The translations under genes were made by a program, and so were the position numbers. This document shows positions 1 to 64,000 of a stretch of DNA of 64,000 nt, in pieces. Below the pieces are notes generated by a model that was not told where the DNA came from, ran no database searches, and was given only the letters and a program-made list of their open reading frames with translations. Within the stretch, counting starts at the first letter, position 1. Every line of letters starts with the position of its first letter. The stretch lies in NCBI GenBank assembly GCA_018268675.1, contig JAFDWB010000094.1, positions 1 through 64,000 on the forward strand, written 5' to 3'. This DNA comes from Actinomycetota bacterium (GTDB lineage: Bacteria; Actinomycetota; Thermoleophilia; Solirubrobacterales; 70-9).

Positions 1-270
1 TGTCCCGGACGTCCGAGGAAGACGGGAGGAAGGGTGACGGACCTCCCGTTCCCCGGCCGACCCCGGTCAGCTGTTCTTTTTGCCGGACTGGTCGGCATAA
101 GGAACAGCTGGAGGGAGAGACGTCCTCGAGGCGACGGCGAATTCCCACTTCGGTGACCGACCCGTGGCCGTCCCGTGACGCCGCCGCGACCCTTTCTCCC
201 TCTCCCCGCACCCTCGGCCGTCTCGGCCGCGGCCACAGCCCGCCAGGGTCGTGGCCGAGACGGCCGCGTC
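1..270 (+). repeat. Multi-hairpin repeat element, copy 1 (cut by the window edge)
   Basis: The right-hand half of a ~490-bp repeat also present at 16619-17117 (inverted) and 51584-52076. Three of its hairpins are visible: one with arm ACGGGAGG, one with arms CAGCTGTTC/GAACAGCTG, and a terminal hairpin with arm GGCCGTCTCGGCC and loop motif CACAGCCCGCCAGG. It ends against the stop codon of the leftward VOC gene, so it may also act as that gene's terminator. No coding signal is convincing here. Confidence 0.8.
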
Positions 271-663
271 CTACCCAGGCGTCGCGCCCTCGTCGCTCGC
301 GCCCGCCTCGACCGGGGCGTAGCGGTGGTGCAGCATCAGGTCGTTGCCGTCGGGATCGGTGAAGAGGGCCATGTGGCAGACGCCGGTGTCGAAGGTCTCG
401 CCGAGGAAGGTGACGCCTTTGGCTTCGAGGTCGGCGCGAGCGGCGGCGACGTCGTCGACGTGGAGGGCGGGGTGGGCGTTCTTCTGGGGCGCGAACTCGA
501 GGCCGAGACGGGCCGGCTCCCAGATCCCGAAGCAGGTGTCGCCGACCCAGAACTCGAACTGGCCGTGGGGGTCGGGGCGCAGCCCGAGGGTCTCCACGTA
601 GAAGCGGCGCGAGCGCTCCGCGTCGGTCGAGGGAACGCCGACAAAGTCCAGCTTGGTGATCAT
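271..663 (-). CDS. VOC (glyoxalase/bleomycin-resistance fold) family protein
   Basis: A 130-residue single-domain vicinal-oxygen-chelate protein. It begins MITKLDFVGVPSTDAERSR and shows the paired beta-alpha-beta layout: an N-terminal FYVETLGL helix and strand, and a C-terminal FTDPDGNDLMLHHRY strand. Family members bind a divalent metal and act as lyases, dioxygenases or resistance proteins; the substrate cannot be told. The ATG at 663 is preferred over longer in-frame starts because GGAG lies about 9 bases upstream and the family starts near this residue. The last residues (EAGASDEGATPG) are disordered. Confidence 0.85.
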   Translation of the reverse strand: MITKLDFVGVPSTDAERSRRFYVETLGLRPDPHGQFEFWVGDTCFGIWEPARLGLEFAPQKNAHPALHVDDVAAARADLEAKGVTFLGETFDTGVCHMALFTDPDGNDLMLHHRYAPVEAGASDEGATPG

Positions 664-715
664 CCGCTCTCCTTCGGGAAGTGGCCGCTCGGGAACACAC
701 TTTAGAGTGGACCTG

Positions 716-1330
716 GTGTCACGTCCCCTCGACAGGCTGCTGTCGCCGTCTCTGCGCGCCGCCGCGCTGATGCCCGCCGCCGTCCTCACCGTCCACCAAC
801 TGCGCTACCTGCTCGCCTTCGGCGGTGAGTCAGGCCAGGAGCTGGAGCAGGAGGGCCACCAGTATCTGGGCGCCCTCGCGGCGCCGATCGCGATGCTGGT
901 GGCGATCGTCGTCGGTCTCTTCTTCGCCCGCCTGGCGGGCGCGCGACGGGACGGCGCGGCCGTCGAGGGCGCGCCGCGCCGCTCTTTCCTGCGCCTGGCG
1001 CTGCTGATCGCCGCCGCCCTGCTGGCGCTCTACTGCTGCCAGGAGCTGCTCGAGGGGATGCTCGCGAGTGGGCACCCGGGCGGCTTCGAGGGCGTCTTCG
1101 GCGCCGGCGGCTGGTGGGCGCCGCCGCTCTCGCTGCTCTGCGGCACCGTCGTCGCCGCGGCCCTGCGCGGGGCGCGCGCGGCGATCCGTTGGGTCGCCTC
1201 CCGCCGGCGCCGCGCCGTCGCCTCCCACGGGCGCCCGGCGCCCGCCCCGCGACCCCGTCGCCTCGTCCTGCCGCGGCCCGTGCCGTTGGCGGGAGCGGCG
1301 GCCGGGCGCGCGCCGCCACTCGCGGTCTAG
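716..1330 (+). CDS. Integral membrane protein at the head of the copper cluster
   Basis: About 204 residues from a GTG at 716; an ATG at 770 (MPAAVLTVHQLRYLLAFGG) is an alternative start. Hydrophobic segments lie around HQLRYLLAF, IAMLVAIVVGLFFARLAG, LRLALLIAAALLALYC and PLSLLCGTVVAAAL, so about four membrane helices, followed by an Arg/Pro-rich tail. Similar proteins opening with HQLRYLLA sit beside CopC/YcnI genes in actinobacteria, which is the only hint of a role in copper or membrane redox. The catalytic function is unknown. The downstream gene begins 47 bases later in the same direction. Confidence 0.65.
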   Translation: MSRPLDRLLSPSLRAAALMPAAVLTVHQLRYLLAFGGESGQELEQEGHQYLGALAAPIAMLVAIVVGLFFARLAGARRDGAAVEGAPRRSFLRLALLIAAALLALYCCQELLEGMLASGHPGGFEGVFGAGGWWAPPLSLLCGTVVAAALRGARAAIRWVASRRRRAVASHGRPAPAPRPRRLVLPRPVPLAGAAAGRAPPLAV

Positions 1331-1377
1331 CCACTCGCGCGCCCCGGCGCGCCGAAACCGCGATCCAAGGAGAAACG

Positions 1378-2091
1378 ATGAGGAGCGCCAGACGGGCGCT
1401 GCTGGTCGCCGCGCTCGCCCTCGTCTGGGCGGCGGCGCCTGCACCTACCCACGCCCTCGCCCACGGGGGCGATCCGAACTACCGGTCGGAGATCGACTCG
1501 ATCCAGCCGCCGCTGCCCGGCGGCGTCTCGATCCAAGTCCTCGACTACGACAGCTACCTGCAGGTGATCGATCGGCACGGCCACGAAGTCGTGCTCTACG
1601 GCTACGAGGGCGAGCCCTACGCGCGGATCGAGCGGGACGGCACCGTGCAGGTGAACCAGCGCTCGCCCGCGACCTACCTGAACGACAGCCGCTTCGGCGA
1701 GGTGACGGTGCCACCGATCGCCGACCCGAAGGCGCCGCCGCAATGGAAGACGGTCGACACCTCGGGGACGTTCATCTGGCACGACCACCGCATGCACTAC
1801 ATGTCGCGCTCGCTGCCGCCGCGGACCGTCGCGGCGAGCGCGAAGACCAAGGTCTTCAGCTACGAGGTCCCGTTGTCGGTGGACGGTCGCCGGACCGCCC
1901 TCCGCGGGACGCTCTGGTGGGTCGGCGGCGCCGGCACCTCGAAGCTGCCGTTCGCGATCGCGGCGATCGTGATCGTCCTCGGCGGCGGCGCACTTGTGCT
2001 GTGGATCCGGCGGCGGCGGGGCGGAGAGGATGGCGCGGGCGGTTCCGGCGAACGGCCCGGCTCGAGCGAGCCCACGGGCGAGGCCTGGTAG
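1378..2091 (+). CDS. Exported, membrane-anchored His/Met-containing protein of the copper cluster
   Basis: A 237-residue protein with an N-terminal signal peptide (RRALLVAALALVWAAAPAP, then HALAHGG) and a C-terminal helix (FAIAAIVIVLGGGALVLWI) followed by basic residues and a disordered tail. The extracytoplasmic domain has a striking WHDHRMHYM segment rich in His and Met that could bind copper (inference). AAGGAG lies 7 bases before the ATG. Its stop abuts the ATG of the CopC-CopD gene, so the two are translationally adjacent. It resembles uncharacterised proteins found beside copC in actinobacteria. Confidence 0.75.
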   Translation: MRSARRALLVAALALVWAAAPAPTHALAHGGDPNYRSEIDSIQPPLPGGVSIQVLDYDSYLQVIDRHGHEVVLYGYEGEPYARIERDGTVQVNQRSPATYLNDSRFGEVTVPPIADPKAPPQWKTVDTSGTFIWHDHRMHYMSRSLPPRTVAASAKTKVFSYEVPLSVDGRRTALRGTLWWVGGAGTSKLPFAIAAIVIVLGGGALVLWIRRRRGGEDGAGGSGERPGSSEPTGEAW

Positions 2092-3936
2092 ATGCGCCGG
2101 CGGTCCCAGACGCGGCGCCTTCGCACTTCACCGCGGTATGCGCGGGTAACCGCGAACGCGTTCGCGGCGCTTGTCGCAGTGGCGCTCCTGGCACCCGCGG
2201 CGGCGTCCGCGCACGCGCGCCTGGAAGGGACCACCCCGCCACAGGGCGCGGTGACGAGGCACGAGCCGGCCGCGGTGATCTTCGAGTTCGACGAGCCGGT
2301 GGAGGGGAGCCTCGGCGCGGTCCGCGTCTACGACTCGGCGGGCGAACGGGTCGACCAGGGCACCACCTTCCACCCCCACGGCGAAGGCCCGAAGCTCGCC
2401 GTCCACCTGCGGCCCGACCTCCCCGACGGCAGCTACACCGCCACCTACCGGGTCGTCTCCGCCGATGGCCACGTCGTCGCCGGCGGCTACGTCTTCTCGG
2501 TCGGCGCGCCCGGCAAGGCGCCCACGGAGACGGTCGGCGAACTCATCAGCGGTGGCGGCAGCGGCACCGTGACCGAGATCGCCTACGGCCTGGCCCGCGT
2601 CCTCGAGTACGTCGCCATCGCGCTCGCCGTCGGTGGCGTCGCCTTCCTCCTGATCTGCCGGCTCCCGGCCCTGGCCGCCGCGACCGGTGTGGGGGAGGAC
2701 TCTCGCCACCTCGCCGCCCGAGCCTTCTCCTCCCGCCTGCGCCTCCTCCTCTGGGCGGCAGCCGCAACCGGCCTGATCGCCGCCGCCGCCCAAATCGTCC
2801 TTGAGGGCGCCGCGGCCGCCGGCGTCACCGTCTTCAGCCTCACGAAGCCAACCCTCGAAGCGACCGTTGAGACCCGCTTCGGCACCGTCTGGGCCTTCGC
2901 TTTCATCGCCTGGCTCGCAATCGGAGCTCTCGCACCGCCCGTGACGAGCGGATCAGGGGACCCCCGAACGAACCTCCCCGCTGTTCGTGAGAGAGGGGGT
3001 CCCCTGATCCGCCCCCTCGCAACGCTTCCGATCACCACGCTCCTGATCGCTGCTCCTCTGGTCTACCTCTGCCTCTGCCCGGCCCTGGCCGGCCACGCCT
3101 CGACCCAGTCCCCCGTCGCCCTGAACTTCCCCGTCAACGCCATCCACGTGGCCGCGATGGCGATCTGGCTTGGTGGGTTGGCGGCGATGTTGCTCGTCCT
3201 GCCGGCGGCTACTCGCTCGGTGGCAGCCGCCGACCGCGCCCGCCTGCTCGCCGGCCCCCTCGCCCGCTTCTCGACCCTCGCCCTCGCGATGGTGACCCTG
3301 ATCCTGGCCACCGGCCTGATCCAGGCCTACGTCTACGTCCGCCACCCCGGGGACCTATTCTCGACCGGCTACGGCCGCGCCGTGCTCGCGAAGTTCCTCC
3401 TGCTGCTCGGCGTGATCGGCGTCGCCGCATACAACCGCCGCGCCTCGGTGCCGCGGCTCGAGGCGATCGCCGAGCGCGGCGCGCCCCCCGGCCTACCCGG
3501 CGTCCTCCTGCGACGCGCCCTGCGCGCCGAGGTGGCGCTGCTGGCGGTCGTGATCGGCGTCACCGCGGCGCTCGCGAGCTCCGCGCCACCGATCTCCGCC
3601 GCGAGCGGTCCCTTCTCGACCTCCACGGCGATGGGGCCGACGACGCTCGGGCTGGACGTCGACCCGGCCCGGGTCGGCGCCAACCAGATCCACCTCTACT
3701 TCTTCGACGCGAAGACCGGTGCCCCGTACCGGCGGGGCAAGGAACTGACCCTCACGGCAACGCTCCCCGCGAAGGAGATCGGGCCGGTGCCGCTCACCGC
3801 CCAGCCCGCCGGGCCGGGCCACTACATCGTCGCCGACGCACAGCTGAACGCCCCCGGCGAGTGGGAGATCGCCCTCGTGCTGCGCGTCTCGGAATTCGAC
3901 CAGCTCGAAAAGACGGTGGAGGTGGGAGTCGGGTGA
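2092..3936 (+). CDS. CopC-CopD fusion, copper resistance/import protein
   Basis: A 614-residue fusion. After a signal sequence (ALVAVALLAPAAASAHARL) comes a CopC-like beta sandwich, residues ~40-150, with the mature N-terminal His and the SADGHVVAGGYVFSV segment that supply copper ligands in CopC. A CopD-type membrane domain follows with about eight helices (e.g. ALAVGGVAFLLICR, AMAIWLGGLAAMLLVLP) and then a C-terminal extracytoplasmic beta domain (~525-614). CopC and CopD work together in periplasmic copper binding and transfer across the membrane. Two repeat hairpins lie inside the frame: one in the signal-sequence coding region, and one adding about 20 residues to a loop between helices near residues 285-307. 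A YcnI gene follows. Confidence 0.9.
   Translation: MRRRSQTRRLRTSPRYARVTANAFAALVAVALLAPAAASAHARLEGTTPPQGAVTRHEPAAVIFEFDEPVEGSLGAVRVYDSAGERVDQGTTFHPHGEGPKLAVHLRPDLPDGSYTATYRVVSADGHVVAGGYVFSVGAPGKAPTETVGELISGGGSGTVTEIAYGLARVLEYVAIALAVGGVAFLLICRLPALAAATGVGEDSRHLAARAFSSRLRLLLWAAAATGLIAAAAQIVLEGAAAAGVTVFSLTKPTLEATVETRFGTVWAFAFIAWLAIGALAPPVTSGSGDPRTNLPAVRERGGPLIRPLATLPITTLLIAAPLVYLCLCPALAGHASTQSPVALNFPVNAIHVAAMAIWLGGLAAMLLVLPAATRSVAAADRARLLAGPLARFSTLALAMVTLILATGLIQAYVYVRHPGDLFSTGYGRAVLAKFLLLLGVIGVAAYNRRASVPRLEAIAERGAPPGLPGVLLRRALRAEVALLAVVIGVTAALASSAPPISAASGPFSTSTAMGPTTLGLDVDPARVGANQIHLYFFDAKTGAPYRRGKELTLTATLPAKEIGPVPLTAQPAGPGHYIVADAQLNAPGEWEIALVLRVSEFDQLEKTVEVGVG
2117..2159 (+). repeat. Leader hairpin repeat, copy 1 (pair with 40407-40449)
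   Basis: A 43-base hairpin within the signal-sequence codons of the CopC-CopD gene. It shares the outer arm TTCGC/GCGAA, the tip TATGCG and the downstream GCGAACGCG with the copy at 40407-40449, while the inner stem bases differ in a partly compensatory way. It encodes the segment YARVTANAFAAL. Confidence 0.6.
2948..3012 (+). repeat. In-frame palindrome with conserved 29-base loop, copy 1
   Basis: A perfect 18-bp stem (2948-2965 with 2995-3012) encloses a 29-base loop (2966-2994) carrying ACGAACCTCCCCGC then GTTCGTGAGAGA. The loop matches that of the palindrome at 34316-34384 at 27 of 29 bases, although the stems are unrelated. The insertion is in frame in the CopC-CopD gene. Confidence 0.85.
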
Positions 3937-3964
3937 GCGCCTCGTCCACGAAGAAAGGAACCAG

Positions 3965-4615
3965 ATGAAAGCCAAGACAGTCGTCCCGGGTGCGCTGCTC
4001 GCGTTGGCCCTGCTCGTCCCCGCGGCGGCGCGGGCCCACGTCACCGTGCAGCCGAGCGAAGCCCCAGCGGGCGCCTACGCGGTGCTCGACGTGCGGGTGC
4101 CGAACGAGACCGACCACGCGAACACGACCAAGGTAGCGGTCCAGTTCCCGGCGGGGTTCGGGCAGGTTTCCTACCAGCCTGTCCCCGGCTGGCGGGTGCG
4201 GGTCGTCCGCGACAAGCCGGCGAAGCCGATCCAGACCGACGACGGCCCGATCACCGAAGGCGTCCGCGAGGTGATCCTCAGCGGGAGCTTGCCGCCAGGC
4301 CGGTTCCAAGACTTCCCGCTGTCTATGCAGATCCCCGGGAAGCCGGGCGAGGAGCTGACCTTCAAGGCGCTCCAGACCTACGACGATGGCGAAGTCGTCC
4401 GCTGGATCGGCGGGCCGGAAAGCGAACACCCGGCGCCGCGGGTGCTGGTCACGGCGGTGACGGAACCGGGGCGGACTGCGAGCGCGCTGGCCGGGGAGGC
4501 GAACGATTCCGGCTCGAGCGACGACGGCCTCGCGATCGCCGCGCTCCCCATCGCCGCGATCGCGCTGATCGTCGCGGCCGCGGCGCTTCTCGGGGCGCGG
4601 CGGAGGGCCGCGTGA
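3965..4615 (+). CDS. ycnI: YcnI-family (DUF1775) copper-binding protein
   Basis: A 216-residue exported protein: signal peptide (ALLALALLVPAAARA) ending at the mature sequence HVTVQPSEAPAG, a DUF1775 beta domain to about residue 165, a disordered linker and a C-terminal anchor helix (LAIAALPIAAIALIVAAAALL). In this family the mature N-terminal His chelates Cu(II), as in Bacillus YcnI, and members are encoded beside CopC/CopD, as here. AGGAA lies upstream of the ATG and the gap to the CopC-CopD gene is 28 bases, consistent with one operon. Confidence 0.92.
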   Translation: MKAKTVVPGALLALALLVPAAARAHVTVQPSEAPAGAYAVLDVRVPNETDHANTTKVAVQFPAGFGQVSYQPVPGWRVRVVRDKPAKPIQTDDGPITEGVREVILSGSLPPGRFQDFPLSMQIPGKPGEELTFKALQTYDDGEVVRWIGGPESEHPAPRVLVTAVTEPGRTASALAGEANDSGSSDDGLAIAALPIAAIALIVAAAALLGARRRAA

Positions 4616-4623
4616 GCCGCGCC

Positions 4624-5445
4624 CTACGGCAACCCGGGGTCGAAGCTCACCGACCAGACGCTCATCCCCGCTTCGGGGACGAGCGTGACGGTGTGGGCGC
4701 CGTGGCGCTCGTGCGCCGCCAGCTCATAGATGCCGGGCCCGGGGATCTCGAGCGCGCCGCGGTCCTCGCCGTCGACGCCGACCGCGAGCGACCCGTACCC
4801 CTCGACCGTCGCCCACACGCCGCCCGCTTCGTATTCGACCGCCAGCTCGTCGGCCTCCTCGCCGGCGATCCAGGGATGCTCCCAGCCGCCGCCGGGGAAG
4901 ACCTCGGCGCTCGGCGCGATCACCCGCGCGTTCGGCGCGTCCTCGGGCCGCAGCGGCGCCATCGGCGCGGGCAGCGGCCGCAGCGCGTCGGCCTCGCGCA
5001 GCTCCTCCTGGATCGCCATCTCGGTCCCGAGGTAATCGCCCTCGCCGAAGTGGACCCAGGTGAGCGCTCCGCCCAGCGACCAGAGGAAGAGGCTTGGCCA
5101 GCCTTCGCAGCCGTAGAGGTGCCACAGCTCGCGCTCCGCGTCGATCGCGACCGGGAATTCGACCCCGAGCCGTCCCAGCCCCGCGGCCACCGCCTCGCGC
5201 TCGGCCCCGAAGGGAAAGCGCGGCGATTGCACGCCGATCACCGAGAGCCCGGCGTCGCGGTAGCGCCGCGCCCACTCGCCGAGGTAGGGGAGGGTGCGGA
5301 CGCTGTTCAGCTGCGCGAAGTCGAGGAAGTGGACGATCGCCGGCCCGCCCGCGGTGAGCGCCGGCATCGAGTCCGGTTCGGCGCCGATCCACTCGATCCC
5401 CGCGGGCAGGTCGGGTGCGGCGATGTTGTCGCGGCCTGGGCGCAC
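4624..5445 (-). CDS. Thioredoxin-fold protein lacking the CxxC, with C-terminal DipZ-like domain
   Basis: A 273-residue cytoplasmic-looking protein. Residues ~35-150 resemble a TlpA/NHL-type thioredoxin domain (PAIVHFLDFAQLNSVRTLPYL, then VIGVQSPRFPFGAE and a later WPSLFLW with a cis-Pro), but the redox CxxC position reads QLNS, so it cannot act as a dithiol oxidoreductase. The C-terminal ~110 residues form a beta domain like that fused to DipZ/NHL proteins. No signal peptide is visible. It is convergent with ycnI and divergent from the membrane gene at 5496. A binding or scaffold role is possible; the function is unknown. Confidence 0.7.
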   Translation of the reverse strand: MRPGRDNIAAPDLPAGIEWIGAEPDSMPALTAGGPAIVHFLDFAQLNSVRTLPYLGEWARRYRDAGLSVIGVQSPRFPFGAEREAVAAGLGRLGVEFPVAIDAERELWHLYGCEGWPSLFLWSLGGALTWVHFGEGDYLGTEMAIQEELREADALRPLPAPMAPLRPEDAPNARVIAPSAEVFPGGGWEHPWIAGEEADELAVEYEAGGVWATVEGYGSLAVGVDGEDRGALEIPGPGIYELAAHERHGAHTVTLVPEAGMSVWSVSFDPGLP

Positions 5446-5495
5446 GGGCGGACGTTATCCGGGAGCGCCGCGGCGCGGCGCCGGGGTGCCCTCCG

Positions 5496-6896
5496 ATGAA
5501 CATCGCCCTGCCGTACGCCCACGCCCTGGTCGCCAAGCAGGACCTGCCGATCCCCGCCTGGCTCTTCGCCTGGGGGGCGTCGATCGTCCTCGTCGTCTCC
5601 TTCTTCGCCCTCTCCGCCGCCTGGCGCAGGCCCCGGCTCGAGCAGGAACGCTGGCGCCCCGCGCCGGCCTGGCTGACCGCGGTCCTGCGCGCCTGGCCGG
5701 TCCAGCTCCTCTGCGGCGGCCTCGCCGTCTTCCTCCTCGCGGTCGGCATCTACTCCGGCATCCACGGCACCGAAGCCCCGGACCGGAACTTCGCGATCAC
5801 CGTCTTCTTCGTCACCGTCTGGATCGGCTTCCCGCTGGTCTCGGCGCTCTGCGGCGACGTGTTCGGGGCCTTCAACCCGTGGCGGGCGATTGCCCGGGTC
5901 GCCGGCGGTGCCTACCGGCTCGCCGCGGGGCGCCGCCCGAGCCACCTCGCCTACCCGGCGCGCCTCGGCCGCTGGCCCGCCGCGGTCGGCCTGCTCGCCT
6001 TCGTCTGGCTCGAGGTCGTCTACGGCTCGAGCGGCGGTGTCGCGGTCGGCCTCGAACCCGGCGCGGCGGGCGTCGCCGCCTGCGCCTACAGCGTCTACAC
6101 GCTGGCGATGATGGCCCTCTTCGGCTGCGAGGAGTGGTGCGCGCGGGGCGAGATCTTCTCGGTCTACTTCGGGATGTTCGCCCGGCTCGCGCCGTTCGGG
6201 GTGAAGGAGGGGCGGATCGGCCGCCGCCGGCCGCTCGCCGCCGCGACCCGCTGGGCGACGGGCGTCCCCGGCTCCGCCGCGGTCGTGATCGCCTCGATCG
6301 CCACGACCAGCTTCGACGGGGCCGAGGACGGCGCCTACAAAGCTCCCTTGGAAACCGGCGGCAGGTGGGTCGGCGACGCCGGCGCCGGCCCGCTGGCGAC
6401 GATCCGCATCACCGACACCATCTTCATGGCCGGGACCGTCGCCGGGATCGCGATCGTCTACCTCCTCGGGGTGCGCGGTATGCGCTCGGTCCCCGGCGCG
6501 CCGCCCTTCAAGGTCCTCGCCCGCGGCTTCGCCCACACCCTGATCCCGATCGCCCTCGCCTACCTCGTCGCCCACTACTTCAGCCTCCTCGTCTACCAGG
6601 AGCAGGCCCAGTTCACCTACCTGCTCTCCGACCCCCTCGGCACGGCGACGACCGACCTCTTCGGCACCGCCGAATCGGGGATCGACTTCGGTGCCCTCAC
6701 CCCGAACGCCATCTGGTACGTGCAGGTCGCCGCCCTCCTGGTCGGCCACGGCCTCGGCCTGACCCTGGCCCACGACCGCGCCCTCGTCTACTGGCCCGAC
6801 TACCGCCGCGCCTCCCGCTCCCAGTACTGGATGCTCGCGGTGATGGTCGCCCTCACCTGCTTCGGCCTCTACCTGCTCTCGATCGGGGCGAGCTGA
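5496..6896 (+). CDS. Polytopic membrane protein of the actinobacterial 'fenitrothion hydrolase'-annotated family
   Basis: A 466-residue protein with about ten hydrophobic segments. The opening HALVAKQDLPIPAWLFAWGASIVLVVS is characteristic of a family often annotated as fenitrothion hydrolase in actinobacteria; that name comes from annotation transfer and I cannot confirm any hydrolase motif. The ATG at 5496 is chosen over an upstream start because the family begins here. The next gene overlaps its stop by one base, so they are co-translated. Its position beside the copper genes suggests a metal or respiratory-membrane role (inference). Confidence 0.7.
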   Translation: MNIALPYAHALVAKQDLPIPAWLFAWGASIVLVVSFFALSAAWRRPRLEQERWRPAPAWLTAVLRAWPVQLLCGGLAVFLLAVGIYSGIHGTEAPDRNFAITVFFVTVWIGFPLVSALCGDVFGAFNPWRAIARVAGGAYRLAAGRRPSHLAYPARLGRWPAAVGLLAFVWLEVVYGSSGGVAVGLEPGAAGVAACAYSVYTLAMMALFGCEEWCARGEIFSVYFGMFARLAPFGVKEGRIGRRRPLAAATRWATGVPGSAAVVIASIATTSFDGAEDGAYKAPLETGGRWVGDAGAGPLATIRITDTIFMAGTVAGIAIVYLLGVRGMRSVPGAPPFKVLARGFAHTLIPIALAYLVAHYFSLLVYQEQAQFTYLLSDPLGTATTDLFGTAESGIDFGALTPNAIWYVQVAALLVGHGLGLTLAHDRALVYWPDYRRASRSQYWMLAVMVALTCFGLYLLSIGAS

Positions 6897-7051
6897 TGCC
6901 GAGCGCGATCGCCGTCCCGGCCGCCCACCTCGGTCACTGGGCCTGGGTCTTCTACGCGATCCCGATCCTGATCGTGATCGGCGGGATCATCCGCTCCACC
7001 GGCGCCGAGAAGAAGCGCGAACGCGAAGAAGAGAAGGGCAAGCGCCGTTAG
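6896..7051 (+). CDS. Small single-helix membrane protein
   Basis: A 51-residue protein: MPSAIAVPAAHLGHWAWVFY, then a helix (AIPILIVIGGIIRS) and a charged KKREREEEKGKRR tail. Its ATG overlaps the stop of the preceding polytopic membrane gene (TGATG), a classic coupled arrangement, so it is probably a small subunit or stabiliser of that protein. The function is unknown. Confidence 0.75.
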   Translation: MPSAIAVPAAHLGHWAWVFYAIPILIVIGGIIRSTGAEKKREREEEKGKRR

Positions 7052-7170
7052 GGGACGGCGTGGGCCAGCCTCGCAAGGACGCAGGGAGCGAGACGAGGGG
7101 AGCGCACTCCGGTGCGTGACCCGAAGGCGCGCGACCGAGGACACCGCGAGGCGCCCCCATGCCGCTCCCT
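7050..7170. repeat. Long palindrome filling the gap between convergent stop codons (family A, copy 1)
   Basis: Arms at the two ends (GGCGTGGG with CCCATGCC, then GCCTCGC with GCGAGGC) enclose conserved inner segments GCAAGGACGCAGGGAGCGA and GCGACCGAGGAC. The same inner segments occur at 31923-32028 with different outer arms. It spans exactly from the stop of the small membrane gene to the stop of sufD and probably ends transcription from both sides. Confidence 0.75.
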
Positions 7171-8329
7171 AGAGGATCTCGGCGAGGCGGCGCTCGAGGG
7201 CGGCGGAGATCTCGTCGCGGACCGGGCCCTCGGCGAGGCGTTCGACCAGGGCCTCGAGGAAGCCTTCGATCACCAGGGTCTTCGCCGCCGCCTCGGAGAG
7301 GCCGCGGGAGGTGAGGTAGAAGAGCTGGTCCTTGTCGACCTGGGCGATCGCCGCGGCGTGGGTGCAGCGGACGTCATCGGCGAGGATCTCGAGGCCGGGG
7401 ATCGCGTCGGCGTGCGCCTCGGGGGAGAGGAGGAGGTTGCGGCTCTCCTGGAAGGCGTCGGTCTGCTGGGCGCCGGGATCGACCTTGATCATCCCGCGCC
7501 AGACGGCCGTCGAGCCCGCGGCGAGGACGCCGCGGAAGGCGAGGTCGGAGTTGGTGTGCGCCGCCGCGTGCTCCTGGGTCGTGTCGTAGTCGAGGTGCTG
7601 GCCCGGGCCGCCCGCGTAGCCGCCGGTCACCCGCGCCTCCGACCCCTGGCCGGCGAGCTTGGTCTCCATCCGCACCTTGCCGCGGGCCGAGCCGAAGCCG
7701 AGCGCCGCCCAGTCGAGCCGCCCGTCGCGCTCCACCTGGGCGCGCTGGGTGGCGAAGATCCACGCGTTCTCGGAGATGTCCTGGGTGTTGACGTAGCGCA
7801 GCGTCGCGCCCTGGCCGACCGACAGCTCGACCACCGAGTTGAGCAGCGCGTCGACCTCGTCGTCGGGCGAGGACCAGTGCTCCCAGACCTCGGCTTCGGC
7901 GCCCTCCTCGAGCACGATCAGCGTGCGCCAGCTGACCGCCGCGCCGCTCGCGTCGACCGGCACCTCGATCCGCACCGGCTCGCTCAGCTTCGCCCCGCGC
8001 GGCACGTGCACGAGCACGCCGTCGCGCCAGCCGGCCTCGTTGCGGGCCACGAAGGGGTCCTCGACCGGCACCAGCGACCCGAGCTTCTCCTCGAGCAGCG
8101 CGCCGTGGGTCTCGATCGCCGCGGCCAGCGAGACCACCGTCGCGCCCTCGCCGCCGCTCGTCTCGACCGTCGCGTCGGTGCCCGTGTAGGCGTCGAGGTC
8201 GAGGCTCGCCAGGTCGGTGAATTCCCAGCCCTTCACCCGCTGGTCGGGGAGGGGGAGGGTCTCGACCAACGCCGCGCCCTGCCGCCGCCGCTCCTCCAGC
8301 CAGGCCGGCTCAACGGCGAGCTCAGCCAA
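7169..8329 (-). CDS. sufD: SufD, Fe-S cluster scaffold subunit
   Basis: A 386-residue SufB/SufD-family protein with the right-handed beta-helix core typical of the family and a C-terminal [29 protein letters not shown]-like segment (seen as [20 protein letters not shown]). In the SufBC2D complex it pairs with SufB, and with SufC ATPase it builds and transfers Fe-S clusters in the cytoplasm. The TTG start at 8329 overlaps the sufB stop by 8 bases, so translation is coupled. Downstream is a palindromic terminator-like element. Confidence 0.95.
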
Positions 8330-9758
8330 TGGAACCCTCCATCTGCAGCTCGATCAGCCGGTTCAGCTCGACCGCGTACTCCATCGGCAGCTCCTTGGTG
8401 ACCGGCTCGATGAAGCCGTTGACGATCATCTTCGAGGCCTCCTCCTCGTCGAGCCCGCGGCTCTGCAGGTAGAAGAGCTGCTCGTCGCCGATCTTCGAGA
8501 CCGTCGCCTCGTGGCCGACGTCGGCGTCGTTCTCGTCGATGCGGATCGTCGGGTAGGTGTCCGAGCGCGAGTCCTCGTCGAGGAGCAGCGCGTCGCAGAC
8601 CACCTTGGAGCGGCTTTCGGCGGCCCCGTCGGCGACCTCCAGCAGGCCGCGGTAGGTGGCGCGTCCGCCGTCCTTGGAGATCGACTTGGAGAAGATCGAG
8701 GACGACGTCTTCGGCGCCCCGTGGATGATCTTGCCGCCCGCGTCCTGGTGCTGGCCGTGGCCGGCGAAGGCGATCGAGAGGATCTCCCCGTGGGCTTCCG
8801 GCCCGAGCAGGTAGATCGAGGGGTACTTCATCGTCAGTTTCGAGCCGAGGTTGCAGTCGACCCACTCCATCGTCGCCTTTTCGTGCGCGACCGCGCGCTT
8901 CGTGACGAGGTTGTAGACGTTCTGCGACCAGTTCTGGACAGTCGTGTAACGGACGCGTGAGCTCGGCTGGCAGATGATCTCCACCACCGCCGAGTGCAGC
9001 GAGTCGCTCGAATAGACCGGCGCCGTGCAGCCCTCGATGTAGTGGACGTCGGCGCCCTCCTCGGCGATGATCAGCGTCCGCTCGAACTGGCCCATGTTCT
9101 CGGTGTTGATCCGGAAGTAGGCCTGCAGCGGCATCTCGACCTTGACCCCGGCCGGGACGTAGACGAAGGAGCCGCCCGACCAGACGGCCGAGTTCAGCGC
9201 CGCCAGTTTGTTGTCGTTGGGCGGGATCACCGTCGCCCAGTACTGGCGCACCAGGTCCTCGTGCTCGCGCAGGGCCGTGTCCATGTCGGTGAAGATCACG
9301 CCCTGGGCCTCGAGCTTCTCGTTGACCTGGTGGTAGACGACCTCGGACTCGTACTGGGCGCCGACCCCGGCGAGGAATTTGCGCTCCGCCTCCGGGATCC
9401 CGAGCCGGTCGAAGGTGTATTTGATGTCCTCCGGCACCTCGCTCCAGTCGCGCGAGTTCTTCTCGCTCGCCCGCACGAAGTAGTGGATGTCTTCGAAGTC
9501 GATCTGGTCGAGGTCGCCGCCCCATTTCGGGGTCGGGCGGGCTTCGAAGTGTTCGAGCGCCTTCAGCCGGAACTCGCGCATCCACCGCGGCTCGTCCTTG
9601 AACTCGGAGATCGTTTCGACGACCTCGCGGGAGAGTCCCTTCGGCGCTTTGTAGGCGTAGCCCGTCTCGGGATCGTTGAAGCCGAACTTTTCCTTGTAGT
9701 CGGCGTTGATCCCGGCGAGCCCTTCCTTCTCGGCGATTACCTCGGGCGACGTAGCCAT
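8322..9758 (-). CDS. sufB: SufB, Fe-S cluster assembly scaffold
   Basis: A 478-residue protein of the expected length. It contains the hallmark segments [42 protein letters not shown] and [22 protein letters not shown]. SufB receives sulfur from SufS via SufU and assembles the nascent cluster. The ATG at 9758 is 4 bases past the stop of the upstream Rieske gene, so Rieske-SufB-SufD form one leftward transcription unit. Confidence 0.97.
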
Positions 9759-9762
9759 GTTC

Positions 9763-10092
9763 TTATGCGACCTCCAGGGTGACGGTGTCGTCCGCGACGG
9801 CGGTCGCGAACGTCTTCACCGGCTTGAATGCGGGGAGCGTCCTCGGCCTGCCGGTGGCCAGGTCGAAGAGGGAGCCGTGGCGGGGGCATTCGACGGTGCA
9901 GGCGGCGGCGTCGAACTCGCCCTCGGCGAGCGGGCCGTCGTCGTGCGAGCAGCGGTCCTCGATCGCGTAGATCGTGCCGTCGCAGTTGAAGACGCCGATC
10001 TTCATCCCCTCGTGCTCGACCAGGCGCCGCGCGCCGGGCGGGAGCTCGGCGACGGAGCAGACTGAGATCGTGATTCCTGCGGTGTCGGTCAA
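9763..10092 (-). CDS. Rieske-type ferredoxin of the Suf cluster
   Basis: A 109-residue small Rieske [2Fe-2S] protein. The cluster ligands are in the two boxes CSHDDGPL (Cys, His) and CPRHGSLFD (Cys, His). It resembles the ferredoxin subunits of aromatic-ring dioxygenases, but its place directly before sufB is recurrent in actinobacterial suf operons, suggesting an electron-transfer role in cluster assembly (inference). The start is a TTG with no strong ribosome site; no ATG or GTG is available in frame nearby. Confidence 0.9.
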
Positions 10093-10303
10093 GAGGGTGA
10101 TTGCTTCCCGGGGCGGCTCATAGCCCCAAATACGTACGAAATAAGACGAAGTTGAGATGTAAACCTACTGCGCTGGTCGGATTTTAGCGGTCGGGCGCCC
10201 GCGGCCTCCGACCGGCGACATACGAGTTCTTCACCACCTGGCGATGACTTTCGCCCCCGGCCGTGGTCTTATGGGGCAAGGACCACTTCGGAAGGAGCGA
10301 GAG
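10093..10303. promoter_or_regulatory. Divergent intergenic region between the Rieske-sufBD unit and the VOC genes
   Basis: A 211-base AT-richer stretch that must hold promoters for both directions. A hairpin GGTCGGA (10175-10181) with TCCGACC (10207-10213) lies in the middle. GAAGGAG precedes the rightward VOC start. No operator could be assigned with confidence. Confidence 0.5.
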
Positions 10304-11104
10304 ATGAGTGAGCGGACGAGCTACGAGCCCGGCACCCCGAGCTGGGTCGAACTGTCGGGCACCCCGGACATCGAGGCCAGCGAGCGGTTCTACCGCGACC
10401 TGCTCGGGTGGGAGATCCCCGAGCAGCCGAACTCGGCGCAGCTGGGCGGCTACCGGCGCGCGCAGCTGAACGGCAAGGACGTCGCCGGCGTCTCGCCGAA
10501 GATGGACGACTCCCAGCCGTGCGTGTGGGCGACCTACGTGTCGGTCGAGGACGCGGGGGAGACGCTCGACAAGGTGCGCGACGCGGGCGGCCAGGTGATC
10601 GTCGACGCGATGGACGTGATGGGCCTCGGCAAGATGGCGGTCTTCACCGACCCGACCGGGGCGGTCTGCGGGATCTGGGAGCCCGGCACCTTCGCCGGCG
10701 CCGAGATCGTCAACGAGGACGGCTCCTTCGGCTGGAACGAACTCGGCACCCGCGACGTCCCCGCCGCGCGCGAGTTCTACGGCAAGGTCTTCGGCTGGAC
10801 GGTCGAAGAGCAGGACATGGGGGAGATGGGCACCTACAACCTGTGGAAAGACGGCGAGGCGATCCGCGGCGGGATGATGGACCTCACCGGCATGGCCCCC
10901 GAGGAGACGCCGCCCCACTGGCTCGTCTACTTCACCGTCCCCGATGCCGACGCGGCGGCGGAGACGACGAAAGCGGCCGGCGGGCAGCTGCTGAACGGGC
11001 CGATCGACATCCCGCCCGGCCGGCTCGCGATCCTGCAGGACCCCCAGGGCGCCTTCTTCGCGGTGATGGCGCCGACCGACGAGACGCGCGAAAACGCGCC
11101 GTAA
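10304..11104 (+). CDS. Two-domain VOC family protein (paralogue 1)
   Basis: A 266-residue protein made of two VOC domains, each starting with a W-E/W-N-E-L strand and a FY..LLGW or FYGKVFGW helix. It belongs to the group annotated as hydroxylase/27-kDa antigen Cfp30B-like proteins in mycobacteria. The next gene is a tandem paralogue with the same architecture and much identical sequence (WEPGTFAGA in both). A good ribosome site (GGAAGGAG) precedes the ATG. Substrate unknown. Confidence 0.88.
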   Translation: MSERTSYEPGTPSWVELSGTPDIEASERFYRDLLGWEIPEQPNSAQLGGYRRAQLNGKDVAGVSPKMDDSQPCVWATYVSVEDAGETLDKVRDAGGQVIVDAMDVMGLGKMAVFTDPTGAVCGIWEPGTFAGAEIVNEDGSFGWNELGTRDVPAAREFYGKVFGWTVEEQDMGEMGTYNLWKDGEAIRGGMMDLTGMAPEETPPHWLVYFTVPDADAAAETTKAAGGQLLNGPIDIPPGRLAILQDPQGAFFAVMAPTDETRENAP

Positions 11105-11136
11105 GCCACGACCTGGGACGAACGAGGGAGCGAGCG

Positions 11137-11946
11137 ATGAGCAAAGTGACGAGCTACCAGCCCGGGACCCCGTGCTGGGTCGACATGGCGGCGGCCGACC
11201 TGTTGGACTCGACGTCGTTCTACGGCGATCTGCTCGGTTGGGAGGTGCCCGAGCTGCCGAACTCGGCGGAAATGGGCGGCTACCGGCGCGCGCAGCTGGA
11301 CGGCGACGACGTCGCCGGGATGATGCCGATCCAGCAGGAGGGCCAGCCGCAGGTGTGGAGCACCTACGTCGCGGTCGCGGACGCCGACGCGACCGTCGAG
11401 AAGGCCAGGCAGGCGGGTGGCAACGTCATCTTCGGGCCGATGAAGGTGATGGACCTCGGCAAGATGGCCATGTTCAGCGACCCGGACGGCGCCGTGATCG
11501 GCATCTGGGAGCCGGGGACCTTCGCCGGCGCGACCCGCGTCAACGAGGCCGGCGCGCTCTGCTGGAACGAGCTCGCCACCCGCGACCCGGACGCGGCGAA
11601 GGCCTTCTACAACGCCGTCTTCGGCTGGACCACGCGGGAGTTCGACCTCCAGCGCGCCGACGGCGGCCCGGGCCCGGCGAAGTACGTCGAGTTCCTCCGC
11701 GCCGACGACGGCCATGACATCGGCGGCATGATGGACGTCCGCGGCGTGCTCCCGGACGAGGTCCCGTCCCACTGGCTCGTCTACTTCGGCGTCGAGGATG
11801 CCGACGCCGCGGTGGAGAAGGTGAAGGCCGCCGGCGGCGACGTCCGGTTCGGCCCGGTGACGATCGAGGCCGGCCGCTTCGCCGTCGTCACCGAGCCGAG
11901 CTCCCCGATGACCGCCTTCGCCGTGATCCAGCTGCCGGAGAGCTAG
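11137..11946 (+). CDS. Two-domain VOC family protein (paralogue 2)
   Basis: A 269-residue tandem duplicate of the preceding VOC gene, 32 bases downstream, with GAGGGAG before the ATG. Both halves keep the FY..LLGWE and FYNAVFGW helices and the LGKMAMFSDPDGAVIGIWEPG strand. The gene converges with sufU so tightly that the two share the stop-codon bases CTAG (11943-11946). The pair separates sufU from Rieske-sufB and looks like an insertion into an ancestral suf operon (inference). Confidence 0.88.
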   Translation: MSKVTSYQPGTPCWVDMAAADLLDSTSFYGDLLGWEVPELPNSAEMGGYRRAQLDGDDVAGMMPIQQEGQPQVWSTYVAVADADATVEKARQAGGNVIFGPMKVMDLGKMAMFSDPDGAVIGIWEPGTFAGATRVNEAGALCWNELATRDPDAAKAFYNAVFGWTTREFDLQRADGGPGPAKYVEFLRADDGHDIGGMMDVRGVLPDEVPSHWLVYFGVEDADAAVEKVKAAGGDVRFGPVTIEAGRFAVVTEPSSPMTAFAVIQLPES

Positions 11947-12371
11947 AGCGCCGCCGCTTCGCTCGGGTCGCCGACCTGGCCCTCGTCCTCCCATTCGGCG
12001 GGCTGGCCGACGGCGGCCGACTTGACGATCTTCAGGCCGAGCATCGCGCACTTCATCCGCGTCGCCGAGATGTCGATGCCGAGCAGCTCGAGCACGTACT
12101 CCTTCGGTAGCCGCAGCAGTTCCTCGCGCGTCTTGCCGATCAGCTCGTCGGTGAGGAGCGAGGTGGCGGCGGTCGAGATCGCGCAGCCTTTTCCCTCGAA
12201 GGCCACCTCGGCGACCCGATCGTCCTCGTCCAGCCGGATCGTCACGTGCTGCTCGTCGCCGCAGAACGGGTTGGTGTCCTCGAACTCGAGGTCGGCACCC
12301 TCGACGACCCCGAAGTTGTGGGGCCGCTTGTAGTGCTCGAGAATCTGGTCGCGGTAGAGCTGATCTTCCAT
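11943..12371 (-). CDS. sufU: SufU, zinc-dependent sulfur transfer protein
   Basis: A 142-residue IscU/SufU-fold protein with the three Cys positions expected for SufU: NPFCGD, GKGCAIS and MKCAML. SufU takes the persulfide sulfur from SufS and passes it to SufB. The ATG is 20 bases after the sufS stop, consistent with a sufR-sufC-sufS-sufU leftward operon. The length is standard for the family. Confidence 0.96.
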   Translation of the reverse strand: MEDQLYRDQILEHYKRPHNFGVVEGADLEFEDTNPFCGDEQHVTIRLDEDDRVAEVAFEGKGCAISTAATSLLTDELIGKTREELLRLPKEYVLELLGIDISATRMKCAMLGLKIVKSAAVGQPAEWEDEGQVGDPSEAAAL

Positions 12372-12391
12372 CGTTCGAGGCTAGCGAAGCG

Positions 12392-13639
12392 TCAGAGTCC
12401 GAAAACCCGGCGGGCGTCTTCGAGGCCACAGGCCAGGCGGTCGATCTCCTCCGTGGTGGTGTAGACGCCGAAGCTGGCGCGGGCGGTGGCGGCGACGCCG
12501 AGGCGCTCCATCAGCACCTGCGCGCAGTGGTGGCCGGCGCGGACGGCGACGCCGTGGCGGTCGAGGATCTCGGAGACGTCGTGGGCATGGACGCCTTCGA
12601 GCTCGAAGGAGACCGGGCCGAGGCGCTCCGGGCCGCGCGGCGGGCCGAAGATGCGCAGGCCGGGGACCTCGGCGAGCCGCCCCAGCGTGTAGTCGGCGAT
12701 CGCGCGCTCGTGGTCCCGTACCGCCTCCATCCCCAGCTCCCCGTCGAGCCAGTCGAGCGCCGCCCCCATCCCGATCGCCTGCGCGATCGCCGGGGTACCC
12801 GCCTCGAAGCGCGCCGGCACGTCGGCGTAGGTCGTGCCCGCGCGCGTGACCTTGCGGATCATCGAGCCGCCGCCCAGGAACGGCGGCATCGCCCGCAGCA
12901 GGTCGAGCCTGCCCCAGAGCGCCCCGATCCCGGTCGGCGCGTAGAGCTTGTGGCCGGTGATCGCGTAGAAGTCGACCCCGAGTGAGCCGAGGTCGAGCGG
13001 CAGCTTCGGCGCGCCCTGAGCGCCGTCGGCGACGACGATCGCGCCCGCCTCGTGCGCCCACGCGGCGATCTCGGCGAGCGGGTTCTCGGTCCCCAGCACG
13101 TTCGAGACATGGGTGATCGCGAGGACCTTCGGGCCGCGTCCGAGCAGCGCTCGCAGCGCGTCCAGGTCGAGCGCGCCCTCCTCGTCGACCGGCGCCCAGT
13201 CGATCTCCGCCCCGACCCGCTCGGCCAGCTGCTGCCAGGGCACGATGTTCGAGTGGTGCTCCATCTCGGTGAGGAGGATGCGATCGCCGGCGCCGACGTT
13301 GGCGTCGCCCCAGGCGCGGGCGACGAGGTTCAGCGCCTCGGTCGCGTTGCGGACGAAGACGACCTCGCGCCGGTCGGCGGCGCCGACGTGCCGGGCGACG
13401 GTGTCGCGGGCGCCCTCGTAGGCCGCGGTCGCCTCGCCCGAAAGGGTGTGGGACCCGCGGTGGACGTTCGAGTGGTGGCGCCGCTCGTAGTCGTCGACCG
13501 CCTCGATCGAGGCGAGCACCTGCTGCGATGAGGCGCCCGAGTCGAGGTAGGCGACCGGGACCCCGCTGACCTCGCGTGCGAGCACGGGGAACTGCTCGCG
13601 CACCCGCTCGATCGGGAAGGTCCCGGCCGTCACGGTCAT
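12392..13639 (-). CDS. sufS: SufS, cysteine desulfurase
   Basis: A 415-residue class V PLP aminotransferase-fold enzyme. The PLP lysine lies in ITGHKLYAPTGIGALWG and the persulfide cysteine in RAGHHCAQVLMERLG. It removes sulfur from L-cysteine for SufU/SufB and so draws on cysteine possibly made by the CysM route elsewhere in this window. The start overlaps the sufC stop by 4 bases (ATGA type), so the two are coupled. Confidence 0.97.
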   Translation of the reverse strand: MTVTAGTFPIERVREQFPVLAREVSGVPVAYLDSGASSQQVLASIEAVDDYERRHHSNVHRGSHTLSGEATAAYEGARDTVARHVGAADRREVVFVRNATEALNLVARAWGDANVGAGDRILLTEMEHHSNIVPWQQLAERVGAEIDWAPVDEEGALDLDALRALLGRGPKVLAITHVSNVLGTENPLAEIAAWAHEAGAIVVADGAQGAPKLPLDLGSLGVDFYAITGHKLYAPTGIGALWGRLDLLRAMPPFLGGGSMIRKVTRAGTTYADVPARFEAGTPAIAQAIGMGAALDWLDGELGMEAVRDHERAIADYTLGRLAEVPGLRIFGPPRGPERLGPVSFELEGVHAHDVSEILDRHGVAVRAGHHCAQVLMERLGVAATARASFGVYTTTEEIDRLACGLEDARRVFGL

Positions 13640-14400
13640 GCGGCCGCCCCGACCTCCTCGCGGATCCAGCCGTAGCCTTTCTCCTCCAGGATCCCGACCA
13701 GCTCCGGGCCGCCGTCCTTGACGATCCGGCCCTCGAACATGATCGACACCTGGTCCGGCCTCACCATGCTGAGGATCCGCTGGTAGTGGGTGATGATCAG
13801 CACGCCCATGTCGGGCCCGGCGAACTTGTTGACGCCCTCGGCGACGGTCCGCAGCGCGTCGATGTCGAGCCCCGAGTCGGTCTCGTCGAGCACCGCCAGC
13901 TCCGGCCGCAGCAGCGCCAGCTGCAGCAGCTCCATCCGCTTCTTCTCGCCGCCGGAGAAGCCGTCGTTCAGGTAGCGGCTGGAGAAGTCTTTGGGGATGT
14001 TCGCGAGCTCCATCGCCTCCTGGGCGACCCGGGCGAAGTCTTTGATCTTGATCTGGTCTTCGCCGCGCGCCTCGCGGTGGGAGTTGATGATCATCCGCAG
14101 GTACTTGGAGACGGAGACGCCGGGGATCGCGACCGGGTACTGGAAGGCCATGAAGAGGCCCGCCTGCGAGCGCTCCTCCGGCGCGGCCTCGGTGATGTCC
14201 TCGCCCTTGAAGGTGATCGTCCCCTCGGTGACCTCGTAGGCCGGGTGGCCCATGATCACGTTGGCGAGGGTCGACTTGCCGGAGCCGTTCGGCCCCATCA
14301 GGGCGTGGACGCGGCCCTTCTCGACATCGAGGTCGAGCCCTTTGAGGATCTGCTTGTCCTCGATCTTGACGTGCAGGTTTCGTATCTCCAGCTCAGCCAT
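13636..14400 (-). CDS. sufC: SufC, Fe-S assembly ATPase
   Basis: A 254-residue ABC-type ATPase with Walker A GPNGSGKST, signature FSGGEKKRME and Walker B LAVLDETDSGLDID. SufC dimerises on SufB-SufD and powers the rearrangement needed for cluster assembly. The gene lies 42 bases after the Rrf2 regulator and immediately before sufS. Unusually, sufC is separated from its partners sufB and sufD by about 3.9 kb. Confidence 0.97.
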   Translation of the reverse strand: MAELEIRNLHVKIEDKQILKGLDLDVEKGRVHALMGPNGSGKSTLANVIMGHPAYEVTEGTITFKGEDITEAAPEERSQAGLFMAFQYPVAIPGVSVSKYLRMIINSHREARGEDQIKIKDFARVAQEAMELANIPKDFSSRYLNDGFSGGEKKRMELLQLALLRPELAVLDETDSGLDIDALRTVAEGVNKFAGPDMGVLIITHYQRILSMVRPDQVSIMFEGRIVKDGGPELVGILEEKGYGWIREEVGAAA

Positions 14401-14442
14401 TTCGCTCCGTTTCTGGGGTCTTTCGGGAAGGTTCGGTGACGC

Positions 14443-14931
14443 TCACAGGGCGTGGACCACCGCCGGCTTGGCGTGCTCCCGCGGGATCGGGGGCGCGTGC
14501 GGGGTCGAGAACTCGACCAGCTCCGCCAGCGTGGTGCCCGCCAGGGCCTTGGTGACGCCGTTCTGCACCCGCGTCCACAGCAGCTTGGTCGAGCAGGCGC
14601 GGTCGCCGTCGCCCTCGTGCGAGCACAGCACCCGCCCCTCGGGCGTCTCGTGGAAGCACTCCATCGGCGCGATCTGCCCTTCCAGGGCCTGGACGACCGC
14701 GTCCATCGTGATCTCCTCGGCGGGCTTGGCGAGCCGGTAGCCGCCGTGCGCGCCGCGGGTCGAGGTGACGAGGCCGGCCTTGCGCAGCTTCGCCACCAGG
14801 TGCTCCAGATAGGAGAGCGGCAGCCGCTCCGCTTCGGCGACCGAGTTCAGCGAGATCGGGGTCGACCCAGGCTGACGACCGAGCTCGATCATCAGGCGCA
14901 CGCCGTACTCGGCTTTGGTCGAGAACAACAT
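14443..14931 (-). CDS. Rrf2-family regulator of the suf operon (SufR/IscR-like)
   Basis: A 162-residue winged-helix protein of the Rrf2 family, beginning MLFSTKAEYGVRLMIELG. The ATG at 14931 fits the family N-terminus better than an upstream TTG at 14940. Conserved cysteines late in the protein (ECFHETPEGRVLC, then ACS) could bind an Fe-S cluster as in IscR/RsrR. It heads the sufC-sufS-sufU operon and very probably senses Fe-S status and controls the operon and itself. Confidence 0.92.
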   Translation of the reverse strand: MLFSTKAEYGVRLMIELGRQPGSTPISLNSVAEAERLPLSYLEHLVAKLRKAGLVTSTRGAHGGYRLAKPAEEITMDAVVQALEGQIAPMECFHETPEGRVLCSHEGDGDRACSTKLLWTRVQNGVTKALAGTTLAELVEFSTPHAPPIPREHAKPAVVHAL

Positions 14932-14944
14932 CGGGAACAAATCC

Positions 14945-14961
14945 TACCGAAGCACTAGGTT
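14945..14961 (-). promoter_or_regulatory. Candidate Rrf2 operator/promoter upstream of the suf regulator
   Basis: On the minus strand the short gap before the regulator holds the inverted repeat CCTA-N9-TAGG a few bases before the ATG. Its position fits autoregulation, but the match to any known Rrf2 site cannot be judged by eye. Confidence 0.3.
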
Positions 14962-14971
14962 TTGAGTCCGG

Positions 14972-15601
14972 CTAGGGCTCGATCAGCCCGCGGCGGATCG
15001 CGTAGCGGACCAGCTCGACCCGGTCGCGCATGCCGAGCTTGCGCATCGCGTTGGCGCGGTGGTTCTCGACCGTCTTCTCGGAGAGATGGAGGAGCTCGGC
15101 GATCTGCTTGGTGGTATTCGCCTCGGCGACCAGCTTCACGACTTCCTCCTCGCGCGGGGTCAGCTCCTCCTCGCCGGAGGACCCCCGCTCGAGCACGTCC
15201 TTGATCAGCGCCCGTTGCGCCTCGGGGCTGAGGAACGGCTCGCCGCGCTCGACGGCGCGGATCGCCGCCAGCAGGTCGGTGTCGGCCTGCGCCTTCAGCA
15301 CGTAGCCGGAGGCACCCGCTTTCAGCGCCTCGAAGAGGTAGCGCTCGTCGTCGTGCATGGAGAGGATCAGCACCGCCACGTCGGGCGCCTGGCGCTTGAT
15401 CTCGCGCGTCGCCTGCAACCCGGTCAGGTTCGGCATTTTCACGTCGAGGATCGCCAGGTCGGGCCGCTCGCGGATCGCCAGGTCGCGCGCCGCGGCCCCG
15501 TCGGCGGCCTCGGCGATCACCTCGATGTCGGGCTGGCGCTCCAGCAGCAGCCGCAGACCGGAGCGGACGATCCCATGGTCGTCGGCGATCAGCACCCTCA
15601 C
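14972..15601 (-). CDS. NarL/LuxR-type response regulator
   Basis: A 209-residue regulator: receiver domain with acidic pocket ADDH, phospho-acceptor Asp in LAILDVKMPNL and Lys in GYVLKAQA, then a LuxR-type helix-turn-helix (LTPREEEVVKLVAEANTTKQ to KTVENHRANAMRKLG). The GTG start overlaps the stop of the upstream histidine kinase by 4 bases, so the pair is a two-component system in the order kinase-regulator. The signal is unknown. Confidence 0.95.
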   Translation of the reverse strand: MRVLIADDHGIVRSGLRLLLERQPDIEVIAEAADGAAARDLAIRERPDLAILDVKMPNLTGLQATREIKRQAPDVAVLILSMHDDERYLFEALKAGASGYVLKAQADTDLLAAIRAVERGEPFLSPEAQRALIKDVLERGSSGEEELTPREEEVVKLVAEANTTKQIAELLHLSEKTVENHRANAMRKLGMRDRVELVRYAIRRGLIEP

Positions 15602-16563
15602 GGCGTCGATTCTCCCGGGATCGTGAGGCGGACGGTGGTGCCCGCGCCGGGGCGGGACTCGATCGTCAGCTCGCCGCCGACCAGCAGCGCGCGCTCGCGC
15701 ATGCCGCCGATGCCGAGGCCGCGCTCGGACTCGGCGAAGGCGAAGCCGCGGCCGTCGTCGGCGACGGTCAGCTCGACCCCTGTGGGGCCGCGGCGGAGGG
15801 CCACCGCCACATGGGCGGCGCCGGCGTGGCGGGCGGCGTTGGAGAGCGCCTCCTGGGCGACCCGGTAGACGACCAGCTGGGCGTCGTCGCCGAGGTCGGA
15901 GAAGTCGCCGTCGACCGCGATCGTCGCCTCGATCTCGCCCTCGCCGAGGCGCTCGACCAGCCCCGCGATCGCCGCCGCCAGCCCGAGGTCGTCGAGCGCG
16001 GTGGGGCGGAGCTGGCGCGCCAGCGAGAGCAGCTCGCGCATCGCCTGGTTGGCGAGCGCCTTGGTCTCGGCGAGCTCCGGCTCGAGCTGCGGCGGGGCCG
16101 CGGAGCGCGCCGCCTCCAGCCGCAGCAGCAGGCCGGTGAGCGACTGGTTGACCTCGTCGTGGAGGTCGCGCGCCACCCGCGCCCGCTCCTCCTCCTGCGC
16201 CCGCAGCGCCGCCGACCCCGCCCGCCGCCGCTCGGCTTCCAGCCGCCGCATCATCCGCAGGAAGGCGAGCTCGATCCGCTCCACCTCCTCGGTCTCGCCG
16301 ACCCCGTCGATCGAGGCGGGGAGGAGGGAGCCAGGCCGGGCGAGGTCGACTTTCTCCATCTCCTCGATCAGGTCCTCGAGCGGGGCGAAGCGGCGGCGCA
16401 GCAGGATCGCGTTGGCGGCCGCCCCGGCGACCACGGCAAGGACGGCGATCCCGACGACCTCCCCTGCCGAGACCCCGGCGATCGCCCCGGCGACGATCGC
16501 GATCGCCCCCAGGAGCACCGCGTTGACGACCAGCACCTGGGTGAAGAGCGCCCGTCTCCGCAC
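15598..16563 (-). CDS. Membrane histidine kinase of the NarX/DegS (HisKA_3) type
   Basis: A 321-residue kinase with two N-terminal membrane helices (LFTQVLVVNAVLLGAIAIVAG and VVGIAVLAVVAGAAANAILL), a HAMP-like linker, a HisKA_3 dimerisation domain with the phospho-His in ARDLHDEVNQSL, and an HATPase_c domain (QEALSNAARHAGA, DDGRGFAF, GLGIGGMRERA). There is almost no extracytoplasmic loop, so it likely senses a membrane or intracellular cue. It overlaps the response-regulator gene. Confidence 0.95.
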   Translation of the reverse strand: MRRRALFTQVLVVNAVLLGAIAIVAGAIAGVSAGEVVGIAVLAVVAGAAANAILLRRRFAPLEDLIEEMEKVDLARPGSLLPASIDGVGETEEVERIELAFLRMMRRLEAERRRAGSAALRAQEEERARVARDLHDEVNQSLTGLLLRLEAARSAAPPQLEPELAETKALANQAMRELLSLARQLRPTALDDLGLAAAIAGLVERLGEGEIEATIAVDGDFSDLGDDAQLVVYRVAQEALSNAARHAGAAHVAVALRRGPTGVELTVADDGRGFAFAESERGLGIGGMRERALLVGGELTIESRPGAGTTVRLTIPGESTP

Positions 16564-16618
16564 CGCCCAAGCCTAGATGGCTGACTCCCTGAGCTTTGTG
16601 CGGGCCCACGTGCCGGCT

Positions 16619-17117
16619 GTCGCCCGAGGGGCAAGGGACGCGGCCGTCTCGGCCACGACCCTGGCGGGCTGTGGCCGTGGCCGAGACGGCCGGGTCTGGG
16701 GGGAGAGGAGGAAGGGTCGCGTGGGGGTCACGGGAGCGCCACGGCTCCGTCACCGAAGTGGGAATTCGCCGTCGCCTCGAGGACGCCCCTCCCTCCAGCT
16801 GTTCCTTATGCCGACCAGTCCGGCAAAAAGAACAGCTGACGGGGGTCGGCCGGGGAAGGGGAGGTCCGTCACCCTTCCTCCCGTCTTCCTCGGACGTCCG
16901 GGACACGCTGCAGCGATAAGGGTCGCTGGGGCGACACTTATCGCTGCAGCGGGTGTCGGGGCCCCGATCTCGGCCTTGAAAGGGCACGGAAGTGTGACGT
17001 CCCGACGTCTTCGTCACGGACCCGTGCCCTCTTCCCCACGCACCCCTCACGTCCCGGGCGCCTCATGGGGGTCACAGCCTGCCAGGACCCCCATGAGGCG
17101 CCCGGGACGTGACTCGG
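16619..17117 (-). repeat. Multi-hairpin repeat element, copy 2 (inverted, complete)
   Basis: A complete copy in reverse orientation relative to 1-270 and 51584-52076. It contains the same ordered hairpins, including one with arms CGCTGCAGCGATAAG and a terminal hairpin with CGCCTCATGGG arms and loop CACAGCCTGCCAGG. It occupies most of the 645-base gap between the histidine kinase and the cupin gene; the remaining ~55-90 bases on either side show no feature. Confidence 0.85.
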
Positions 17118-17208
17118 ACGGCCGCACCGGCCCCGAACCCTCGCCCGTCCCTCCCCGGCCGTGGGATCAAGCATCCAGACGCCTGCCGCGGCCGGCCTCG
17201 GCCGTCGC

Positions 17209-17583
17209 TCAGTCGCCGCGCTTGGCGGCGTGGCGGCGGGTGTAGAGCTTCTCGCGCATCTCCATCGCCCCGGGGTGGCCCGCTCCCGGCCACGGGGTCA
17301 GCAGCAGGAGCAGCCGGGCGTCGCTCCTGGCGCTCACCCGGTGGCGCTCGCGCGGCTCGAACTCGACCACCATCCCGGGCCCCCCGGCGGCGGCGCCGTT
17401 CCCGGCGTCGACCTCGACCTCGCCCCTCAGCACGGTGAGAAATGCCCGCTCGTGCACCTCGTGCTCGTCGAGACTCTCGCCGGCGGCGAGGTCGAGGGCG
17501 ATCACCCGCGCGTCGTCGCTCGAAGAGAGGATCTCCGGCAGTCGCGGCTTCAACTCCAGGCCGTTCAGGTCCCAGCTCTGCAC
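17209..17583 (-). CDS. Cupin-domain protein
   Basis: A 124-residue single cupin. The beta-barrel motifs are visible as GESLDEHEVHERAFLTVLRGEVEV (metal-ligand region with His and Glu) and VVEFEPRERHRVSARSDARLLLL. The GTG at 17583 with GAAGGAG 6 bases upstream is preferred over a longer reading frame. A C-terminal tail (YTRRHAAKRGD) is basic. The role is probably small-molecule binding or detoxification; substrate unknown. Confidence 0.82.
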   Translation of the reverse strand: MQSWDLNGLELKPRLPEILSSSDDARVIALDLAAGESLDEHEVHERAFLTVLRGEVEVDAGNGAAAGGPGMVVEFEPRERHRVSARSDARLLLLLTPWPGAGHPGAMEMREKLYTRRHAAKRGD

Positions 17584-17645
17584 AGTCTCTCCTTCCGTCG
17601 TCGACGCCCGCGGCGCCGAGCATGGCGGGCCCATCCTATCCGCCG

Positions 17646-17720
17646 CATAGGGACTGCCCCCGCCGCCTTCAGGGGGTGGCCCCTATGGTCAATCCGCCGC
17701 GGCGTGGGGATAATCCGTCG
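17646..17720 (+). promoter_or_regulatory. Hairpin and probable promoter upstream of htpX
   Basis: A hairpin (CATAGGG with CCCTATG, and inner CCCCC with GGGGG) is followed by GGATAAT, a good -10 candidate at about 17711-17717. AGGAG precedes the htpX ATG. The hairpin could be an operator or the cupin promoter region on the other strand. Confidence 0.4.
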
Positions 17721-17752
17721 TCCACTTCTTCCCCCAGGAGCACCCGAACGAG

Positions 17753-18613
17753 ATGAAGACCACCAAGCAGTCGACCCTCAGCGCGACGCTGCGCACGACG
17801 ATCCTGTTCGCCGCCCTCGGCGGCCTGCTGGTCCTGATCGGCGCGCTCATCGGCGGGCCGCAGGGCGCCGGCCTGTTCCTGCTGATCGCGCTGGCGATCA
17901 ACGCGGGCTCTTATTTCTTCAGCGACAAACTGGCCCTGGCGGCGAGCCGCGCCAAGCCGATCGACGAATCGGAAGCGCCGCGCCTCTACCAGATGGTGCG
18001 CGAACTGACGACCCGCGCCGGGCTGCCGATGCCGCGCCTCTACATGATCCCGAGCGACCAGCCGAACGCCTTCGCGACCGGCCGCAACCCGAAACACGCG
18101 GCGGTCGCGGTGACCCGCGGGATCACCAAACTGCTCTCCGAGGACGAGCTGCGCGGGGTGCTCGGCCACGAGCTCACGCACGTCCGCAACCACGACATCC
18201 TGATCCAGTCGGTCGCCTCGGCGATCGGCACCGCGATCACCTACGTCGCCTACATGCTGATGTGGTTCGGCGGCGAAGACAACAACTCGCCGCTCGGGCT
18301 CGTCTCGGCGCTGGCGATGGTGATCCTGGCCCCGATCGCGGCCTCGATCATCCAGCTGGCGATCTCGCGCCAGCGCGAGTACGCGGCCGACGCGGGCGGG
18401 GCGGAACTGTGCGGCAACCCGGAGTCTCTGGCGAGCGCGCTGCTGCGGCTCGAGCAGGGCGCCGAAGCGATGCCGATGCAGGTCTCGCAGGCGGCCGAGC
18501 CGCTCTACATCGTCCGCCCCTTCAAGGGTCAGGGGCTGGCCGGCCTCTTCTCGACCCACCCGCCGATCGAAGAGCGGGTCCGCAGGCTTCGTCAGATGCG
18601 CCCGAGCCTTTAG
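17753..18613 (+). CDS. htpX: HtpX membrane metalloprotease
   Basis: A 286-residue M48B protease. Two N-terminal helices (TILFAALGGLLVLIGALIGG and GLFLLIALAINAGSYFF) precede the zinc motif HELTH in VLGHELTHVRNHDIL, with the third ligand in REYAADAGGA. HtpX degrades misfolded membrane proteins in the cytoplasmic membrane. The length and motif order are standard. A strong intrinsic terminator follows. Confidence 0.96.
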   Translation: MKTTKQSTLSATLRTTILFAALGGLLVLIGALIGGPQGAGLFLLIALAINAGSYFFSDKLALAASRAKPIDESEAPRLYQMVRELTTRAGLPMPRLYMIPSDQPNAFATGRNPKHAAVAVTRGITKLLSEDELRGVLGHELTHVRNHDILIQSVASAIGTAITYVAYMLMWFGGEDNNSPLGLVSALAMVILAPIAASIIQLAISRQREYAADAGGAELCGNPESLASALLRLEQGAEAMPMQVSQAAEPLYIVRPFKGQGLAGLFSTHPPIEERVRRLRQMRPSL

Positions 18614-18654
18614 GGCGCTCCCGAAGGGCTAGGTCTCGTCCGGTGACCTAAGTC

Positions 18655-18695
18655 GCGCCGCGGCCGTCGATCCAGACGGCCGCGGCGCTTTTTTT
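18655..18695 (+). terminator. Intrinsic terminator after htpX
   Basis: A perfect 14-bp stem (GCGCCGCGGCCGTC with its complement) with loop GATCCA is followed directly by seven T residues, a textbook rho-independent terminator. Confidence 0.95.
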
Positions 18696-18732
18696 GCGTT
18701 CCCGAAGCGGGTCGCTATACTTTTTGAAGTAA
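18694..18732 (+). promoter_or_regulatory. Promoter and operator-like motif before the moeZ-like gene
   Basis: TTGCGT (18694-18699), a 16-base spacer and TATACT (18716-18721) make a good promoter. The motif CGCTATACTTTTTGAAGTAA (18713-18732) recurs before cysM at 26754-26773 with two changes, and includes the inverted repeat TACTT-N4-AAGTA across the expected start of transcription, so a repressor site is likely. Confidence 0.65.
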
Positions 18733-18760
18733 AGCTGATCCGAATTAGGGGATTTGAAGA

Positions 18761-19942
18761 ATGGCGACTGGCGCAGGAACCCAGCAGACGCAGGTCATCG
18801 AGGAGATCGAACCGTTCGAGGCGGCGCAGGAGATCGAGGGCGGCGACGTCGTCCTGATCGACACGCGCGAGCCGCACGAGTACGAGGAGGCCCACCTGGA
18901 GGGCGGCAAGCTGGTGCCGCCGGCGATGCTCGCCGACCAGATCGAGGCCGTCGCGCCCGACAAGTCCGCCCGCACGATCCTCTACTGCCGCTCCGGCAAC
19001 CGCTCCGGGATCGCCGCCGCCCAGATGCAGGCGATGGGCTACACCGACGTCGCCTCGGTCGGCGGCGGCATCATCGCCTGGCAGGAACAGGGGCTGCCCG
19101 TCGTCTCGCCCTCCGGGATGACCCCCGAGCAGCGTGAGCGCTACTCGCGCCACACCCTGCTCCCCGAGGTCGGCGTCGACGGCCAGCTGAAGCTGCTGGA
19201 CGCAAAGGTGCTGCTGCTCGGGGCCGGCGGCCTCGGCGCGCCGACCGCGCTCTACCTGGCCGCCGCCGGGGTCGGCACGATCGGCCTCGTCGACGACGAC
19301 GTGGTCGACTCCTCCAACCTGCAGCGCCAGGTGATCCACAACACCGAACGGATCGGGATGCCGAAGACGACCTCGGCTCGGATCTTCATCGAAGGGCTGA
19401 ACCCCGACGTCAACGTGGTCGAGCACAACGGGCGCCTCGACGCGAGCAACATCCTCGACGTCATGGCCGACTACGACATCGTCGTCGACGGCGCCGACAA
19501 CTTCCCCACCCGCTACCTCCTGAACGACGCCTCGGTGCGGCTGCGCAAGCCGGTCGTCTCGGCCTCGATCCTCGGGTTCGACGGGCAGATCTCGACCTTC
19601 GTGCCCTACGAGGGCCCTTGCTACCGCTGCCTCTTCCCGACCCCGCCGCCCGCTGAGCTGGCCCCGAGCTGCTCCGCCAACGGTGTGCTCGGCGTGATGG
19701 CCGGGACGATGGGGACCCTGCAGGCCAACGAGGTGATCAAGCTGGTGCTCGGCAAGGGCGAGCCGCTGATCGGTCGCCTGCTTCTCTACGAGGCGCTCAG
19801 CACCACCTTCACCGAGCTCAAGGTCCGCCGCGATCCCAGCTGCCCGATCTGCGGCGACGACGCGCCCGAGATCCCCGCGTCGGAGATGGGCCGGTTCCCG
19901 GACTACGACCTCTTCTGCGCCGGCGCCGGCGGAGACCGCTAG
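18761..19942 (+). CDS. moeZ: MoeZ/MoeB-like sulfur-carrier adenylyltransferase with N-terminal rhodanese
   Basis: A 393-residue fusion. Residues ~20-115 are a rhodanese domain with the catalytic loop CRSGNRSG; residues ~120-390 are a ThiF/MoeB E1-like domain with nucleotide loop GAGGLGAP, adenylation motifs and Zn-binding CYRC and CPIC pairs. It adenylates the C-terminal glycine of a sulfur carrier and transfers sulfur to make a thiocarboxylate. In mycobacterial MoeZ the rhodanese is C-terminal, so the domain order here is swapped. The CysO-like carrier gene lies 44 bases downstream. Confidence 0.9.
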   Translation: MATGAGTQQTQVIEEIEPFEAAQEIEGGDVVLIDTREPHEYEEAHLEGGKLVPPAMLADQIEAVAPDKSARTILYCRSGNRSGIAAAQMQAMGYTDVASVGGGIIAWQEQGLPVVSPSGMTPEQRERYSRHTLLPEVGVDGQLKLLDAKVLLLGAGGLGAPTALYLAAAGVGTIGLVDDDVVDSSNLQRQVIHNTERIGMPKTTSARIFIEGLNPDVNVVEHNGRLDASNILDVMADYDIVVDGADNFPTRYLLNDASVRLRKPVVSASILGFDGQISTFVPYEGPCYRCLFPTPPPAELAPSCSANGVLGVMAGTMGTLQANEVIKLVLGKGEPLIGRLLLYEALSTTFTELKVRRDPSCPICGDDAPEIPASEMGRFPDYDLFCAGAGGDR

Positions 19943-19986
19943 GACGCGAATACCGGCGCTTCGCGTCCTAGTAGGATCCCCGGCCG

Positions 19987-20265
19987 ATGGCAACCGTCCG
20001 CATCCCCCCAGTCCTGCGCCCGAAAACCGGCGGCGCCCCCGAGGTCGAAGCCGGCGGCACCAACGTCGGCGAGGTCCTCCGCGCCCTCACCGACGCCCAC
20101 CCGGAAACCTCGGTCCAGCTCTTCGACGCCGAGGGCGAGCTCAACCGCTACGTCAACGTCTACCTGAACGACGAGGACGTCCGCGTGCTGGACGGCCTCG
20201 GCACCGCCGTGAGCGACGGGGACACCGTGGTGATCCTCCCGGCGATGGCCGGCGGCGCCGCTTAG
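19987..20265 (+). CDS. cysO: CysO-like ubiquitin-fold sulfur carrier with a GG-AA tail
   Basis: A 92-residue MoaD/ThiS-fold protein close to mycobacterial CysO (VRIPPVLRPKTGG, RYVNVYLNDEDVR, DGDTVVILPAMAGG). The activated form needs a C-terminal Gly-Gly, but this one ends GGAA, so two residues must be removed first. A JAMM peptidase (Mec, 30260-30655) is encoded nearby and could do this, as QbsD does for QbsE in Pseudomonas (known); the link here is inference. It follows its likely activating enzyme MoeZ. Confidence 0.9.
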   Translation: MATVRIPPVLRPKTGGAPEVEAGGTNVGEVLRALTDAHPETSVQLFDAEGELNRYVNVYLNDEDVRVLDGLGTAVSDGDTVVILPAMAGGAA

Positions 20266-20412
20266 CTCGGAGGGACGAGGGCCTTGCAGGCTGGCGCCCG
20301 GGAAGGGTCGAGGGCCGTCAGACGTCGCGATCGCGCTGAGTGAATTTGCCTCCCTATACGGTGGAAATCTCACTCACGCGTTCCCGGGCCCCCGGCCGTC
20401 CGGCCCCGAGCT
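20266..20412. terminator. Large nested palindrome between convergent cysO and glnQ
   Basis: Nested arms pair across the whole gap: GCCCGGGAA with TTCCCGGGC, inner TGAGTGA/ATTT with AAAT/TCACTCA, and partial GC-rich outer arms ending in CTCGG and CCGAG. It lies exactly between two convergent stop codons, so it likely ends both transcripts. Confidence 0.55.
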
Positions 20413-21175
20413 AGCGCTCGAGGACCAACCCGAGGAAGCGCTGGGTGCGCTCCTCGCGGGGGCTGTCGAGGACCTGTTTCGGGTCGCCTTGCTCGACCAC
20501 GACCCCGCCGTCCATGAAGACGACCCGGTCCCCGACCTCCTTGGCGAAGCCCATCTCGTGGGTGACGACGAGCATCGTCATGCCTTCGCCGGCGAGCTCG
20601 CGCATCGTGTCGAGGACCTCTTTGACGAGCTCGGGGTCGAGGGCGGAGGTGACCTCGTCGAAGAGCATCACGTGCGGTTCCATCGCCAGGGCGCGGGCGA
20701 TCGCGACGCGCTGCTGCTGGCCGCCGGAGAGCGTTTCCGGATACTGGCCGAGGCGGTCGCCGAGGCCGACGCGCTCCAACAGGGCCCGACCTTTCTCCTC
20801 CGCCTCTGCCTTCGATCTGCCGAGCACCGTCTGCGGCGCCAGGCTGACGTTCTGCAGCGCGGTCTTGTGGGGGAAGAGGTTGAACTGCTGGAAGACCATG
20901 CCGACCCGCTGGCGGACGTAGTCGAGGTTCCAGCTCTGCTCGCCGGTCCCGGAGCCCGGGCCTTTGCAGATGTCGCGCCCCTCGAGGAAGATCTCGCCCT
21001 CCTCCGGCGGCTCCAGAAGGTTGACGCAGCGCAGCAACGTGCTCTTGCCCGAGCCGCTCGGCCCGAGGATGCAGATCACTTCACCTTTGGCGACGTCGAG
21101 GTCGACGCCTTTCAGCACTTCGAGGTTGCCGAAGCGCTTGTGGATGCCTTTCAGCTGCAGCATCGGCTCGGCCAT
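20411..21175 (-). CDS. glnQ: Polar amino-acid ABC transporter ATP-binding protein
   Basis: A 254-residue ATPase with Walker [11 protein letters not shown]-loop [10 protein letters not shown], signature [15 protein letters not shown] and Walker [13 protein letters not shown]. The FNLFPH and [11 protein letters not shown] wording is typical of GlnQ/HisP-type importers. The ATG at 21175 overlaps the glnP stop by one base. It powers uptake of a polar amino acid such as glutamine, glutamate or cystine; the substrate is not decided. Confidence 0.95.
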
Positions 21176-21918
21176 CAGCCGACCTCGATGTGCGCGCCGC
21201 GGGTGACTTTCGCCTGGTTGCGTCTGATCAGGAAATCGACCAGCCGCGCGCCCGGCAGGCAGATGACGAGGAAGAAGAAGGCGGTGAGGATCAGCGCCGA
21301 GCTGTTCAGCTGTTCGGCGAGGATTTCGCGGCTGACCAGGGTCGACTCGGCGAAGGCGATGAAGCTGACGAGCGTCGTGTCCTTCAACAGCGAGATCAAT
21401 TCGTTCAACATCGGCGCCGGGATCTTCGTCACCGCCTGGGGAACGACGATGTAGCGCATCGCCTGGAGATGGCTCATGCCGAGCGACCGGGCGGCCTCCA
21501 TCTGGCCGCGCGGCACCGCTTCGATCCCCGCCCGGTAGACCTCCGCCATGTAGGCGCCGTAGACGAAGACGAGCGCCGCGACGCCGTACCAGAAGGGGTC
21601 CGGCTTGCCGAACCACTCGGGGATGCGGATGCCTTTCGGGATGAAGGTGAGGAAGGGCACGCCGCCCGAGATGATCAGGATGATGACCAGCAGCGGGATC
21701 GCCCGCAGGAGGTCGATGTAGGCGATCGTGATGAAGCGGAGCACCCCGGTCTTCCGACCCGGCGTCTGCCGGACGACGGCGAGCAGGAGGCCCCACGCGA
21801 GGGCGACGATGCCCGCCACGACGAAGATCAGCAGGTTCTGCAAGAAGGCGTCGAAGACTTCCCAGAAGTGTTCCCCCATGATGTGGAAGTCGAAGTACTG
21901 TTCGAAAAAGACGCTCAA
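21175..21918 (-). CDS. glnP: Polar amino-acid ABC transporter permease
   Basis: A 247-residue permease of the His/Glu/Gln family, with about five helices and the EAA loop visible as [23 protein letters not shown] single permease gene is present, so the transporter probably works as a homodimer. It lies 91 bases after the binding-protein gene and is coupled to the ATPase gene. Confidence 0.95.
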
Positions 21919-22009
21919 ATCTCGCTCCTGATCCTGCGCTTCCCAACCGAAGAGGGGGCACCGACTCCGGCGCCCCCTCTGTCAGACGAGTTCCGCGTAC
22001 CGCCTGTCG

Positions 22010-22888
22010 TTACTTCGATTCAGCTTCTTTGATGGCCTTTTCGAGGCCTTCCAGTGGCGGCGCCGTGTGGAACCACTTTTCGTAGACCTTGGCGTATTTG
22101 CCGTTTTCGATGGTTTTCTTCAGGCCGTTGTTGATCTGTTCGAGCAGTTCGGTGCTTTCCTTCGGCATCGCGATTCCGTACGTTTCGTTGGTCGCCACTT
22201 TTTCGGCGATTTCGATGCCGCTCAGTTCTTCGGTCGCCTTTTGGGCCACCGGGGAGTCGATGATCACCGCTTCGACGGTCCCCGCCTTCAGGGCGTTGAT
22301 CGCGCTGGGGCCTTCCGGGTAGGGGCGGAGTTCGGACGCTTCGGCTTTTTCCTTGCCGAGCGCGAGCCCGGTCGTGCCCTGCTGGGCGGCGACGACCTTG
22401 CCCTTGAGATCGGAGAGGCCTTTGATCGGGCTGCCTTCCTGGACCACGATCGCCTGCTCGGAGAGGTAGTAGGGCAGCGAGAAGGCCACCACCTTTTCGC
22501 GTTCGGGGGTGATCGTCGCCGCCGACATCACCACTTCGAACTTGCCCTGGGCGACATCGCGGAAGATCGTTTCGAACGAGGACTTGATGAATTCCGGCTT
22601 GCGGCCGATTTCTTCGCCGATCGCTTCCATCAGGTTGACGTCGAAGCCGGTGTAGCTGCCCGGTTTCCCGAACTCGAACGGGGGATAGGGGATGTCGGAG
22701 CCGACCGTCAGCTTTTCGCCGCCGCCGCTCGCTTCTTCGCCACCCGCGGCGCCCGCGCCGGCGCTTTCTTCGCTGGTGGTGGTTTCCGTGCTCGAGCTGC
22801 TGCCGCCTCCGCACCCCGCGACGACAAGCGCCAGCGCCCCCACGAGTAGCACCGCCCAGACGGCGGTCAGCCGCACTTTGCTGAACAA
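22010..22888 (-). CDS. glnH: Polar amino-acid ABC transporter substrate-binding lipoprotein
   Basis: A 292-residue lipoprotein: signal peptide with lipobox VVAGC, a Ser/Thr/Glu-rich linker, then a family 3 solute-binding domain (SDIPYPPFEF, GFDVNLMEAIGEEIGRKPEF, FEVVMSAATITPEREKVV). It delivers a polar amino acid to the GlnP-GlnQ transporter. The TTG/GTG-rich leader and the operon order (binding protein, permease, ATPase) are usual. The cognate maturation enzyme Lgt is encoded at the right end of the window. Confidence 0.95.
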   Translation of the reverse strand: MFSKVRLTAVWAVLLVGALALVVAGCGGGSSSSTETTTSEESAGAGAAGGEEASGGGEKLTVGSDIPYPPFEFGKPGSYTGFDVNLMEAIGEEIGRKPEFIKSSFETIFRDVAQGKFEVVMSAATITPEREKVVAFSLPYYLSEQAIVVQEGSPIKGLSDLKGKVVAAQQGTTGLALGKEKAEASELRPYPEGPSAINALKAGTVEAVIIDSPVAQKATEELSGIEIAEKVATNETYGIAMPKESTELLEQINNGLKKTIENGKYAKVYEKWFHTAPPLEGLEKAIKEAESK

Positions 22889-23134
22889 ACTCTCCTCCGA
22901 TCAGAAGTTTGCTGGACCGAACCGAACATACACCCGATCTGGGCGGATGCGTCCGTCCAGACGCCGGGATCGGGCTTTTTCCAGGCCCGACCGGGGTAGG
23001 GGCATAGGGGTGGTTCGCGGTCGACGGAGGCCCATCCGGCGGTCTGCGTTCTCGACTCAAGTCCAACGCTCACATAACCGACGCATATCCGAGTCGGCCG
23101 TAAATCGAACGGCCAGAAATCGAAGGGAGACGAC
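22889..23134. promoter_or_regulatory. Divergent regulatory region between glnH and the surface-protein operon
   Basis: A 246-base region. Near the rightward gene are two adjacent hairpins: CCGAC/GTCGG (23078-23097) and GGCCGT/ACGGCC (23096-23114), followed by AAATCGAA repeats and AGGGAG before the ATG. A further hairpin TCGGGC/GCCCGA with T-run lies near 22968. No known riboswitch consensus is recognised. Confidence 0.4.
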
Positions 23135-23611
23135 ATGAATCGGATCAGACAGAAGAAATGGCGGGTGATTTCGGCCCTCGCGGTAGTCGCGATCCTGGCG
23201 ATCGCGGCAGGCGCCTACGCCTATTTCTCGACCACCGGCTCGGGAACGGCGACGGCGACCGTCGGCTCCAGCTCGGCGCTGACGCTCCACGGCACCGTCA
23301 CCGGCAGCCTCTACCCCGGATCGTCCTCGACGGTCACCTTCACCGTCGACAACCCCTCGTCCGGCAAACAGCGGCTCGGGACGATCTCGCTGGAAAAAAT
23401 CGCGCCCGACGCCAGCCACTCGACCTGCTCGACCACCACCAGCGGCGCCAACCCGGACTTCACGATGGCCGAAGTCGCGGTCAACAAAGTCTACGGCCCG
23501 GGCACCGCGCAGGCGGTGACTCCGACCGGCACGCTGACGATGAACGAAACCGGCGTCAGCCAGGACGGGTGCCAGGGAGCGACGCTCACCCTGACGCTCA
23601 AAAGCAACTAG
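23135..23611 (+). CDS. Small surface protein with SipW-type signal peptide
   Basis: A 158-residue exported protein. After KKWRVISALAVVAILAIAAGAYAYFSTTGSG comes a beta-rich domain (LYPGSSSTVTFTVDNPSS). The signal region with Y-F-S/T after the hydrophobic core matches the SipW-cognate type used by TasA/camelysin-like fibre proteins. It heads a three-gene operon (gaps of 21 and -4 bases). A role in a surface fibre or matrix is inferred. No signal peptidase gene is nearby. Confidence 0.7.
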   Translation: MNRIRQKKWRVISALAVVAILAIAAGAYAYFSTTGSGTATATVGSSSALTLHGTVTGSLYPGSSSTVTFTVDNPSSGKQRLGTISLEKIAPDASHSTCSTTTSGANPDFTMAEVAVNKVYGPGTAQAVTPTGTLTMNETGVSQDGCQGATLTLTLKSN

Positions 23612-23632
23612 CTGACCCGCTGATCCGAGCCC

Positions 23633-24499
23633 ATGTCTCCTGACCGCCCCGCGGCGGGCCGGTTGCGCCTGGCCAGGGTGCTGATCGCCCTGGCCACGGT
23701 GACGGTCTGCGCGGGCGCGGTCGTCGCCTACGCGGCGACCCGGCCGGAGGGGGCACGGCATGGGCCCAGGCCGGAACGGCTGCTGCGACCGCAGCTGCTC
23801 GAAACGCCTGCCGAAACCACGGCGGCGAGCGACCCCCAGTTCCGCTTTCACGTGCCGCCGCGGGTCACGGCGGCGCCGCCGGGGCGCTCGACCGAAGCGG
23901 GCGTGCCCTCGCGGACCTCTTCGCGGCGGTTCCAGTGCCGGGTCGACGGCGGCGGCTGGCGCGGGTGTCGGTCTCCGACCCGGCTCGCGGGCCTGGCCCC
24001 GGGCTCCCATCGGTTCGCCGTCCGCGTCTTCAACCGCGAAGGGCGAGTCGGGGAAGCCACCGGGTTCAGCTGGGTGCAGACAGCACCTGAGACCGCGGAG
24101 GTGCCCACGCCCGCGGTGCCACCCGCGCAGGGCGAGGCGGCGACGGCGAGGCAGTTCTCGATCGTCACCCTGCAGAATCCGGAAGAGCTCTATCCCGGCC
24201 AGGCGCCGACGCCGATCCCGGTCCGGATCGTCAACCCGAACGGCAGCGCGATCGAAGTCACGGAAATCGCGGCGACGATCGGCGAGGCGCCGGCCGGGTG
24301 CACCGCCGAGAACTTCGAACTGATCCCCGCCGGCGCCTCGGCCGGAAACCCGTTGGTCGTCGGGGCCGGGAGCTCCGTCGACCTGCCGGCCGCCGGGGTG
24401 GCGGCGCCCGCGATCCGGATGCTCAATCTGCCGGTCGAACAGGATTCATGCCGGGGGGCCGAAATCCCGATCGTCTTCAGCGGCAAGGCGCACGGATGA
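23633..24499 (+). CDS. Exported protein with Cys-rich extracellular domain and LYPG-type domain
   Basis: A 288-residue protein with an N-terminal hydrophobic segment (LARVLIALATVTVCAGAVVAYAA), a domain with FQCRVDGGGWRGCRSPTRL and GSHRFAVRVFNREG (a motif common in actinobacterial repeat surface proteins), and a C-terminal domain with LYPGQAPTPIPVRIVNPN that echoes LYPGSSSTVTFTVDNPSS in the preceding gene. It overlaps the next gene by 4 bases (ATGA). Probably a component or anchor of the same surface structure. Confidence 0.65.
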   Translation: MSPDRPAAGRLRLARVLIALATVTVCAGAVVAYAATRPEGARHGPRPERLLRPQLLETPAETTAASDPQFRFHVPPRVTAAPPGRSTEAGVPSRTSSRRFQCRVDGGGWRGCRSPTRLAGLAPGSHRFAVRVFNREGRVGEATGFSWVQTAPETAEVPTPAVPPAQGEAATARQFSIVTLQNPEELYPGQAPTPIPVRIVNPNGSAIEVTEIAATIGEAPAGCTAENFELIPAGASAGNPLVVGAGSSVDLPAAGVAAPAIRMLNLPVEQDSCRGAEIPIVFSGKAHG

Positions 24500-26727
24500 A
24501 GCGCGGGATCCGCTCATCGGTCGCCTTCACCGTCCTCGCCACCCTGGCGATCGCGATGGTGGGACAGGCCCTCGGCTATTTCACCGGGCCGGGCTCGGGC
24601 TCGGCCGCGGCCGCGGTCACCTCGTTGGGGGCGCCGACGATCAGCGCCGCGAACCCGGCGGTGGGCGGCACCGTGGGCCTGACCTGGGAAGCGGTCACGC
24701 CGCCCGGCGCGAAATCCGTGACGTACTACGTCACCCGCGACGGCGGCGAACCGGCGGGCAACTGCCCGACCGCGAAAGCCCCTGCCGCGGTGACCAGCTG
24801 CCAGGACGCCGGCGTGGCGGTCGGCGAACACAGCTACCGCGTCGTCGCCGTCTGGGGCACCTGGACCGCGGCGAGCGTGGCCAAGACGGCGTCGGTCACG
24901 GTGGGCGAAGCGGTCAAGTTCACGATCTCCGGCAGCACCTCGACGCCCGAAGCGGGCGCCGCCGTGAACCTCACGATCACGGCGAAGGACGCGGCCAACT
25001 CCACGGTCACCACCTATACCGGGTCCCACAACCTCGTCTTCTCGGGGGCGGCGTCGAGCCCGGGGGGCAACGCCCCGACGGTCGCCGACGGCTCCGGCAC
25101 GGCGGTCGCCTTCGGCAGCGCGACCGCGCTCACCTTCACCTCCGGGGTGGCGACCGTGAGCGGCGCGACCAACGGCGTGCTGCGGCTCTATCGGGCCGGC
25201 GCCGCAAACATCGGCGCGACCTCGGGGTCGGTGACCACGCCGACGGCGCTGGCGCTGACGGTGAGCACCGGGGCGGCGGCGAAATTCGTGCTGTCCGCCG
25301 CGACGACCACGCCCGCGGTCGGCGCCACCGACGAACTCACGATCACCGCCCAGGACACCTATGGCAACACCGCCACGGGATACGCTGGCTCGCATTCCCT
25401 CGTTTTCTCGGGCGCCAACTCGAGCCCCGGCGGCAACGCGCCGACGGTCACCAACTCGAGTGGCACGGCGGTCGCGTTCGGATCGTCCACCGCCGTCACC
25501 TTCACCGCCGGGGTCGCCGAATCGTCCAAAGGCGGCGGCGGGAAAGCGGTCCTTTACAAAGTCGAGAGCGCCGCCCTGAAGGCGACGGAAGGAACGATCA
25601 CGACCCCGACCGGGCTGGCGGTGACCCCGACTCCCGGCGCCGCCTCGAAATTCTCCCTCGCCGCGACCACGGCGACCCCGGTCGCGGGCGCCACCGACGA
25701 ACTCACGATCACCGCCCAGGACACCTACGGCAACACCGCCACGGGATACGCCGGCTCGCATTCCCTCGTCTTCTCGGGCGCCAACTCGAGCCCCGGCGGC
25801 AACGCGCCGACGGTCACCAACTCGAGCGGCACGGCGGTCGCCTTCGGGGCCGCGACCGCGATCACCTTCACCGCCGGGGTGGCGGAATCGTCCAAAGGCG
25901 GCGGCGGGAAAGCGGTCCTCTACAAAGTCGAGAGCGCCGCCCTGAAGGCGACGGAAGGAACGATCGCGACGCCGACCGCGCTGGCCGTCACCCCGACCGC
26001 GGCGACGGCCGGCAAGTTCGTCCTCACTTCGTCGACGACGACCCCGGTCGCGGGTACGGCCTTCAACTTGACGATCACCGCCCAGGACGCCTACGGCAAC
26101 ACCGCCACCGGCTACGCCGGCGCCAAGAGCATCACCTTCGGCGGCGCCACGGCGAGCCCGAGTGGGACCCTGCCAACGGTCGCCAACAACGCGGGCACCG
26201 CGATCACCTTCGGCAGCGCGACGACGATCACCTTCACCGCCGGCGTGGCGGCGGTCGCCGAAGCGAAAAACGGCGTCGCCACCCTCTATCGGGCCGGAGC
26301 GACCTCGGTCACCGCCACCGACGGCACGATCGCGACGGCGAGCGCCTTGAGCCTGACCGTCTCGACCGGCACCGCCACCCGCGTCGCGGTGAGCGAACTG
26401 GTTGCGAGCGCCGGCACGGTGGGCTCGCCGTGCCTCTTCACCTGCTCGGTGACGACGCTCGGCAACTCGGGGACGATCAAGGCGAAGGCCACGATCACGG
26501 ACGCCAACGGCAACATCGTCTCCAACCTCGGCCTGGCGACCGCGGTCACCGTCACCGTCACCCTCGGCGGCACGATCACCGGCTCGCCGCTGACCATCCC
26601 CGCCACCGGCAGCGCCGTCTCCAGCACCCAGTTCACCTACACGGCGCCCTCGACCGGCACCTACAGCCACACGATCACCCTCACCGCGGTCGGCTACACC
26701 TCGGCGACCGTCTCGGCGAGCAGATAG
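24496..26727 (+). CDS. Large repetitive surface protein with Ig-like repeats
   Basis: A 743-residue exported protein starting at the ATG that overlaps the preceding stop. A SipW-like signal region (MVGQALGYFTGPGSGS) precedes a fibronectin-like domain (VTYYVTRDGG) and about five repeats of ~120 residues with TPVAGATDELTITAQD, YGNTATGYAGSHSLVFSG and AFGSATTITFTAGVA. Repeats two and three are nearly identical at DNA level. No LPXTG or membrane anchor is seen at the C-terminus (last residues TSATVSASR), so it may attach through partners. An adhesin or fibre role is likely. Confidence 0.75.
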   Translation: MKRGIRSSVAFTVLATLAIAMVGQALGYFTGPGSGSAAAAVTSLGAPTISAANPAVGGTVGLTWEAVTPPGAKSVTYYVTRDGGEPAGNCPTAKAPAAVTSCQDAGVAVGEHSYRVVAVWGTWTAASVAKTASVTVGEAVKFTISGSTSTPEAGAAVNLTITAKDAANSTVTTYTGSHNLVFSGAASSPGGNAPTVADGSGTAVAFGSATALTFTSGVATVSGATNGVLRLYRAGAANIGATSGSVTTPTALALTVSTGAAAKFVLSAATTTPAVGATDELTITAQDTYGNTATGYAGSHSLVFSGANSSPGGNAPTVTNSSGTAVAFGSSTAVTFTAGVAESSKGGGGKAVLYKVESAALKATEGTITTPTGLAVTPTPGAASKFSLAATTATPVAGATDELTITAQDTYGNTATGYAGSHSLVFSGANSSPGGNAPTVTNSSGTAVAFGAATAITFTAGVAESSKGGGGKAVLYKVESAALKATEGTIATPTALAVTPTAATAGKFVLTSSTTTPVAGTAFNLTITAQDAYGNTATGYAGAKSITFGGATASPSGTLPTVANNAGTAITFGSATTITFTAGVAAVAEAKNGVATLYRAGATSVTATDGTIATASALSLTVSTGTATRVAVSELVASAGTVGSPCLFTCSVTTLGNSGTIKAKATITDANGNIVSNLGLATAVTVTVTLGGTITGSPLTIPATGSAVSSTQFTYTAPSTGTYSHTITLTAVGYTSATVSASR
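25321..25626 (+). repeat. Direct repeat unit 1 within the surface protein
   Basis: A ~306-base unit repeated nearly identically at 25687-25992 (period 366 bases, 122 residues). The few silent differences indicate a recent duplication or gene conversion. Confidence 0.85.
25687..25992 (+). repeat. Direct repeat unit 2 within the surface protein
   Basis: The second copy of the unit at 25321-25626; it shares long exact stretches including the ESSKGGGGKAVLYKVESAAL coding region. Confidence 0.85.
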
Positions 26728-26753
26728 CACTCGGCCCGGCACCGGCCCACCCT

Positions 26754-26773
26754 CGCTACACTTTCTGAAGTAA
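26754..26773 (+). promoter_or_regulatory. moeZ-type promoter/operator motif before cysM
   Basis: CGCTACACTTTCTGAAGTAA differs from the motif before the moeZ-like gene (18713-18732) at two of 20 positions. It contains a TACACT -10 candidate and the inverted repeat ACTT-N4-AAGT. The cysM ATG follows 18 bases later. Confidence 0.65.
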
Positions 26774-26791
26774 CGGGGCACCCGGCTGACC

Positions 26792-27757
26792 ATGGCACCA
26801 GATCCAGTCTTGAACAGACCTTGCGGGGGACGCTTCGGCGATGTCGTCGAATCGATCGGCAATACGCCGCTGGTCGAGCTCAAGCGGCTCTCGCCGAAGC
26901 CCGATGTCCACATCTACGCGAAGCTCGAGGGGCACAACCCGACCGGTTCGGTGAAGGACCGGGTGGCGCGGTCGATGATCGAGAAGGCCGAGGCCGAAGG
27001 GGCGATCGAGCCGGGGCAGACGATCCTCGAACCGACCTCCGGCAACACCGGCATCGCGCTGGCGATGATCTGCCGGCGCAAGGGCTACCCGCTGCAGGTG
27101 GTGATGCCCGACAACGTGACCGAGGAGCGCAGTCAGTTGCTCCGCATGTACGGCGCCGAGATCGTCTACTCGGAGGGCGCGAAGGGCTCCAACGGGGCGG
27201 TCGAGGTGGCGCTCGAGCTGGCTCAGCGGCCCGGCTTCTTCATGCCCTACCAGTACGGCAACGAGGCCAATCCGCTCGCCCACTACAACGGCACCGCGGT
27301 GGAGATCCTCGAGGAGCTCGACGAGGTCGCCGCCTTCGTCGGCGGGCTCGGCACCGGCGGCACCCTGATGGGCAACGGCCGGCGCCTCAAGGAGAACGAC
27401 CCCGACACCCTCGTCGTCGCCGCCGAGCCGATGCAGGGGGAGCTCGTCCAGGGCCTTCGCTCGCTTGACGACGGCTTCATCCCGCCGATCATCGACCTCG
27501 CTCTGCTCGACCGCAAAATCATGGTGTCCAACCGCGACGCGATCATCTGGACGAAGAAGCTGCTCGAGGAGGAGGGGGTCTTCGCCGGGGTCTCCGGCGG
27601 CGCCGTCGCCCGCGTCGCCGCCCGCATCGCCGGTGAGCTCGACTCCGGCAACGTCGTCTTCCTGATCCCCGACGACGGCTGGAAGTACCTCTCCTCCGGC
27701 ATCTACACGAAGCCGCTCGAGGAGATCGAGAACCTCGACTCCACCGTCTGGTGGTAG
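26792..27757 (+). CDS. cysM: CysM-type cysteine synthase (probably CysO-thiocarboxylate dependent)
   Basis: A 321-residue fold-type II PLP enzyme. The PLP lysine lies in NPTGSVKDRVA, the substrate loop in EPTSGNTGIAL and the phosphate loop in GGLGTGGTLMG. The C-terminus ends LDSTVWW, and the sequence resembles mycobacterial CysM, which uses O-phosphoserine and CysO thiocarboxylate rather than sulfide. The presence of CysO, MoeZ and Mec genes in the window supports that assignment. The shared upstream motif suggests coregulation with moeZ-cysO. Confidence 0.9.
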   Translation: MAPDPVLNRPCGGRFGDVVESIGNTPLVELKRLSPKPDVHIYAKLEGHNPTGSVKDRVARSMIEKAEAEGAIEPGQTILEPTSGNTGIALAMICRRKGYPLQVVMPDNVTEERSQLLRMYGAEIVYSEGAKGSNGAVEVALELAQRPGFFMPYQYGNEANPLAHYNGTAVEILEELDEVAAFVGGLGTGGTLMGNGRRLKENDPDTLVVAAEPMQGELVQGLRSLDDGFIPPIIDLALLDRKIMVSNRDAIIWTKKLLEEEGVFAGVSGGAVARVAARIAGELDSGNVVFLIPDDGWKYLSSGIYTKPLEEIENLDSTVWW

Positions 27758-27797
27758 CGCCGTAAACAGCGCTGTATCGATCATCGTCGCCGTCGCG

Positions 27798-28820
27798 GTG
27801 ACGATGGCCATCGTCACCGCGCCGGCGGCGGGAGCGGCGCCCCCGCCCGGCTTCTTCGGGGTGGTGCCCCAGGCGGCGCCGAGCGAAGCCGATCTCGCGC
27901 GGATGGCGGGGGCGGTGGAAACGCTGCGGCTGCCGATCTACTGGTTCGAATGCGAGCCGAGGCGGGGCGAGTACGCCTTCACCAGCCTGGACCAGGAGAT
28001 CGGGGCGGCGGCTGAACACGGGGTCCGGGTGCTGCCGTTCGTCTACGGGACGCCGAGTTGGGTCGACCCGGTGCAGGCGCACCCGCCTCTGGGCGGGGCG
28101 GCGCTGGCGCGATGGAAGGGATTCCTGCACGTGCTGGTCCACCGCTACGGCCCGCGCGGCACCTTCTGGCGCGGGCGCCCCGCCAAGCTGCCGATCCGCC
28201 GCTGGCAGATCTGGAACGAGCCGAACTTCCGCCTCTTCTGGGCGCCGCGGGTCGAACCGGCGGGGTACGCGAAGCTGCTGCGCGCCTCGGCGGCGACGAT
28301 CCGCGCGGCCGACCCGCGAGCGAAGATCGTCCTCGCCGGGATCGCCCCGGTCGGCGCGGGGATGAAGACCTGGGTCTTCATGCGCCGCCTTCTCCGGGTG
28401 CCGGGCGTGCGCCGCGGTTTCGACCTCGCCGCCCTCCATCCCTACTCGGCGACGCTCCCCGAGCTGAACTACCAGCTGCAGAAAGTGCGGGCGGCGATGG
28501 TCGCCGGGGGTGCGGGCGCCAAGCCGCTGATCGTCACCGAGTTCGGGGTCGCCTCCTACGGCGACTACCCCTCGGCCTTCGTCGAGGGCGAATCCGGCCA
28601 GGCCCGATTTCTCCGCGAAGCCTACGCGCGCCTGCTGCGGATGCGCCACCGCTGGCGGATCGCCGCCGCCTACTGGTTCACCTGGCGCGACGGGGCCTCT
28701 TCCGATCCGCACTGCGGCTTCTGTCAGGGTGCAGGCCTCCTGCGCCTGGACGGGACCGCGAAGCCCGCCTGGTTCACCTTCCAGCGGATCGTCGCCGCGG
28801 CGCGCACGGGCGGGGAATAG
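27798..28820 (+). CDS. Secreted glycoside hydrolase-like protein (GH-A clan)
   Basis: A 340-residue protein with a short signal-like start (TMAIVTAPAAGAAPPPG) and a TIM-barrel glycosidase pattern: acid/base Glu in QIWNEPNFRLFW and nucleophile Glu in LIVTEFGVASYG, plus AALHPYS. This matches GH5/GH39-like clan A enzymes; family and substrate are not decided. The GTG at 27798 gives an unusually short leader without positive charges; the frame stays open upstream through the end of cysM, so the true start may be earlier. Confidence 0.75.
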   Translation: MTMAIVTAPAAGAAPPPGFFGVVPQAAPSEADLARMAGAVETLRLPIYWFECEPRRGEYAFTSLDQEIGAAAEHGVRVLPFVYGTPSWVDPVQAHPPLGGAALARWKGFLHVLVHRYGPRGTFWRGRPAKLPIRRWQIWNEPNFRLFWAPRVEPAGYAKLLRASAATIRAADPRAKIVLAGIAPVGAGMKTWVFMRRLLRVPGVRRGFDLAALHPYSATLPELNYQLQKVRAAMVAGGAGAKPLIVTEFGVASYGDYPSAFVEGESGQARFLREAYARLLRMRHRWRIAAAYWFTWRDGASSDPHCGFCQGAGLLRLDGTAKPAWFTFQRIVAAARTGGE

Positions 28821-28914
28821 GCGGAAAAGATCCGTCCGCGCAACTTCCGTATACAGGCAGGTGTTGAACCAACTGCGAAACCGGACAAGGCAGTTCGAAC
28901 ACAGGGGGATTCCG

Positions 28915-30237
28915 ATGCGCAGGGTGGCGGTGCTGCTTTCCTTGGTGGTGGGTCTCGTGGCGGCGGTCGGCGTGGGGACCGCGCAGGCCAAACTCGACCC
29001 CTCGTTCGGCGAAGGGGGCGTCGCCTCGCTGCGGCCGCCGACGCCGGCCGGATGGACCAACGAATCGGCAGAGGCGATCGCGACCGGGCAGAACGGCGAA
29101 AGCTACCTCATCGCCGGCCAGCGAGCTTGCGCCAATTATCTCTGCTCAGAAGGGGATTTCCTGTTCCGCTACCTGGCGAACGGAGCGCTCGAACCGGCCT
29201 TCGCGGGTGGGCGCGGGTACGAAATCCCGAGAGAAACCCAACGGTCGTATGAACGCACCACGCCGCTGGTGACGGTCGACTCCGCCGGCTTGCCGGTGGT
29301 CGCCAGGACGGTGCTCTCGGGCGAAGGCTCCAGCGGCGCGATCGTGGTGCGGCGGCTGCTGCCGACCGGCGAGGTGGACACCAGCTTCGGCGCCGGGGGC
29401 GCGGTGCGCTTGCCCTGCCCCTGCCAGTACGGCCGGGAATCGCAGCTCCTCGCCGGGCCGCAGCAGTCGACGTTCTTCGTCGCCACCTCGACCACCCGCA
29501 GGAAGCGCCAGGGCCAGAAGAGCGGCGCGACCGCCGCGGCGACGCTGATCAAGCTCGACGCGACCGGCCACCGGGCGAAGGGTTTCGGCTCGCGCGGCTC
29601 GGTGACCGCGAAGATGCCCGGCGAAGGGGAGATCGAATACGACGCGATCACCCCGGCCGGCGCCACCTACTTCGGCGGTCGCGGCCTCACCAAGTCGACC
29701 GGGGCGGGCTTCCTGGTCAAGGTCTCGGCGAAGGGCAAGATCGACGGCAAGTTCGATCGGCGGGTGCTGAAGTCCCTGAAGCGGCTGAACGGCGTGAAGG
29801 GGAACGAAGTCCGCGTGACCGCCGCGGTGATCGGTCGCAGCGGCCCGATCGAGCTGTTCGGCACGGCCGGGAGCATCGGCGGCTTCGAGCTGCGGCTGCG
29901 CCGGGACGGCACCCTGCTTCGCGGCTGGGGCAGCAAGGGCCTGGCGCTGCTGCCGTTCCCGATCGCCGCCGCGGTCCAGGGCCGCGAAGGCTCGACGATG
30001 GCGCTGACCGGGGGAGAAGCGGCGCCTCCGCGGGTCCTGCGGATCCTCAGCAAAGGCAAGCTCGACCCGGTGTTCGGCAAGTCCGGCGAGCTGCTCCCCG
30101 GGGCGACGAACGAACTCGGCTTCGACCTTTACCCGGCCGGGCTCGGGCGCGTCGGGGTCAGCGATCTCGGCCTCCGCGAATGCCGCCAGGTCTGCGAATC
30201 GGCGCCGAAGCTCTACCGGTTCCTCGAAGGTCGCTGA
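28915..30237 (+). CDS. Secreted delta-60 repeat (beta-propeller-like) protein
   Basis: A 440-residue exported protein with signal peptide (RRVAVLLSLVVGLVAAVGVGTAQA) and repeats marked by LDPSFGEGGVA, VDTSFGAGGAV and LDPVFGKSGEL, the delta-60 repeat signature. Such proteins are thought to fold as propellers; their function is unknown. Cysteine pairs (CANYLC, PCPC, CRQVC) suggest extracellular disulfides. The gene stands between the glycosidase and mec, and the upstream 94 bases hold AGGGGGAT before the ATG. Confidence 0.8.
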   Translation: MRRVAVLLSLVVGLVAAVGVGTAQAKLDPSFGEGGVASLRPPTPAGWTNESAEAIATGQNGESYLIAGQRACANYLCSEGDFLFRYLANGALEPAFAGGRGYEIPRETQRSYERTTPLVTVDSAGLPVVARTVLSGEGSSGAIVVRRLLPTGEVDTSFGAGGAVRLPCPCQYGRESQLLAGPQQSTFFVATSTTRRKRQGQKSGATAAATLIKLDATGHRAKGFGSRGSVTAKMPGEGEIEYDAITPAGATYFGGRGLTKSTGAGFLVKVSAKGKIDGKFDRRVLKSLKRLNGVKGNEVRVTAAVIGRSGPIELFGTAGSIGGFELRLRRDGTLLRGWGSKGLALLPFPIAAAVQGREGSTMALTGGEAAPPRVLRILSKGKLDPVFGKSGELLPGATNELGFDLYPAGLGRVGVSDLGLRECRQVCESAPKLYRFLEGR

Positions 30238-30259
30238 CGGGTCCAGTAGCCTCGCGGGC

Positions 30260-30655
30260 GTGAAGATCTCCCAAGAGCTGGTAGACGAGCTGATCGCCCA
30301 CGCCCGCGAGGACCTGCCGAACGAGTGCTGCGGCATGATCGGTGGGTCGGGCGGGGTGGCGCGGAAGGTGGTGCGGGTCGAGAACGAGGCGGCGAGCCCG
30401 CTGCGCTACGAGATGGACCCGCAGGGCCAGTTCGACGCGCTGAAGGAGATCGAAGCCGACGGCGAGCTGCTGGCGATCTACCACTCGCACACCAAGAGCG
30501 CCGCCTATCCGTCCCAGACCGACGTGAACCAGGCCCAGAACTGGCCCGAACCGATCTACGTGATCGTCTCGCTCGCCGACGCCGAGAACCCCGACGTGCA
30601 GGCATTCCACCTGGCGGACCTGAAGATCGCCGACGCCGCGCTCGAGGTCGGGTGA
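30260..30655 (+). CDS. mec: Mec-type JAMM metallopeptidase (CysO-cysteine hydrolase)
   Basis: A 131-residue MPN/JAMM protein: CCGMIGG, a catalytic Glu upstream, and the zinc motif HSH-x(7)-PS-x(2)-D seen as YHSHTKSAAYPSQTD. In mycobacteria Mec releases cysteine from the CysO-cysteine adduct made by CysM; related peptidases also trim carrier tails to expose Gly-Gly. Both jobs could apply because the CysO here ends GGAA. The start is GTG at 30260. It ends 9 bases before the next gene. Confidence 0.9.
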   Translation: MKISQELVDELIAHAREDLPNECCGMIGGSGGVARKVVRVENEAASPLRYEMDPQGQFDALKEIEADGELLAIYHSHTKSAAYPSQTDVNQAQNWPEPIYVIVSLADAENPDVQAFHLADLKIADAALEVG

Positions 30656-30663
30656 GGACGGCG

Positions 30664-31131
30664 ATGGCGGAGGCGACCAAGCACCGCGGCTCCCACTCGC
30701 GTGGCTCCCACGGCGGCGGCGGTCATCGCGACGAAGGGGGCGGGGGAGGCGGCGGTGGCGGTGGCGGCAAGCTGGTCAAGGTCGGCTTCGCCCGCAACCA
30801 GGCCGAGGCGGAGATGCTGCAGGCGCTGCTGCTCGAGTCGGGGATCCCGAGCGTGCTCAAACGGTCGGCCGGCTTCGACAACCCTGACTTCCTCGCCGCC
30901 GGCCCGCACGACATCTGGGTGAACAAGGAACACGCCGAGGCGGCTCGCGAGCTGCTCGCCGAGACGCTGACCGAGTCCGAAAGCGAAGAGCGCGAAGAGC
31001 TCGAAGACGAAGCGCGGCTGACCAGGACCGGCGGCGAGCCGACGAGCCCGGGGCGGCTCGCGCTCTGGGTCGGCGTCGCCTTCCTCGCCGCCGTCGTGAT
31101 CATCTGGGTCGTCTACGAAATCAGCGGGTGA
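30664..31131 (+). CDS. DUF2007-like protein with Gly-rich linker and C-terminal membrane anchor
   Basis: A 155-residue protein: a His/Ser/Gly-rich N-terminus with a run of glycines, a DUF2007-type domain (KVGFARNQAEAEMLQALLLE, SVLKRSAGFDNPDF, DIWVNKEHAEAARELLAE), an acidic stretch and a helix (ALWVGVAFLAAVVIIWVVY). DUF2007 resembles a PII-like signal domain. ATG 30664 has GAGG 6 bases before it; a GTG at 30652 overlapping the mec stop is an alternative. Co-transcribed with mec. Confidence 0.75.
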   Translation: MAEATKHRGSHSRGSHGGGGHRDEGGGGGGGGGGGKLVKVGFARNQAEAEMLQALLLESGIPSVLKRSAGFDNPDFLAAGPHDIWVNKEHAEAARELLAETLTESESEEREELEDEARLTRTGGEPTSPGRLALWVGVAFLAAVVIIWVVYEISG

Positions 31132-31146
31132 GCGTTCCCGGCCCGG

Positions 31147-31908
31147 TCAGCTGACGCCGGCGGGCCCCTTCACCATTTCCCGGAGGTGTTCGCGCCAGGC
31201 GCCCTCGATGTCGCGGAAGCGGGCGTCGAAGGCGTCTTCCAGCGTCACCCGCTCGCCGCCGGGGAGGAGCCGGTCGACCAGCCGCTCGCAGGCCTCCGGC
31301 CCGCGCTCGTTCTCGAGTAGGTCGAAGATCGTGCCGCCGAGGATCACCGCGTCGCGCCGCGCGGGTGGGAAGCTGACGCGCCCGCCGCCTTTCAGCCGCA
31401 GCAGCACCGCGGCGCGGTAGAGGCTGACCTGGCGGGCGAAGTACTGGGCGCCGCCTTCGACCAGCCAGGCCCAGCCCAGATAGCGGGCGAAGCGCCGCGG
31501 CGTCCAGGAGGGCGGGAGCGCCAGGTTGTTACGGGCGATGACCAGCTGCGCGTAGAGGCGCTCGGAGGTGCCGCGCAGCGCTTCGAGCGAGTCCTCGCCG
31601 GCGGCGCGCCGTTCCATATGGCGGTCGTTCAGGACGTGGAGCTCGTTTTCCATCGGCCAGCCCGCCATGTAGCGGCGCCCGGCCGGGGCCGCCGCCCAGC
31701 GCGCCGCGGGCAGGAACGGGTGGGCCATCGTCAGCGACACCGGGTTGGTGTGGATGACGACCGTGACCTCGGCCGGCATCCGCTCGAAGCGGTCTTCGAG
31801 TCGCAGCCGCAGCGTCTCCAGACGGTCGAGGGTGCGATCGGCGAACGCCGCGTCGTTGGAGTCGTGGCGCGCGGTGAAGCTGAGCGACTCGGTCTCGACC
31901 CACGACAT
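31147..31908 (-). CDS. Hypothetical protein, possibly a degenerate gluzincin
   Basis: A 253-residue cytoplasmic-looking protein. A segment WLVEGGAQYFARQVSLYRAA resembles the second half of peptidase-MA-type metalloproteases (W-x-E-G-x-A-x-Y), but no HExxH motif is present, so any protease activity is doubtful. The rest is helix-rich with many Arg. No partner is evident. It follows the DUF1802 gene in the same direction across a long palindrome. Confidence 0.6.
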   Translation of the reverse strand: MSWVETESLSFTARHDSNDAAFADRTLDRLETLRLRLEDRFERMPAEVTVVIHTNPVSLTMAHPFLPAARWAAAPAGRRYMAGWPMENELHVLNDRHMERRAAGEDSLEALRGTSERLYAQLVIARNNLALPPSWTPRRFARYLGWAWLVEGGAQYFARQVSLYRAAVLLRLKGGGRVSFPPARRDAVILGGTIFDLLENERGPEACERLVDRLLPGGERVTLEDAFDARFRDIEGAWREHLREMVKGPAGVS

Positions 31909-31922
31909 AGGCGCAGGTTAGT

Positions 31923-32028
31923 ACCAGCGTTCGTCTGACCAAGCAGCGCAAGGACGCAGGGAGCGAAGCGTGCTTTGCACGTGAGCGACCGAGGACGCCG
32001 CGATGCGCCGTGTCAGACGAGCGCTGGT
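31923..32028. repeat. Long palindrome at the end of the DUF1802 gene (family A, copy 2)
   Basis: A 17-bp stem (ACCAGCGTTCGTCTGAC, 31923-31939, with 32012-32028, one G-T pair) encloses GCAAGGACGCAGGGAGCGA and GAGCGACCGAGGACGCC, which are shared with 7050-7170. The right arm contains the last codons and stop of the DUF1802 gene. Confidence 0.8.
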
Positions 32029-32642
32029 TCGGCGGCGCCGCAGACTTCGCGTATCTCTTGCCGCGCGCGGTCGAACTCCTCGTCGGCCATCACCGGCGTG
32101 CCCTCGAAGGGCAGGTCGCGGTCGATCTCGACCCAGGAGCGGCAGCCGTGGTACTCGTCGCGGACCCGCACGGTGACCGGGCGGGGGATGCGGTGCACCC
32201 GCAGCAGCAGGATGTGGAGAGGGTGACGACGCTTCCAGGCAAGCCGCTTCTCGGCGTAGTCCGGCGTCCAGATGTAGTACGGCGAGAGGCAGTCGAGGGT
32301 GCGCCGGTCTTCGATCGTGACGTGGTCGGTCACTTCGGCCCAGGCGCGCAGCCGCACGCGGTCGGGCTGCGGGATGCCACCGTCCTGGATCAGCGCCTTC
32401 GGCGGCGGCTCCTCGTCGGGCCAGACACCCTCCTCGAGGGCGCGGCGCAGCTCCGGATGGTGCGACTCCCGGACGAGGTCGTTCCGCTGGTGGTCGAAGG
32501 TCGGGTAGAGGAAGAAGCGCTCGTGCTCGAGTTCGAAGTGCTTGTTCTCCTCGCGAATTCCACCCTTGCGGAGCGTGAGCAGCTGCTCACCCTCGGCGAG
32601 AGCGCGGACGGTTACAGCCCATTCCTTGAGAGCGATTGGCAT
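32013..32642 (-). CDS. DUF1802 family protein
   Basis: A 209-residue protein matching DUF1802 (ALKEWAVTVRALAEGEQLL, LRKGGI, HERFFLYPTFDHQ, and a later SPYYIWTPDYAEKRLAWK). No catalytic function is known for the family; it is often found as a stand-alone cytoplasmic protein. A good sigma-70-type promoter lies about 95 bases upstream. Confidence 0.88.
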   Translation of the reverse strand: MPIALKEWAVTVRALAEGEQLLTLRKGGIREENKHFELEHERFFLYPTFDHQRNDLVRESHHPELRRALEEGVWPDEEPPPKALIQDGGIPQPDRVRLRAWAEVTDHVTIEDRRTLDCLSPYYIWTPDYAEKRLAWKRRHPLHILLLRVHRIPRPVTVRVRDEYHGCRSWVEIDRDLPFEGTPVMADEEFDRARQEIREVCGAAEPALV

Positions 32643-32735
32643 TTGAAGTCAGTACCTGGGGAGGTCGTGTTCGATGTATGGGGGCGGAGCGTGACGCTTT
32701 GGCCGCGGGGCCGATGTGCCCACCCGAGGAGGCGC

Positions 32736-32764
32736 ATTCTAGGGAAGGCCGGGCGAAACGCCAA
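32736..32764 (-). promoter_or_regulatory. Sigma-70-type promoter of the DUF1802 gene
   Basis: On the minus strand TTGGCG (32759-32764) and TAGAAT (32736-32741) are separated by 17 bases, a near-ideal arrangement, pointing to the DUF1802 gene. Confidence 0.6.
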
Positions 32765-32781
32765 ACGATTCGGGTGGAAAT

Positions 32782-34293
32782 TTAGGCATCACCGTGGCCT
32801 CCGCCCCCTGGCGTTTCGATCCGCAAACGGCTCCCTGGAGCTAAATTTCCCTCGCTCTTCGACGGAAGGTGATGATCGTCACAGAGGTTTTTCCCGGGTG
32901 CTCCGGCTTCGCCGCCGTCGCGGCCGCGGGGGGCGTGGCGGCGGCGCTCGGTGAGCAGCGTGAAGCGCATCGGGGCGAGCGCCTCGAGCTCGCGGACGAG
33001 GCCGTCACCGCCGCGGCGGGCGCCCTCGCCGCCGGAGCCGCGGCGGATCGAGAGCTCGCGGACGCGCAGCGGGAACTCGGTCTCGAGCGCCTCGACCGGC
33101 GTGTTCAGGGTGTTCGACATCGCGACGTGGATCGCGCTCGGGCCGGCGGCGTCGGGGCAGGCGCCCTGGCCGCCGCCGAGCGTCTCGTAGTAGGTGAACC
33201 CCTCGCCCGCGAGGGTCAGGTTGTTCATCGTCCCCTGGCCCTGGGCAGGGACCGGGCGGGCGCCCGAGAGCGCCGCGATCACCAGGTCGGCGACCCGGCT
33301 CGAGGTCTCGACGTTGCCGGCGACGACCGCGGCGGGCGGCTCGGCGTTCAGCAGGCAGCCGCGCGGGGCGGTGACCGCGATCGGGCGGTGGGCGCCCGCG
33401 CAGGGCGGCGCGTCGGGGTCGGTGAGGACGCGGACGGCGAAGAACGCGGCGGATTTCGTCACCGAGAGCGGGCAGTTGAGGTTGCCGTCGACCTGGGGGT
33501 CGGAGCCGGTGAAGTCGAGGTGGAGGGTCTCGCCGGCGACGGTGGCGGTGACGCGGAGGGCGACGTCGCGCTCGCGGCCGTCGGGCGAGTCGTCTTCGAG
33601 GAAGTCCTCGGCGGTGTAGGCGCCGTCGGGGAGCGCGGCCAGGGCGGCGCGGGTGCGGCCCTCGGCGTAGGCAAGGATCTCGGCCATGCCCTCGCGCAGG
33701 CCCGCGGCGCCGTGGCGCGCCGCGAGCTCCGCCAGCCGCAGCCGGCCGACCCGGTTGGCGGACTGCTGGGCGCGGAGGTCGGCGAGGCGCTGGCGTGGGC
33801 TGCGCATCCGGGCGACGAGGGAGTCGAGTGCGGCGGGCGTGGCGCAGGTCGGCGGGATCACGACGCCCTCCTCCTCGAGGCGGCGCGAGAAGGCGGGCAT
33901 CGAGCCGGGGGTGGGGCCACCGACGTCGGCGTGGTGGGCGCGCGAGGCGGCGAAGCCGAACACCTCGCCGTCGACGAAGACGGGGGAGACCAGGGTGATG
34001 TCGGGGAGGTGGGTGCCGCCGCGATACGGGTCGTTGAGGATCCATTCGACCTCCGGCTCGTGGCGCTCGCCGAGGACCGCGGCGACGGCGTCGGGCATCG
34101 AGCCCAGGTGGACCGGGATGTGCTCGGCCTGCATCACCAGCTCGCCGCTCGCGTCGAAGAGGGCGGTCGAGCAGTCGTGGCGCTCCTTGATGTTTGCCGA
34201 GTAGGCCGAGCGGATCAGGGTCGCGCCCATCTCCTCGCAGGCGGCGCGGAGCGCGCCGATCATCACTTGGAGGGTGATCGGGTCGATGCTCAT
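32782..34293 (-). CDS. hyuB: Hydantoinase B/oxoprolinase-family subunit
   Basis: A 503-residue HyuB protein. It starts MSIDPITLQVMIGALRAACEEMGATLIRSAYS, includes DPYRGGTHLPDITLVSPVF and LDFTGSDPQVDGNLNCP, and ends with the family's C-terminal RIETPGGGGHGDA. With HyuA it forms an ATP-dependent hydrolase of hydantoins, 5-oxoproline or related cyclic amides, or an acetone-carboxylase-like enzyme; the substrate is unknown. The ATG overlaps the hyuA stop. Confidence 0.93.
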   Translation of the reverse strand: MSIDPITLQVMIGALRAACEEMGATLIRSAYSANIKERHDCSTALFDASGELVMQAEHIPVHLGSMPDAVAAVLGERHEPEVEWILNDPYRGGTHLPDITLVSPVFVDGEVFGFAASRAHHADVGGPTPGSMPAFSRRLEEEGVVIPPTCATPAALDSLVARMRSPRQRLADLRAQQSANRVGRLRLAELAARHGAAGLREGMAEILAYAEGRTRAALAALPDGAYTAEDFLEDDSPDGRERDVALRVTATVAGETLHLDFTGSDPQVDGNLNCPLSVTKSAAFFAVRVLTDPDAPPCAGAHRPIAVTAPRGCLLNAEPPAAVVAGNVETSSRVADLVIAALSGARPVPAQGQGTMNNLTLAGEGFTYYETLGGGQGACPDAAGPSAIHVAMSNTLNTPVEALETEFPLRVRELSIRRGSGGEGARRGGDGLVRELEALAPMRFTLLTERRRHAPRGRDGGEAGAPGKNLCDDHHLPSKSEGNLAPGSRLRIETPGGGGHGDA

Positions 34294-36425
34294 TCTTCCT
34301 CCGAGGCTCGGGCGGCGGGGGGCGCGGGTGACCCTTCTCTCACGAACTGCGGGGAGGTTCGTCCAGGATCACCCGCGCCCCCCGCGGTCGCGCTTCGGGT
34401 GGCGACGATCGTCCCGAACTCGTCTACTGAAGCGGACCAGCCCGGTGGCAGCACGAGGGTGGACTCGGGGAGCTCGAAGATGACGGGGCCCTCGGCGGAC
34501 TGGTTGGCAGGCGGCTCGCCGCGGAGGACGGGGGTGTCGATCCAGGCGTTGGCGAAGCGGACCTTGCGGGAGGACTCCTCGATGCTTCCGTTTGCCGACG
34601 CCGGGCGGGGGTCGGGGCCATCGATGATCAGGGCGAGGCGGATGTCGACGAGGACCACTTCGCCGTCGGGGTCGCGGTGGCCGTAGCGGGCTTCGTGGGC
34701 GTCTTCGAAGCAGGCGATCAGGTCGGCCGGGTCGGGCTCGGGTTCGCCGGGGATCGGGAGCTCGAAGGCCTGGCCGGCGTAACGCATCCCATAGACCACG
34801 TCAGCTCGGGCCTCGCCGAGGCCCTCTTGTTGATGGGCCGAAAACCGCGCTATATCAGCGGTTTTCGGCCCATCAACGTCGTGGTTGCGGCTCGCGGTCG
34901 CTCGCAGGTCCCTCACCTCGGTGGCGATCCGGGCGGCGGTCAGGTCGGGGCCGGACAGCATCACCGTGCGGGCGGTGTCGCGGCGGCGGTCGGAGGCGCA
35001 GAGGCCGAAGGCGGAGAGGACGCCGCCCGCGCGGGGGCAGAGCAGGCGGTCGATCCCCAGCTCCTCGGCGATCGCCGCGGCGTGCATCGGGCCGGCGCCG
35101 CCGAAGGGCAGGAGGGCGAAGCGACGGGGGTCGACGCCGCGCTCGACGGTGACCACGCGGAGCGCCCGCACCATCTCCTGGTTGGCGACGCGGACGATCC
35201 CGGCGGCGGTCTCCAGGGGGTCGAGGCCGAGCTCGGCGCCGAGCGCGCCGACCGCCCGCTCGGCGGCCTTGGGGTCGAGCGCGACGCCGCCCGCCAGGGT
35301 CGAGTCGGCGGCGAGGTTGCCGAGCACCAGGTTGGCGTCGGTGACCGTCGGCTCGGTGCCACCGCGCCCGTAGCAGGCGGGCCCGGGGACGGCGCCCGCC
35401 GAGCGCGGCCCGACCCGCAGGGCGCCACCCAGGTCGCGCCAGCCGATCGAGCCGCCGCCCGCGCCGACCGTGTGGACGTCGACCGTCGGCAGCTGGATCG
35501 GGCGCCCGTCGATCGTGCGCGAGTCGGTGCGCCGCACGGCGCCGTCCTCGACCATGCAGACGTCGCAGGAGGTGCCGCCCATGTCGAAGCCGAGCGCGTT
35601 GCCGTCGCCGGAGAGGCGGGCGAGGAGCCCGGCGCCGACCGCGCCGCCCGCCGGGCCGGAGAGGACGCTCCAGGCTCCGGCGCGGGCGGCCTCCGTGGCC
35701 GGGGCGACGCCGCCGGAGGAGAGCATCACCTGTGGCTCGGGCAGGCCCGCCGCCGCGGTCGCGTCCTCCAGTCGCCCCAGATAGCGGCCGAGCAGGGGCG
35801 AGAGGTAGGCGTCGATCGCCGTGGTCGAGGCGCGCTCGTACTCGCGGAACCGCGGCAGCACCTCGTGGGAGGCGGAGACGTGGAGGGCGGGCAGGCGCTC
35901 GCGCAGGTGGGCGGCGAGGCGGCGCTCGTGGGTCGGGTCGAGGTAGGAGAAGAGCAGGCAGATCGCCACCGACTCGGCGCCCGCCTCCGCCAGCGCCGCC
36001 GCGAGGCGCTCCGGCTCGCCGTCGGCGAGCGGCTCGACGATCCCCTCCGGCCCGATCCGCTCGGCCGCCTCGAGCTTCAGCCCCTCCGCGATCAGCGGCG
36101 CCGGCTTCGGCGCGCAGAGGTGGTAGAGGCTGGGACGGTCCTGGCGCGCGATCTCGAGCACGTCGGCGAAGCCTTTGGTCGCGATCAGCGCCGTCCGCGC
36201 CCCCCGTTCCTCGAGCAGCGCGTTCGTCCCCACCGTCATCCCGTGGGCGAAGACATCGACGTCGGCGGGTCGGGCGCCCGCCCCCGCAAGCACCGCCTCG
36301 ACCGCCGCCATCACCGCCCGCGACTCGTCCCCGGGCGTGCTCGGCACCTTCGCCGTGTGCACGTGCCCGTCGTCGAGCAGCACCGCGTCGGTGAAGGTCC
36401 CACCGACGTCGACCCCGAGCAGCAT
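34290..36425 (-). CDS. hyuA: Hydantoinase A/oxoprolinase-family subunit
   Basis: A 711-residue HyuA protein with the N-terminal actin-like ATPase motif LGVDVGGTFTDAVLLDD, a middle FDMGGTSCDVCMVEDG and C-terminal VDIRLALIIDG. It energises ring opening together with HyuB. Two repeat palindromes lie inside the reading frame: one adding DGPKTADIARFSAHQ in a linker, and one forming most of an extra C-terminal tail (GAGDPGRTSPQF). The ATG overlap with hyuB indicates an operon. Confidence 0.93.
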   Translation of the reverse strand: MLLGVDVGGTFTDAVLLDDGHVHTAKVPSTPGDESRAVMAAVEAVLAGAGARPADVDVFAHGMTVGTNALLEERGARTALIATKGFADVLEIARQDRPSLYHLCAPKPAPLIAEGLKLEAAERIGPEGIVEPLADGEPERLAAALAEAGAESVAICLLFSYLDPTHERRLAAHLRERLPALHVSASHEVLPRFREYERASTTAIDAYLSPLLGRYLGRLEDATAAAGLPEPQVMLSSGGVAPATEAARAGAWSVLSGPAGGAVGAGLLARLSGDGNALGFDMGGTSCDVCMVEDGAVRRTDSRTIDGRPIQLPTVDVHTVGAGGGSIGWRDLGGALRVGPRSAGAVPGPACYGRGGTEPTVTDANLVLGNLAADSTLAGGVALDPKAAERAVGALGAELGLDPLETAAGIVRVANQEMVRALRVVTVERGVDPRRFALLPFGGAGPMHAAAIAEELGIDRLLCPRAGGVLSAFGLCASDRRRDTARTVMLSGPDLTAARIATEVRDLRATASRNHDVDGPKTADIARFSAHQQEGLGEARADVVYGMRYAGQAFELPIPGEPEPDPADLIACFEDAHEARYGHRDPDGEVVLVDIRLALIIDGPDPRPASANGSIEESSRKVRFANAWIDTPVLRGEPPANQSAEGPVIFELPESTLVLPPGWSASVDEFGTIVATRSATAGGAGDPGRTSPQFVREGSPAPPAARASEEE
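34316..34384 (-). repeat. In-frame palindrome with conserved 29-base loop, copy 2
   Basis: A 20-bp stem (34316-34335 with 34365-34384, one G-T pair) encloses a 29-base loop (34336-34364) identical at 27 of 29 bases to the loop at 2966-2994 on the other strand. The stem sequence is unrelated. It encodes the disordered HyuA tail. Confidence 0.85.
34830..34876. repeat. Perfect 19-bp palindrome inside hyuA
   Basis: TTGATGGGCCGAAAACCGC (34830-34848) and its exact complement (34858-34876) flank the 9-base loop GCTATATCA. Its AT-rich middle differs from the surrounding GC-rich coding sequence, so it looks inserted. Confidence 0.8.
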
Positions 36426-36435
36426 CCGGCTGACG

Positions 36436-37878
36436 CTACTCCCAGGTCTCGCGGCGCACCGAGCCGTCGGGGGCGAGGACGACGTGGACGGCGTCGAGGG
36501 ACGGGTCGGTCTCCGGGCAGTCGGTACGCAGGTGGGGGCCGCGCGACTCCCGGCGCTCCAGCGCCGCCTGGGCGATCGCTTTCGCCAACGGGTAGGGATC
36601 CGGGATCAGGGCCGCCAGGTCGGTCGGGTTACGGAGCGGGCCGGCGCGGCGCCAGACCGCGTCGCGGGTCTCGTCGGTCGGCGGGTCGAAGCGCCACTCG
36701 GGCTCCGCCGGGCGCGCTCCCTCCGGCTCCCCGAGCGAGGCGCGCGCGGCCCGCCCGCCGAAGACGAAGCACTCGCTGAGCGAGTTCGAGGCCAGGCGGT
36801 TGGCGCCGTGCAGACCGGTGCAGGAGCACTCCCCGACCGCGTAGAGGCCGGGCAGCGAGGAGCGCCCGTCGAGGTCGGTCGCGATCCCGCCCATCGTGTA
36901 GTGGGCGGCGGGGGAGACCGGCACCGGCTCCGCCTTCGGGTCGAGCCCCGCCTCGGCGAGCGAGGCGAAGACGTTGGGGAAGCGGGCCGGGTCGATCGCG
37001 CGCAGATCGAGCCGCACCGCGTTCGTCCCCTCCTCGCGCAGCTTGGCGAGGATCGCCGCGCTCACCTCGTCGCGCGGCGCCAGCTCGTCGGTGAAGCGCT
37101 CGCCGTCGGCGCCGAGCAGCTGGGCGCCCTCGCCGCGGATCGCCTCGGTGATCAGCTGGCCGTCGAAAGGGGTGCCCGGGAGCGCGAGCGCGGTCGGATG
37201 GAACTGGCAGAACTCGAGGTCGGCGAGGTCGGCCCCGGCCGCCGCGCCGAAGACCGGCCCGGCGCCGATCGCGCCGCGCGGGTTCGTCGTCCGCCGCCAG
37301 AGCGCCGCGGCGCCGCCGGTCGCCAGCACCGTCGCCCGCGAGCCGAGCGCGCCCGCGTCGGTGATCACCCCGTGGCAGCGCGCGCCGTCGGACCAGAGCG
37401 CCGTCGCCGAAGTGCGCTCGCGGACCTCGATCCGGTCGTCTTCGGCGACCATCGCGGCGAGCTTCGAGGTGATCTCGCGGCCGGTCTGGCTGCCGCCGGA
37501 GTGGACGATGCGCCGCGCCGAGTGGCCGCCCTCGAGGCCGAGCGCCAGCCGCCCCTCCTGGTCGAGGTCGAAGACGACCCCGCGGGCCTGCAGGTCGCGG
37601 ACCGCGGCGGGGGCCTCTTCGACCAGCGCCCGCACCGCGGCGGGGCGGCAGAGGCCGCGGCCGGCCGCGATCGTGTCCTCGGCGTGGCGCGCCGGCGAGT
37701 CGCCTGGCTCGAGCGCCGCGGCCAGGCCGCCCTGCGCCCAGAAGCTGGCGCTCTGGCTCAGTGGCGTGCGGGAGACGACGCAGACGCGGCCACCCAGCTC
37801 GGCGGCGCGCAGTGCGGTCCAGAGTCCGGCGGCGCCGCCGCCGACGACGGCGACGTCGTACTCGGCGACCGCGGCTAT
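36436..37878 (-). CDS. nadB: L-aspartate oxidase NadB without a canonical start codon
   Basis: About 480 residues. FAD-binding motif VAVVGGGAAGLWTALRA, then SASFWAQGGLAA, TGGAAALWRRTTNP, EFCQFHPTAL and HYTMGGIATDLDGRSSLPGLYAVGE are diagnostic of NadB, which makes iminoaspartate for NAD synthesis. The FAD motif lies upstream of the first usable GTG (37635). In frame above it there is no ATG, GTG or TTG; the best candidate is ATA at 37878, overlapping the previous stop with GGAGG about 10 bases before. A sequencing error is an alternative. NadA and NadC genes are not in the window. Confidence 0.85.
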   Translation of the reverse strand: MAAVAEYDVAVVGGGAAGLWTALRAAELGGRVCVVSRTPLSQSASFWAQGGLAAALEPGDSPARHAEDTIAAGRGLCRPAAVRALVEEAPAAVRDLQARGVVFDLDQEGRLALGLEGGHSARRIVHSGGSQTGREITSKLAAMVAEDDRIEVRERTSATALWSDGARCHGVITDAGALGSRATVLATGGAAALWRRTTNPRGAIGAGPVFGAAAGADLADLEFCQFHPTALALPGTPFDGQLITEAIRGEGAQLLGADGERFTDELAPRDEVSAAILAKLREEGTNAVRLDLRAIDPARFPNVFASLAEAGLDPKAEPVPVSPAAHYTMGGIATDLDGRSSLPGLYAVGECSCTGLHGANRLASNSLSECFVFGGRAARASLGEPEGARPAEPEWRFDPPTDETRDAVWRRAGPLRNPTDLAALIPDPYPLAKAIAQAALERRESRGPHLRTDCPETDPSLDAVHVVLAPDGSVRRETWE

Positions 37879-38315
37879 CGCTCCCCGCCCTCCCGGCGGA
37901 TCTTGTCGATCCGCTCGCGCAGCCAGGCGGCGGCGCCTTCGCGGGCGCGGGCGCTCTCCGCCGCCACCGCTTCCTCGGCCTCTTCGGCGCGGCGCTCGGC
38001 GGCGGCGATGCGGTCCTCGGCGGCGTCGGTCTGTTCCTCGATCTCGCCGAGGCGCTCTTCGGCCGCGGCGATCGCCCGCTCTTTCGCCTCGCGCTCTTTC
38101 GCCAGCTCTTCCTCGTGGCGCAGCTCGAGCTCTTTGCGGTCGCGCTCGGCGGCGGCGCGCTGGCGCTCGATGTCGGCCTCCAGCGCGCGGATCTCGGCCT
38201 CGGCCCGCTGTTCGGCGGCCGCGGCGGCCTCGGCGGCGGCGGCGAGGGTCCGCTCGGCCTCGCTGATCCGCGCCCCTATCCCGCCTGCCGCTGCGTTCGA
38301 GTGCTCGTCGCTCAT
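37875..38315 (-). CDS. Coiled-coil protein
   Basis: A 146-residue protein starting MSDEHSN, with an almost continuous Ala/Glu/Arg-rich coiled coil from about residue 18 to the end (EAEIRALEADIERQRAAAER, KELELRHEEELAKEREAKER). There is no enzymatic motif. A TTG start 54 bases upstream is possible but less likely. It overlaps nadB by 4 bases. Function unknown. Confidence 0.65.
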   Translation of the reverse strand: MSDEHSNAAAGGIGARISEAERTLAAAAEAAAAAEQRAEAEIRALEADIERQRAAAERDRKELELRHEEELAKEREAKERAIAAAEERLGEIEEQTDAAEDRIAAAERRAEEAEEAVAAESARAREGAAAWLRERIDKIRREGGER

Positions 38316-38371
38316 CTCGGAGTCCGCTCCGCGTCCCGGCGGAGATTTTCGATCGACGCCAAGGCCCAAAT

Positions 38372-39316
38372 CTAAACCGGGTGGGCGGTCAGGTGCCGGT
38401 AGACCTCGATCACGCGCTCGGCCATCGGCCCGGCGGCGAGGGTCGCGGCGCGGGCGGCGCCCGCCACGCGGGGGTCGGCGGCGGCGAGGTGAGGGCGGGC
38501 GGCGGCGGCCCAGCGCCCGGCATCGAAGGGGGCGCAGAGGCAGCCCTCGACGCCCGCCAGGAGGTAGGGCGCGACGCCGACCGGGGTCGAGAGGACCGGC
38601 ACGTCGCAGGCGAGCGCCTCGATCGCCGCCATGCCGAAGCCCTCATAGTCGGAGGTGACGACGACGGCGTCGGCGGCGTTCATCCAGGTGGCCATCGCCT
38701 CGGGGTCGATCGAACCGCCGGTGAGGAGCTCGGCCTCCGCGGCGGCGGCGAGCGCCGCGGCGCGGTCGTGGCGCTTCTCGGGCCGGCCGGGGTCGGCGGG
38801 GAAGAAGAGGTAGCGGCCGGCCGGGTCGAGGCCGAGCGCGGCGCGGGCGGCGACGCGCGGGGCGGGGGCGAAGCGCCCGAGCTCGGGGCCGCAGGGGAGG
38901 ACCACGGCACCGGGGACGGGGGGCAGGCCGGGGCGGCCGTTCTCCTCCTCGTAGAGGGCGCGTGAGACGGTGGCGACGAGGTCGGCCTGCCAGGCGAGGC
39001 GGCGGGAGAGCGGCCCGACGATCGGGTGGCGCACGTCGGTGCCGTGGAAGGTGACGAGGAGCGGCCGGGCGCCGGCGGCGCGGGCGACCCAGCCGGCGAG
39101 GCCGTAGTGGGCGTGGACGAGGTCGAAGCGCTCGCGGCGCAGCAGGGCGCGGAGGCGCCGCAGCGCCGGCAGGTAGTTCGAGCTGCCGCGCGGGAAGCCG
39201 AACTCCTCGACCTCGATGCCCCGCTCGCGAATCGCCGCGACCTGGTCGCGGACCCAACGGCCACGCTGCGGGGTGGTCGCGTCGGGGACGAGGTTGGTGA
39301 CGACGAGGACGCGCAT
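38372..39316 (-). CDS. GT4-type glycosyltransferase
   Basis: A 314-residue GT-B fold glycosyltransferase: N-terminal VLVVTNLVPDATTPQRG, FDLVHAHYGLAGW, FHGTDVRHPI, and C-terminal nucleotide-sugar region VVTSDYEGFGMAAIEALACDVPVLST with the E-x7-E pattern. The length is short for the family (usually 350-400). The C-terminal donor domain appears compact around LFFPADPGRPEKRHDRA. Acceptor and sugar are unknown; probably envelope glycan. Confidence 0.88.
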   Translation of the reverse strand: MRVLVVTNLVPDATTPQRGRWVRDQVAAIRERGIEVEEFGFPRGSSNYLPALRRLRALLRRERFDLVHAHYGLAGWVARAAGARPLLVTFHGTDVRHPIVGPLSRRLAWQADLVATVSRALYEEENGRPGLPPVPGAVVLPCGPELGRFAPAPRVAARAALGLDPAGRYLFFPADPGRPEKRHDRAAALAAAAEAELLTGGSIDPEAMATWMNAADAVVVTSDYEGFGMAAIEALACDVPVLSTPVGVAPYLLAGVEGCLCAPFDAGRWAAAARPHLAAADPRVAGAARAATLAAGPMAERVIEVYRHLTAHPV

Positions 39317-39404
39317 CGCCGCAGGGTATCCCGGGTTATCCGGGGAATAATGGTGCGGCGATGATGGACGGCGAGGATTCGACGGTGCGGTGTGAGGCTC
39401 GGCG

Positions 39405-39429
39405 TTCGAGCGGCCGGCCGCCGCTCGAA
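39405..39429. repeat. Hairpin in the divergent region before the protease gene
   Basis: A perfect 10-bp stem TTCGAGCGGC/GCCGCTCGAA with 5-base loop, between the divergent glycosyltransferase and protease genes; possibly regulatory. Confidence 0.5.
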
Positions 39430-39449
39430 GTCTGCTTGAGTGGTGGGGA

Positions 39450-40358
39450 ATGACCCGTGTGAAGCTCGCGATCCTGGCCGTCTCCGCGGCATGCCTGGCG
39501 CTCGGCGGGAGCGCCGCCGCCGCGTCGCCGCCGCCGTCGATCTCCTTCCGTGAGCACGCCGCCGCGGCGCGCAGCTTCTGGACGCCCGCCCGGATGCGCG
39601 CGGCGCGGCCGCTCGAAGGGACGCCGCCGGCCCACGCGTCGGGTCTCAACCCGGAACTCACCGCGACCTCCGAAACGATCGCCGACCCGACCGAACCGCA
39701 GTACCGCGTGAACGGCGCGATCTTCATCTCCGAAGGCGCCGGGATCGGTTACGGCCGCTGCTCGGGCACCTCGGTCGTCTCGCCGAGCGAAAGCGTCGTC
39801 ATCACCGCCGGCCACTGCGTCTACGACGAAGGGATCTGGTCGGATCGCAAGTGGGTCTTCGTCCCCGCCTACCACCACGGCGAACGGCCCTTCGGCACCT
39901 TCACCGCCCACTGGCTGGGGACGACGCCCGCCTGGCACGCGCACGAAAACGAGAACTACGACGTCGGCGCGGCGGTGGTCGGCCGCAACGAAAAAGGCCA
40001 GACGCTGGCGGCGGCGGTCGGCGCCGACCGGGTCGCGACCGGACTCTCCCCGAAGCAGACTTTCGACGTCTACGGCTACCCGGTCGAAAAGCCGTTCAAC
40101 GGCGGCACCCTGCAGGTCTGCCGCGAAGCGGCCTTCGAGGGTCACGATTTCGGCTCGCTCTTCGAACCGGGACCGCTCGACCTGGCGATCAGCTGTGACG
40201 ACAGCGCCGGCGGCTCGGGCGGCGCCTGGGTGATCGAAGGCAACGTCGTCAACGGCGTGACGACCTACGGCTACCCGAGCGACCCGTTCACGAACTTCGG
40301 GCCGTACTTCGGCAAGGACGTCGCGAAGCTCTACGCGCGGGCGAAACAGGTGAAATGA
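39450..40358 (+). CDS. Secreted trypsin-like serine protease
   Basis: A 302-residue exported protein with signal peptide (VKLAILAVSAACLALGGSAAA) and a chymotrypsin-fold domain: His in VVITAGHCVYD, Asp in ENYDVGAAVV and Ser in DDSAGGSGGAWV. An N-terminal propeptide of about 60 residues probably precedes the domain (YRVNGAIFI). Cysteines around the His and Ser loops likely form disulfides. The next gene starts inside its stop codon. Confidence 0.9.
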   Translation: MTRVKLAILAVSAACLALGGSAAAASPPPSISFREHAAAARSFWTPARMRAARPLEGTPPAHASGLNPELTATSETIADPTEPQYRVNGAIFISEGAGIGYGRCSGTSVVSPSESVVITAGHCVYDEGIWSDRKWVFVPAYHHGERPFGTFTAHWLGTTPAWHAHENENYDVGAAVVGRNEKGQTLAAAVGADRVATGLSPKQTFDVYGYPVEKPFNGGTLQVCREAAFEGHDFGSLFEPGPLDLAISCDDSAGGSGGAWVIEGNVVNGVTTYGYPSDPFTNFGPYFGKDVAKLYARAKQVK

Positions 40359-41362
40359 GGGGCGCGCACCGACAACCGCCCGCCCGGCGCGCCCGCCCCG
40401 CCCGGTGCGTTCGCACTTATCGACACTATGCGTGGATAACTGCGAACGCGCTCGCGGCGCTGGCGGTGATCGGCGGCGGCGCGCTCACCTCGGCGGCGCT
40501 CGGCGCCCCGGGTGGGGCGGCGCCGGGCGGCGCGGGGCACACCGGGCACCCCCTGGAAGTCGAACCGCGCCTCCAGATCCTCGGCTCCGACGGCTACCGC
40601 CTGCTGATCTCGGCGCGGGCGGCGACGGTGACGATCGGGGTCTCGCCGAAGGGCAACACGCCGCGCGCCGGCTCCTCGACCACCTACGTCGCCCGCGGCG
40701 TCTCCGGCCCGCACGGCATCCACGCCGATTTCCACCAGTTCGGCCGCGTCGACCTGAAGTTCCACCCGACCGCGGCGGCCGCGCGCGGGCTGCCGCCCGA
40801 CTGCTTCGGCGGCACCACCGGGGCGGCGACGATCCCCGGCTACTTCACCGGGACCGTCGATTTCCACGGCCAGGGCGGCTACACGGGCGCGACGGCGCAC
40901 CGGGCCCGCGGCGAGGTCGTCCTGCCGCCCACCGAACAGTGCCCCCTGGTGGCAGGCGGCGCCAACCCGCTGGTCGAAGACCCGAGCGTCGAGCTGCCGC
41001 CCGCGAAGACGCGGATGAACCTCAGCGCCTTCGACAAAGCCGGTACCGGCGGCCTCTTCTTCTTCGCCCGGCGGGCGGGCAAGACCGGCTTCTACGCGGA
41101 ACGCTTCGGGACGGTCGGGCGGATCGGCCTGCTGAGCTTCGACTACGCGCTCGGCCCCCGCTCGAGCTTCGTCTCCGACCCCAAGGTCAGCTTCGGCAGC
41201 GTCCACCCGCCGAAGCCCTTCCTCGGCTCGGCGACCTTGAGCCGCGGCCCCGGCGGCACCCGCACCTGGACCGGCACTCTTGTCGCCACCTTCCCCGGCG
41301 GCGAAACCGTCCCCCTCACCGGCGACCAGTTCCACACCTCCCTTTCCAGAAGCTTTCCCTAG
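40355..41362 (+). CDS. Exported protein of unknown function, downstream of the protease
   Basis: A 335-residue protein with an Arg-rich N-terminus, then hydrophobic NALAALAVIGGGALTSAALGA as signal or anchor. The mature part is beta-rich (FGRVDLKFHPTA, YFTGTVDFHGQGGYT, GTLVATFPGG) and has two widely spaced cysteines. It overlaps the protease stop (ATGA), so it may be a partner, inhibitor or substrate. The first codons carry the leader hairpin also found at 2117-2159. Confidence 0.7.
   Translation: MRGAHRQPPARRARPARCVRTYRHYAWITANALAALAVIGGGALTSAALGAPGGAAPGGAGHTGHPLEVEPRLQILGSDGYRLLISARAATVTIGVSPKGNTPRAGSSTTYVARGVSGPHGIHADFHQFGRVDLKFHPTAAAARGLPPDCFGGTTGAATIPGYFTGTVDFHGQGGYTGATAHRARGEVVLPPTEQCPLVAGGANPLVEDPSVELPPAKTRMNLSAFDKAGTGGLFFFARRAGKTGFYAERFGTVGRIGLLSFDYALGPRSSFVSDPKVSFGSVHPPKPFLGSATLSRGPGGTRTWTGTLVATFPGGETVPLTGDQFHTSLSRSFP
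40407..40449 (+). repeat. Leader hairpin repeat, copy 2
   Basis: GCGTTCGCA pairs with TGCGAACGC, then TTATC with GATAA and CAC with GTG around the tip TATGC. It is the same length and position relative to the signal sequence as the copy at 2117-2159, and codes for YAWITANALAAL. Confidence 0.6.
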
Positions 41363-41447
41363 TCGTCACCCAATTGGCACTCGCGCGTCTTGTTCGGTGC
41401 GCATTCGAGGTTGAGCATCGCCCTCGCCAAACGAGGAAGGGAGAGCG

Positions 41448-41663
41448 ATGTTCTACGCAGTCCTGGGATACCTGCACGCCGCCCTGTGGCGGACCAACCT
41501 CGCCGTCACCCGGCGGGTGAGGGCGATCCACGCCCTCGCCGGGGAGCGCGGCCAGGGGACGGTCGAGTACGTCGGCCTGATCCTCCTGGTGTCGCTGTTG
41601 ATGGTCGGGATGGTGGCGGCCATGAAGGGGTTCAATAGTTATTTGACTAAGGGGGGATACTAA
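41448..41663 (+). pseudogene. Left fragment of a Flp/Tad-type pilin gene, disrupted by the integrative element
   Basis: It encodes GQGTVEYVGLILLVSLLMVGM, a Flp-pilin-like processing site and helix, preceded by a ~34-residue leader. After MKGF the codons run into element DNA and stop at 71 residues. Joining the AA at 41634-41635 to the AA at 50058-50059 restores one frame of 88 codons ([12 protein letters not shown]...), so the original gene was an intact small pilin. The present 71-residue chimera keeps the helix and might still be made. GGAAGGGAG precedes the ATG. Confidence 0.8.
41634..41635. other. attL crossover dinucleotide (AA)
   Basis: Left junction of the element. AA here and at 50058-50059 are the only frame-restoring dinucleotide pair found, and the element arms CCCCCCTTA/TAAGGGGGG sit symmetrically 12 bases on either side of it in the reconstructed attP. 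Confidence 0.7.
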
Positions 41664-41734
41664 CCGATAGGGCGGACGGAGGGGCACGCGGCTCGAAGTC
41701 GAAGCTCACACAGAAATGGCGACCTAGGGATGTG

Positions 41735-41748
41735 CGAACATATGTTCG
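41735..41748. promoter_or_regulatory. LexA (SOS) box
   Basis: CGAACATATGTTCG is a perfect 14-base palindrome matching the actinobacterial LexA consensus CGAAC-N4-GTTCG. It lies 28 bases before the ATG of the DUF5131 gene. Confidence 0.85.
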
Positions 41749-41776
41749 TATTGTCTCGGAACTAAGGTAGGAAGCG

Positions 41777-42505
41777 ATGGCGGATCGAAGCGCAATTGAG
41801 TGGACCGAGGCGACCTGGAATCCGGTTACCGGATGCGATCAGGTCTCTCCCGGTTGCGCCCACTGCTACGCGAAGACCTTCGCGGAGAGGTGGCGGGGAG
41901 TGCCCGGTCATCCATACGAGCAGGGCTTCGACCTACGGATGTGGCCGCAGCGCTTAGGACAGCCGCTGAAATGGAAGCGGCCTAGAACGATCTTCGTGAA
42001 CTCGATGAGCGATCTGTTCCATGAGCGCATCCCGGCTTCATTTATCGCCGAAGTCTTCGACGTGATGGTGGAAGCGGATCAACACGTATTTCAAGTACTG
42101 ACCAAGCGCCCCCATCGAGTTCTCGAACTCGCGTCCGAGCTTCCGTGGCCGTCGAATGTATGGATGGGCGTCTCGATCGAGAATCGGCGCTTCGTCCATC
42201 GGGCCGACTTGCTGCGGGAGGTTCCGGCGGCCGTTCGCTTCATTTCCGCCGAGCCACTTCTTGGCCCGCTGGAAGGGCTCGATCTGGAAGCGATTGATTG
42301 GCTGATTGCGGGTGGAGAGTCGGGGCCCGGGCATCGGCGTATCGACGAGGGATGGGTCATTGAGCTCCGCGACCGCTGTCTCGACGATGAAGTAGCTTTT
42401 TTCTTCAAGCAGTGGGGCGGAGCGAGGCCGAAGTCGGGAGGCCGTGAATTGCAGGGGCAGACGTGGGACCAGGTGCCGAGAGTTCGCGAGACGATCGCGG
42501 TCTAA
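41777..42505 (+). CDS. DUF5131 (phage Gp37/Gp68) three-Cys-motif protein
   Basis: A 242-residue protein opening SAIEWTEATWNPVTGCDQVS, with the three-cysteine motif C-x6-C-x2-C (GCDQVSPGCAHCYA), the hallmark of a radical-SAM-like phage Gp37/Gp68 family. Other conserved blocks are IFVNSMSDLFHE, QVLTKRPHR, NVWMGVSIEN, FISAEPLLGPL and AFFFKQWGG. The family usually sits beside a TcmP partner gene, as here. The reaction is not established. It is the first gene behind the LexA box and overlaps tcmP. Confidence 0.92.
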   Translation: MADRSAIEWTEATWNPVTGCDQVSPGCAHCYAKTFAERWRGVPGHPYEQGFDLRMWPQRLGQPLKWKRPRTIFVNSMSDLFHERIPASFIAEVFDVMVEADQHVFQVLTKRPHRVLELASELPWPSNVWMGVSIENRRFVHRADLLREVPAAVRFISAEPLLGPLEGLDLEAIDWLIAGGESGPGHRRIDEGWVIELRDRCLDDEVAFFFKQWGGARPKSGGRELQGQTWDQVPRVRETIAV

Positions 42506-43476
42506 TTGAAAAGCAAGGCCGGTCCTGGGGCTTTTGGACCCAGGCGAAGCTGGAGATGCTTGCGAGCTACCTGGGGGCGTTCTCCACGGCCTCGGGCAGC
42601 GTCAGCGAGCGCGTGTATCTCGATGCCTTCGCCGGGGAAGGGAGCGGTCGAGATCGCGGTTCCGGCGAGGAGTTCGATGGCTCGGCCAGGATTGCTTTGG
42701 ATGCCGGCGAGGGCGCTGGTTTCACCCGCTTCCGCTATTTCGAGATGGGACCGAAGGCAGCGGAGCTTGAGACTCGTCTGCGAACGGACTATCCGGGCAA
42801 GGACATCAAGGTCTACGAGGGCGATTGCAACCAGATGATTCCGGTGGCTCTTGCGGAGTTGTCAGACCTGAAATGGGCGCCGACGTTTGCCTTCCTCGAT
42901 CCCGACGGGATGGAGTTGGAGTGGCGCACCCTTGAGGCTTTGGCGGCGCACAAGCGCGGCTATCGATCGTCGGCGTCCGCTAAACCCGAGTACAAGGTCG
43001 AGATGTGGATGCTGTTTCCCTCGTCGGGACTGATTCGCACCTTGGCGCTCGATGAGGGAAAAGTCCGCAATGAGGACTTTGAAAGGGCGACGCGACTCTT
43101 TGGCACCGACGAATGGAGGCCAATTTACGAGCGGCGACTTGCCAACCAGTTCTCGGGAGAGCAGGCGCGTGAGGAGTACGTGAACTTGATGCGGTGGCGT
43201 TTGGAGCGGGCACTGCGGTACGAAGCAGCGCACGCTTTCGAGGTGCGGAATAGCCGCGGCCCGATCTACCACATGATCTTTGCGACGGATAACAAAGCCG
43301 GGACCAAGATCATGAGTTCGATCTACAACAAAGCGGCGGCACGCCTCCCAGAGATGCAGGAGGAAGCGAGAAATCGCGCCGCTGGCCAGAGCACCTTTGA
43401 TTTTGGTGACTCCGTCCTTGCAGCAAACGAGGGATATCACTACGAGCCTCCGTGGGAGCCGCCAGCCGACGAGTAG
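42463..43476 (+). CDS. tcmP: Three-Cys-motif partner protein TcmP
   Basis: A 337-residue TcmP-family protein (SWGFWTQAKLEMLASYLGAF, VYLDAFAGEG, FAFLDPDGMELEWRTLEAL), with a Rossmann-like core resembling methyltransferases or nucleases (DAFAGEGSG). TcmP genes are defined by their pairing with three-Cys-motif proteins; the joint function is unknown. The GTG at 42463 lies inside the upstream gene with AGGGG before it, so the pair is coupled. DNA-damage induction through the LexA box is predicted. Confidence 0.9.
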   Translation: MGPGAESSRDDRGLIEKQGRSWGFWTQAKLEMLASYLGAFSTASGSVSERVYLDAFAGEGSGRDRGSGEEFDGSARIALDAGEGAGFTRFRYFEMGPKAAELETRLRTDYPGKDIKVYEGDCNQMIPVALAELSDLKWAPTFAFLDPDGMELEWRTLEALAAHKRGYRSSASAKPEYKVEMWMLFPSSGLIRTLALDEGKVRNEDFERATRLFGTDEWRPIYERRLANQFSGEQAREEYVNLMRWRLERALRYEAAHAFEVRNSRGPIYHMIFATDNKAGTKIMSSIYNKAAARLPEMQEEARNRAAGQSTFDFGDSVLAANEGYHYEPPWEPPADE

Positions 43477-43545
43477 ATCCGTCGCGCGATGTCGGATCGT
43501 CGTCCCTGGTACGCAATTCAATCGCTACACGCCTCGGAGTAAGGC

Positions 43546-44217
43546 ATGATGGAGATGCAGATCGCGCTCAGCGCCGTCGCCACGACCACTGGCGCTTGGG
43601 CGTCTGGCGTTAGCCCGCTGGTGACGGCAATCGTGTCGGTATGCGTTGGCGCTGTGCTCGGATTTGGGGGCAGTTATCTACTCGGACGACAGCAACGCGG
43701 TTGGCAGCAAGAGCAATCTCGGTTCGAGCGGGAGCTTGCATTGGTCAAAGGCCTCGATGAGGCTCTTGTGGACGCCGAGCGACGAATTCTCGAACGGGAA
43801 TCTCCACCGGACGGCGCCAGCCGCTGGGAATTTGCATTGGAAGCGTGGGAGCAAGCATGGGTCCGCTTATCTCCGTTCTTGGCAAACCATGAGATTCACG
43901 ATCGCTACGAAGCAGTCGGGCGGATCTTGGCCGAGCTGGTGACTTATGACGGTGCGGCGCGGCCGGCATTCCAGCGGAATGCCGCGATGCGTGCGACTCT
44001 GAACGCCCGACAGGCGATCGCCTACTTTGGTCGCGAAGAGTTGCTTCCTCCCCGATGTTTTCCAGGACCCGACGAGTTGACCCGATTACTTGGCGAAGGC
44101 GATCCCGATCCTTTTGACCGCAATGCGCCGTTTGCGAAATGGCTAAAAGACCATCCTGCGGCGCCGTGGCGAATCGAGAAAAGCCTGGCGACAAATGAAG
44201 ACGTGCCGGGGTCATAG
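43546..44217 (+). CDS. Hypothetical protein with one N-terminal membrane helix
   Basis: A 223-residue protein: a helix (LVTAIVSVCVGAVLGFGGSYLLG) near residues 25-47, then a charged cytoplasmic helix-rich domain (QQEQSRFERELALVKGLDEAL). The topology resembles small phage- or plasmid-borne membrane-tethered proteins of unknown function. GGAG precedes the ATG. Nothing catalytic is seen. It lies in the lower-GC left part of the element. Confidence 0.65.
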   Translation: MMEMQIALSAVATTTGAWASGVSPLVTAIVSVCVGAVLGFGGSYLLGRQQRGWQQEQSRFERELALVKGLDEALVDAERRILERESPPDGASRWEFALEAWEQAWVRLSPFLANHEIHDRYEAVGRILAELVTYDGAARPAFQRNAAMRATLNARQAIAYFGREELLPPRCFPGPDELTRLLGEGDPDPFDRNAPFAKWLKDHPAAPWRIEKSLATNEDVPGS

Positions 44218-44226
44218 GCTTCCCTG

Positions 44227-44427
44227 ATGCCGACCGACCCGAAGGATGCCCTTCGTGCCTCCGTCCGGGCCGCTCAGAAACGCTACGAGGCGGAGGCCCA
44301 CGCCGCGCGTCAGGTGCGGCGTGATGCCTTCACCAAGGCGCAGGAGGAAGGGTTGAGTCTTCGCGACATTGGGGAGGCGGTCGGGCTTCATCACAGTCGC
44401 GTCGGCCAGATCATTGAAGGCAAGTAG
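44227..44427 (+). CDS. Small helix-turn-helix protein
   Basis: A 66-residue protein ending in LSLRDIGEAVGLHHSRVGQIIEGK, which fits a helix-turn-helix of the sigma-region-4/homeodomain-like type. A basic N-terminal helix precedes it. It probably binds DNA as a regulator or recombination directionality factor of the element (inference); the latter are often this size. Confidence 0.6.
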   Translation: MPTDPKDALRASVRAAQKRYEAEAHAARQVRRDAFTKAQEEGLSLRDIGEAVGLHHSRVGQIIEGK

Positions 44428-44487
44428 CCGATGATGTCTAGATTTACTCGACAAAGCCTGCTAGTCTAACGACGCAGACAAAAAAGC

Positions 44488-44516
44488 GCCCCCGCGCTGC
44501 GCAAACAGCCGGGGGC
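44488..44516 (+). promoter_or_regulatory. Hairpin before the XRE cassette
   Basis: GCCCCCG/CGGGGGC stem, preceded by an A-run and followed within 10 bases by AGGAGG, the ribosome site of the next gene. It could be an operator for the downstream regulators or a translational control stem. Confidence 0.4.
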
Positions 44517-44539
44517 ATGGCACAGGAGGTTGGACTCCC

Positions 44540-45265
44540 ATGCACCCACAAGATAAGTCCGGGGGCGAGATCGGCACGCCCTCCTCGCCCGAGTTCGTCC
44601 CGCTGATCCTCCCCGACGCCCAGAGGGAGACCCTCCGGGAGATGTGCCTCGACTCCCTCCACGGCATCCTCGACGACCTCGCGACGCCCGACCGGCTCCG
44701 CGATCCCTCCTTCACGTCACGCGAAGGGGAGGTCTTCCGCCGGCTCTTGGAAGCATTGGACTCCGAGGAGATCCAGCTACCCGACCGGGAGATGCGCGAG
44801 CGCATCGGCCGCCTCTCCGAGAGCTACGACGAGATGGAGGAGGCCGCGGAGGTGATCGCCACCCACGAGGCCCACCACGCCCTCCTGCGGGTCCTCGACG
44901 GGGACGAGGTCACGGAGGACGCCGCCGCCGGGCAGGAGGAGTCCGCAGACGAGGAGGACCCCGCCGACGAGGACCCCGACGACGGCTCCCTCCGGCAGGG
45001 TCCCGGCTGGGACACCGATGACGCCTACGACAGCAGCCGGCGGGAGGTCCTCGACCTGCTCCTGGCCGAGGCGCCAGATTGGCTGACCTCCGCCGACCTG
45101 GAGGTGGCGCTCGCGGGCCATCCGGCGACCTGGGGGGAGAAGGACACGCTCGAAATCGCGACCCGCTCCCTGGTCCGCGAAGGTCTGGCCCATCGCCAGG
45201 GGGATCTGTTCGCCCCGACCCGGGCGGCACGGCAGATGGCCGCGCTCGGCTTCTCGGTCGGCTGA
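44540..45265 (+). CDS. Hypothetical acidic protein heading the XRE cassette
   Basis: A 241-residue protein with an N-terminal helical domain (LPDAQRETLREMCLDSLHGI), an acidic linker (DEEDPADEDPDDG) and a C-terminal winged-helix-like domain (EVLDLLLAEAPDWLTSADLE, ATRSLVREGLAHRQGDLF). Its stop overlaps the first XRE gene by one base. It may be a co-regulator or an effector controlled by the three regulators. Function unknown. Confidence 0.65.
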   Translation: MHPQDKSGGEIGTPSSPEFVPLILPDAQRETLREMCLDSLHGILDDLATPDRLRDPSFTSREGEVFRRLLEALDSEEIQLPDREMRERIGRLSESYDEMEEAAEVIATHEAHHALLRVLDGDEVTEDAAAGQEESADEEDPADEDPDDGSLRQGPGWDTDDAYDSSRREVLDLLLAEAPDWLTSADLEVALAGHPATWGEKDTLEIATRSLVREGLAHRQGDLFAPTRAARQMAALGFSVG

Positions 45266-45546
45266 TGGACGAGTTCGACGCCCGTGTCGCCCGCCAGCTC
45301 GGGCGACGCATCAGGAGGCGACGCCATTTCCTCGACCTCTCCCAGGAGGCCCTCGCCGAACGCTCGGGCATCCACCGCACCCAGTTCAGCCTCTACGAGA
45401 ACGGCGAGCGGATGCCGATGACCTCGACCCTGATCAAGCTGGCGGCGGGCCTCGGCGTCTCGGTCGACCAGCTGCTGGTCGGGATCGAGTGGGAGGTCGT
45501 CGGTCCGCCGCTCCGCGACCCCGGCGAGGGCGATCCTCATGGTTAG
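45265..45546 (+). CDS. XRE-family regulator 1
   Basis: A 93-residue protein with a Cro/CI-type HTH (LGRRIRRRRHFLDLSQEALA, RSGIHRTQFSLYENGERMP). It is the first of three overlapping paralogues; all share the HRT(Q/E) recognition helix and a C-terminal AGIxW/GIxW element (VGIEWEVV). Probably a dimeric DNA-binding regulator of the element. Confidence 0.88.
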   Translation: MDEFDARVARQLGRRIRRRRHFLDLSQEALAERSGIHRTQFSLYENGERMPMTSTLIKLAAGLGVSVDQLLVGIEWEVVGPPLRDPGEGDPHG

Positions 45547-45835
45547 CCCCGTCGCCGCGCGCTTCGCCGCCAACCTGCGGGTCCTGCGCGACCGGGCCGG
45601 CCTCACCCAAGAAGAGCTGGCCTTCCGCGCCGACGTCCACCGCACCCAGGTCAGCCTGATGGAGGGCGGGGAGAGACTGCCGCGCTTCGAAACACTGGTC
45701 AGGCTGATCGGGGCGCTCGGGGTCGACCACGGCGCCCTCTTCGCCGGGATCGCCTGGCAGCCGCCCGACCTCGTCCGCGGCGGGCTCCTCGTCACCCCCG
45801 TCGAGGCAGACGACGATGCCCCAGAAGAGGCGTGA
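45539..45835 (+). CDS. XRE-family regulator 2
   Basis: A 98-residue paralogue: FAANLRVLRDRAGLTQEELA, RADVHRTQVSLMEGGERLP, then FAGIAWQPPD. It overlaps regulator 1 by 8 bases and regulator 3 by 20 bases. The recognition helix differs from regulator 1 at several positions, so the operators may differ. Confidence 0.88.
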   Translation: MVSPVAARFAANLRVLRDRAGLTQEELAFRADVHRTQVSLMEGGERLPRFETLVRLIGALGVDHGALFAGIAWQPPDLVRGGLLVTPVEADDDAPEEA

Positions 45836-46142
45836 CCCCGAGGTCGCCGGGCGCTTCGGCGAGAACCTGCGCCGCGTCCGCAGGCGGGAGGATCTGAGCC
45901 AGGAGAGGCTGGCGGTGCGCGCCTCGCTGCACCGCACCGAGATCGGCAGGCTCGAGGCGGGCGAGCGCGTCCCCCGCGTCGACACGCTGGTCAGGCTGGC
46001 CGACTCGATGGCGGTCCCGGCGGGGGAGCTGCTCGACGGGATCCACTGGGTGCCGGCGCCCGAGGCGGAGGGGACGTTCAGCTTCGGATCGATCTCAATC
46101 TCACCGAGTCCCAGGACAGCAATACAAAAGGCGGCCGACTGA
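45816..46142 (+). CDS. XRE-family regulator 3
   Basis: A 108-residue paralogue: FGENLRRVRRREDLSQERLA, RASLHRTEIGRLEAGERVP, DGIHWVPAPE, with a Ser/Ile-rich tail. It ends the four-gene overlapping cassette. Its recognition-helix residues again differ from the other two. Confidence 0.88.
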   Translation: MPQKRRDPEVAGRFGENLRRVRRREDLSQERLAVRASLHRTEIGRLEAGERVPRVDTLVRLADSMAVPAGELLDGIHWVPAPEAEGTFSFGSISISPSPRTAIQKAAD

Positions 46143-46647
46143 GCCAACGCTCGTTCCTCGCATAAGCGTCCAAAAAGGGGGGCCAGTTTCGTCTTTCGGC
46201 GTCTTGTTAAGAAATGGCCGAAAGACAGACCCTTGTTCGACTTATGGGGTAGATGCCCATGTCGAACCGTCAACCCTGGACGCGCGATTGTCCCTTTGCT
46301 CTGCCTTGCCGATCGGTCCGACCCCGATCGGCAAGGTCGGGGTGTGTGGGCTCCGCAAGGCGCCGCCGTTTGTGGCGTCCTAGGCGCGCCCGACTCTCTT
46401 ACCACCCGGTTGCACACGCACTCACCGTAGGTCGATCTTCTTGTTGTGCGAGTCGCCGCACCTCGTCTCGCGCCGTTCGCACGCGGCCCCCTCGCTATCG
46501 CCTCCGCGCTGGCTCCACAGCGCTTCTCCGACTCGACGGCGCCGATCGCACTCCGCGCGATCACGATCGCCTCCGCGCTGGCGAGGCAACGCCTTTCCGC
46601 TGTCGCGTTCCCATCGGCGCTCTCTGCTGCGAGGCAGGGAGGTGGGC
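46143..46647. other. Noncoding multi-hairpin region, candidate origin (oriV/oriT) of the element
   Basis: A 505-base gap before the replication-relaxation gene. It has three consecutive hairpins: GTCTTTCGGC/GCCGAAAGAC (46191-46226), TTCGAC/GTCGAA with inner ATGGG/CCCAT (46236-46266) and a perfect 13-bp stem CCTTGCCGATCGG (46304-46336). Further on, ATCGCCTCCGCGCTGGC occurs twice (about 46498 and 46568). Long reading frames here lack coding character. Confidence 0.5.
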
Positions 46648-48279
46648 GTGACCAAGACCAAGTCCCCCACCTGTCCCCCGAGGCGCCCGCGCCGCGACCG
46701 CGCGGTCCCGCCGCTGTCCGACCTCGACATGCGGATCCTCGCGCTCCTGTCCCGTCACCGGGTGCTGACCCAGAACCACCTCTCCCAGATCGTCACCGAA
46801 ACGCCGATCCGCACTCTGCGCTACCGCTGCGCGCGGCTCGCCCGCCACCGTCTCGTCGGGCGTAGTCGTCCCTACCGCGAACGCGGCTCGGCCCCGCACC
46901 ATTTCTGGCCGACCCGTCGAGGCGAGGCGATCCTGACTGGCGGCCCGCCGCCGCGTGGAGGCGAGCGCCGCGAGCCCAACCCGCTCTTCCTCGCGCATGC
47001 TGCTGCGCTCAGCGACCTCTACGTCGCGCTGGCGACCGGACTGCCCGCCGGAATCGAACTTGTCCGCTTCGAGCGCGAGGGCGAGGCTCGCGAGTCGTTC
47101 GCGGGTCCGGCCCGCAAGGCGCGTGCGGTCGCCCCGGATGCCTACATCGAGATCACCGATGCCGACGGCCACACGCTCAGTGCCCTGGTCGAGCTCGACA
47201 TGGGGACGATGTCCCACCGTCGCCTCAAGGCCAAGGCGGCGGGATATGCGGAGTACGCGAGGGCGGATGCATGGTGCGAGCGCCATCCGTTCTGTCCCGC
47301 ATTGCTTTTCGTCACCACCACCGAGAAACGCGCCCGCTCGTTCCTCGCCTCGATGCTCAAGGAGTTGGGGCGCAAGACCCTTCTCCTCACTTGCGCCTGC
47401 GATCTCGCCCGCAGGCTGACGCGCATCTCGACCGAGCCCCGCTGGCGGTTGAGTGCCGACGAGGGGGCGGGCGTCGTCGACCTGCTCTCCGCCTTGCGCG
47501 AGGCGCGCCGCCCCCACGACGAAGAGGTGGCGAGCTGGGAAGCATGGCGCCGGGAGAAGGAGGCCAAGACGGAGCGCCTGCGCTCGGACCCAGAGGCGCT
47601 GCGGGACCATCTGCGCCGGTCGCCACGGCAGGATTGGGGCTTTGACCGCCTCGGGCGGTCGGTTGCGGAGGCTTTGCGGATCACGTTGGAGGGCAACGAT
47701 CCGCTCGCCGGCTCGGAGCGCGGTGCCTTCCGGGTGCTCGGCGCGCTGCTCGCCGACCCGGTCGAAATCAGTATCGGCGATCGTGAGCCGACTGCGGCAG
47801 AGCGCTCCGCGCTCGATGACCTCATCGACTATCACCGTGCCGACCAACTGCGCCAAGTCGATGACCTAACCGGACGCCTTGGTGCGGTGCCTGTGTTACG
47901 ACGGGCGCGGGACCAGCTGGAGGCTGGCGACCTCTTGGATGCTTCCGACGCATCCGCGCTTGCCCTCCGGGCTGAAGACGACCGGCGCTCGCGCGTTGAG
48001 CAAGAGCGGCTGTGCTCCGCTTACTTGGCCTGGAGAGAGGGAGAGGCGCGACGACTCGCGAAGGGGCAGGGCTTCGCCGCGCGACTTCGGCGGGGGCCGG
48101 ACGACTTCCTCGAGGAGGTCGACCGCCGCGCGCTGCGCATCTGCAGCGATTGCAAGGAGATCGCCTACCCCGACCCCGAGCGGGTCCGATATCGGCGCGG
48201 GCGCTCCGATGTCGCCTCCCGCTGTCACTTCTGCGGGCGCGGGGATCTCCTTGACTTCGAGCCTCCGATCGGGGGGTGA
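46648..48279 (+). CDS. Replication-relaxation family protein
   Basis: A 543-residue protein with the N-terminal winged-helix region typical of Replic_Relax proteins (LSDLDMRILALLSRHRVLTQ, IVTETPIRTLRYRCARL, HHFWPTRRGEA, then NPLFLAHAAALSDLYVAL), a central nuclease-like or binding domain and a C-terminal zinc ribbon with two CxxC pairs (CSDC, CHFC). The family is encoded on actinobacterial and firmicute plasmids and conjugative elements. The GTG at 46648 with GGGAGG upstream is preferred over the longer frame from 46441. Confidence 0.8.
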   Translation: MTKTKSPTCPPRRPRRDRAVPPLSDLDMRILALLSRHRVLTQNHLSQIVTETPIRTLRYRCARLARHRLVGRSRPYRERGSAPHHFWPTRRGEAILTGGPPPRGGERREPNPLFLAHAAALSDLYVALATGLPAGIELVRFEREGEARESFAGPARKARAVAPDAYIEITDADGHTLSALVELDMGTMSHRRLKAKAAGYAEYARADAWCERHPFCPALLFVTTTEKRARSFLASMLKELGRKTLLLTCACDLARRLTRISTEPRWRLSADEGAGVVDLLSALREARRPHDEEVASWEAWRREKEAKTERLRSDPEALRDHLRRSPRQDWGFDRLGRSVAEALRITLEGNDPLAGSERGAFRVLGALLADPVEISIGDREPTAAERSALDDLIDYHRADQLRQVDDLTGRLGAVPVLRRARDQLEAGDLLDASDASALALRAEDDRRSRVEQERLCSAYLAWREGEARRLAKGQGFAARLRRGPDDFLEEVDRRALRICSDCKEIAYPDPERVRYRRGRSDVASRCHFCGRGDLLDFEPPIGG

Positions 48280-48521
48280 CGAACGGCATTGACCGTTAAC
48301 TGCGGAATTCACGGAGCGGGGATGGGGGAGAGGATGGCGTTGCTCCGCCCTTGGCCGGGTGTGTTCGTTCATTTGGACGTACTGGGTGCAGGGCCGTCGT
48401 GAGGGCTGGCACCAAGCACCACGTAGGACCGGCCCTGCGGCGCCTTCCCAAGAGCGCCAGGACTGCGGCGGCCGCGAAGTCTCGCGGTGGTCCCGGTCAG
48501 CGGCTGGCCCGGGACCGCTTC

Positions 48522-50033
48522 TCACGAACCTTCGCGGCGGTCCTCGCCGAGCGCTACGGCGGAAGCTGGACCGTCAAGTGGAAGGGTGCGGATCGTGCCG
48601 CGCTGCCCTCGTCGCGGGACGGGCGGACCTTCCCCGGCGAGGAATAGGCGGGTCCGCCTGGCGATCGGGAACTTGCCGTTCCGTCCTCGCTCTGGCGTGC
48701 GCCAGACAAAGACCGAATCGAAGACGGAGTGGAGGACGCGACGGCGCTGTTCGACATTCAGGTCGTCCCAGACCTTCTCAAGGTCAGCGTCGAGTTCGAC
48801 GGGGGCGCGTTTGCTCTGAACCTCGGCCAGTTCCTCGCGCAGAGCTTCGAGGTTTGCGCTCCGCCGCTCGACGGTCCGCAGGAAAGCGACGGAGTTCGCG
48901 CCGCCCAATGCCTCAGCGAGGCGACCGTCCAAGGCGGCTTCCAACTCGGCTTCTTCGGCCGCGATCGCATCGAGGATGCGTTGTTCGTCGCCGTGCTCTT
49001 CCGTGGTCTCACCGGCGGCGCCCTTGGCGAAGGCAAACAGGCGCTCGGTCACGAACGGCTCGATCACGGTGGCCTTGACGGCGGCGGGGGAGGGGCAGCG
49101 CCCGCCCGCCTTGTCGGGCTTGCAGTTGTATTCGACGAACTCTTTGCCGTGTCGGGTTCGGCTCTGCTTGGCCTTCATCGCGTAGCTGCATCCGCCGCAG
49201 CGCAGGATGCCCGCCAGGACGCCCGTGCTGCGTCCTGAGCGGCCGGGAGCGACGCCCCGCGCCCGATTGGCCGCGTTCCACTCGGCAAGGCTCACGATCG
49301 CCTCGTGCGCGTCCGGGTTGACGATCGAGCCGGCGCGAGCCTCGCCCAGGTAGACCCTGTTTCGGACCAGCGAAGCGACGCTCGCGACGGTCCAGTTCGC
49401 GTTGTCCCAGGGGGTGATGACGCCCTTCTCCTCAAGGAAGCGGGCGAGCTGCGCCCAGGAGACTTCGGCACCCCGTCGCACAAAAAGCTCATGGACGATC
49501 GGCGCCGTCACCGGGTCGGGCTCAAGGATGCGCTCGGCGTTCCGCCGGTAGCCGGTCGGCACTTTGCCCGAGACATGGATGCCTCGCGCCACCGCCGATT
49601 TGCGTGCCGCGTTCCAGTTCTCCCGGATGCGGGCAAGCTCAAGCTCGCCGAGCGCTGCGAACAAGTCGGCGAGGAACTTTCCCATGTAGCCCGACGTGTC
49701 GATGCTCTCGGCGACGGTGCAGAGGATGCCGTCGGCCGCCCTGATCCGAGCGAGCAGATTGGCCGAGTCCTGCACCGAGCGGCCGAAGCGATCGAGCCGG
49801 GCGACGACGAGGCCCTGCGTCTTGCCGGACTCAATCCGGTCCATTGCTGCGATCAGGCCGGGTCGATCAGCTTTAGACCCCGGCTGGTCGAGGTCCTCGT
49901 GCCATTTGGCGATCGTGTGGCCGTGGGCTTTGGCCCAGGCCCGGACTTTCTCTTTTTGCTCACCGGGCGAGATAAAGGCGTCCCCGGACCGCCCCCCGAC
50001 CCGCGATACTCGGACATAGCCATCTAGGCGCAT
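48522..50033 (-). CDS. Large serine recombinase (integrase) of the element
   Basis: A 503-residue serine integrase: resolvase domain with catalytic Ser in GYVRVSRVGG and ARLDRFGRSV, recombinase domain (VPTGYRRNAERILEPDP), zinc-ribbon domain with CGGC and a later C-x8-C (YNCKPDKAGGRC), and a coiled coil (AEEAELEAALDGRLAEAL). It is encoded at the right end and reads inward. Its ribosome site (AAGGGGGG) is part of the right attachment arm. It catalyses the attP-attB exchange in the pilin gene. Confidence 0.95.
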   Translation of the reverse strand: MRLDGYVRVSRVGGRSGDAFISPGEQKEKVRAWAKAHGHTIAKWHEDLDQPGSKADRPGLIAAMDRIESGKTQGLVVARLDRFGRSVQDSANLLARIRAADGILCTVAESIDTSGYMGKFLADLFAALGELELARIRENWNAARKSAVARGIHVSGKVPTGYRRNAERILEPDPVTAPIVHELFVRRGAEVSWAQLARFLEEKGVITPWDNANWTVASVASLVRNRVYLGEARAGSIVNPDAHEAIVSLAEWNAANRARGVAPGRSGRSTGVLAGILRCGGCSYAMKAKQSRTRHGKEFVEYNCKPDKAGGRCPSPAAVKATVIEPFVTERLFAFAKGAAGETTEEHGDEQRILDAIAAEEAELEAALDGRLAEALGGANSVAFLRTVERRSANLEALREELAEVQSKRAPVELDADLEKVWDDLNVEQRRRVLHSVFDSVFVWRTPERGRNGKFPIARRTRLFLAGEGPPVPRRGQRGTIRTLPLDGPASAVALGEDRREGS

Positions 50034-50057
50034 AGTCCCCCCTTAAGTTAGAGGCTG

Positions 50058-50059
50058 AA
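50058..50059. other. attR crossover dinucleotide (AA)
   Basis: Right junction of the element, partner of 41634-41635. Downstream bases resume the pilin frame (AAC GGC AAG CAG). Confidence 0.7.
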
Positions 50060-50138
50060 CGGCAAGCAGGGGACCGAGCTCGCGGACGTCATCGTCAACA
50101 AGATCAAGGAGGCGGTCGACAAGGTCGCGTTCAAATGA
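50060..50138 (+). pseudogene. Right fragment of the disrupted pilin gene
   Basis: In frame with the left fragment it encodes [20 protein letters not shown] and then KVAFK followed by a stop, an amphipathic C-terminal helix expected in a short Tad/Flp-like pilin. It has no start codon of its own. Confidence 0.8.
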
Positions 50139-50200
50139 GGGGGCGGGGCGTCGCCGTCCTTGGCGGCGACGCCGCTCCCGCGCATGACAGACTGCCGCCG

Positions 50201-50923
50201 ATGACCGCCTCGCGCAGCTACGACCGTGCCCCGGCCGACATCCGGCCGGTGACGATCGACCCCGGGTTCGTCGAAAGCGCCGCCGGCTCGGCGCTGATCT
50301 CGGTCGGGCGGACGCGGGTGATCTGCACCGCCTCGGTCTCCGAGCAGGTGCCGCGCTGGATGGCCGGGCGCGGCAAAGGGTGGGTCACCGCGGAGTACGC
50401 GATGCTGCCCGCCTCGACCGGCGAGCGCAAGCAACGCGACGTCTCGAAGGGCAGGCAGGACGGCCGCGGGGTGGAGATCCAACGCCTGATCGGGCGCAGC
50501 CTGCGAGTGGTGGTGGACTTCAAGGCGCTCGGCGAACGGAGCGTCTACGTCGACTGCGACGTGCTCGAAGCCGACGGCGGCACGCGGTGTGCGTCGATCA
50601 CCGGCGGCTTCGTGGCGCTGAAGCTGGCGTTCCAGCGGCTGGTCGACCGCAAGCTGATCGAGGCGATGCCGCTCACCGGCTCGATCGCCGCGGTCAGCGT
50701 CGGGATGGTCGACGGCCGGGCTCTCTGCGACCTCGACTACAACGAGGACTCGCGCGCCGAGGTCGACGCCAACGTGGTGATGACCGGCGACGGCGGCCTG
50801 GTCGAGGTGCAGGCGACCGCCGAGCGGACGCCGCTGTCGCGCGCCTCGCTGGACGAGCTCCTCGGCCTCGCCGAGGGCGGCATCTCCCGTCTGCGCGAAG
50901 TGCAGGACCGGGTCGCCCCCTGA
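50201..50923 (+). CDS. rph: RNase PH
   Basis: A 240-residue 3'-5' phosphorolytic exoribonuclease that trims tRNA 3' ends. Diagnostic stretches are [56 protein letters not shown] and [19 protein letters not shown]. The ATG at 50201 matches the family start; an upstream start at 50135 would overlap the pilin fragment. It is followed by rdgB after 24 bases, a common pairing. Confidence 0.96.
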
Positions 50924-50947
50924 CGATCTGCCGTTGACGCTCCGCCC

Positions 50948-51526
50948 GTGCTCCTCGCGACCTCCAACCTCCACAAGGTGGGGGAGATGCGCGAACTGCT
51001 GCCAGGGGTCGAGCTGGAGCCGCTGCCCGACGGCTACGAGTCGCCGGTCGAGGACGGCGACAGCTTCGAGGCCAACGCGCTGATCAAGGCGCGCGCGGCC
51101 CACGCGAAGCTGGGCGGCGCCGTGCTCGCGGACGACTCCGGGATCGAGGCCTACGACCTGGGTGGCGCGCCGGGGATCCATTCGGCCCGCTACGCGGGGG
51201 CGGCCGCGAGCGACGAGGACAACCTCGACAAGCTCCTGCGCGAGGTCGACGCCGTGGGAGGCGACCGCCGCGCGGCCTACGTCTGCGTCCTCGCGCTGGT
51301 CGAGGTGGACGGCACGGAGCGCGTCTTCGAAGCCACCTGCGAGGGCCGCCTCCTGCCCGAGCGCCGCGGCACGGGCGGCTTTGGCTACGACCCGATCTTC
51401 GTCCCCGACGAGACCGGCCCCGACGACGACCGGACGATGTCGGAGCTCACCCAGGCCGAGAAGAACGCGATCAGCCACCGCGGGCGGGCGGCGCGGCTTC
51501 TGGCGGTGCATCTGGCGGATGGGTGA
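50948..51526 (+). CDS. rdgB: RdgB/HAM1 non-canonical purine NTP pyrophosphatase
   Basis: A 192-residue ITPase-family enzyme that removes dITP and XTP. Motifs LLATSNLHKVGEMRELLPG, SFEANALIKARAAHAKLGG, ADDSGIEAYDLGGAPGIHSARYAG and GYDPIFVPDETG are visible, along with a C-terminal SHRGRAA. The start is GTG. It is probably co-transcribed with rph, and a tandem repeat and the multi-hairpin element follow. Confidence 0.96.
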   Translation: MLLATSNLHKVGEMRELLPGVELEPLPDGYESPVEDGDSFEANALIKARAAHAKLGGAVLADDSGIEAYDLGGAPGIHSARYAGAAASDEDNLDKLLREVDAVGGDRRAAYVCVLALVEVDGTERVFEATCEGRLLPERRGTGGFGYDPIFVPDETGPDDDRTMSELTQAEKNAISHRGRAARLLAVHLADG

Positions 51527-51531
51527 TCGGC

Positions 51532-51579
51532 CGTTGCGCCCGTCCGACGTTGCGCCCATCCGACGTTGCGCCCGTCCGA
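51532..51579. repeat. Three tandem 16-bp repeats
   Basis: CGTTGCGCCC(G/A)TCCGA is repeated three times without gaps (51532-51547, 51548-51563, 51564-51579), between the rdgB stop and the multi-hairpin element. Confidence 0.9.
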
Positions 51580-51583
51580 GGTG

Positions 51584-52076
51584 GTCCCGGGCGCCTCATG
51601 GGCGTCCTGGCAGGCTGTGACCCCCATGAGGCGCCCGGGACGTGAGAGGTGCGTGGGGAAGAGGGCACGGGATCGTGACGAAGACGTCGGGGACGTCACA
51701 CTTTCGTGCCCTTTGAGGGCCGAGATCGGGGCGCCGGAGCTCGCTGCAGCGATAGGTGTCGTCCCGGCGACACCTGTCGCTGCGGCGCGTATCGGACGCC
51801 TGAAGAAGACGGGAGGAAGGGTGACGGACCTCCCGTTCCCCGGCCGACCCCGGTCAGCTGTTCTTTTTGCCGGACTGGTCGGCACAAGGAACAGCTGGAG
51901 GGAGGGGCGTCCCCCGGGCGACGGCGAATTCCCGCTTCGGTGACGGAGCCGCGACGTTCCCGTGACTCCCCCGCGACCCTTGCTCCTCTCCCCGGACACC
52001 CGGCCGTCTCGGCCACGGCCACAGCCCGCCAGGGTCGTGGCCGAGACGGCCGCGTCCCTTGTGCCCTCGGGCGCCA
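51584..52076 (+). repeat. Multi-hairpin repeat element, copy 3 (complete)
   Basis: Ordered hairpins: a 19-bp perfect stem at 51584-51641, AGGGCACG/CGTGCCCT with inner GTGACG/CGTCAC at 51662-51712, a 20-bp stem at 51742-51787, ACGGGAGG/CCTCCCGT at 51809-51836, CAGCTGTTC/GAACAGCTG at 51855-51897, a GTGAC-rich stretch around 51940-51965, and a perfect 16-bp stem at 52002-52051. The first and last hairpins share loop sequence in opposite orientation. Confidence 0.88.
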
Positions 52077-52094
52077 GCTTCCTGAGGCCCGCCC

Positions 52095-52244
52095 CTACGG
52101 CTCCGGCAGCAAGTTCACCGCCGCGGCCAGTCCCACCGCGCACAGGGTGATCGTGTAGCCGGTGTAGCCGCTGATCGCGAAGAGGATCGCGGCGATGGCG
52201 CAGGCGGCGACGACGGTGATCCATGACGCTCGGGCGAGTGGCAC
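52095..52244 (-). CDS. Small two-helix membrane protein
   Basis: A 49-residue frame with GTG start: two hydrophobic segments (ITVVAACAIAAILFAI and ITLCAVGLAAAVNLL) joined by SGYTGYT. Codon use is like the host's, and it fills the gap between the repeat and the divergent gene at 52264. The ribosome site is weak. Function unknown; the frame could be spurious, but the paired hydrophobic pattern argues for a real gene. Confidence 0.5.
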   Translation of the reverse strand: MPLARASWITVVAACAIAAILFAISGYTGYTITLCAVGLAAAVNLLPEP

Positions 52245-52263
52245 GGTCGGTATCTTCGCCTAA

Positions 52264-52626
52264 GTGCCCGACGCCGTCGCAACAGCTCCTGCACCCGCGG
52301 ATGCCGAGGCGGCGCTTTCGTTCCTCACCGAGATGTCGCCCGACCTGCGCGGCGGGGCGATCCTGACCGGAGATGGGACCGTGCTGGCCGCCTCCGGCGA
52401 TGCCGCCGTGTGGGCCGAGGAGGCGGTGGGGATGCTGCGGATCGCCGACGCCTCCGGGGGAGAGCCGGTGGAGCAGGTCCATGTGGCGACCCAGGCCGGG
52501 GAGGTCTTCGCGCTCCGCGCCCACGGCTTCGTCGCGGTGACGGTGACCGAGCGGTTCGCGCTCGCCTCGCTGACCTTCTTCGACATGCGCTCCGCCCTCC
52601 GCGAGCTGGCGCAGGGCGGCGACTGA
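52264..52626 (+). CDS. Roadblock/LC7-like or hypothetical small protein
   Basis: A 120-residue protein from GTG 52264. The segment GGAILTGDGTVLAASGDAAVW followed by FALRAHGFVAVTVTERFALASLTFFDMR resembles the Roadblock/LC7 fold used by small GTPase-linked and gliding proteins. The next gene starts in its stop codon. The assignment is tentative. Confidence 0.6.
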   Translation: MPDAVATAPAPADAEAALSFLTEMSPDLRGGAILTGDGTVLAASGDAAVWAEEAVGMLRIADASGGEPVEQVHVATQAGEVFALRAHGFVAVTVTERFALASLTFFDMRSALRELAQGGD

Positions 52627-52850
52627 TGCCGCCTAAGCCGCACCGGGTCCTGCTCGACCGCGTCTCCGGCTATGCCGACGAGGCCGCCGCCTACATGCGC
52701 CGCCGCCGCGTCTCGCGCAAGCCTTTCGCCCGCCTCTACTACGCGGGCGGGCGCGCCAACGAGCTGCCCACCGACTCGACCGCGGGCGCCGAGCTGTTTG
52801 TCGCCGCCGGAGCCGTCATCGACCTCACCGCGAGACGGCGCCGCGCGTGA
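52626..52850 (+). CDS. Small basic hypothetical protein
   Basis: A 74-residue Arg-rich protein (HRVLLDRVSGYADEAAAYMR, RKPFARLYYAGGRANELPTD). It overlaps the genes on both sides (TGATG at its start, GTGA at its end), so it is part of the operon leading into tldD. No recognisable domain. Confidence 0.65.
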   Translation: MPPKPHRVLLDRVSGYADEAAAYMRRRRVSRKPFARLYYAGGRANELPTDSTAGAELFVAAGAVIDLTARRRRA

Positions 52851-54232
52851 GCGAGCTGCTCGACCAGGAGGTCGCCGCGCGCGTCCTCTCCCGTGCCCTG
52901 GCCAACGGCGGGCGCTTCGCCGAGGTCTTCGCCGAACGGCGCGGCGGGCTGACGATGGCGATCGACGAGTCGCGCATCGAGTCGGTCCAGGCGGGCGCCG
53001 AGGAGGGCGCCGGGGTCCGGGTGGTCGACGGCGCGACCACCTACTTCGCCCACGTCGACGGGCTCGAGCCCGCCGAGCTCGAACGGGCCGCCGACGAGGC
53101 CGCCTCGGCGCTCCGCTCCGGTCGCACCGAGCCCCGCCCGCTCACCGCGCGCACCGTCGTCCCGGTGCCGATCGCGGTCGCGCCGGAAGGCGTCCCCGCC
53201 GCCCGCAAGGCGGAGCTCCTGCGCGAGCTCGACCAGCGCGGCCGCGACATGGGCGCCGAGGTCGCCCAGTTCACCGCCTCCTACGCCGAGGCGCGACGAG
53301 TCGTCACGATCGCCAACTCCGACGGCCTCTTCACCGGCGACGACCGCACCCGCACGCGGATCGGCGCCCAGGCGGTCGCCCGCCGCGGCGACAAGGTGGA
53401 GACCGGGGCGGAGACGCTCGGCGCCCATCGCGGCTTCGAGCTGCTCGAAGACGACCCAGGGCTGATCGCCGAGCAGGCCGCCCGGAAGGCGCTCACCCTC
53501 CTCGACGCGCGCCCCGCGCCGTCCGGCACGATGCCGGTCGTGGTCGGCGGCGGCTTCGGCGGCGTCCTCTTCCACGAGATGACCGGCCACGGCCTCGAGA
53601 TCGACCACATCCACAAGGGTGCCTCCGTCTACATCGGCAAGCTCGGCGAGCAGGTCGCCCAGCCGCTGCTGAACGCCTACGACGACGGCCGGCTCCCCAA
53701 CGAGTGGGGGAGCGACGCGATCGACGACGAGGGGCAGCCGACCCAGCAGACCAAGGTGATCGAGGACGGCCGCCTGATCTCCTACCTCTACGACCACCTC
53801 GGCGCCGAGCGCGACGGCGTCGCCTCGACCGGCAACGGCCGCCGCGAGAGCTTCCGCCACCTGCCGCTCCCGCGCATGACCAACACCTACATCGCGCCCG
53901 GCGAGACGACCCCCGAGGCGATGATCGCCGCGGTCAAAAACGGCTTCTATGCAGTGTCTTTCGGCGGCGGCCAGGTCGACCCGGCGACCGGCGACTTCGT
54001 CTTCGGCGTCTCCGAGGGTTACCTGATCGAGGACGGCCGGGTGACCAGCCCCTGCACCGGCGCGACGCTGATCGGCAACTGCCTCGACGCGCTGGCGGCG
54101 ATCGACGCGGTCGGCGACGACTTCTTCATGAAGACCGGGATCTGCGGCAAGGGCGGCCAGAAAGTCCCGGTCGGCACCGGTCAGGGCCACGTGCGGGTGG
54201 GCAAGATGACGGTCGGGGGGACGCAGCTGTGA
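52847..54232 (+). CDS. tldD: TldD metalloprotease subunit
   Basis: A 461-residue TldD-family protein with the zinc motif HEMTGH (HExxxH) in GVLFHEMTGHGLEIDHI and the C-terminal metal ligand region ending CGKGGQ. With TldE it forms a heterodimer that degrades unfolded peptides and matures some ribosomally made peptides. The GTG start overlaps the previous stop. The length and motifs are standard. Confidence 0.95.
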   Translation: MSELLDQEVAARVLSRALANGGRFAEVFAERRGGLTMAIDESRIESVQAGAEEGAGVRVVDGATTYFAHVDGLEPAELERAADEAASALRSGRTEPRPLTARTVVPVPIAVAPEGVPAARKAELLRELDQRGRDMGAEVAQFTASYAEARRVVTIANSDGLFTGDDRTRTRIGAQAVARRGDKVETGAETLGAHRGFELLEDDPGLIAEQAARKALTLLDARPAPSGTMPVVVGGGFGGVLFHEMTGHGLEIDHIHKGASVYIGKLGEQVAQPLLNAYDDGRLPNEWGSDAIDDEGQPTQQTKVIEDGRLISYLYDHLGAERDGVASTGNGRRESFRHLPLPRMTNTYIAPGETTPEAMIAAVKNGFYAVSFGGGQVDPATGDFVFGVSEGYLIEDGRVTSPCTGATLIGNCLDALAAIDAVGDDFFMKTGICGKGGQKVPVGTGQGHVRVGKMTVGGTQL

Positions 54233-54245
54233 GGACGGCGCGCCG

Positions 54246-55613
54246 ATGAGCGAGCTGCCGAGCGTCGAGCTCTCGCCGGCCGCGGCGCGCGCCGTCGAGG
54301 CCGCCCTCGCCGCCGGGGCGAGCGCCGCCGAGGCCTACGCGGGCCGCGACACCGGCCGCGAGGTGCGCGTCCACGGCGGCGAGGTCGAGAGCCTCACCGC
54401 CGCCACGCAGACCGGGATCGGCATCCGCGCCTGGGACGGACACCGGGTCGGCTACGCCTACGGCACCGACCTCTCCGAGGCGGGCGTGGTCGCACTCGCC
54501 GCCCGCGCCGCCGAGATGGCCGCGGTCGCCGACGAGGACGAGTTCGCGGCGCCGCCCGCCCCGGCCGAGATCGAGGCGCTCCCCGGCCTCGACAGCCCGA
54601 GCGTCGCCGAGTGGAGCGCGGGCCGGGTCGCCGAGCTGGCGCTCGCGGTCGAGCGCGCCGCCCTCGCCGCCGACTCCCGCGTGGCCGGGGTCGAGACCGC
54701 CGTCTACGCCGACTCGACCGAGCAGGTCGCGATCGCCTCCTCGACCGGGATCGCCGCCTCCTATGAGTCCTCCAACTGCTTCGCCTACCTGCAGGCGCTC
54801 GCCGAGGGCGAGGGGGGCCGCGAGACCGGCCTCGGCTTCGGCCTCGGGCGCGGTCCCGAGGACCTCGACCCGGAGGCGATCGGCGCCGAGGGTGCGGAGC
54901 GCGCGGTCGCGATGATCGGCGCTGGCAAGCCCGCCTCGCGCTCGTGCCCGGTCGTCCTCGACCCCACCGTCGCCGCCAGCTTCGCCGGCCTGATCGGCGG
55001 CGCGCTCTCCGCCCGCGCCGTGCAGCGCGGCCGCTCGCCTTTCGCCGGGCGGCTCGGGGAGGAGATCGCCTCGACCAGCTTCGCCCTCCACGACGACGGC
55101 CGCGACCCCGCTGGTGCCGCCTCGGCCCCGTTCGACGGCGAGGGCGTGCCGCGCCGCCGCACCGCGCTGGTCGAGGGCGGCGCCCTGCGCGGCTACCTCT
55201 ACGACACCTACACCGCCAACCGTGAGCGGACGGCCTCGACCGGCTCGGCCGCGCGGTCCGGCTACCGCTCGCTGCCGTCGGTCTCGACCTCGAACCTGAT
55301 CGTCGCCGCCGGCGAGCTCTCCACCGAGGACCTCCTCGCCGAGGCGGGCGACGGTGTCTTCGTCACCGACGTCGCCGGCCTTCATTCCGGCGTCAACCCG
55401 GTCACCGGCGTGTTCTCGGTCGGCGCCTCGGGGCGGGCGATCCGGGACGGTGCCCTGGCCGAGCCACTGCGCGAGTTCACGATCGCCGGCGAGCTGGTGG
55501 CGATGCTGCGGGCGGTCGTCGCGGCAGGCTCGGAGACCCGCTGGGTGCCCTTCGGCGGCTCCGTCTCGACCCCGCCTCTGCTCGTCTCCGAGCTCGCGAT
55601 CAGCGGCACCTGA
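54246..55613 (+). CDS. tldE: TldE/PmbA, partner of TldD
   Basis: A 455-residue paralogue of TldD without a HExxxH motif, as expected of the non-catalytic subunit. Conserved stretches include GIGIRAWDGHRVGYAYGTDL, PVVLDPTVAASFAGLIGGAL and GVFVTDVAGLHSGVNPVTGV. It lies 13 bases after tldD. Confidence 0.94.
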   Translation: MSELPSVELSPAAARAVEAALAAGASAAEAYAGRDTGREVRVHGGEVESLTAATQTGIGIRAWDGHRVGYAYGTDLSEAGVVALAARAAEMAAVADEDEFAAPPAPAEIEALPGLDSPSVAEWSAGRVAELALAVERAALAADSRVAGVETAVYADSTEQVAIASSTGIAASYESSNCFAYLQALAEGEGGRETGLGFGLGRGPEDLDPEAIGAEGAERAVAMIGAGKPASRSCPVVLDPTVAASFAGLIGGALSARAVQRGRSPFAGRLGEEIASTSFALHDDGRDPAGAASAPFDGEGVPRRRTALVEGGALRGYLYDTYTANRERTASTGSAARSGYRSLPSVSTSNLIVAAGELSTEDLLAEAGDGVFVTDVAGLHSGVNPVTGVFSVGASGRAIRDGALAEPLREFTIAGELVAMLRAVVAAGSETRWVPFGGSVSTPPLLVSELAISGT

Positions 55614-55758
55614 GCAGGCGTTTTTGCCCCTGCCCGGGCCGCCGGTCAGGACCATCTGACTGAGCGGTCAAGGGCTCTTTTGGCTCCCGGCGCGGTTTCC
55701 CGCCGCCGAGCGTTGTTAGATTGCGGCTCGTCTTCAACCCCCGAGGAGGAATCTCGAC

Positions 55759-56037
55759 GTGACCAAGGCTGAGTTTCTGGACCAACTCGCATCCGACGAC
55801 CGGCTGGGCAGCAAAAAGGCGGCGAGCGACGCTGTCGACGCCGTCCTCGACGCGATCACCGCAGCGCTGGCAGCGGGCGACGAGGTCAGCTTCACCGGCT
55901 TCGGCAAATTCCACGTCGCCGAGCGCGGCCCGCGCCAGGGCGTGAACCCCCGCACCGGTGAGCGGATCACGATCCCGGGCGGCAAGGTGCCCCGCTTCTC
56001 GGCCGGCTCCGCCCTCAAGACCAAAGTCAAGGGCTGA
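55759..56037 (+). CDS. hup: HU-family DNA-binding protein
   Basis: A 92-residue HU: TKAEFLDQLASDD, AVLDAITAALAAGDEVSFTG, FGKFHVAERGPRQGVNPRTG (the DNA-contact arm) and ends KTKVKG. It packages DNA and can assist recombination. The GTG start has GAGGAGG 8 bases upstream. It overlaps closely with pyrF (next start about 2 bases after its stop). Confidence 0.96.
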   Translation: MTKAEFLDQLASDDRLGSKKAASDAVDAVLDAITAALAAGDEVSFTGFGKFHVAERGPRQGVNPRTGERITIPGGKVPRFSAGSALKTKVKG

Positions 56038-56038
56038 G

Positions 56039-56926
56039 CTGATCGGTTTTGCGGACCGGCTGACGGCGCTCGTCGAAGAGCGCCGCAGTCAGGTTTGCCT
56101 CGGCCTCGACCCTGATCCCGCGCGGCTGCTGCCGGGGATCGCGGTCGAGGCCGACGGCGACGCCTCGCCCGCCGTGCTGGCGGGCCGCGCCGTCGCCGCC
56201 CACTGCCGCGAGCTGATCGCGCGGGTGGGACCGCACTGCGTCGCGGTGAAGCCGCAGCTCGCCTGCTTCGAACGGCTCGGCCCGGCGGGGTGGGAGGCGC
56301 TCGAAGCGGCCCGTGAGGCCAGCCGCCAGGCGGGCCTGATCTTCCTTGCCGATGGCAAGCGCGGCGACGTGCCGGTCACCGCCGCGGCCTACGGGCAGGC
56401 GCTGGTCGGCTCGACCCCGACGCCCTGGGGCGAGGTCCCGGGCCTCGGTGCCGACGCCTTCACCGCCAATCCGCTGCTCGGCCGCGACGCGCTCGAGCCG
56501 CTCCTCGACGCCTGCGCGGCGGCCGGGGCGGGGATCTTCGTCCTCGTCCGCACCAGCAATCCAGGTGCCGCCGACCTGATGGACGTGGCGGGGCCCGCGG
56601 GCTCGCTCCACGAGCGGATCGCGGCCCTGGTCGACGAGCTCTCGGGACGCCTTCTCGGCGACTGCGGCCTCAGCGGCGTCGGCGCCGTGGTCGGCGCCAC
56701 CGAGCCGGAGCACATCGCCCGCCTGCGCGAGCTGATGCCGCGCACCGTCTTCCTGCTGCCCGGGGTCGGCGCCCAGGGCGGCGATCCGGGTCTCCTCGGC
56801 GCCGCCTTCGCGCCCGGCCCGGCGGCGGCGATCGTCCCTTCCTCGCGCGGCATCGCGGGCGCCCCCGACCCGGCCGCCGCCGCCCGCGAGCTGCGGGAAA
56901 CGCTCTGGGATATCTCGAACGCCTGA
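56039..56926 (+). CDS. pyrF: Orotidine-5'-phosphate decarboxylase (type 2)
   Basis: A 295-residue PyrF of the mycobacterial type: GFADRLTALVEERRSQVCLG, LDPDPARL, the catalytic ADGKRGDVPVTAAAY (Asp-Lys-Asp) and FLLPGVGAQGGD. It makes UMP. No ATG, GTG or TTG lies at the expected N-terminus; CTG at 56039 with AAGGG 7 bases before it is the likely start. The GTG at 55958 would put 27 extra residues inside the HU gene. Confidence 0.88.
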   Translation: MIGFADRLTALVEERRSQVCLGLDPDPARLLPGIAVEADGDASPAVLAGRAVAAHCRELIARVGPHCVAVKPQLACFERLGPAGWEALEAAREASRQAGLIFLADGKRGDVPVTAAAYGQALVGSTPTPWGEVPGLGADAFTANPLLGRDALEPLLDACAAAGAGIFVLVRTSNPGAADLMDVAGPAGSLHERIAALVDELSGRLLGDCGLSGVGAVVGATEPEHIARLRELMPRTVFLLPGVGAQGGDPGLLGAAFAPGPAAAIVPSSRGIAGAPDPAAAARELRETLWDISNA

Positions 56927-57012
56927 AAAAAAGCGGCTGCTATTCGCCTCTTTCGCCGCTACGATGCCGCTCCGACGAAGTCCCGAGCGGTGCGCCGCGG
57001 GCACCCGGTCCG

Positions 57013-57330
57013 ATGAAGAAGAAGCGAAGCTGGATAGCCAGGTTTCTCGCCCTCGCCGCCCTGGTGGGGACGGTGATCGTGCTGATCGTGATCGTCTCGA
57101 GCACCGATCTCCACTCCAGCTCCGAACACAACGGCGGCCAGACCGCGGCACAGAAGGAAAAGCACAAGAAGCCGCGGACCAACGCCAAGACCTACACCGT
57201 CAAGAGCGGCGACACCCTGACCTCGATCGCCCACAAGACCGGCGTCCCGGTCGCCGAACTGCAGGCGCTGAACCCTGAAGTCGACCCGCAGATCCTCGTC
57301 GCGGGCGAAGTCCTGAAGCTGCAGAAGTGA
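57013..57330 (+). CDS. LysM-domain membrane protein
   Basis: A 105-residue protein: N-terminal signal anchor (WIARFLALAALVGTVIVLIVIV), a charged linker and a C-terminal LysM domain (YTVKSGDTLTSIAHKTGVPV, LQALNPEVDPQILVAGEVL). LysM binds peptidoglycan. It overlaps the following carboxypeptidase gene by 4 bases, so it may help localise that enzyme at the wall. Confidence 0.93.
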   Translation: MKKKRSWIARFLALAALVGTVIVLIVIVSSTDLHSSSEHNGGQTAAQKEKHKKPRTNAKTYTVKSGDTLTSIAHKTGVPVAELQALNPEVDPQILVAGEVLKLQK

Positions 57331-58553
57331 GCGGGCGCCGGATCGGCGCGCTGCTCGGGATCCTCCTCGCACTCCTCTTCTGCGCGAGCGCCGAGGCCGC
57401 CGAAACCCAGACCGAAGCCCCGCAGGTGCTCGCCCGGTCGTGGGCCGTGATCGACGGGCGGACCGGCGAAGTGCTCACCCAGCACGATGGCGAAAAGGAG
57501 CTGCCGATCGCCTCGACCACGAAGCTGATGACGGCCTACGTGGCGATGAAGGATCTGCCGCTCGGGAAGATCGTCCGCGCCCGGCCCTACGAAGCCGAAC
57601 CGGGGGAGACCGTGCTCGGCCTGCCGCCGGGCACGAAGGTCAGCGTGCGCGACCTGATCTACGCGATGATCCTGCTCAGCGCCGGCGACGCCGCCAACAC
57701 GCTGGCGATCGACGCGGCCGGGTCGGTGCCGAGGTTCGTCGCCCAGATGAACCGCTACGCGGCCGCCCTCGGCCTGACCAACACCCACTACGCCAACCCG
57801 ATCGGGCTCGACCAGCCGGGCAACTACTCGAGCGCCCTCGACCTGGTGGCGCTGGCCCGGGAACTGGAGGCGATCCCGGCCTTCGCCAAGATCGCCGATT
57901 CGCGCGAAGTGGTCCTGCGCAGCCTCCGCCCGCGGCGGCGCATCCACACGATCAACGACCTCCTCGAAATGGCCTCCTGGGCGACCGGGGTGAAGACCGG
58001 CCACACCCTGCAGGCCGGCTACGTGCTGGTCGGCGCGGGCCGGAAAGAGGGGATCCAGCTGATCTCGGCCGCGGTCGGCGCGCCGACCGACGAAGCCCGC
58101 TTCACCGACAACCTCGAACTGCTCGAATGGGGATTCCGGCAGTACTCGCACCGCGAGGTGGTGCGCCGGGGCCAGGCGCTGGCGAGTCCGTCGATCCAGT
58201 ACTCCGGTGGCAACCTTCCGCTGCGTGCGGCGCGCACCCTCACGGTCGGCCTGCGCGTGGGTCAGAAGGCGACCGTCGAAGTCGACGCGCCCGAACAGGT
58301 GACCGGCCCGATCCGCCGCGGCGCGCGCCTCGGCACAGCGGTCGTGACCGTCGACGGCCTGCGCGCCGGCAGCGTCCCGCTCCTCGCCGGCCGTGCGGTC
58401 CCCGAGGCGAGCGCCTTCGACAGGATCCGCGGCTTCCTCGGCGAACACCTCGTGCCCCTCGCGATCACGGCGTGCGCGATACTGATTGCAGCGATTCTTC
58501 TCGGGCGGTCCATCCGCCGAATCCGAAGGGGAAAGCGGGTGTCGAAGAAGTGA
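57327..58553 (+). CDS. dacA: D-alanyl-D-alanine carboxypeptidase (S11 family)
   Basis: A 408-residue exported DD-carboxypeptidase: signal peptide (ALLGILLALLFCASAEA), SxxK in PIASTTKLMTAYV, SxN region LLSAGDAANTLA, KTG in GVKTGHTLQAGYVLVG, a C-terminal beta domain and an anchoring helix (LVPLAITACAILIAAILLG) with basic tail. It trims peptidoglycan side chains. GTGA overlaps link it to both neighbours. Confidence 0.95.
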   Translation: MSGRRIGALLGILLALLFCASAEAAETQTEAPQVLARSWAVIDGRTGEVLTQHDGEKELPIASTTKLMTAYVAMKDLPLGKIVRARPYEAEPGETVLGLPPGTKVSVRDLIYAMILLSAGDAANTLAIDAAGSVPRFVAQMNRYAAALGLTNTHYANPIGLDQPGNYSSALDLVALARELEAIPAFAKIADSREVVLRSLRPRRRIHTINDLLEMASWATGVKTGHTLQAGYVLVGAGRKEGIQLISAAVGAPTDEARFTDNLELLEWGFRQYSHREVVRRGQALASPSIQYSGGNLPLRAARTLTVGLRVGQKATVEVDAPEQVTGPIRRGARLGTAVVTVDGLRAGSVPLLAGRAVPEASAFDRIRGFLGEHLVPLAITACAILIAAILLGRSIRRIRRGKRVSKK

Positions 58554-59506
58554 TCCTCACGGTGACGCTGAACGCGGCTATCGATCGCACCGTCGCGGTA
58601 CCGAACTTCCGCCTGGGCCGTCGCCACCGGGCGGTCGAGAGCCGCACCGTGGCGGGCGGCAAGGGCATCAACGTGGCGCGGGCGCTGAACCTGCTGGGCC
58701 GCCCGGTGATCGCCTCGGGATTTGTCGGTGGCCCGTCGGGGACGCAGGTGCTCGAACAGCTGAACGAAGAGTCCGTGCTCACCGACTTCATCGAGATCGC
58801 CTCCGAGACGCGGGTCAACCTGGCGGTGATCGACCCGACCTCGGGCGAGCAGACCGAGATCAACGAGCGCGGCCCGGCGGTCTCCGCCGAGGAGACCAAG
58901 CGGCTCTTCGACCGGATCGGCTACCTGGCAGGGGGCGCGAAGATCTGCGTCCTGGCGGGATCGCTGCCGCCGGGCGCCGGCGACGACCTCTACGCACGGT
59001 TGATCGACGACCTGCGCCGGCGCGGCGTGCCGGTCGTCCTCGATGCCGAGGGCGAGGCGATGTTGCACGGGGTGCGGGCGGGCGCGGCGATGGTGACGCC
59101 GAACGAGACCGAGGCCGAGGAGCTGGTCGGGCAGGAGTTCGCCGACGGCTCCGACCTCGTCACGGGCCTGCTCGAGATCGTCCGCCTGGGCGCCGAGCGG
59201 GCGGCGATCACGCGGCCGGAAGGGTGTGTGGCCGCGGTCGGCGAGAGTTCGGAGCGGCGCCTCCTGGAAGTCAGAACCGAGCCGCTCGAGCCGGTCTCGA
59301 CCGTCGGCTCCGGCGACGCCTTCGTCGCCGGCTATGTCGCCGCGCGCTACGAGGGGCGCAGCGAGGAGGAGTGCCTCGCCTACGGCGTCGCCTGCGGCGC
59401 CGAGTCGACCCAGCACTTCGGCGCCGGCACCGTCGACCGCAACCAGGTCGAGCGGCTGCTCGGTGGGGTCTCGGTGCACGATTTGGAGGTCCCGGCCGAA
59501 GTGTAG
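58550..59506 (+). CDS. PfkB-family sugar-phosphate kinase (1-phosphofructokinase-like)
   Basis: A 318-residue ribokinase-family enzyme starting at GTG 58550 overlapping the dacA stop. Motifs: TVTLNAAIDRTVAVPNFRLG, VAGGKGINVARALNLLGRP, and the C-terminal ATP/anion hole VSTVGSGDAFVAGYVAARYE with catalytic Asp. The N-terminus is typical of FruK/LacC. No phosphotransferase-system genes are nearby, so the substrate (fructose 1-phosphate, tagatose 6-phosphate or fructose 6-phosphate) is open. Confidence 0.9.
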   Translation: MILTVTLNAAIDRTVAVPNFRLGRRHRAVESRTVAGGKGINVARALNLLGRPVIASGFVGGPSGTQVLEQLNEESVLTDFIEIASETRVNLAVIDPTSGEQTEINERGPAVSAEETKRLFDRIGYLAGGAKICVLAGSLPPGAGDDLYARLIDDLRRRGVPVVLDAEGEAMLHGVRAGAAMVTPNETEAEELVGQEFADGSDLVTGLLEIVRLGAERAAITRPEGCVAAVGESSERRLLEVRTEPLEPVSTVGSGDAFVAGYVAARYEGRSEEECLAYGVACGAESTQHFGAGTVDRNQVERLLGGVSVHDLEVPAEV

Positions 59507-59543
59507 TCTGGCTAGTTCACTGCCAGCCCTGGAGGTCACCACC

Positions 59544-60749
59544 TTGGAAATCGAAATCGGCCGCGGAAAGAAAGGGCGGCGCGCCTACGGATTCGACGAC
59601 GTTGCGATCGTTCCTTCGCGCCGCACGCGGGACCCAGACGACATCGACATCACCTGGACCCTCGGTCCGTACCGCTTCGAGCTGCCCCTGCTCGCCTCCG
59701 CGATGGACGGCGTGGTCAGCCCCCAGACGGCGGCGCTCACGAACAAGCTCGGCGGCCTCGGCGTCCTCAACCTGGAGGGCATCTGGAGCCGCTTCGAGGA
59801 CGCCGAAGCGAAGCTCGAGGCGATCTCCGCCGCGCCCAAGCACGAAGCGACGCGGATCATGCAGGAGATCTACACCGAGCCGGTCAAGCCTGAGCTGATC
59901 GCCCGGCGGGTCGAGGAGATCAAGGCGACGGGCGCGGTCGTCTGCGGCTCGCTGACCCCGCAGAAGGTGCGCGACTACTACGAGGTCGCGATCGAGGCGG
60001 GCCTCGACATCCTCGTCATCCAGGGCACCGTGATCTCGGCCGAGCACGTCTCGACCACGGTCGAGCCGCTGAACCTGAAGGAGTTCATCGCCGAAGTGCC
60101 GGTGCCGACGATCGTCGGCGGCTGCGCCTCCTACTCGACCGGCCTGCATCTGATGCGGACCGGCGCGGTCGGGGTCCTGGTCGGGGTCGGCCCGGGTGCC
60201 GCCTGCACCACCCGCGGCGTGCTCGGGATCGGTGTCCCGCAGGCGACGGCGATCGCCGACGTCGCGGCCGCCCGCGCCCAGCACATGCTGGAGACCGGCG
60301 AGTACGTGAACGTGATCGCCGACGGCGGCATGCGCACCGGCGGCGACGTCTCGAAGGCGATCGCGATGGGCGCCGACGCGGTGATGATCGGCTCGCCGCT
60401 CGCCCGCGCCAAGGAGGCGCCGGGCCGCGGCTTCCACTGGGGGATGGCGACCTTCCACCCGTCGCTGCCGCGCGGTACCCGCGTCTCGACCAAGCAGGAC
60501 GGCACGATGGAGGAGATCCTGCTCGGCCCGGCCCAGGAGAACGACGGCACCTTCAACCTGATGGGAGCGCTGAAAACCTCGATGGCCACCTGCGGCTACG
60601 AGGACATCCGCTCCTTCCAGCGGGCCGAGGTGATGGTCGCGCCGGCGTTGATGAGCGAGGGCAAGAAGCTGCAGAACGAGCAGCATGTGGGGATGGGGTC
60701 CAACGGGCGGGCCGCCGTTTCCGCGGGGGTTGCCGTATCGGATGACTAG
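59544..60749 (+). CDS. guaB3: GuaB3 family IMP dehydrogenase-related protein
   Basis: A 401-residue protein of the actinobacterial GuaB3 type ([20 protein letters not shown], the Cys loop [40 protein letters not shown]). Members resemble IMP dehydrogenase without CBS domains; a GMP reductase-like activity has been proposed for some. The TTG start with GGAGG 8 bases upstream fits the family. It overlaps guaA by 8 bases. Confidence 0.92.
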
Positions 60750-62388
60750 TTCGACGGGAGCGTCCCGGCCGGCGGGTCCTGTCGTGGATGGGGTGCCCTC
60801 GTCCTCGCAAGCTGCGGGCGAGGACACCCCATCCACGCCACCCGCCGGAGGGGCGTCGGAGGAGGTTCTTGTCCTGGACTTCGGGGGGCAGTACTCACAG
60901 CTCATTGCCCGTCGGATCCGGGAGTGTGGGGTCTTTGCTGAGTTGTTGCCGGCGACGGTGGACGTGGAGCGGATCAGGGCTCGGCGGCCGAAGGCTTTGA
61001 TCCTCTCCGGCGGGCCCGCTTCGGTGTACGAAGAGGGGGCGCCGGCGTTTCCGGAGGGGCTCTTGGAACTCGACGTTCCGATGCTGGGGATCTGTTACGG
61101 GATGCAGGTGATGGCGCTCGGGCTCGGGGGCAAGGTCGAAGCGGCCGAGGCGGGGGAGTTCGGGCGCACCGAGCTGACCCTGACCGGCGGCGGGGGGCGG
61201 CTGCTCGGCGGGCTGCCCGAGGAGCAGAGCTGTTGGATGAGCCACCGCGACGTGGTCCGCGAGGCGCCCGCGGGGTTCGCCGCGCTGGCGTCCTCGCCGA
61301 GTTCGCCGGTGGCCGCCTACGAGATGCCCGACCGCGGCCTCTACGGCATCCAGTTCCACCCCGAGGTCGTCCACACGCCCTATGGCACCGAGATCCTCAC
61401 CCGCTTTCTGCGCGACGTCGCCGGCTGCACCGAGCACTGGAGCGCCGCCTCGGTGATCACCGAGCAGGTCGAGAAGGTCCGCGCCCAGGTCGGCGACGGC
61501 AAGGTGATCTGCGGGCTCTCCGGCGGGGTCGACTCCTCGGTCGCCGCGCTGCTCGTGCACCGGGCGGTGGGGGAGCGGCTCACCTGCATCTACGTCGACC
61601 ACGGGATGATGCGGATGAACGAGTCCGAGCAGGTGGTCGAGACCTTCTCCCAGTTCGGCATCCCGCTGATCGCGGTCGACGCCGAGGAACGCTTTCTCGC
61701 CAAGCTCGCGGGTGTCGACGAGCCGGAGCGCAAGCGCAAGATCATCGGCGAGGAGTTCATCCGCGTCTTCGAGGAGGAGGCGGGGAAACTCGACGACGTC
61801 GGCTACCTCGTCCAGGGCACCCTGTACTCGGATGTGATCGAGTCCGGCGGCTCCGACCACGCGGCGACGATCAAGTCCCACCACAACGTCGGCGGGCTGC
61901 CCGAGGACTTCGACTTCGAGCTGGTCGAGCCGCTGCGGATGCTCTTCAAGGACGAGGTGCGCGCGGTCGGGGCCGAGCTCGGGCTGCCCGAGCGGATGGT
62001 CTGGCGCCAGCCCTTCCCCGGCCCCGGCCTGGCGATCCGGATCGTCGGCGGCGAGGTCAACCGCGAGCGTCTCGACATCCTCCGCGCGGCCGACGCGATC
62101 CTGCAGGAGGAGATCCGCGCCGCCGAGCTCTACCGCCAGCTCTGGCAGTCCTTCTGCGTCCTGCCGGTGGTCCGCTCGGTGGGCGTCCAGGGAGACGGCC
62201 GCACCTACGCCTACCCGATCGTGATCCGCGCGGTCACCTCCGACGACGCGATGACCGCCGACTGGGCCCGCCTCCCCTACGACCTCCTCGAGCGCGTCTC
62301 CAACCGCATCATCAATGAGATCAGCGGCGTCAACCGCTGCGCCCTCGACATCTCCTCGAAGCCGCCGGCGACTATCGAGTGGGAGTGA
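60742..62388 (+). CDS. guaA: GMP synthase (glutamine-hydrolysing)
   Basis: A 548-residue protein: class I glutamine amidotransferase domain ([20 protein letters not shown], catalytic Cys in [21 protein letters not shown]), ATP pyrophosphatase loop [14 protein letters not shown], and a C-terminal GMPS domain ending [12 protein letters not shown]. The N-terminal ~38 residues before VLVLDFGG are an extension, encoded by a long palindrome. It makes GMP from XMP. Confidence 0.96.
60770..60847. repeat. Palindrome in the guaA N-terminal extension
   Basis: CGGCGGGT (60770-60777) pairs with ACCCGCCG (60840-60847) and CGTGGATGGGGTG (60783-60795) with its exact complement (60825-60837). The inner part also pairs (CCTCG/CGAGG). 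It adds disordered residues ([20 protein letters not shown]) before the catalytic domain. Confidence 0.8.
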
Positions 62389-62719
62389 CCCCGGGGGTCT
62401 GGAAGACGTTCAGCGGGACGACATCGTCGTCGTCGAACACGGCATTGATCTCGAGGCGTCCCCCGAGAGCCTCGACGTAGTCAGCGAGCGTTTCGAGGTA
62501 GACGTTCCTGGTCCGCTCCATCCGGGAGACGTTTGCCTGACTCGTGCCCAGTACTCCGGCAAGGCTCGCCTGCGTCTGCCCCCGATGCTGGCGCAGCTCG
62601 CCCAGCTTCAGCCCCGCTCGGATTCCGGCCTTGCGCTCCTCGATTTCCTCGTGCGCGCCCGGCTCCTGGCGTACTTCGTCACTCAGCTCCTGGAACTCCC
62701 TCAGTGGGGTCTTTGCCAT
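62372..62719 (-). CDS. HigA-like XRE antitoxin
   Basis: A 115-residue protein with N-terminal [20 protein letters not shown] and an HTH ([40 protein letters not shown]). It matches antitoxins of HigBA modules with an upstream HigB toxin gene. GAGGA precedes the ATG. Its 3' end overlaps guaA by 17 bases on the other strand. The upstream toxin is a remnant, so this is an orphan antitoxin. Confidence 0.85.
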
Positions 62720-62720
62720 C

Positions 62721-62942
62721 TCAATCCTCCAGTAGGTCCCGCAGGTGCGCATCGTAGATTCTGTCCGCCTTGGCGATCATCTGCGTGTAGAAGCGCTTCG
62801 TCCGCCCGGCCTTGTCGCCCCCGATCAGCAGCACGGCCACGCGTCTGGGATCGAAGGCGAAAAAGACTCGAACGGTCGTTGAACTCCTCGGTCCTCTCCG
62901 CGCGCCATGCCACGCGGCGGCCATAACACGGAAATTGTACAA
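62721..62942 (-). pseudogene. Frameshifted, truncated HigB/Gp49-type toxin
   Basis: The C-terminal half of a RelE/HigB-like toxin is clear (VRVFFAFDPRRVAVLLIGGD, TKRFYTQMIAKADRIYDAHL). Upstream, the matching N-terminal segment (AWRAERTEEFNDRS) lies in another frame, one base off, and the first ~40-50 residues are missing. The antitoxin gene follows 1-2 bases after its stop. Confidence 0.75.
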
Positions 62943-62964
62943 CGTAGACGTTGTTACAGAGAAT

Positions 62965-63813
62965 CTACGAAGAAGTTGCAGTTACGGCACGATCACCCGG
63001 TGGTTGGACGATCGGCGGGTCGTCGGCGCCGGGGCGGTCGCGCTGGGCCCAGACGAACCAGGCGGCGCCGGCGAGGGTGAGGAGGATCGCGACCCAGAAG
63101 TTGAGACGCTGGCCGAGGATGTGGTGGGCGGGGTCGACGCGGAGGCTCTCCTCGAAGATGCGGAAGGCCGAGTAGCCCATCACGTAGAGGGCGAAGAGGC
63201 CCGGCGGCCGGATCCTGCGGCGGTGCCCGAGCCAGACGAGGAAGGCGGCGAGGGCGAGGTTCCAGATGATCTCGTAGAGGAAGGTCGGCTGGAAGGTGGC
63301 GAAGTGGGCGTAGCCCTCGGGGCGGTGGGCGGGGGAGATCTGGAGCGCCCAGGGGAGATTTGACGGTCCGCCGAAAAGCTCCTGGTTGAAGTAGTTGCCG
63401 ACCCGGCCGATCGCCTGGGCGACGAGCAGGGCGGGGGCGGTGCAGTCCATGAATGCCGGGACCGAGACGCCCGCCTTGTGGACGCGCCAGATGCCGACCG
63501 CGGCGCCCGCCGCGATCCCGCCCCAGATCCCGAGGCCGCCGTCCCAGACCGCGAAGGGGCCGTACCAGGTGTGCGGCATTTCGCCCCAGCTCGTGATGTC
63601 GAAGTAGAGGCGGCCCCCGATCAGGCCCGCCGGGAAGGCCCAGATCGCCACCTGGAGCGGGAGTTCGGGATCGCCGCCGAGCGCCTTCCACCGCCGCCGC
63701 ACGATCAGCACCGCGGCGGTGACCGCGATCGCATACATCAGCCCGTAGACGTGGATTTCGAACGGCCCGATGCCGATGCCGCTGCTCGAAGGGCTGGGGA
63801 TCGAGGCGATCAC
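62965..63813 (-). CDS. lgt: Prolipoprotein diacylglyceryl transferase Lgt
   Basis: A 282-residue polytopic membrane enzyme that attaches diacylglycerol to lipobox cysteines. The signature GRVGNYFNQELFG is present, as are HVYGLMYAIAVTAAV and PTFLYEIIWNL. The GTG at 63813 (MIASIPSPS) matches actinobacterial Lgt starts; a TTG at 63852 is possible. It would process the GlnH lipoprotein. Confidence 0.95.
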   Translation of the reverse strand: MIASIPSPSSSGIGIGPFEIHVYGLMYAIAVTAAVLIVRRRWKALGGDPELPLQVAIWAFPAGLIGGRLYFDITSWGEMPHTWYGPFAVWDGGLGIWGGIAAGAAVGIWRVHKAGVSVPAFMDCTAPALLVAQAIGRVGNYFNQELFGGPSNLPWALQISPAHRPEGYAHFATFQPTFLYEIIWNLALAAFLVWLGHRRRIRPPGLFALYVMGYSAFRIFEESLRVDPAHHILGQRLNFWVAILLTLAGAAWFVWAQRDRPGADDPPIVQPPGDRAVTATSS

Positions 63814-63861
63814 GGGAGCAAAACCTAGAGGGTCGCGAGGTTGACCTGCCAATCAGGAAGG

Positions 63862-63886
63862 AGAACAATTCTCATTATCGTGTTAG
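63862..63886. promoter_or_regulatory. Fur/Zur-like box
   Basis: Minus-strand GATAATGAGAATTGTT resembles a Fur-family 19-mer (GATAATGATAATCATTATC-like). It lies about 70 bases before a rightward exported-protein start and between divergent genes. Confidence 0.55.
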
Positions 63887-63953
63887 TCTTCCGCGCCGAC
63901 GGCGGGAGTGTCGCCGACCCGTTCTCCGCCCCGACCACGAGAAAGGAGCGCCC

Positions 63954-64000
63954 ATGCCGGTACCGCGCCACCGCCTCATCGCCACCGCCCTCGCGCCGCT
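63954..64000 (+). CDS. Start of an exported protein (cut by the window end)
   Basis: The ATG at 63954 with AAAGGAG upstream begins MPVPRHRLIATALAPL, a typical signal peptide start (basic then hydrophobic). The Fur/Zur-like box upstream suggests a metal-uptake binding protein such as ZnuA or a siderophore receptor. Only 15-16 codons are visible. Confidence 0.6.
   Translation, partial: MPVPRHRLIATALAP

What the first reader, a model, noticed from the sequence alone, without database searches (positions are those of the whole stretch)
51584..52076. A ~490-bp element of seven ordered hairpins, three copies in 64 kb
Copies at 1-270 (partial), 16619-17117 (inverted) and 51584-52076 keep the same order of stems. 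In the hairpin at 51742-51787 a G-C pair in copy 3 is an A-T pair in copy 2, a compensatory change, so structure is under selection or is regenerated. All copies are intergenic and two abut stop codons. It matches no element I know. It could be a structured RNA, a nonautonomous mobile element, or a chromosome-organising site.
Basis: seen in the sequence. Interest (0 to 1): 0.75.

Follow-up and report, generated by a model that had tools for sequence, protein, structure and literature searches.

The report
Modular multi-hairpin repeats between bacterial genes
About 80 copies of a non-coding, multi-hairpin DNA element sit just after the ends of genes in this uncultured bacterium, and many more in five sister species, but in no other genome searched; it is most likely an undescribed, modular, non-autonomous mobile repeat whose mover is unknown.

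Summary
The window (Solirubrobacterales MAG, Actinomycetota) holds two full copies and one partial copy of an element present as about 85 whole or partial copies in its 4.2-Mb genome. Five of eleven genus mates also carry many copies; the other six, the rest of the order (232 genomes searched) and 396 sampled Actinomycetota have none. Two terminal hairpins are fixed, in inverted orientation, with a shared 14-nt loop (CCNGGCNGGCTGTG left, its reverse complement right). Their stems covary strongly. The interior is a changing set of hairpins, gained and lost whole. No copy overlaps or contains a called gene; complete copies lie at gene 3' ends (37 convergent, 31 tandem, 2 divergent of 70). Most sites differ between species. 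Best reading: a modular, non-autonomous mobile intergenic repeat, like pneumococcal BOX or BIME/REPIN in logic but with no known mobiliser (RAYT-type Y1 transposase is absent from all 12 genus genomes). It probably also acts as a two-way terminator (inferred). A single-strand structured RNA is disfavoured because tolerated mispairs point to opposite strands at the two ends. No target duplication was found. New variant of a known kind.

The parts
1..280 (+). partial copy (interior from hairpin 3 onward, plus right-end hairpin, RE model match 209-280); the contig starts inside it
16618..17123 (-). full copy, inverted: LE model match 17044-17123, RE model match 16627-16698
51570..52079 (+). full copy incl. 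LE model match 51570-51648 and RE model match 51995-52066
51533..51582 (+). left iterons: three tandem TTGCGCCC(G/A)TCCGA(C/G)G units between the rdgB stop and hairpin 1
   Evidence: sequence
51584..51641 (+). hairpin 1 = left-end (LE) hairpin, loop CCTGGCAGGCTGTG
51662..51712 (+). hairpin 2
51742..51787 (+). hairpin 3, central palindrome; sequence differs between copies and species; covarying; deleted exactly in two G000 copies
51809..51837 (+). hairpin 4 (weak)
51855..51898 (+). hairpin 5 (CAGCTGTTCTTT..AAGGAACAGCTG); related hairpins also lie outside the LE-RE interval in other copies
51940..51966 (+). hairpin 6 (weak)
52001..52052 (+). hairpin 7 = right-end (RE) hairpin, loop CACAGCCYGCCAGG, reverse complement of the LE loop
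52053..52079 (+). right flank motif GCGTCCCTT..CTCGGGCGCCAGC, tandemly repeated in some other copies
20266..20410 (-). reduced relic: central hairpin and right flank motif without LE or RE; the orthologous intergenic region in G006 holds a full element

Best explanation
A modular, non-coding, non-autonomous mobile repeat that has proliferated in one clade of uncultured Solirubrobacterales. Each unit is bounded by two long hairpins carrying the same 14-nt loop motif in inverted orientation; these are the probable recognition ends for an unidentified enzyme supplied in trans (inferred). Units are inserted, or tolerated, just downstream of gene stop codons. There they are remodelled by exact loss of whole hairpins (shown) and by acquiring other palindromic repeats (shown). 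Because little room remains between stop codon and end hairpin in this genome, the element probably also ends transcription of the flanking genes (inferred).
For: About 85 whole or partial copies in G000 and high copy number in five sisters, zero in six other genus members. Only those 6 of 232 genomes in the order, and only the window's genome of 396 sampled from the phylum. At the rdgB 3' end: full element in G000, left part (contig end) in G006, right part in G011, a simple terminator-like hairpin in G008, nothing in G003 and G007 where the stop codons overlap. Only about 7 shared sites between G000 and ~65 sampled G006 elements, 2 of them in inverted orientation. LE and RE are inverted relatives: the RE model finds LE on the opposite strand at up to 62 bits. 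Strong covariation in both ends. No gene overlap and no gene inside; 37 convergent, 31 tandem, 2 divergent of 70. Exact hairpin loss in L012, L023 and L235; the interior TTCGCA module also occurs alone.
Against: No mobilising gene found: Y1 transposase absent from all 12 genus genomes, IS110 and reverse transcriptase each in only one of six bearers. No target-site duplication. No near-identical recent copies: best G006 pairs are ~93% identical over the aligned part. No autonomous version seen. Some apparently empty sites are reduced relics, so part of the variation is loss or remodelling in place. No same-species empty site was available.
Confidence: 0.58

Rival explanations
1. A host-maintained two-way transcription terminator or 3'-end structure: a clade-specific intergenic architecture kept because it ends and insulates convergent transcription, spread by gene conversion or duplication rather than by a transposase.
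For: Gene 3'-end bias; often <60 nt from stop codon to LE in G000; a simple terminator-like hairpin occupies the orthologous spot in G008; covariation; in each end hairpin wobble pairs are tolerated on the strand that a transcript arriving from the far side would carry.
Against: Absent from six genus members that manage without it; most sites not shared; 500-900 nt is far more than a terminator needs; in G006 the stop codons are 89-557 nt from LE.
Confidence: 0.2
2. A structured non-coding RNA gene family transcribed from one strand.
For: Very stable fold with covariation; nearly invariant loops in six species.
Against: Left hairpin mispairs A.C 21 vs G.T 10, right hairpin G.T 82 vs A.C 4, i.e. 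opposite strands; interior not conserved in sequence or length; sites mostly not conserved; no Rfam match.
Confidence: 0.08
3. A chromosome-organising or protein-binding DNA site (nucleoid, segregation or replication).
For: Many copies per genome, nearly invariant loop motif in inverted pairs.
Against: Absent from close relatives and all other actinobacterial genomes searched; site turnover; location follows gene ends.
Confidence: 0.06
4. Not one element but a hot spot at gene 3' ends where several unrelated palindromic repeats accumulate side by side.
For: Other palindromes (TTCGCA, CATAAGGAAC, CTTGTC) occur beside it or alone; interiors are mosaic; many lone LE or RE.
Against: LE and RE are paired in fixed order and orientation in 35 G000 and 38 G006 copies, and their loops match.
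Confidence: 0.08

Closest known systems
BOX elements of Streptococcus pneumoniae (PMC3049150)
   Same: Modular, fixed left and right modules around a variable middle, hairpin-forming, over-represented between convergent genes, regarded as parasitic and proposed to be mobilised in trans.
   Different: Other phylum, GC-rich, longer; ends are inverted hairpins with a shared loop; interior hairpins are heterogeneous rather than a tandem boxB; no IS with matching ends found.
BIMEs / REPINs with RAYT transposases (PMC3116915, PMC2817692)
   Same: Inverted pair of palindromes as a unit, high copy number, mosaic combinations.
   Different: REPs are short; here the ends are ~50-58-bp hairpins with 12-14-nt loops, and no Y1/RAYT gene exists in the genus genomes.
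CGTC-tagged REPs (PMC3733652)
   Same: Gene 3'-end location between convergent and tandem genes, inverted dimers, no dedicated transposase known.
   Different: CGTC REP stems are 8-9 bp with 4-5-nt loops and a terminal tag; stems here are ~18-22 bp and the two ends share no tag.
MITEs (PMC10969869)
   Same: Small, non-coding, structured, multi-copy, inverted end motifs.
   Different: No target duplication detected, no parental transposon found, outer inverted repeat only in a subset.

Membership tests
BOX elements | fixed distinct end modules with variable middle modules | tested here: met
   LE and RE constant, interior variable in length and with optional modules
BOX elements | sequence homology to boxA/boxB/boxC | not tested
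   no direct comparison with box sequences was run
BOX elements | IS element with matching terminal repeats in the same genome | tested here: inconclusive
   no gene between LE and RE within 4 kb in G000; no exhaustive IS search was possible
REP/REPIN | RAYT (Y1) transposase in the genome | tested here: not met
   PF01797 absent in 12/12 genus genomes while 5 control genomes ring
REP/REPIN | short (20-40 bp) palindrome with GTAG or CGTC tag | tested here: not met
   end hairpins ~50-58 bp; no shared tag at the equivalent flank of LE and RE
REP/REPIN | two palindromes in inverted orientation form the unit | tested here: met
   loops are reverse complements; RE model hits LE on the opposite strand
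MITE | target-site duplication | tested here: not met
   no excess of direct matches between flanks over shuffled pairings; element boundaries are fuzzy, so a weak test
MITE | terminal inverted repeats | tested here: inconclusive
   outer GGGAAGGGACGGG / CCCATCCCTTCC seen only in a subset; longest inverted match between flanks not above shuffles
MITE | non-coding, multi-copy, interspersed | tested here: met
known structured RNA (Rfam 15) | match to a covariance model | tested here: not met
   no match at gathering threshold
structured RNA in general | G.U-tolerant pairs on one transcribed strand throughout | tested here: not met
   LE A.C 21 vs G.T 10 (loop artefact pair left out), RE G.T 82 vs A.C 4; cells are not independent events
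group II intron / IS110-mobilised element | reverse transcriptase or IS110 transposase in the bearers | tested here: not met
   each found in one of six bearers only

The most novel reading that the evidence does not exclude
A new kind of mobile element moved by an undescribed enzyme that recognises two hairpins folded on opposite strands (loop CACAGCCYGCC outward on each strand), targeted to gene 3' ends where it takes over as a two-way terminator and keeps rebuilding its interior from swapped palindromes.
Probability: 0.2. Interest if true: 0.75.

Novelty: new variant of a known kind. Interest (0 to 1): 0.5.

Why it matters
It is a high-copy modular repeat in an uncultured actinobacterial lineage, and it helps explain why these MAGs break into contigs at the same sequence. 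Its fixed inverted end hairpins with a nearly invariant loop give a sharp handle for finding an unknown mobilising or binding protein. The mix of bearing and non-bearing sister species makes mobility, insertion preference and effect on transcription directly testable. It would extend the BOX/BIME style of modular mobile repeat to a phylum and structure not described in the sources searched here.

Tried and rejected
Rfam: no match. Plasmid, phage and viral collections: no match; 17 viral contigs with a 17-mer of the loop have no such hairpin. RAYT, IS110 and reverse transcriptase as mobilisers: profiles do not fit. Autonomous copy with a gene between LE and RE: none in G000 within 4 kb. LE-RE kissing loop tested by covariation: loops are complementary but nearly invariant, with only marginal co-variation (p 0.03, genomes pooled), so not supported beyond a shared inverted motif. 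Target-site duplication: no signal. First genome counts of 116-150 matches were inflated by hairpins also matching on their other strand and capped at 150; corrected for G000 to 58 LE and 62 RE. Descent at shared sites: elements at two orthologous sites are not more alike than unrelated ones, so shared position may be recurrent insertion or heavy remodelling.

Full report
WHAT WAS CHECKED. The three copies exist as described. The 493-bp copy at 51584-52076 folds far better than shuffled sequence on both strands (z -11.1 and -8.6).

HOW MANY AND WHERE. A DNA search found dozens of copies at 72-95% identity in the window's own genome. Record titles place the lineage in Solirubrobacterales (MAGs SZAS-9/-14/-15, RYN_247, 70-9). 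Two covariance models were built, R1 for the left-end hairpin LE (29 sequences) and R2 for the right-end hairpin RE (37 sequences). In G000 they give, after removing opposite-strand self-matches, 58 LE and 62 RE: 35 complete elements, 23 lone LE and 27 lone RE, about 85 in all, some of which are two halves of one element split over contig ends. Among the 12 genus genomes six are positive (G000, G003, G006, G007, G008, G011; 3.8-4.7 Mb) and six are zero (2.4-3.4 Mb); G006 alone has about 100 listed sense-strand LE matches. In 232 genomes of the order only those six are positive, and of 396 genomes sampled across the phylum only the window's own (this used stricter filters and the five sisters do not appear among its matches). 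No match in plasmids, phages or viral contigs.

ANATOMY. Left to right: one or more left iterons (CCGTCCGAGNTGC; three in the window copy, many in G006); the LE hairpin; a variable interior; the RE hairpin; one or more right motifs (GTCCCTT..CGGGCGCCAGC); and, in a subset, an outer GGGAAGGGACGGG / CCCATCCCTTCC pair. The LE loop CCNGGCNGGCTGTG is the reverse complement of the RE loop; in 77 complete elements most of the 14 positions are invariant or nearly so on both sides. R2 finds LE on the opposite strand at up to 62 bits, so the two ends are inverted versions of one hairpin type. Their loops are conserved, not clearly co-varying with each other. The LE-RE gap ranges from 164 to 705 nt in G000, and whole elements from 347 to 900 nt in G006. 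The central hairpin has quite different sequences between species, and sometimes within one, yet remains a hairpin.

STRUCTURE IS MAINTAINED. In 93 LE and 108 RE sequences many pairs occur in two or three Watson-Crick forms with few intermediates, e.g. LE TA 49/CG 39 and CG 47/GC 35, RE CG 84/GC 19 and AT 84/GC 19. Alignments fitted to a model lean towards its structure, but the independent MAFFT alignments show the same. Mispairs that do occur are A.C more than G.T in LE (21 vs 10, leaving out one loop artefact pair) and G.T far more than A.C in RE (82 vs 4; 22 vs 4 without the most frequent position). A.C on one strand is G.T on the other. The wobble-tolerant strand is therefore the one on which each loop reads CACAGCCYGCC: bottom at LE, top at RE. 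That argues against one RNA read from one strand. Cells are not independent events, so this is suggestive, not proof.

PLACE IN THE GENOME. None of 85 G000 elements and none of 65 sampled G006 elements overlaps a called gene (gene calls come from a codon-usage script of my own). Complete elements lie between convergent genes 37 times, tandem genes 31 times and divergent genes 2 times (G000 17/15/2, G006 20/16/0). The background of adjacent gene pairs is 18% convergent and 18% divergent, and 28% and 29% for gaps over 100 nt.

HISTORY. At the 3' end of rdgB (beside the window copy at 51584) G000 has the element, G006 the left part of one at a contig end, G011 a right part, G008 only a terminator-like hairpin, and in G003 and G007 the two stop codons overlap with nothing between. 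Against ~65 G006 elements, ten flanking-gene matches (about seven sites) are also element-flanking in G000, five sites in the same and two in inverted orientation. At two orthologous sites examined the elements were no more alike than random pairs. The window itself holds at 20266-20410 a reduced relic (central hairpin and right motif) where G006 has a full element, so loss and remodelling in place also contribute. Whole hairpins disappear exactly: the central one in L012 and L023, LE in L235. Other palindromes join in: the TTCGCA palindrome is inside several elements and alone at window 2092-2178 and 40359-40465.

MECHANISM. Shown: clade-limited high copy number, fixed inverted ends, selected or regenerated hairpins, 3'-end location, site turnover, modular gain and loss. 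Inferred: movement by an enzyme in trans that recognises the end hairpins, and default two-way termination because little room remains between stop codon and LE in G000. Not found: any mobiliser. Y1 transposase is absent from all 12 genus genomes with working controls; IS110 and reverse transcriptase occur in one bearer each. No target duplication, no gene-bearing copy, and no very recent pair (best ~93% identity over the aligned part in G006). Confidence in the mobile-repeat reading is therefore moderate.

COMPARISON. In logic it is closest to pneumococcal BOX elements (fixed ends, variable middle, excess between convergent genes; PMC3049150) and to REPIN/BIME units (inverted palindrome pairs; PMC3116915). 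CGTC-tagged REPs likewise lack a known transposase and lie next to gene 3' ends, but have 8-9-bp stems (PMC3733652). Membership in REP/REPIN fails on the transposase and on the short tagged palindrome. Membership in MITE is weak without a target duplication. Literature searches found no description of such repeats in this lineage (open-access papers only).

Noticed in passing
2092-2178 and 40359-40465: A separate ~55-bp palindromic repeat (..TTCGCACTT..CGC-TATGCG..TGCGAAC..) stands alone after stop codons and also occurs inside many of the elements.
   Followed up: partly
L012:1501-1560 (G000 C53:5693): The LE loop of this copy is flipped (GTCACAGCCTGCCAGGAC instead of GTCCTGGCAGGCTGTGAC) while the stem is unchanged.
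   Followed up: partly
L250 vs L012; L113 vs G000 C85 and C42: Elements between the same pair of flanking genes lie in opposite orientation in two species; in the L113 case one flanking protein is 100% identical to G000's, which may hint at mis-binned contigs.
   Followed up: partly
L187 and L303 (G006): Long arrays of the left iteron CCGTCCGAGNTGC, widely spaced, between stop codon and LE.
   Followed up: no
contig ends of G000 (C25, C59, C60, C63, C65, C67, C78, C84, C86, C93 and others): Many contigs of this MAG end inside copies of the element, so it limits assembly of this lineage.
   Followed up: partly
42038-48279: Stretch with weaker coding scores and long gaps (e.g. 43477-44539); near 41770 a frame resembles a phage Gp37/Gp68-type protein (from memory, not tested); possibly acquired DNA.
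   Followed up: no
L184, L183, L046: Terminator-like hairpins GGGCCGAAA..TTTCGGCCC occur at gene ends in sister species and once as the central hairpin of an element.
   Followed up: no
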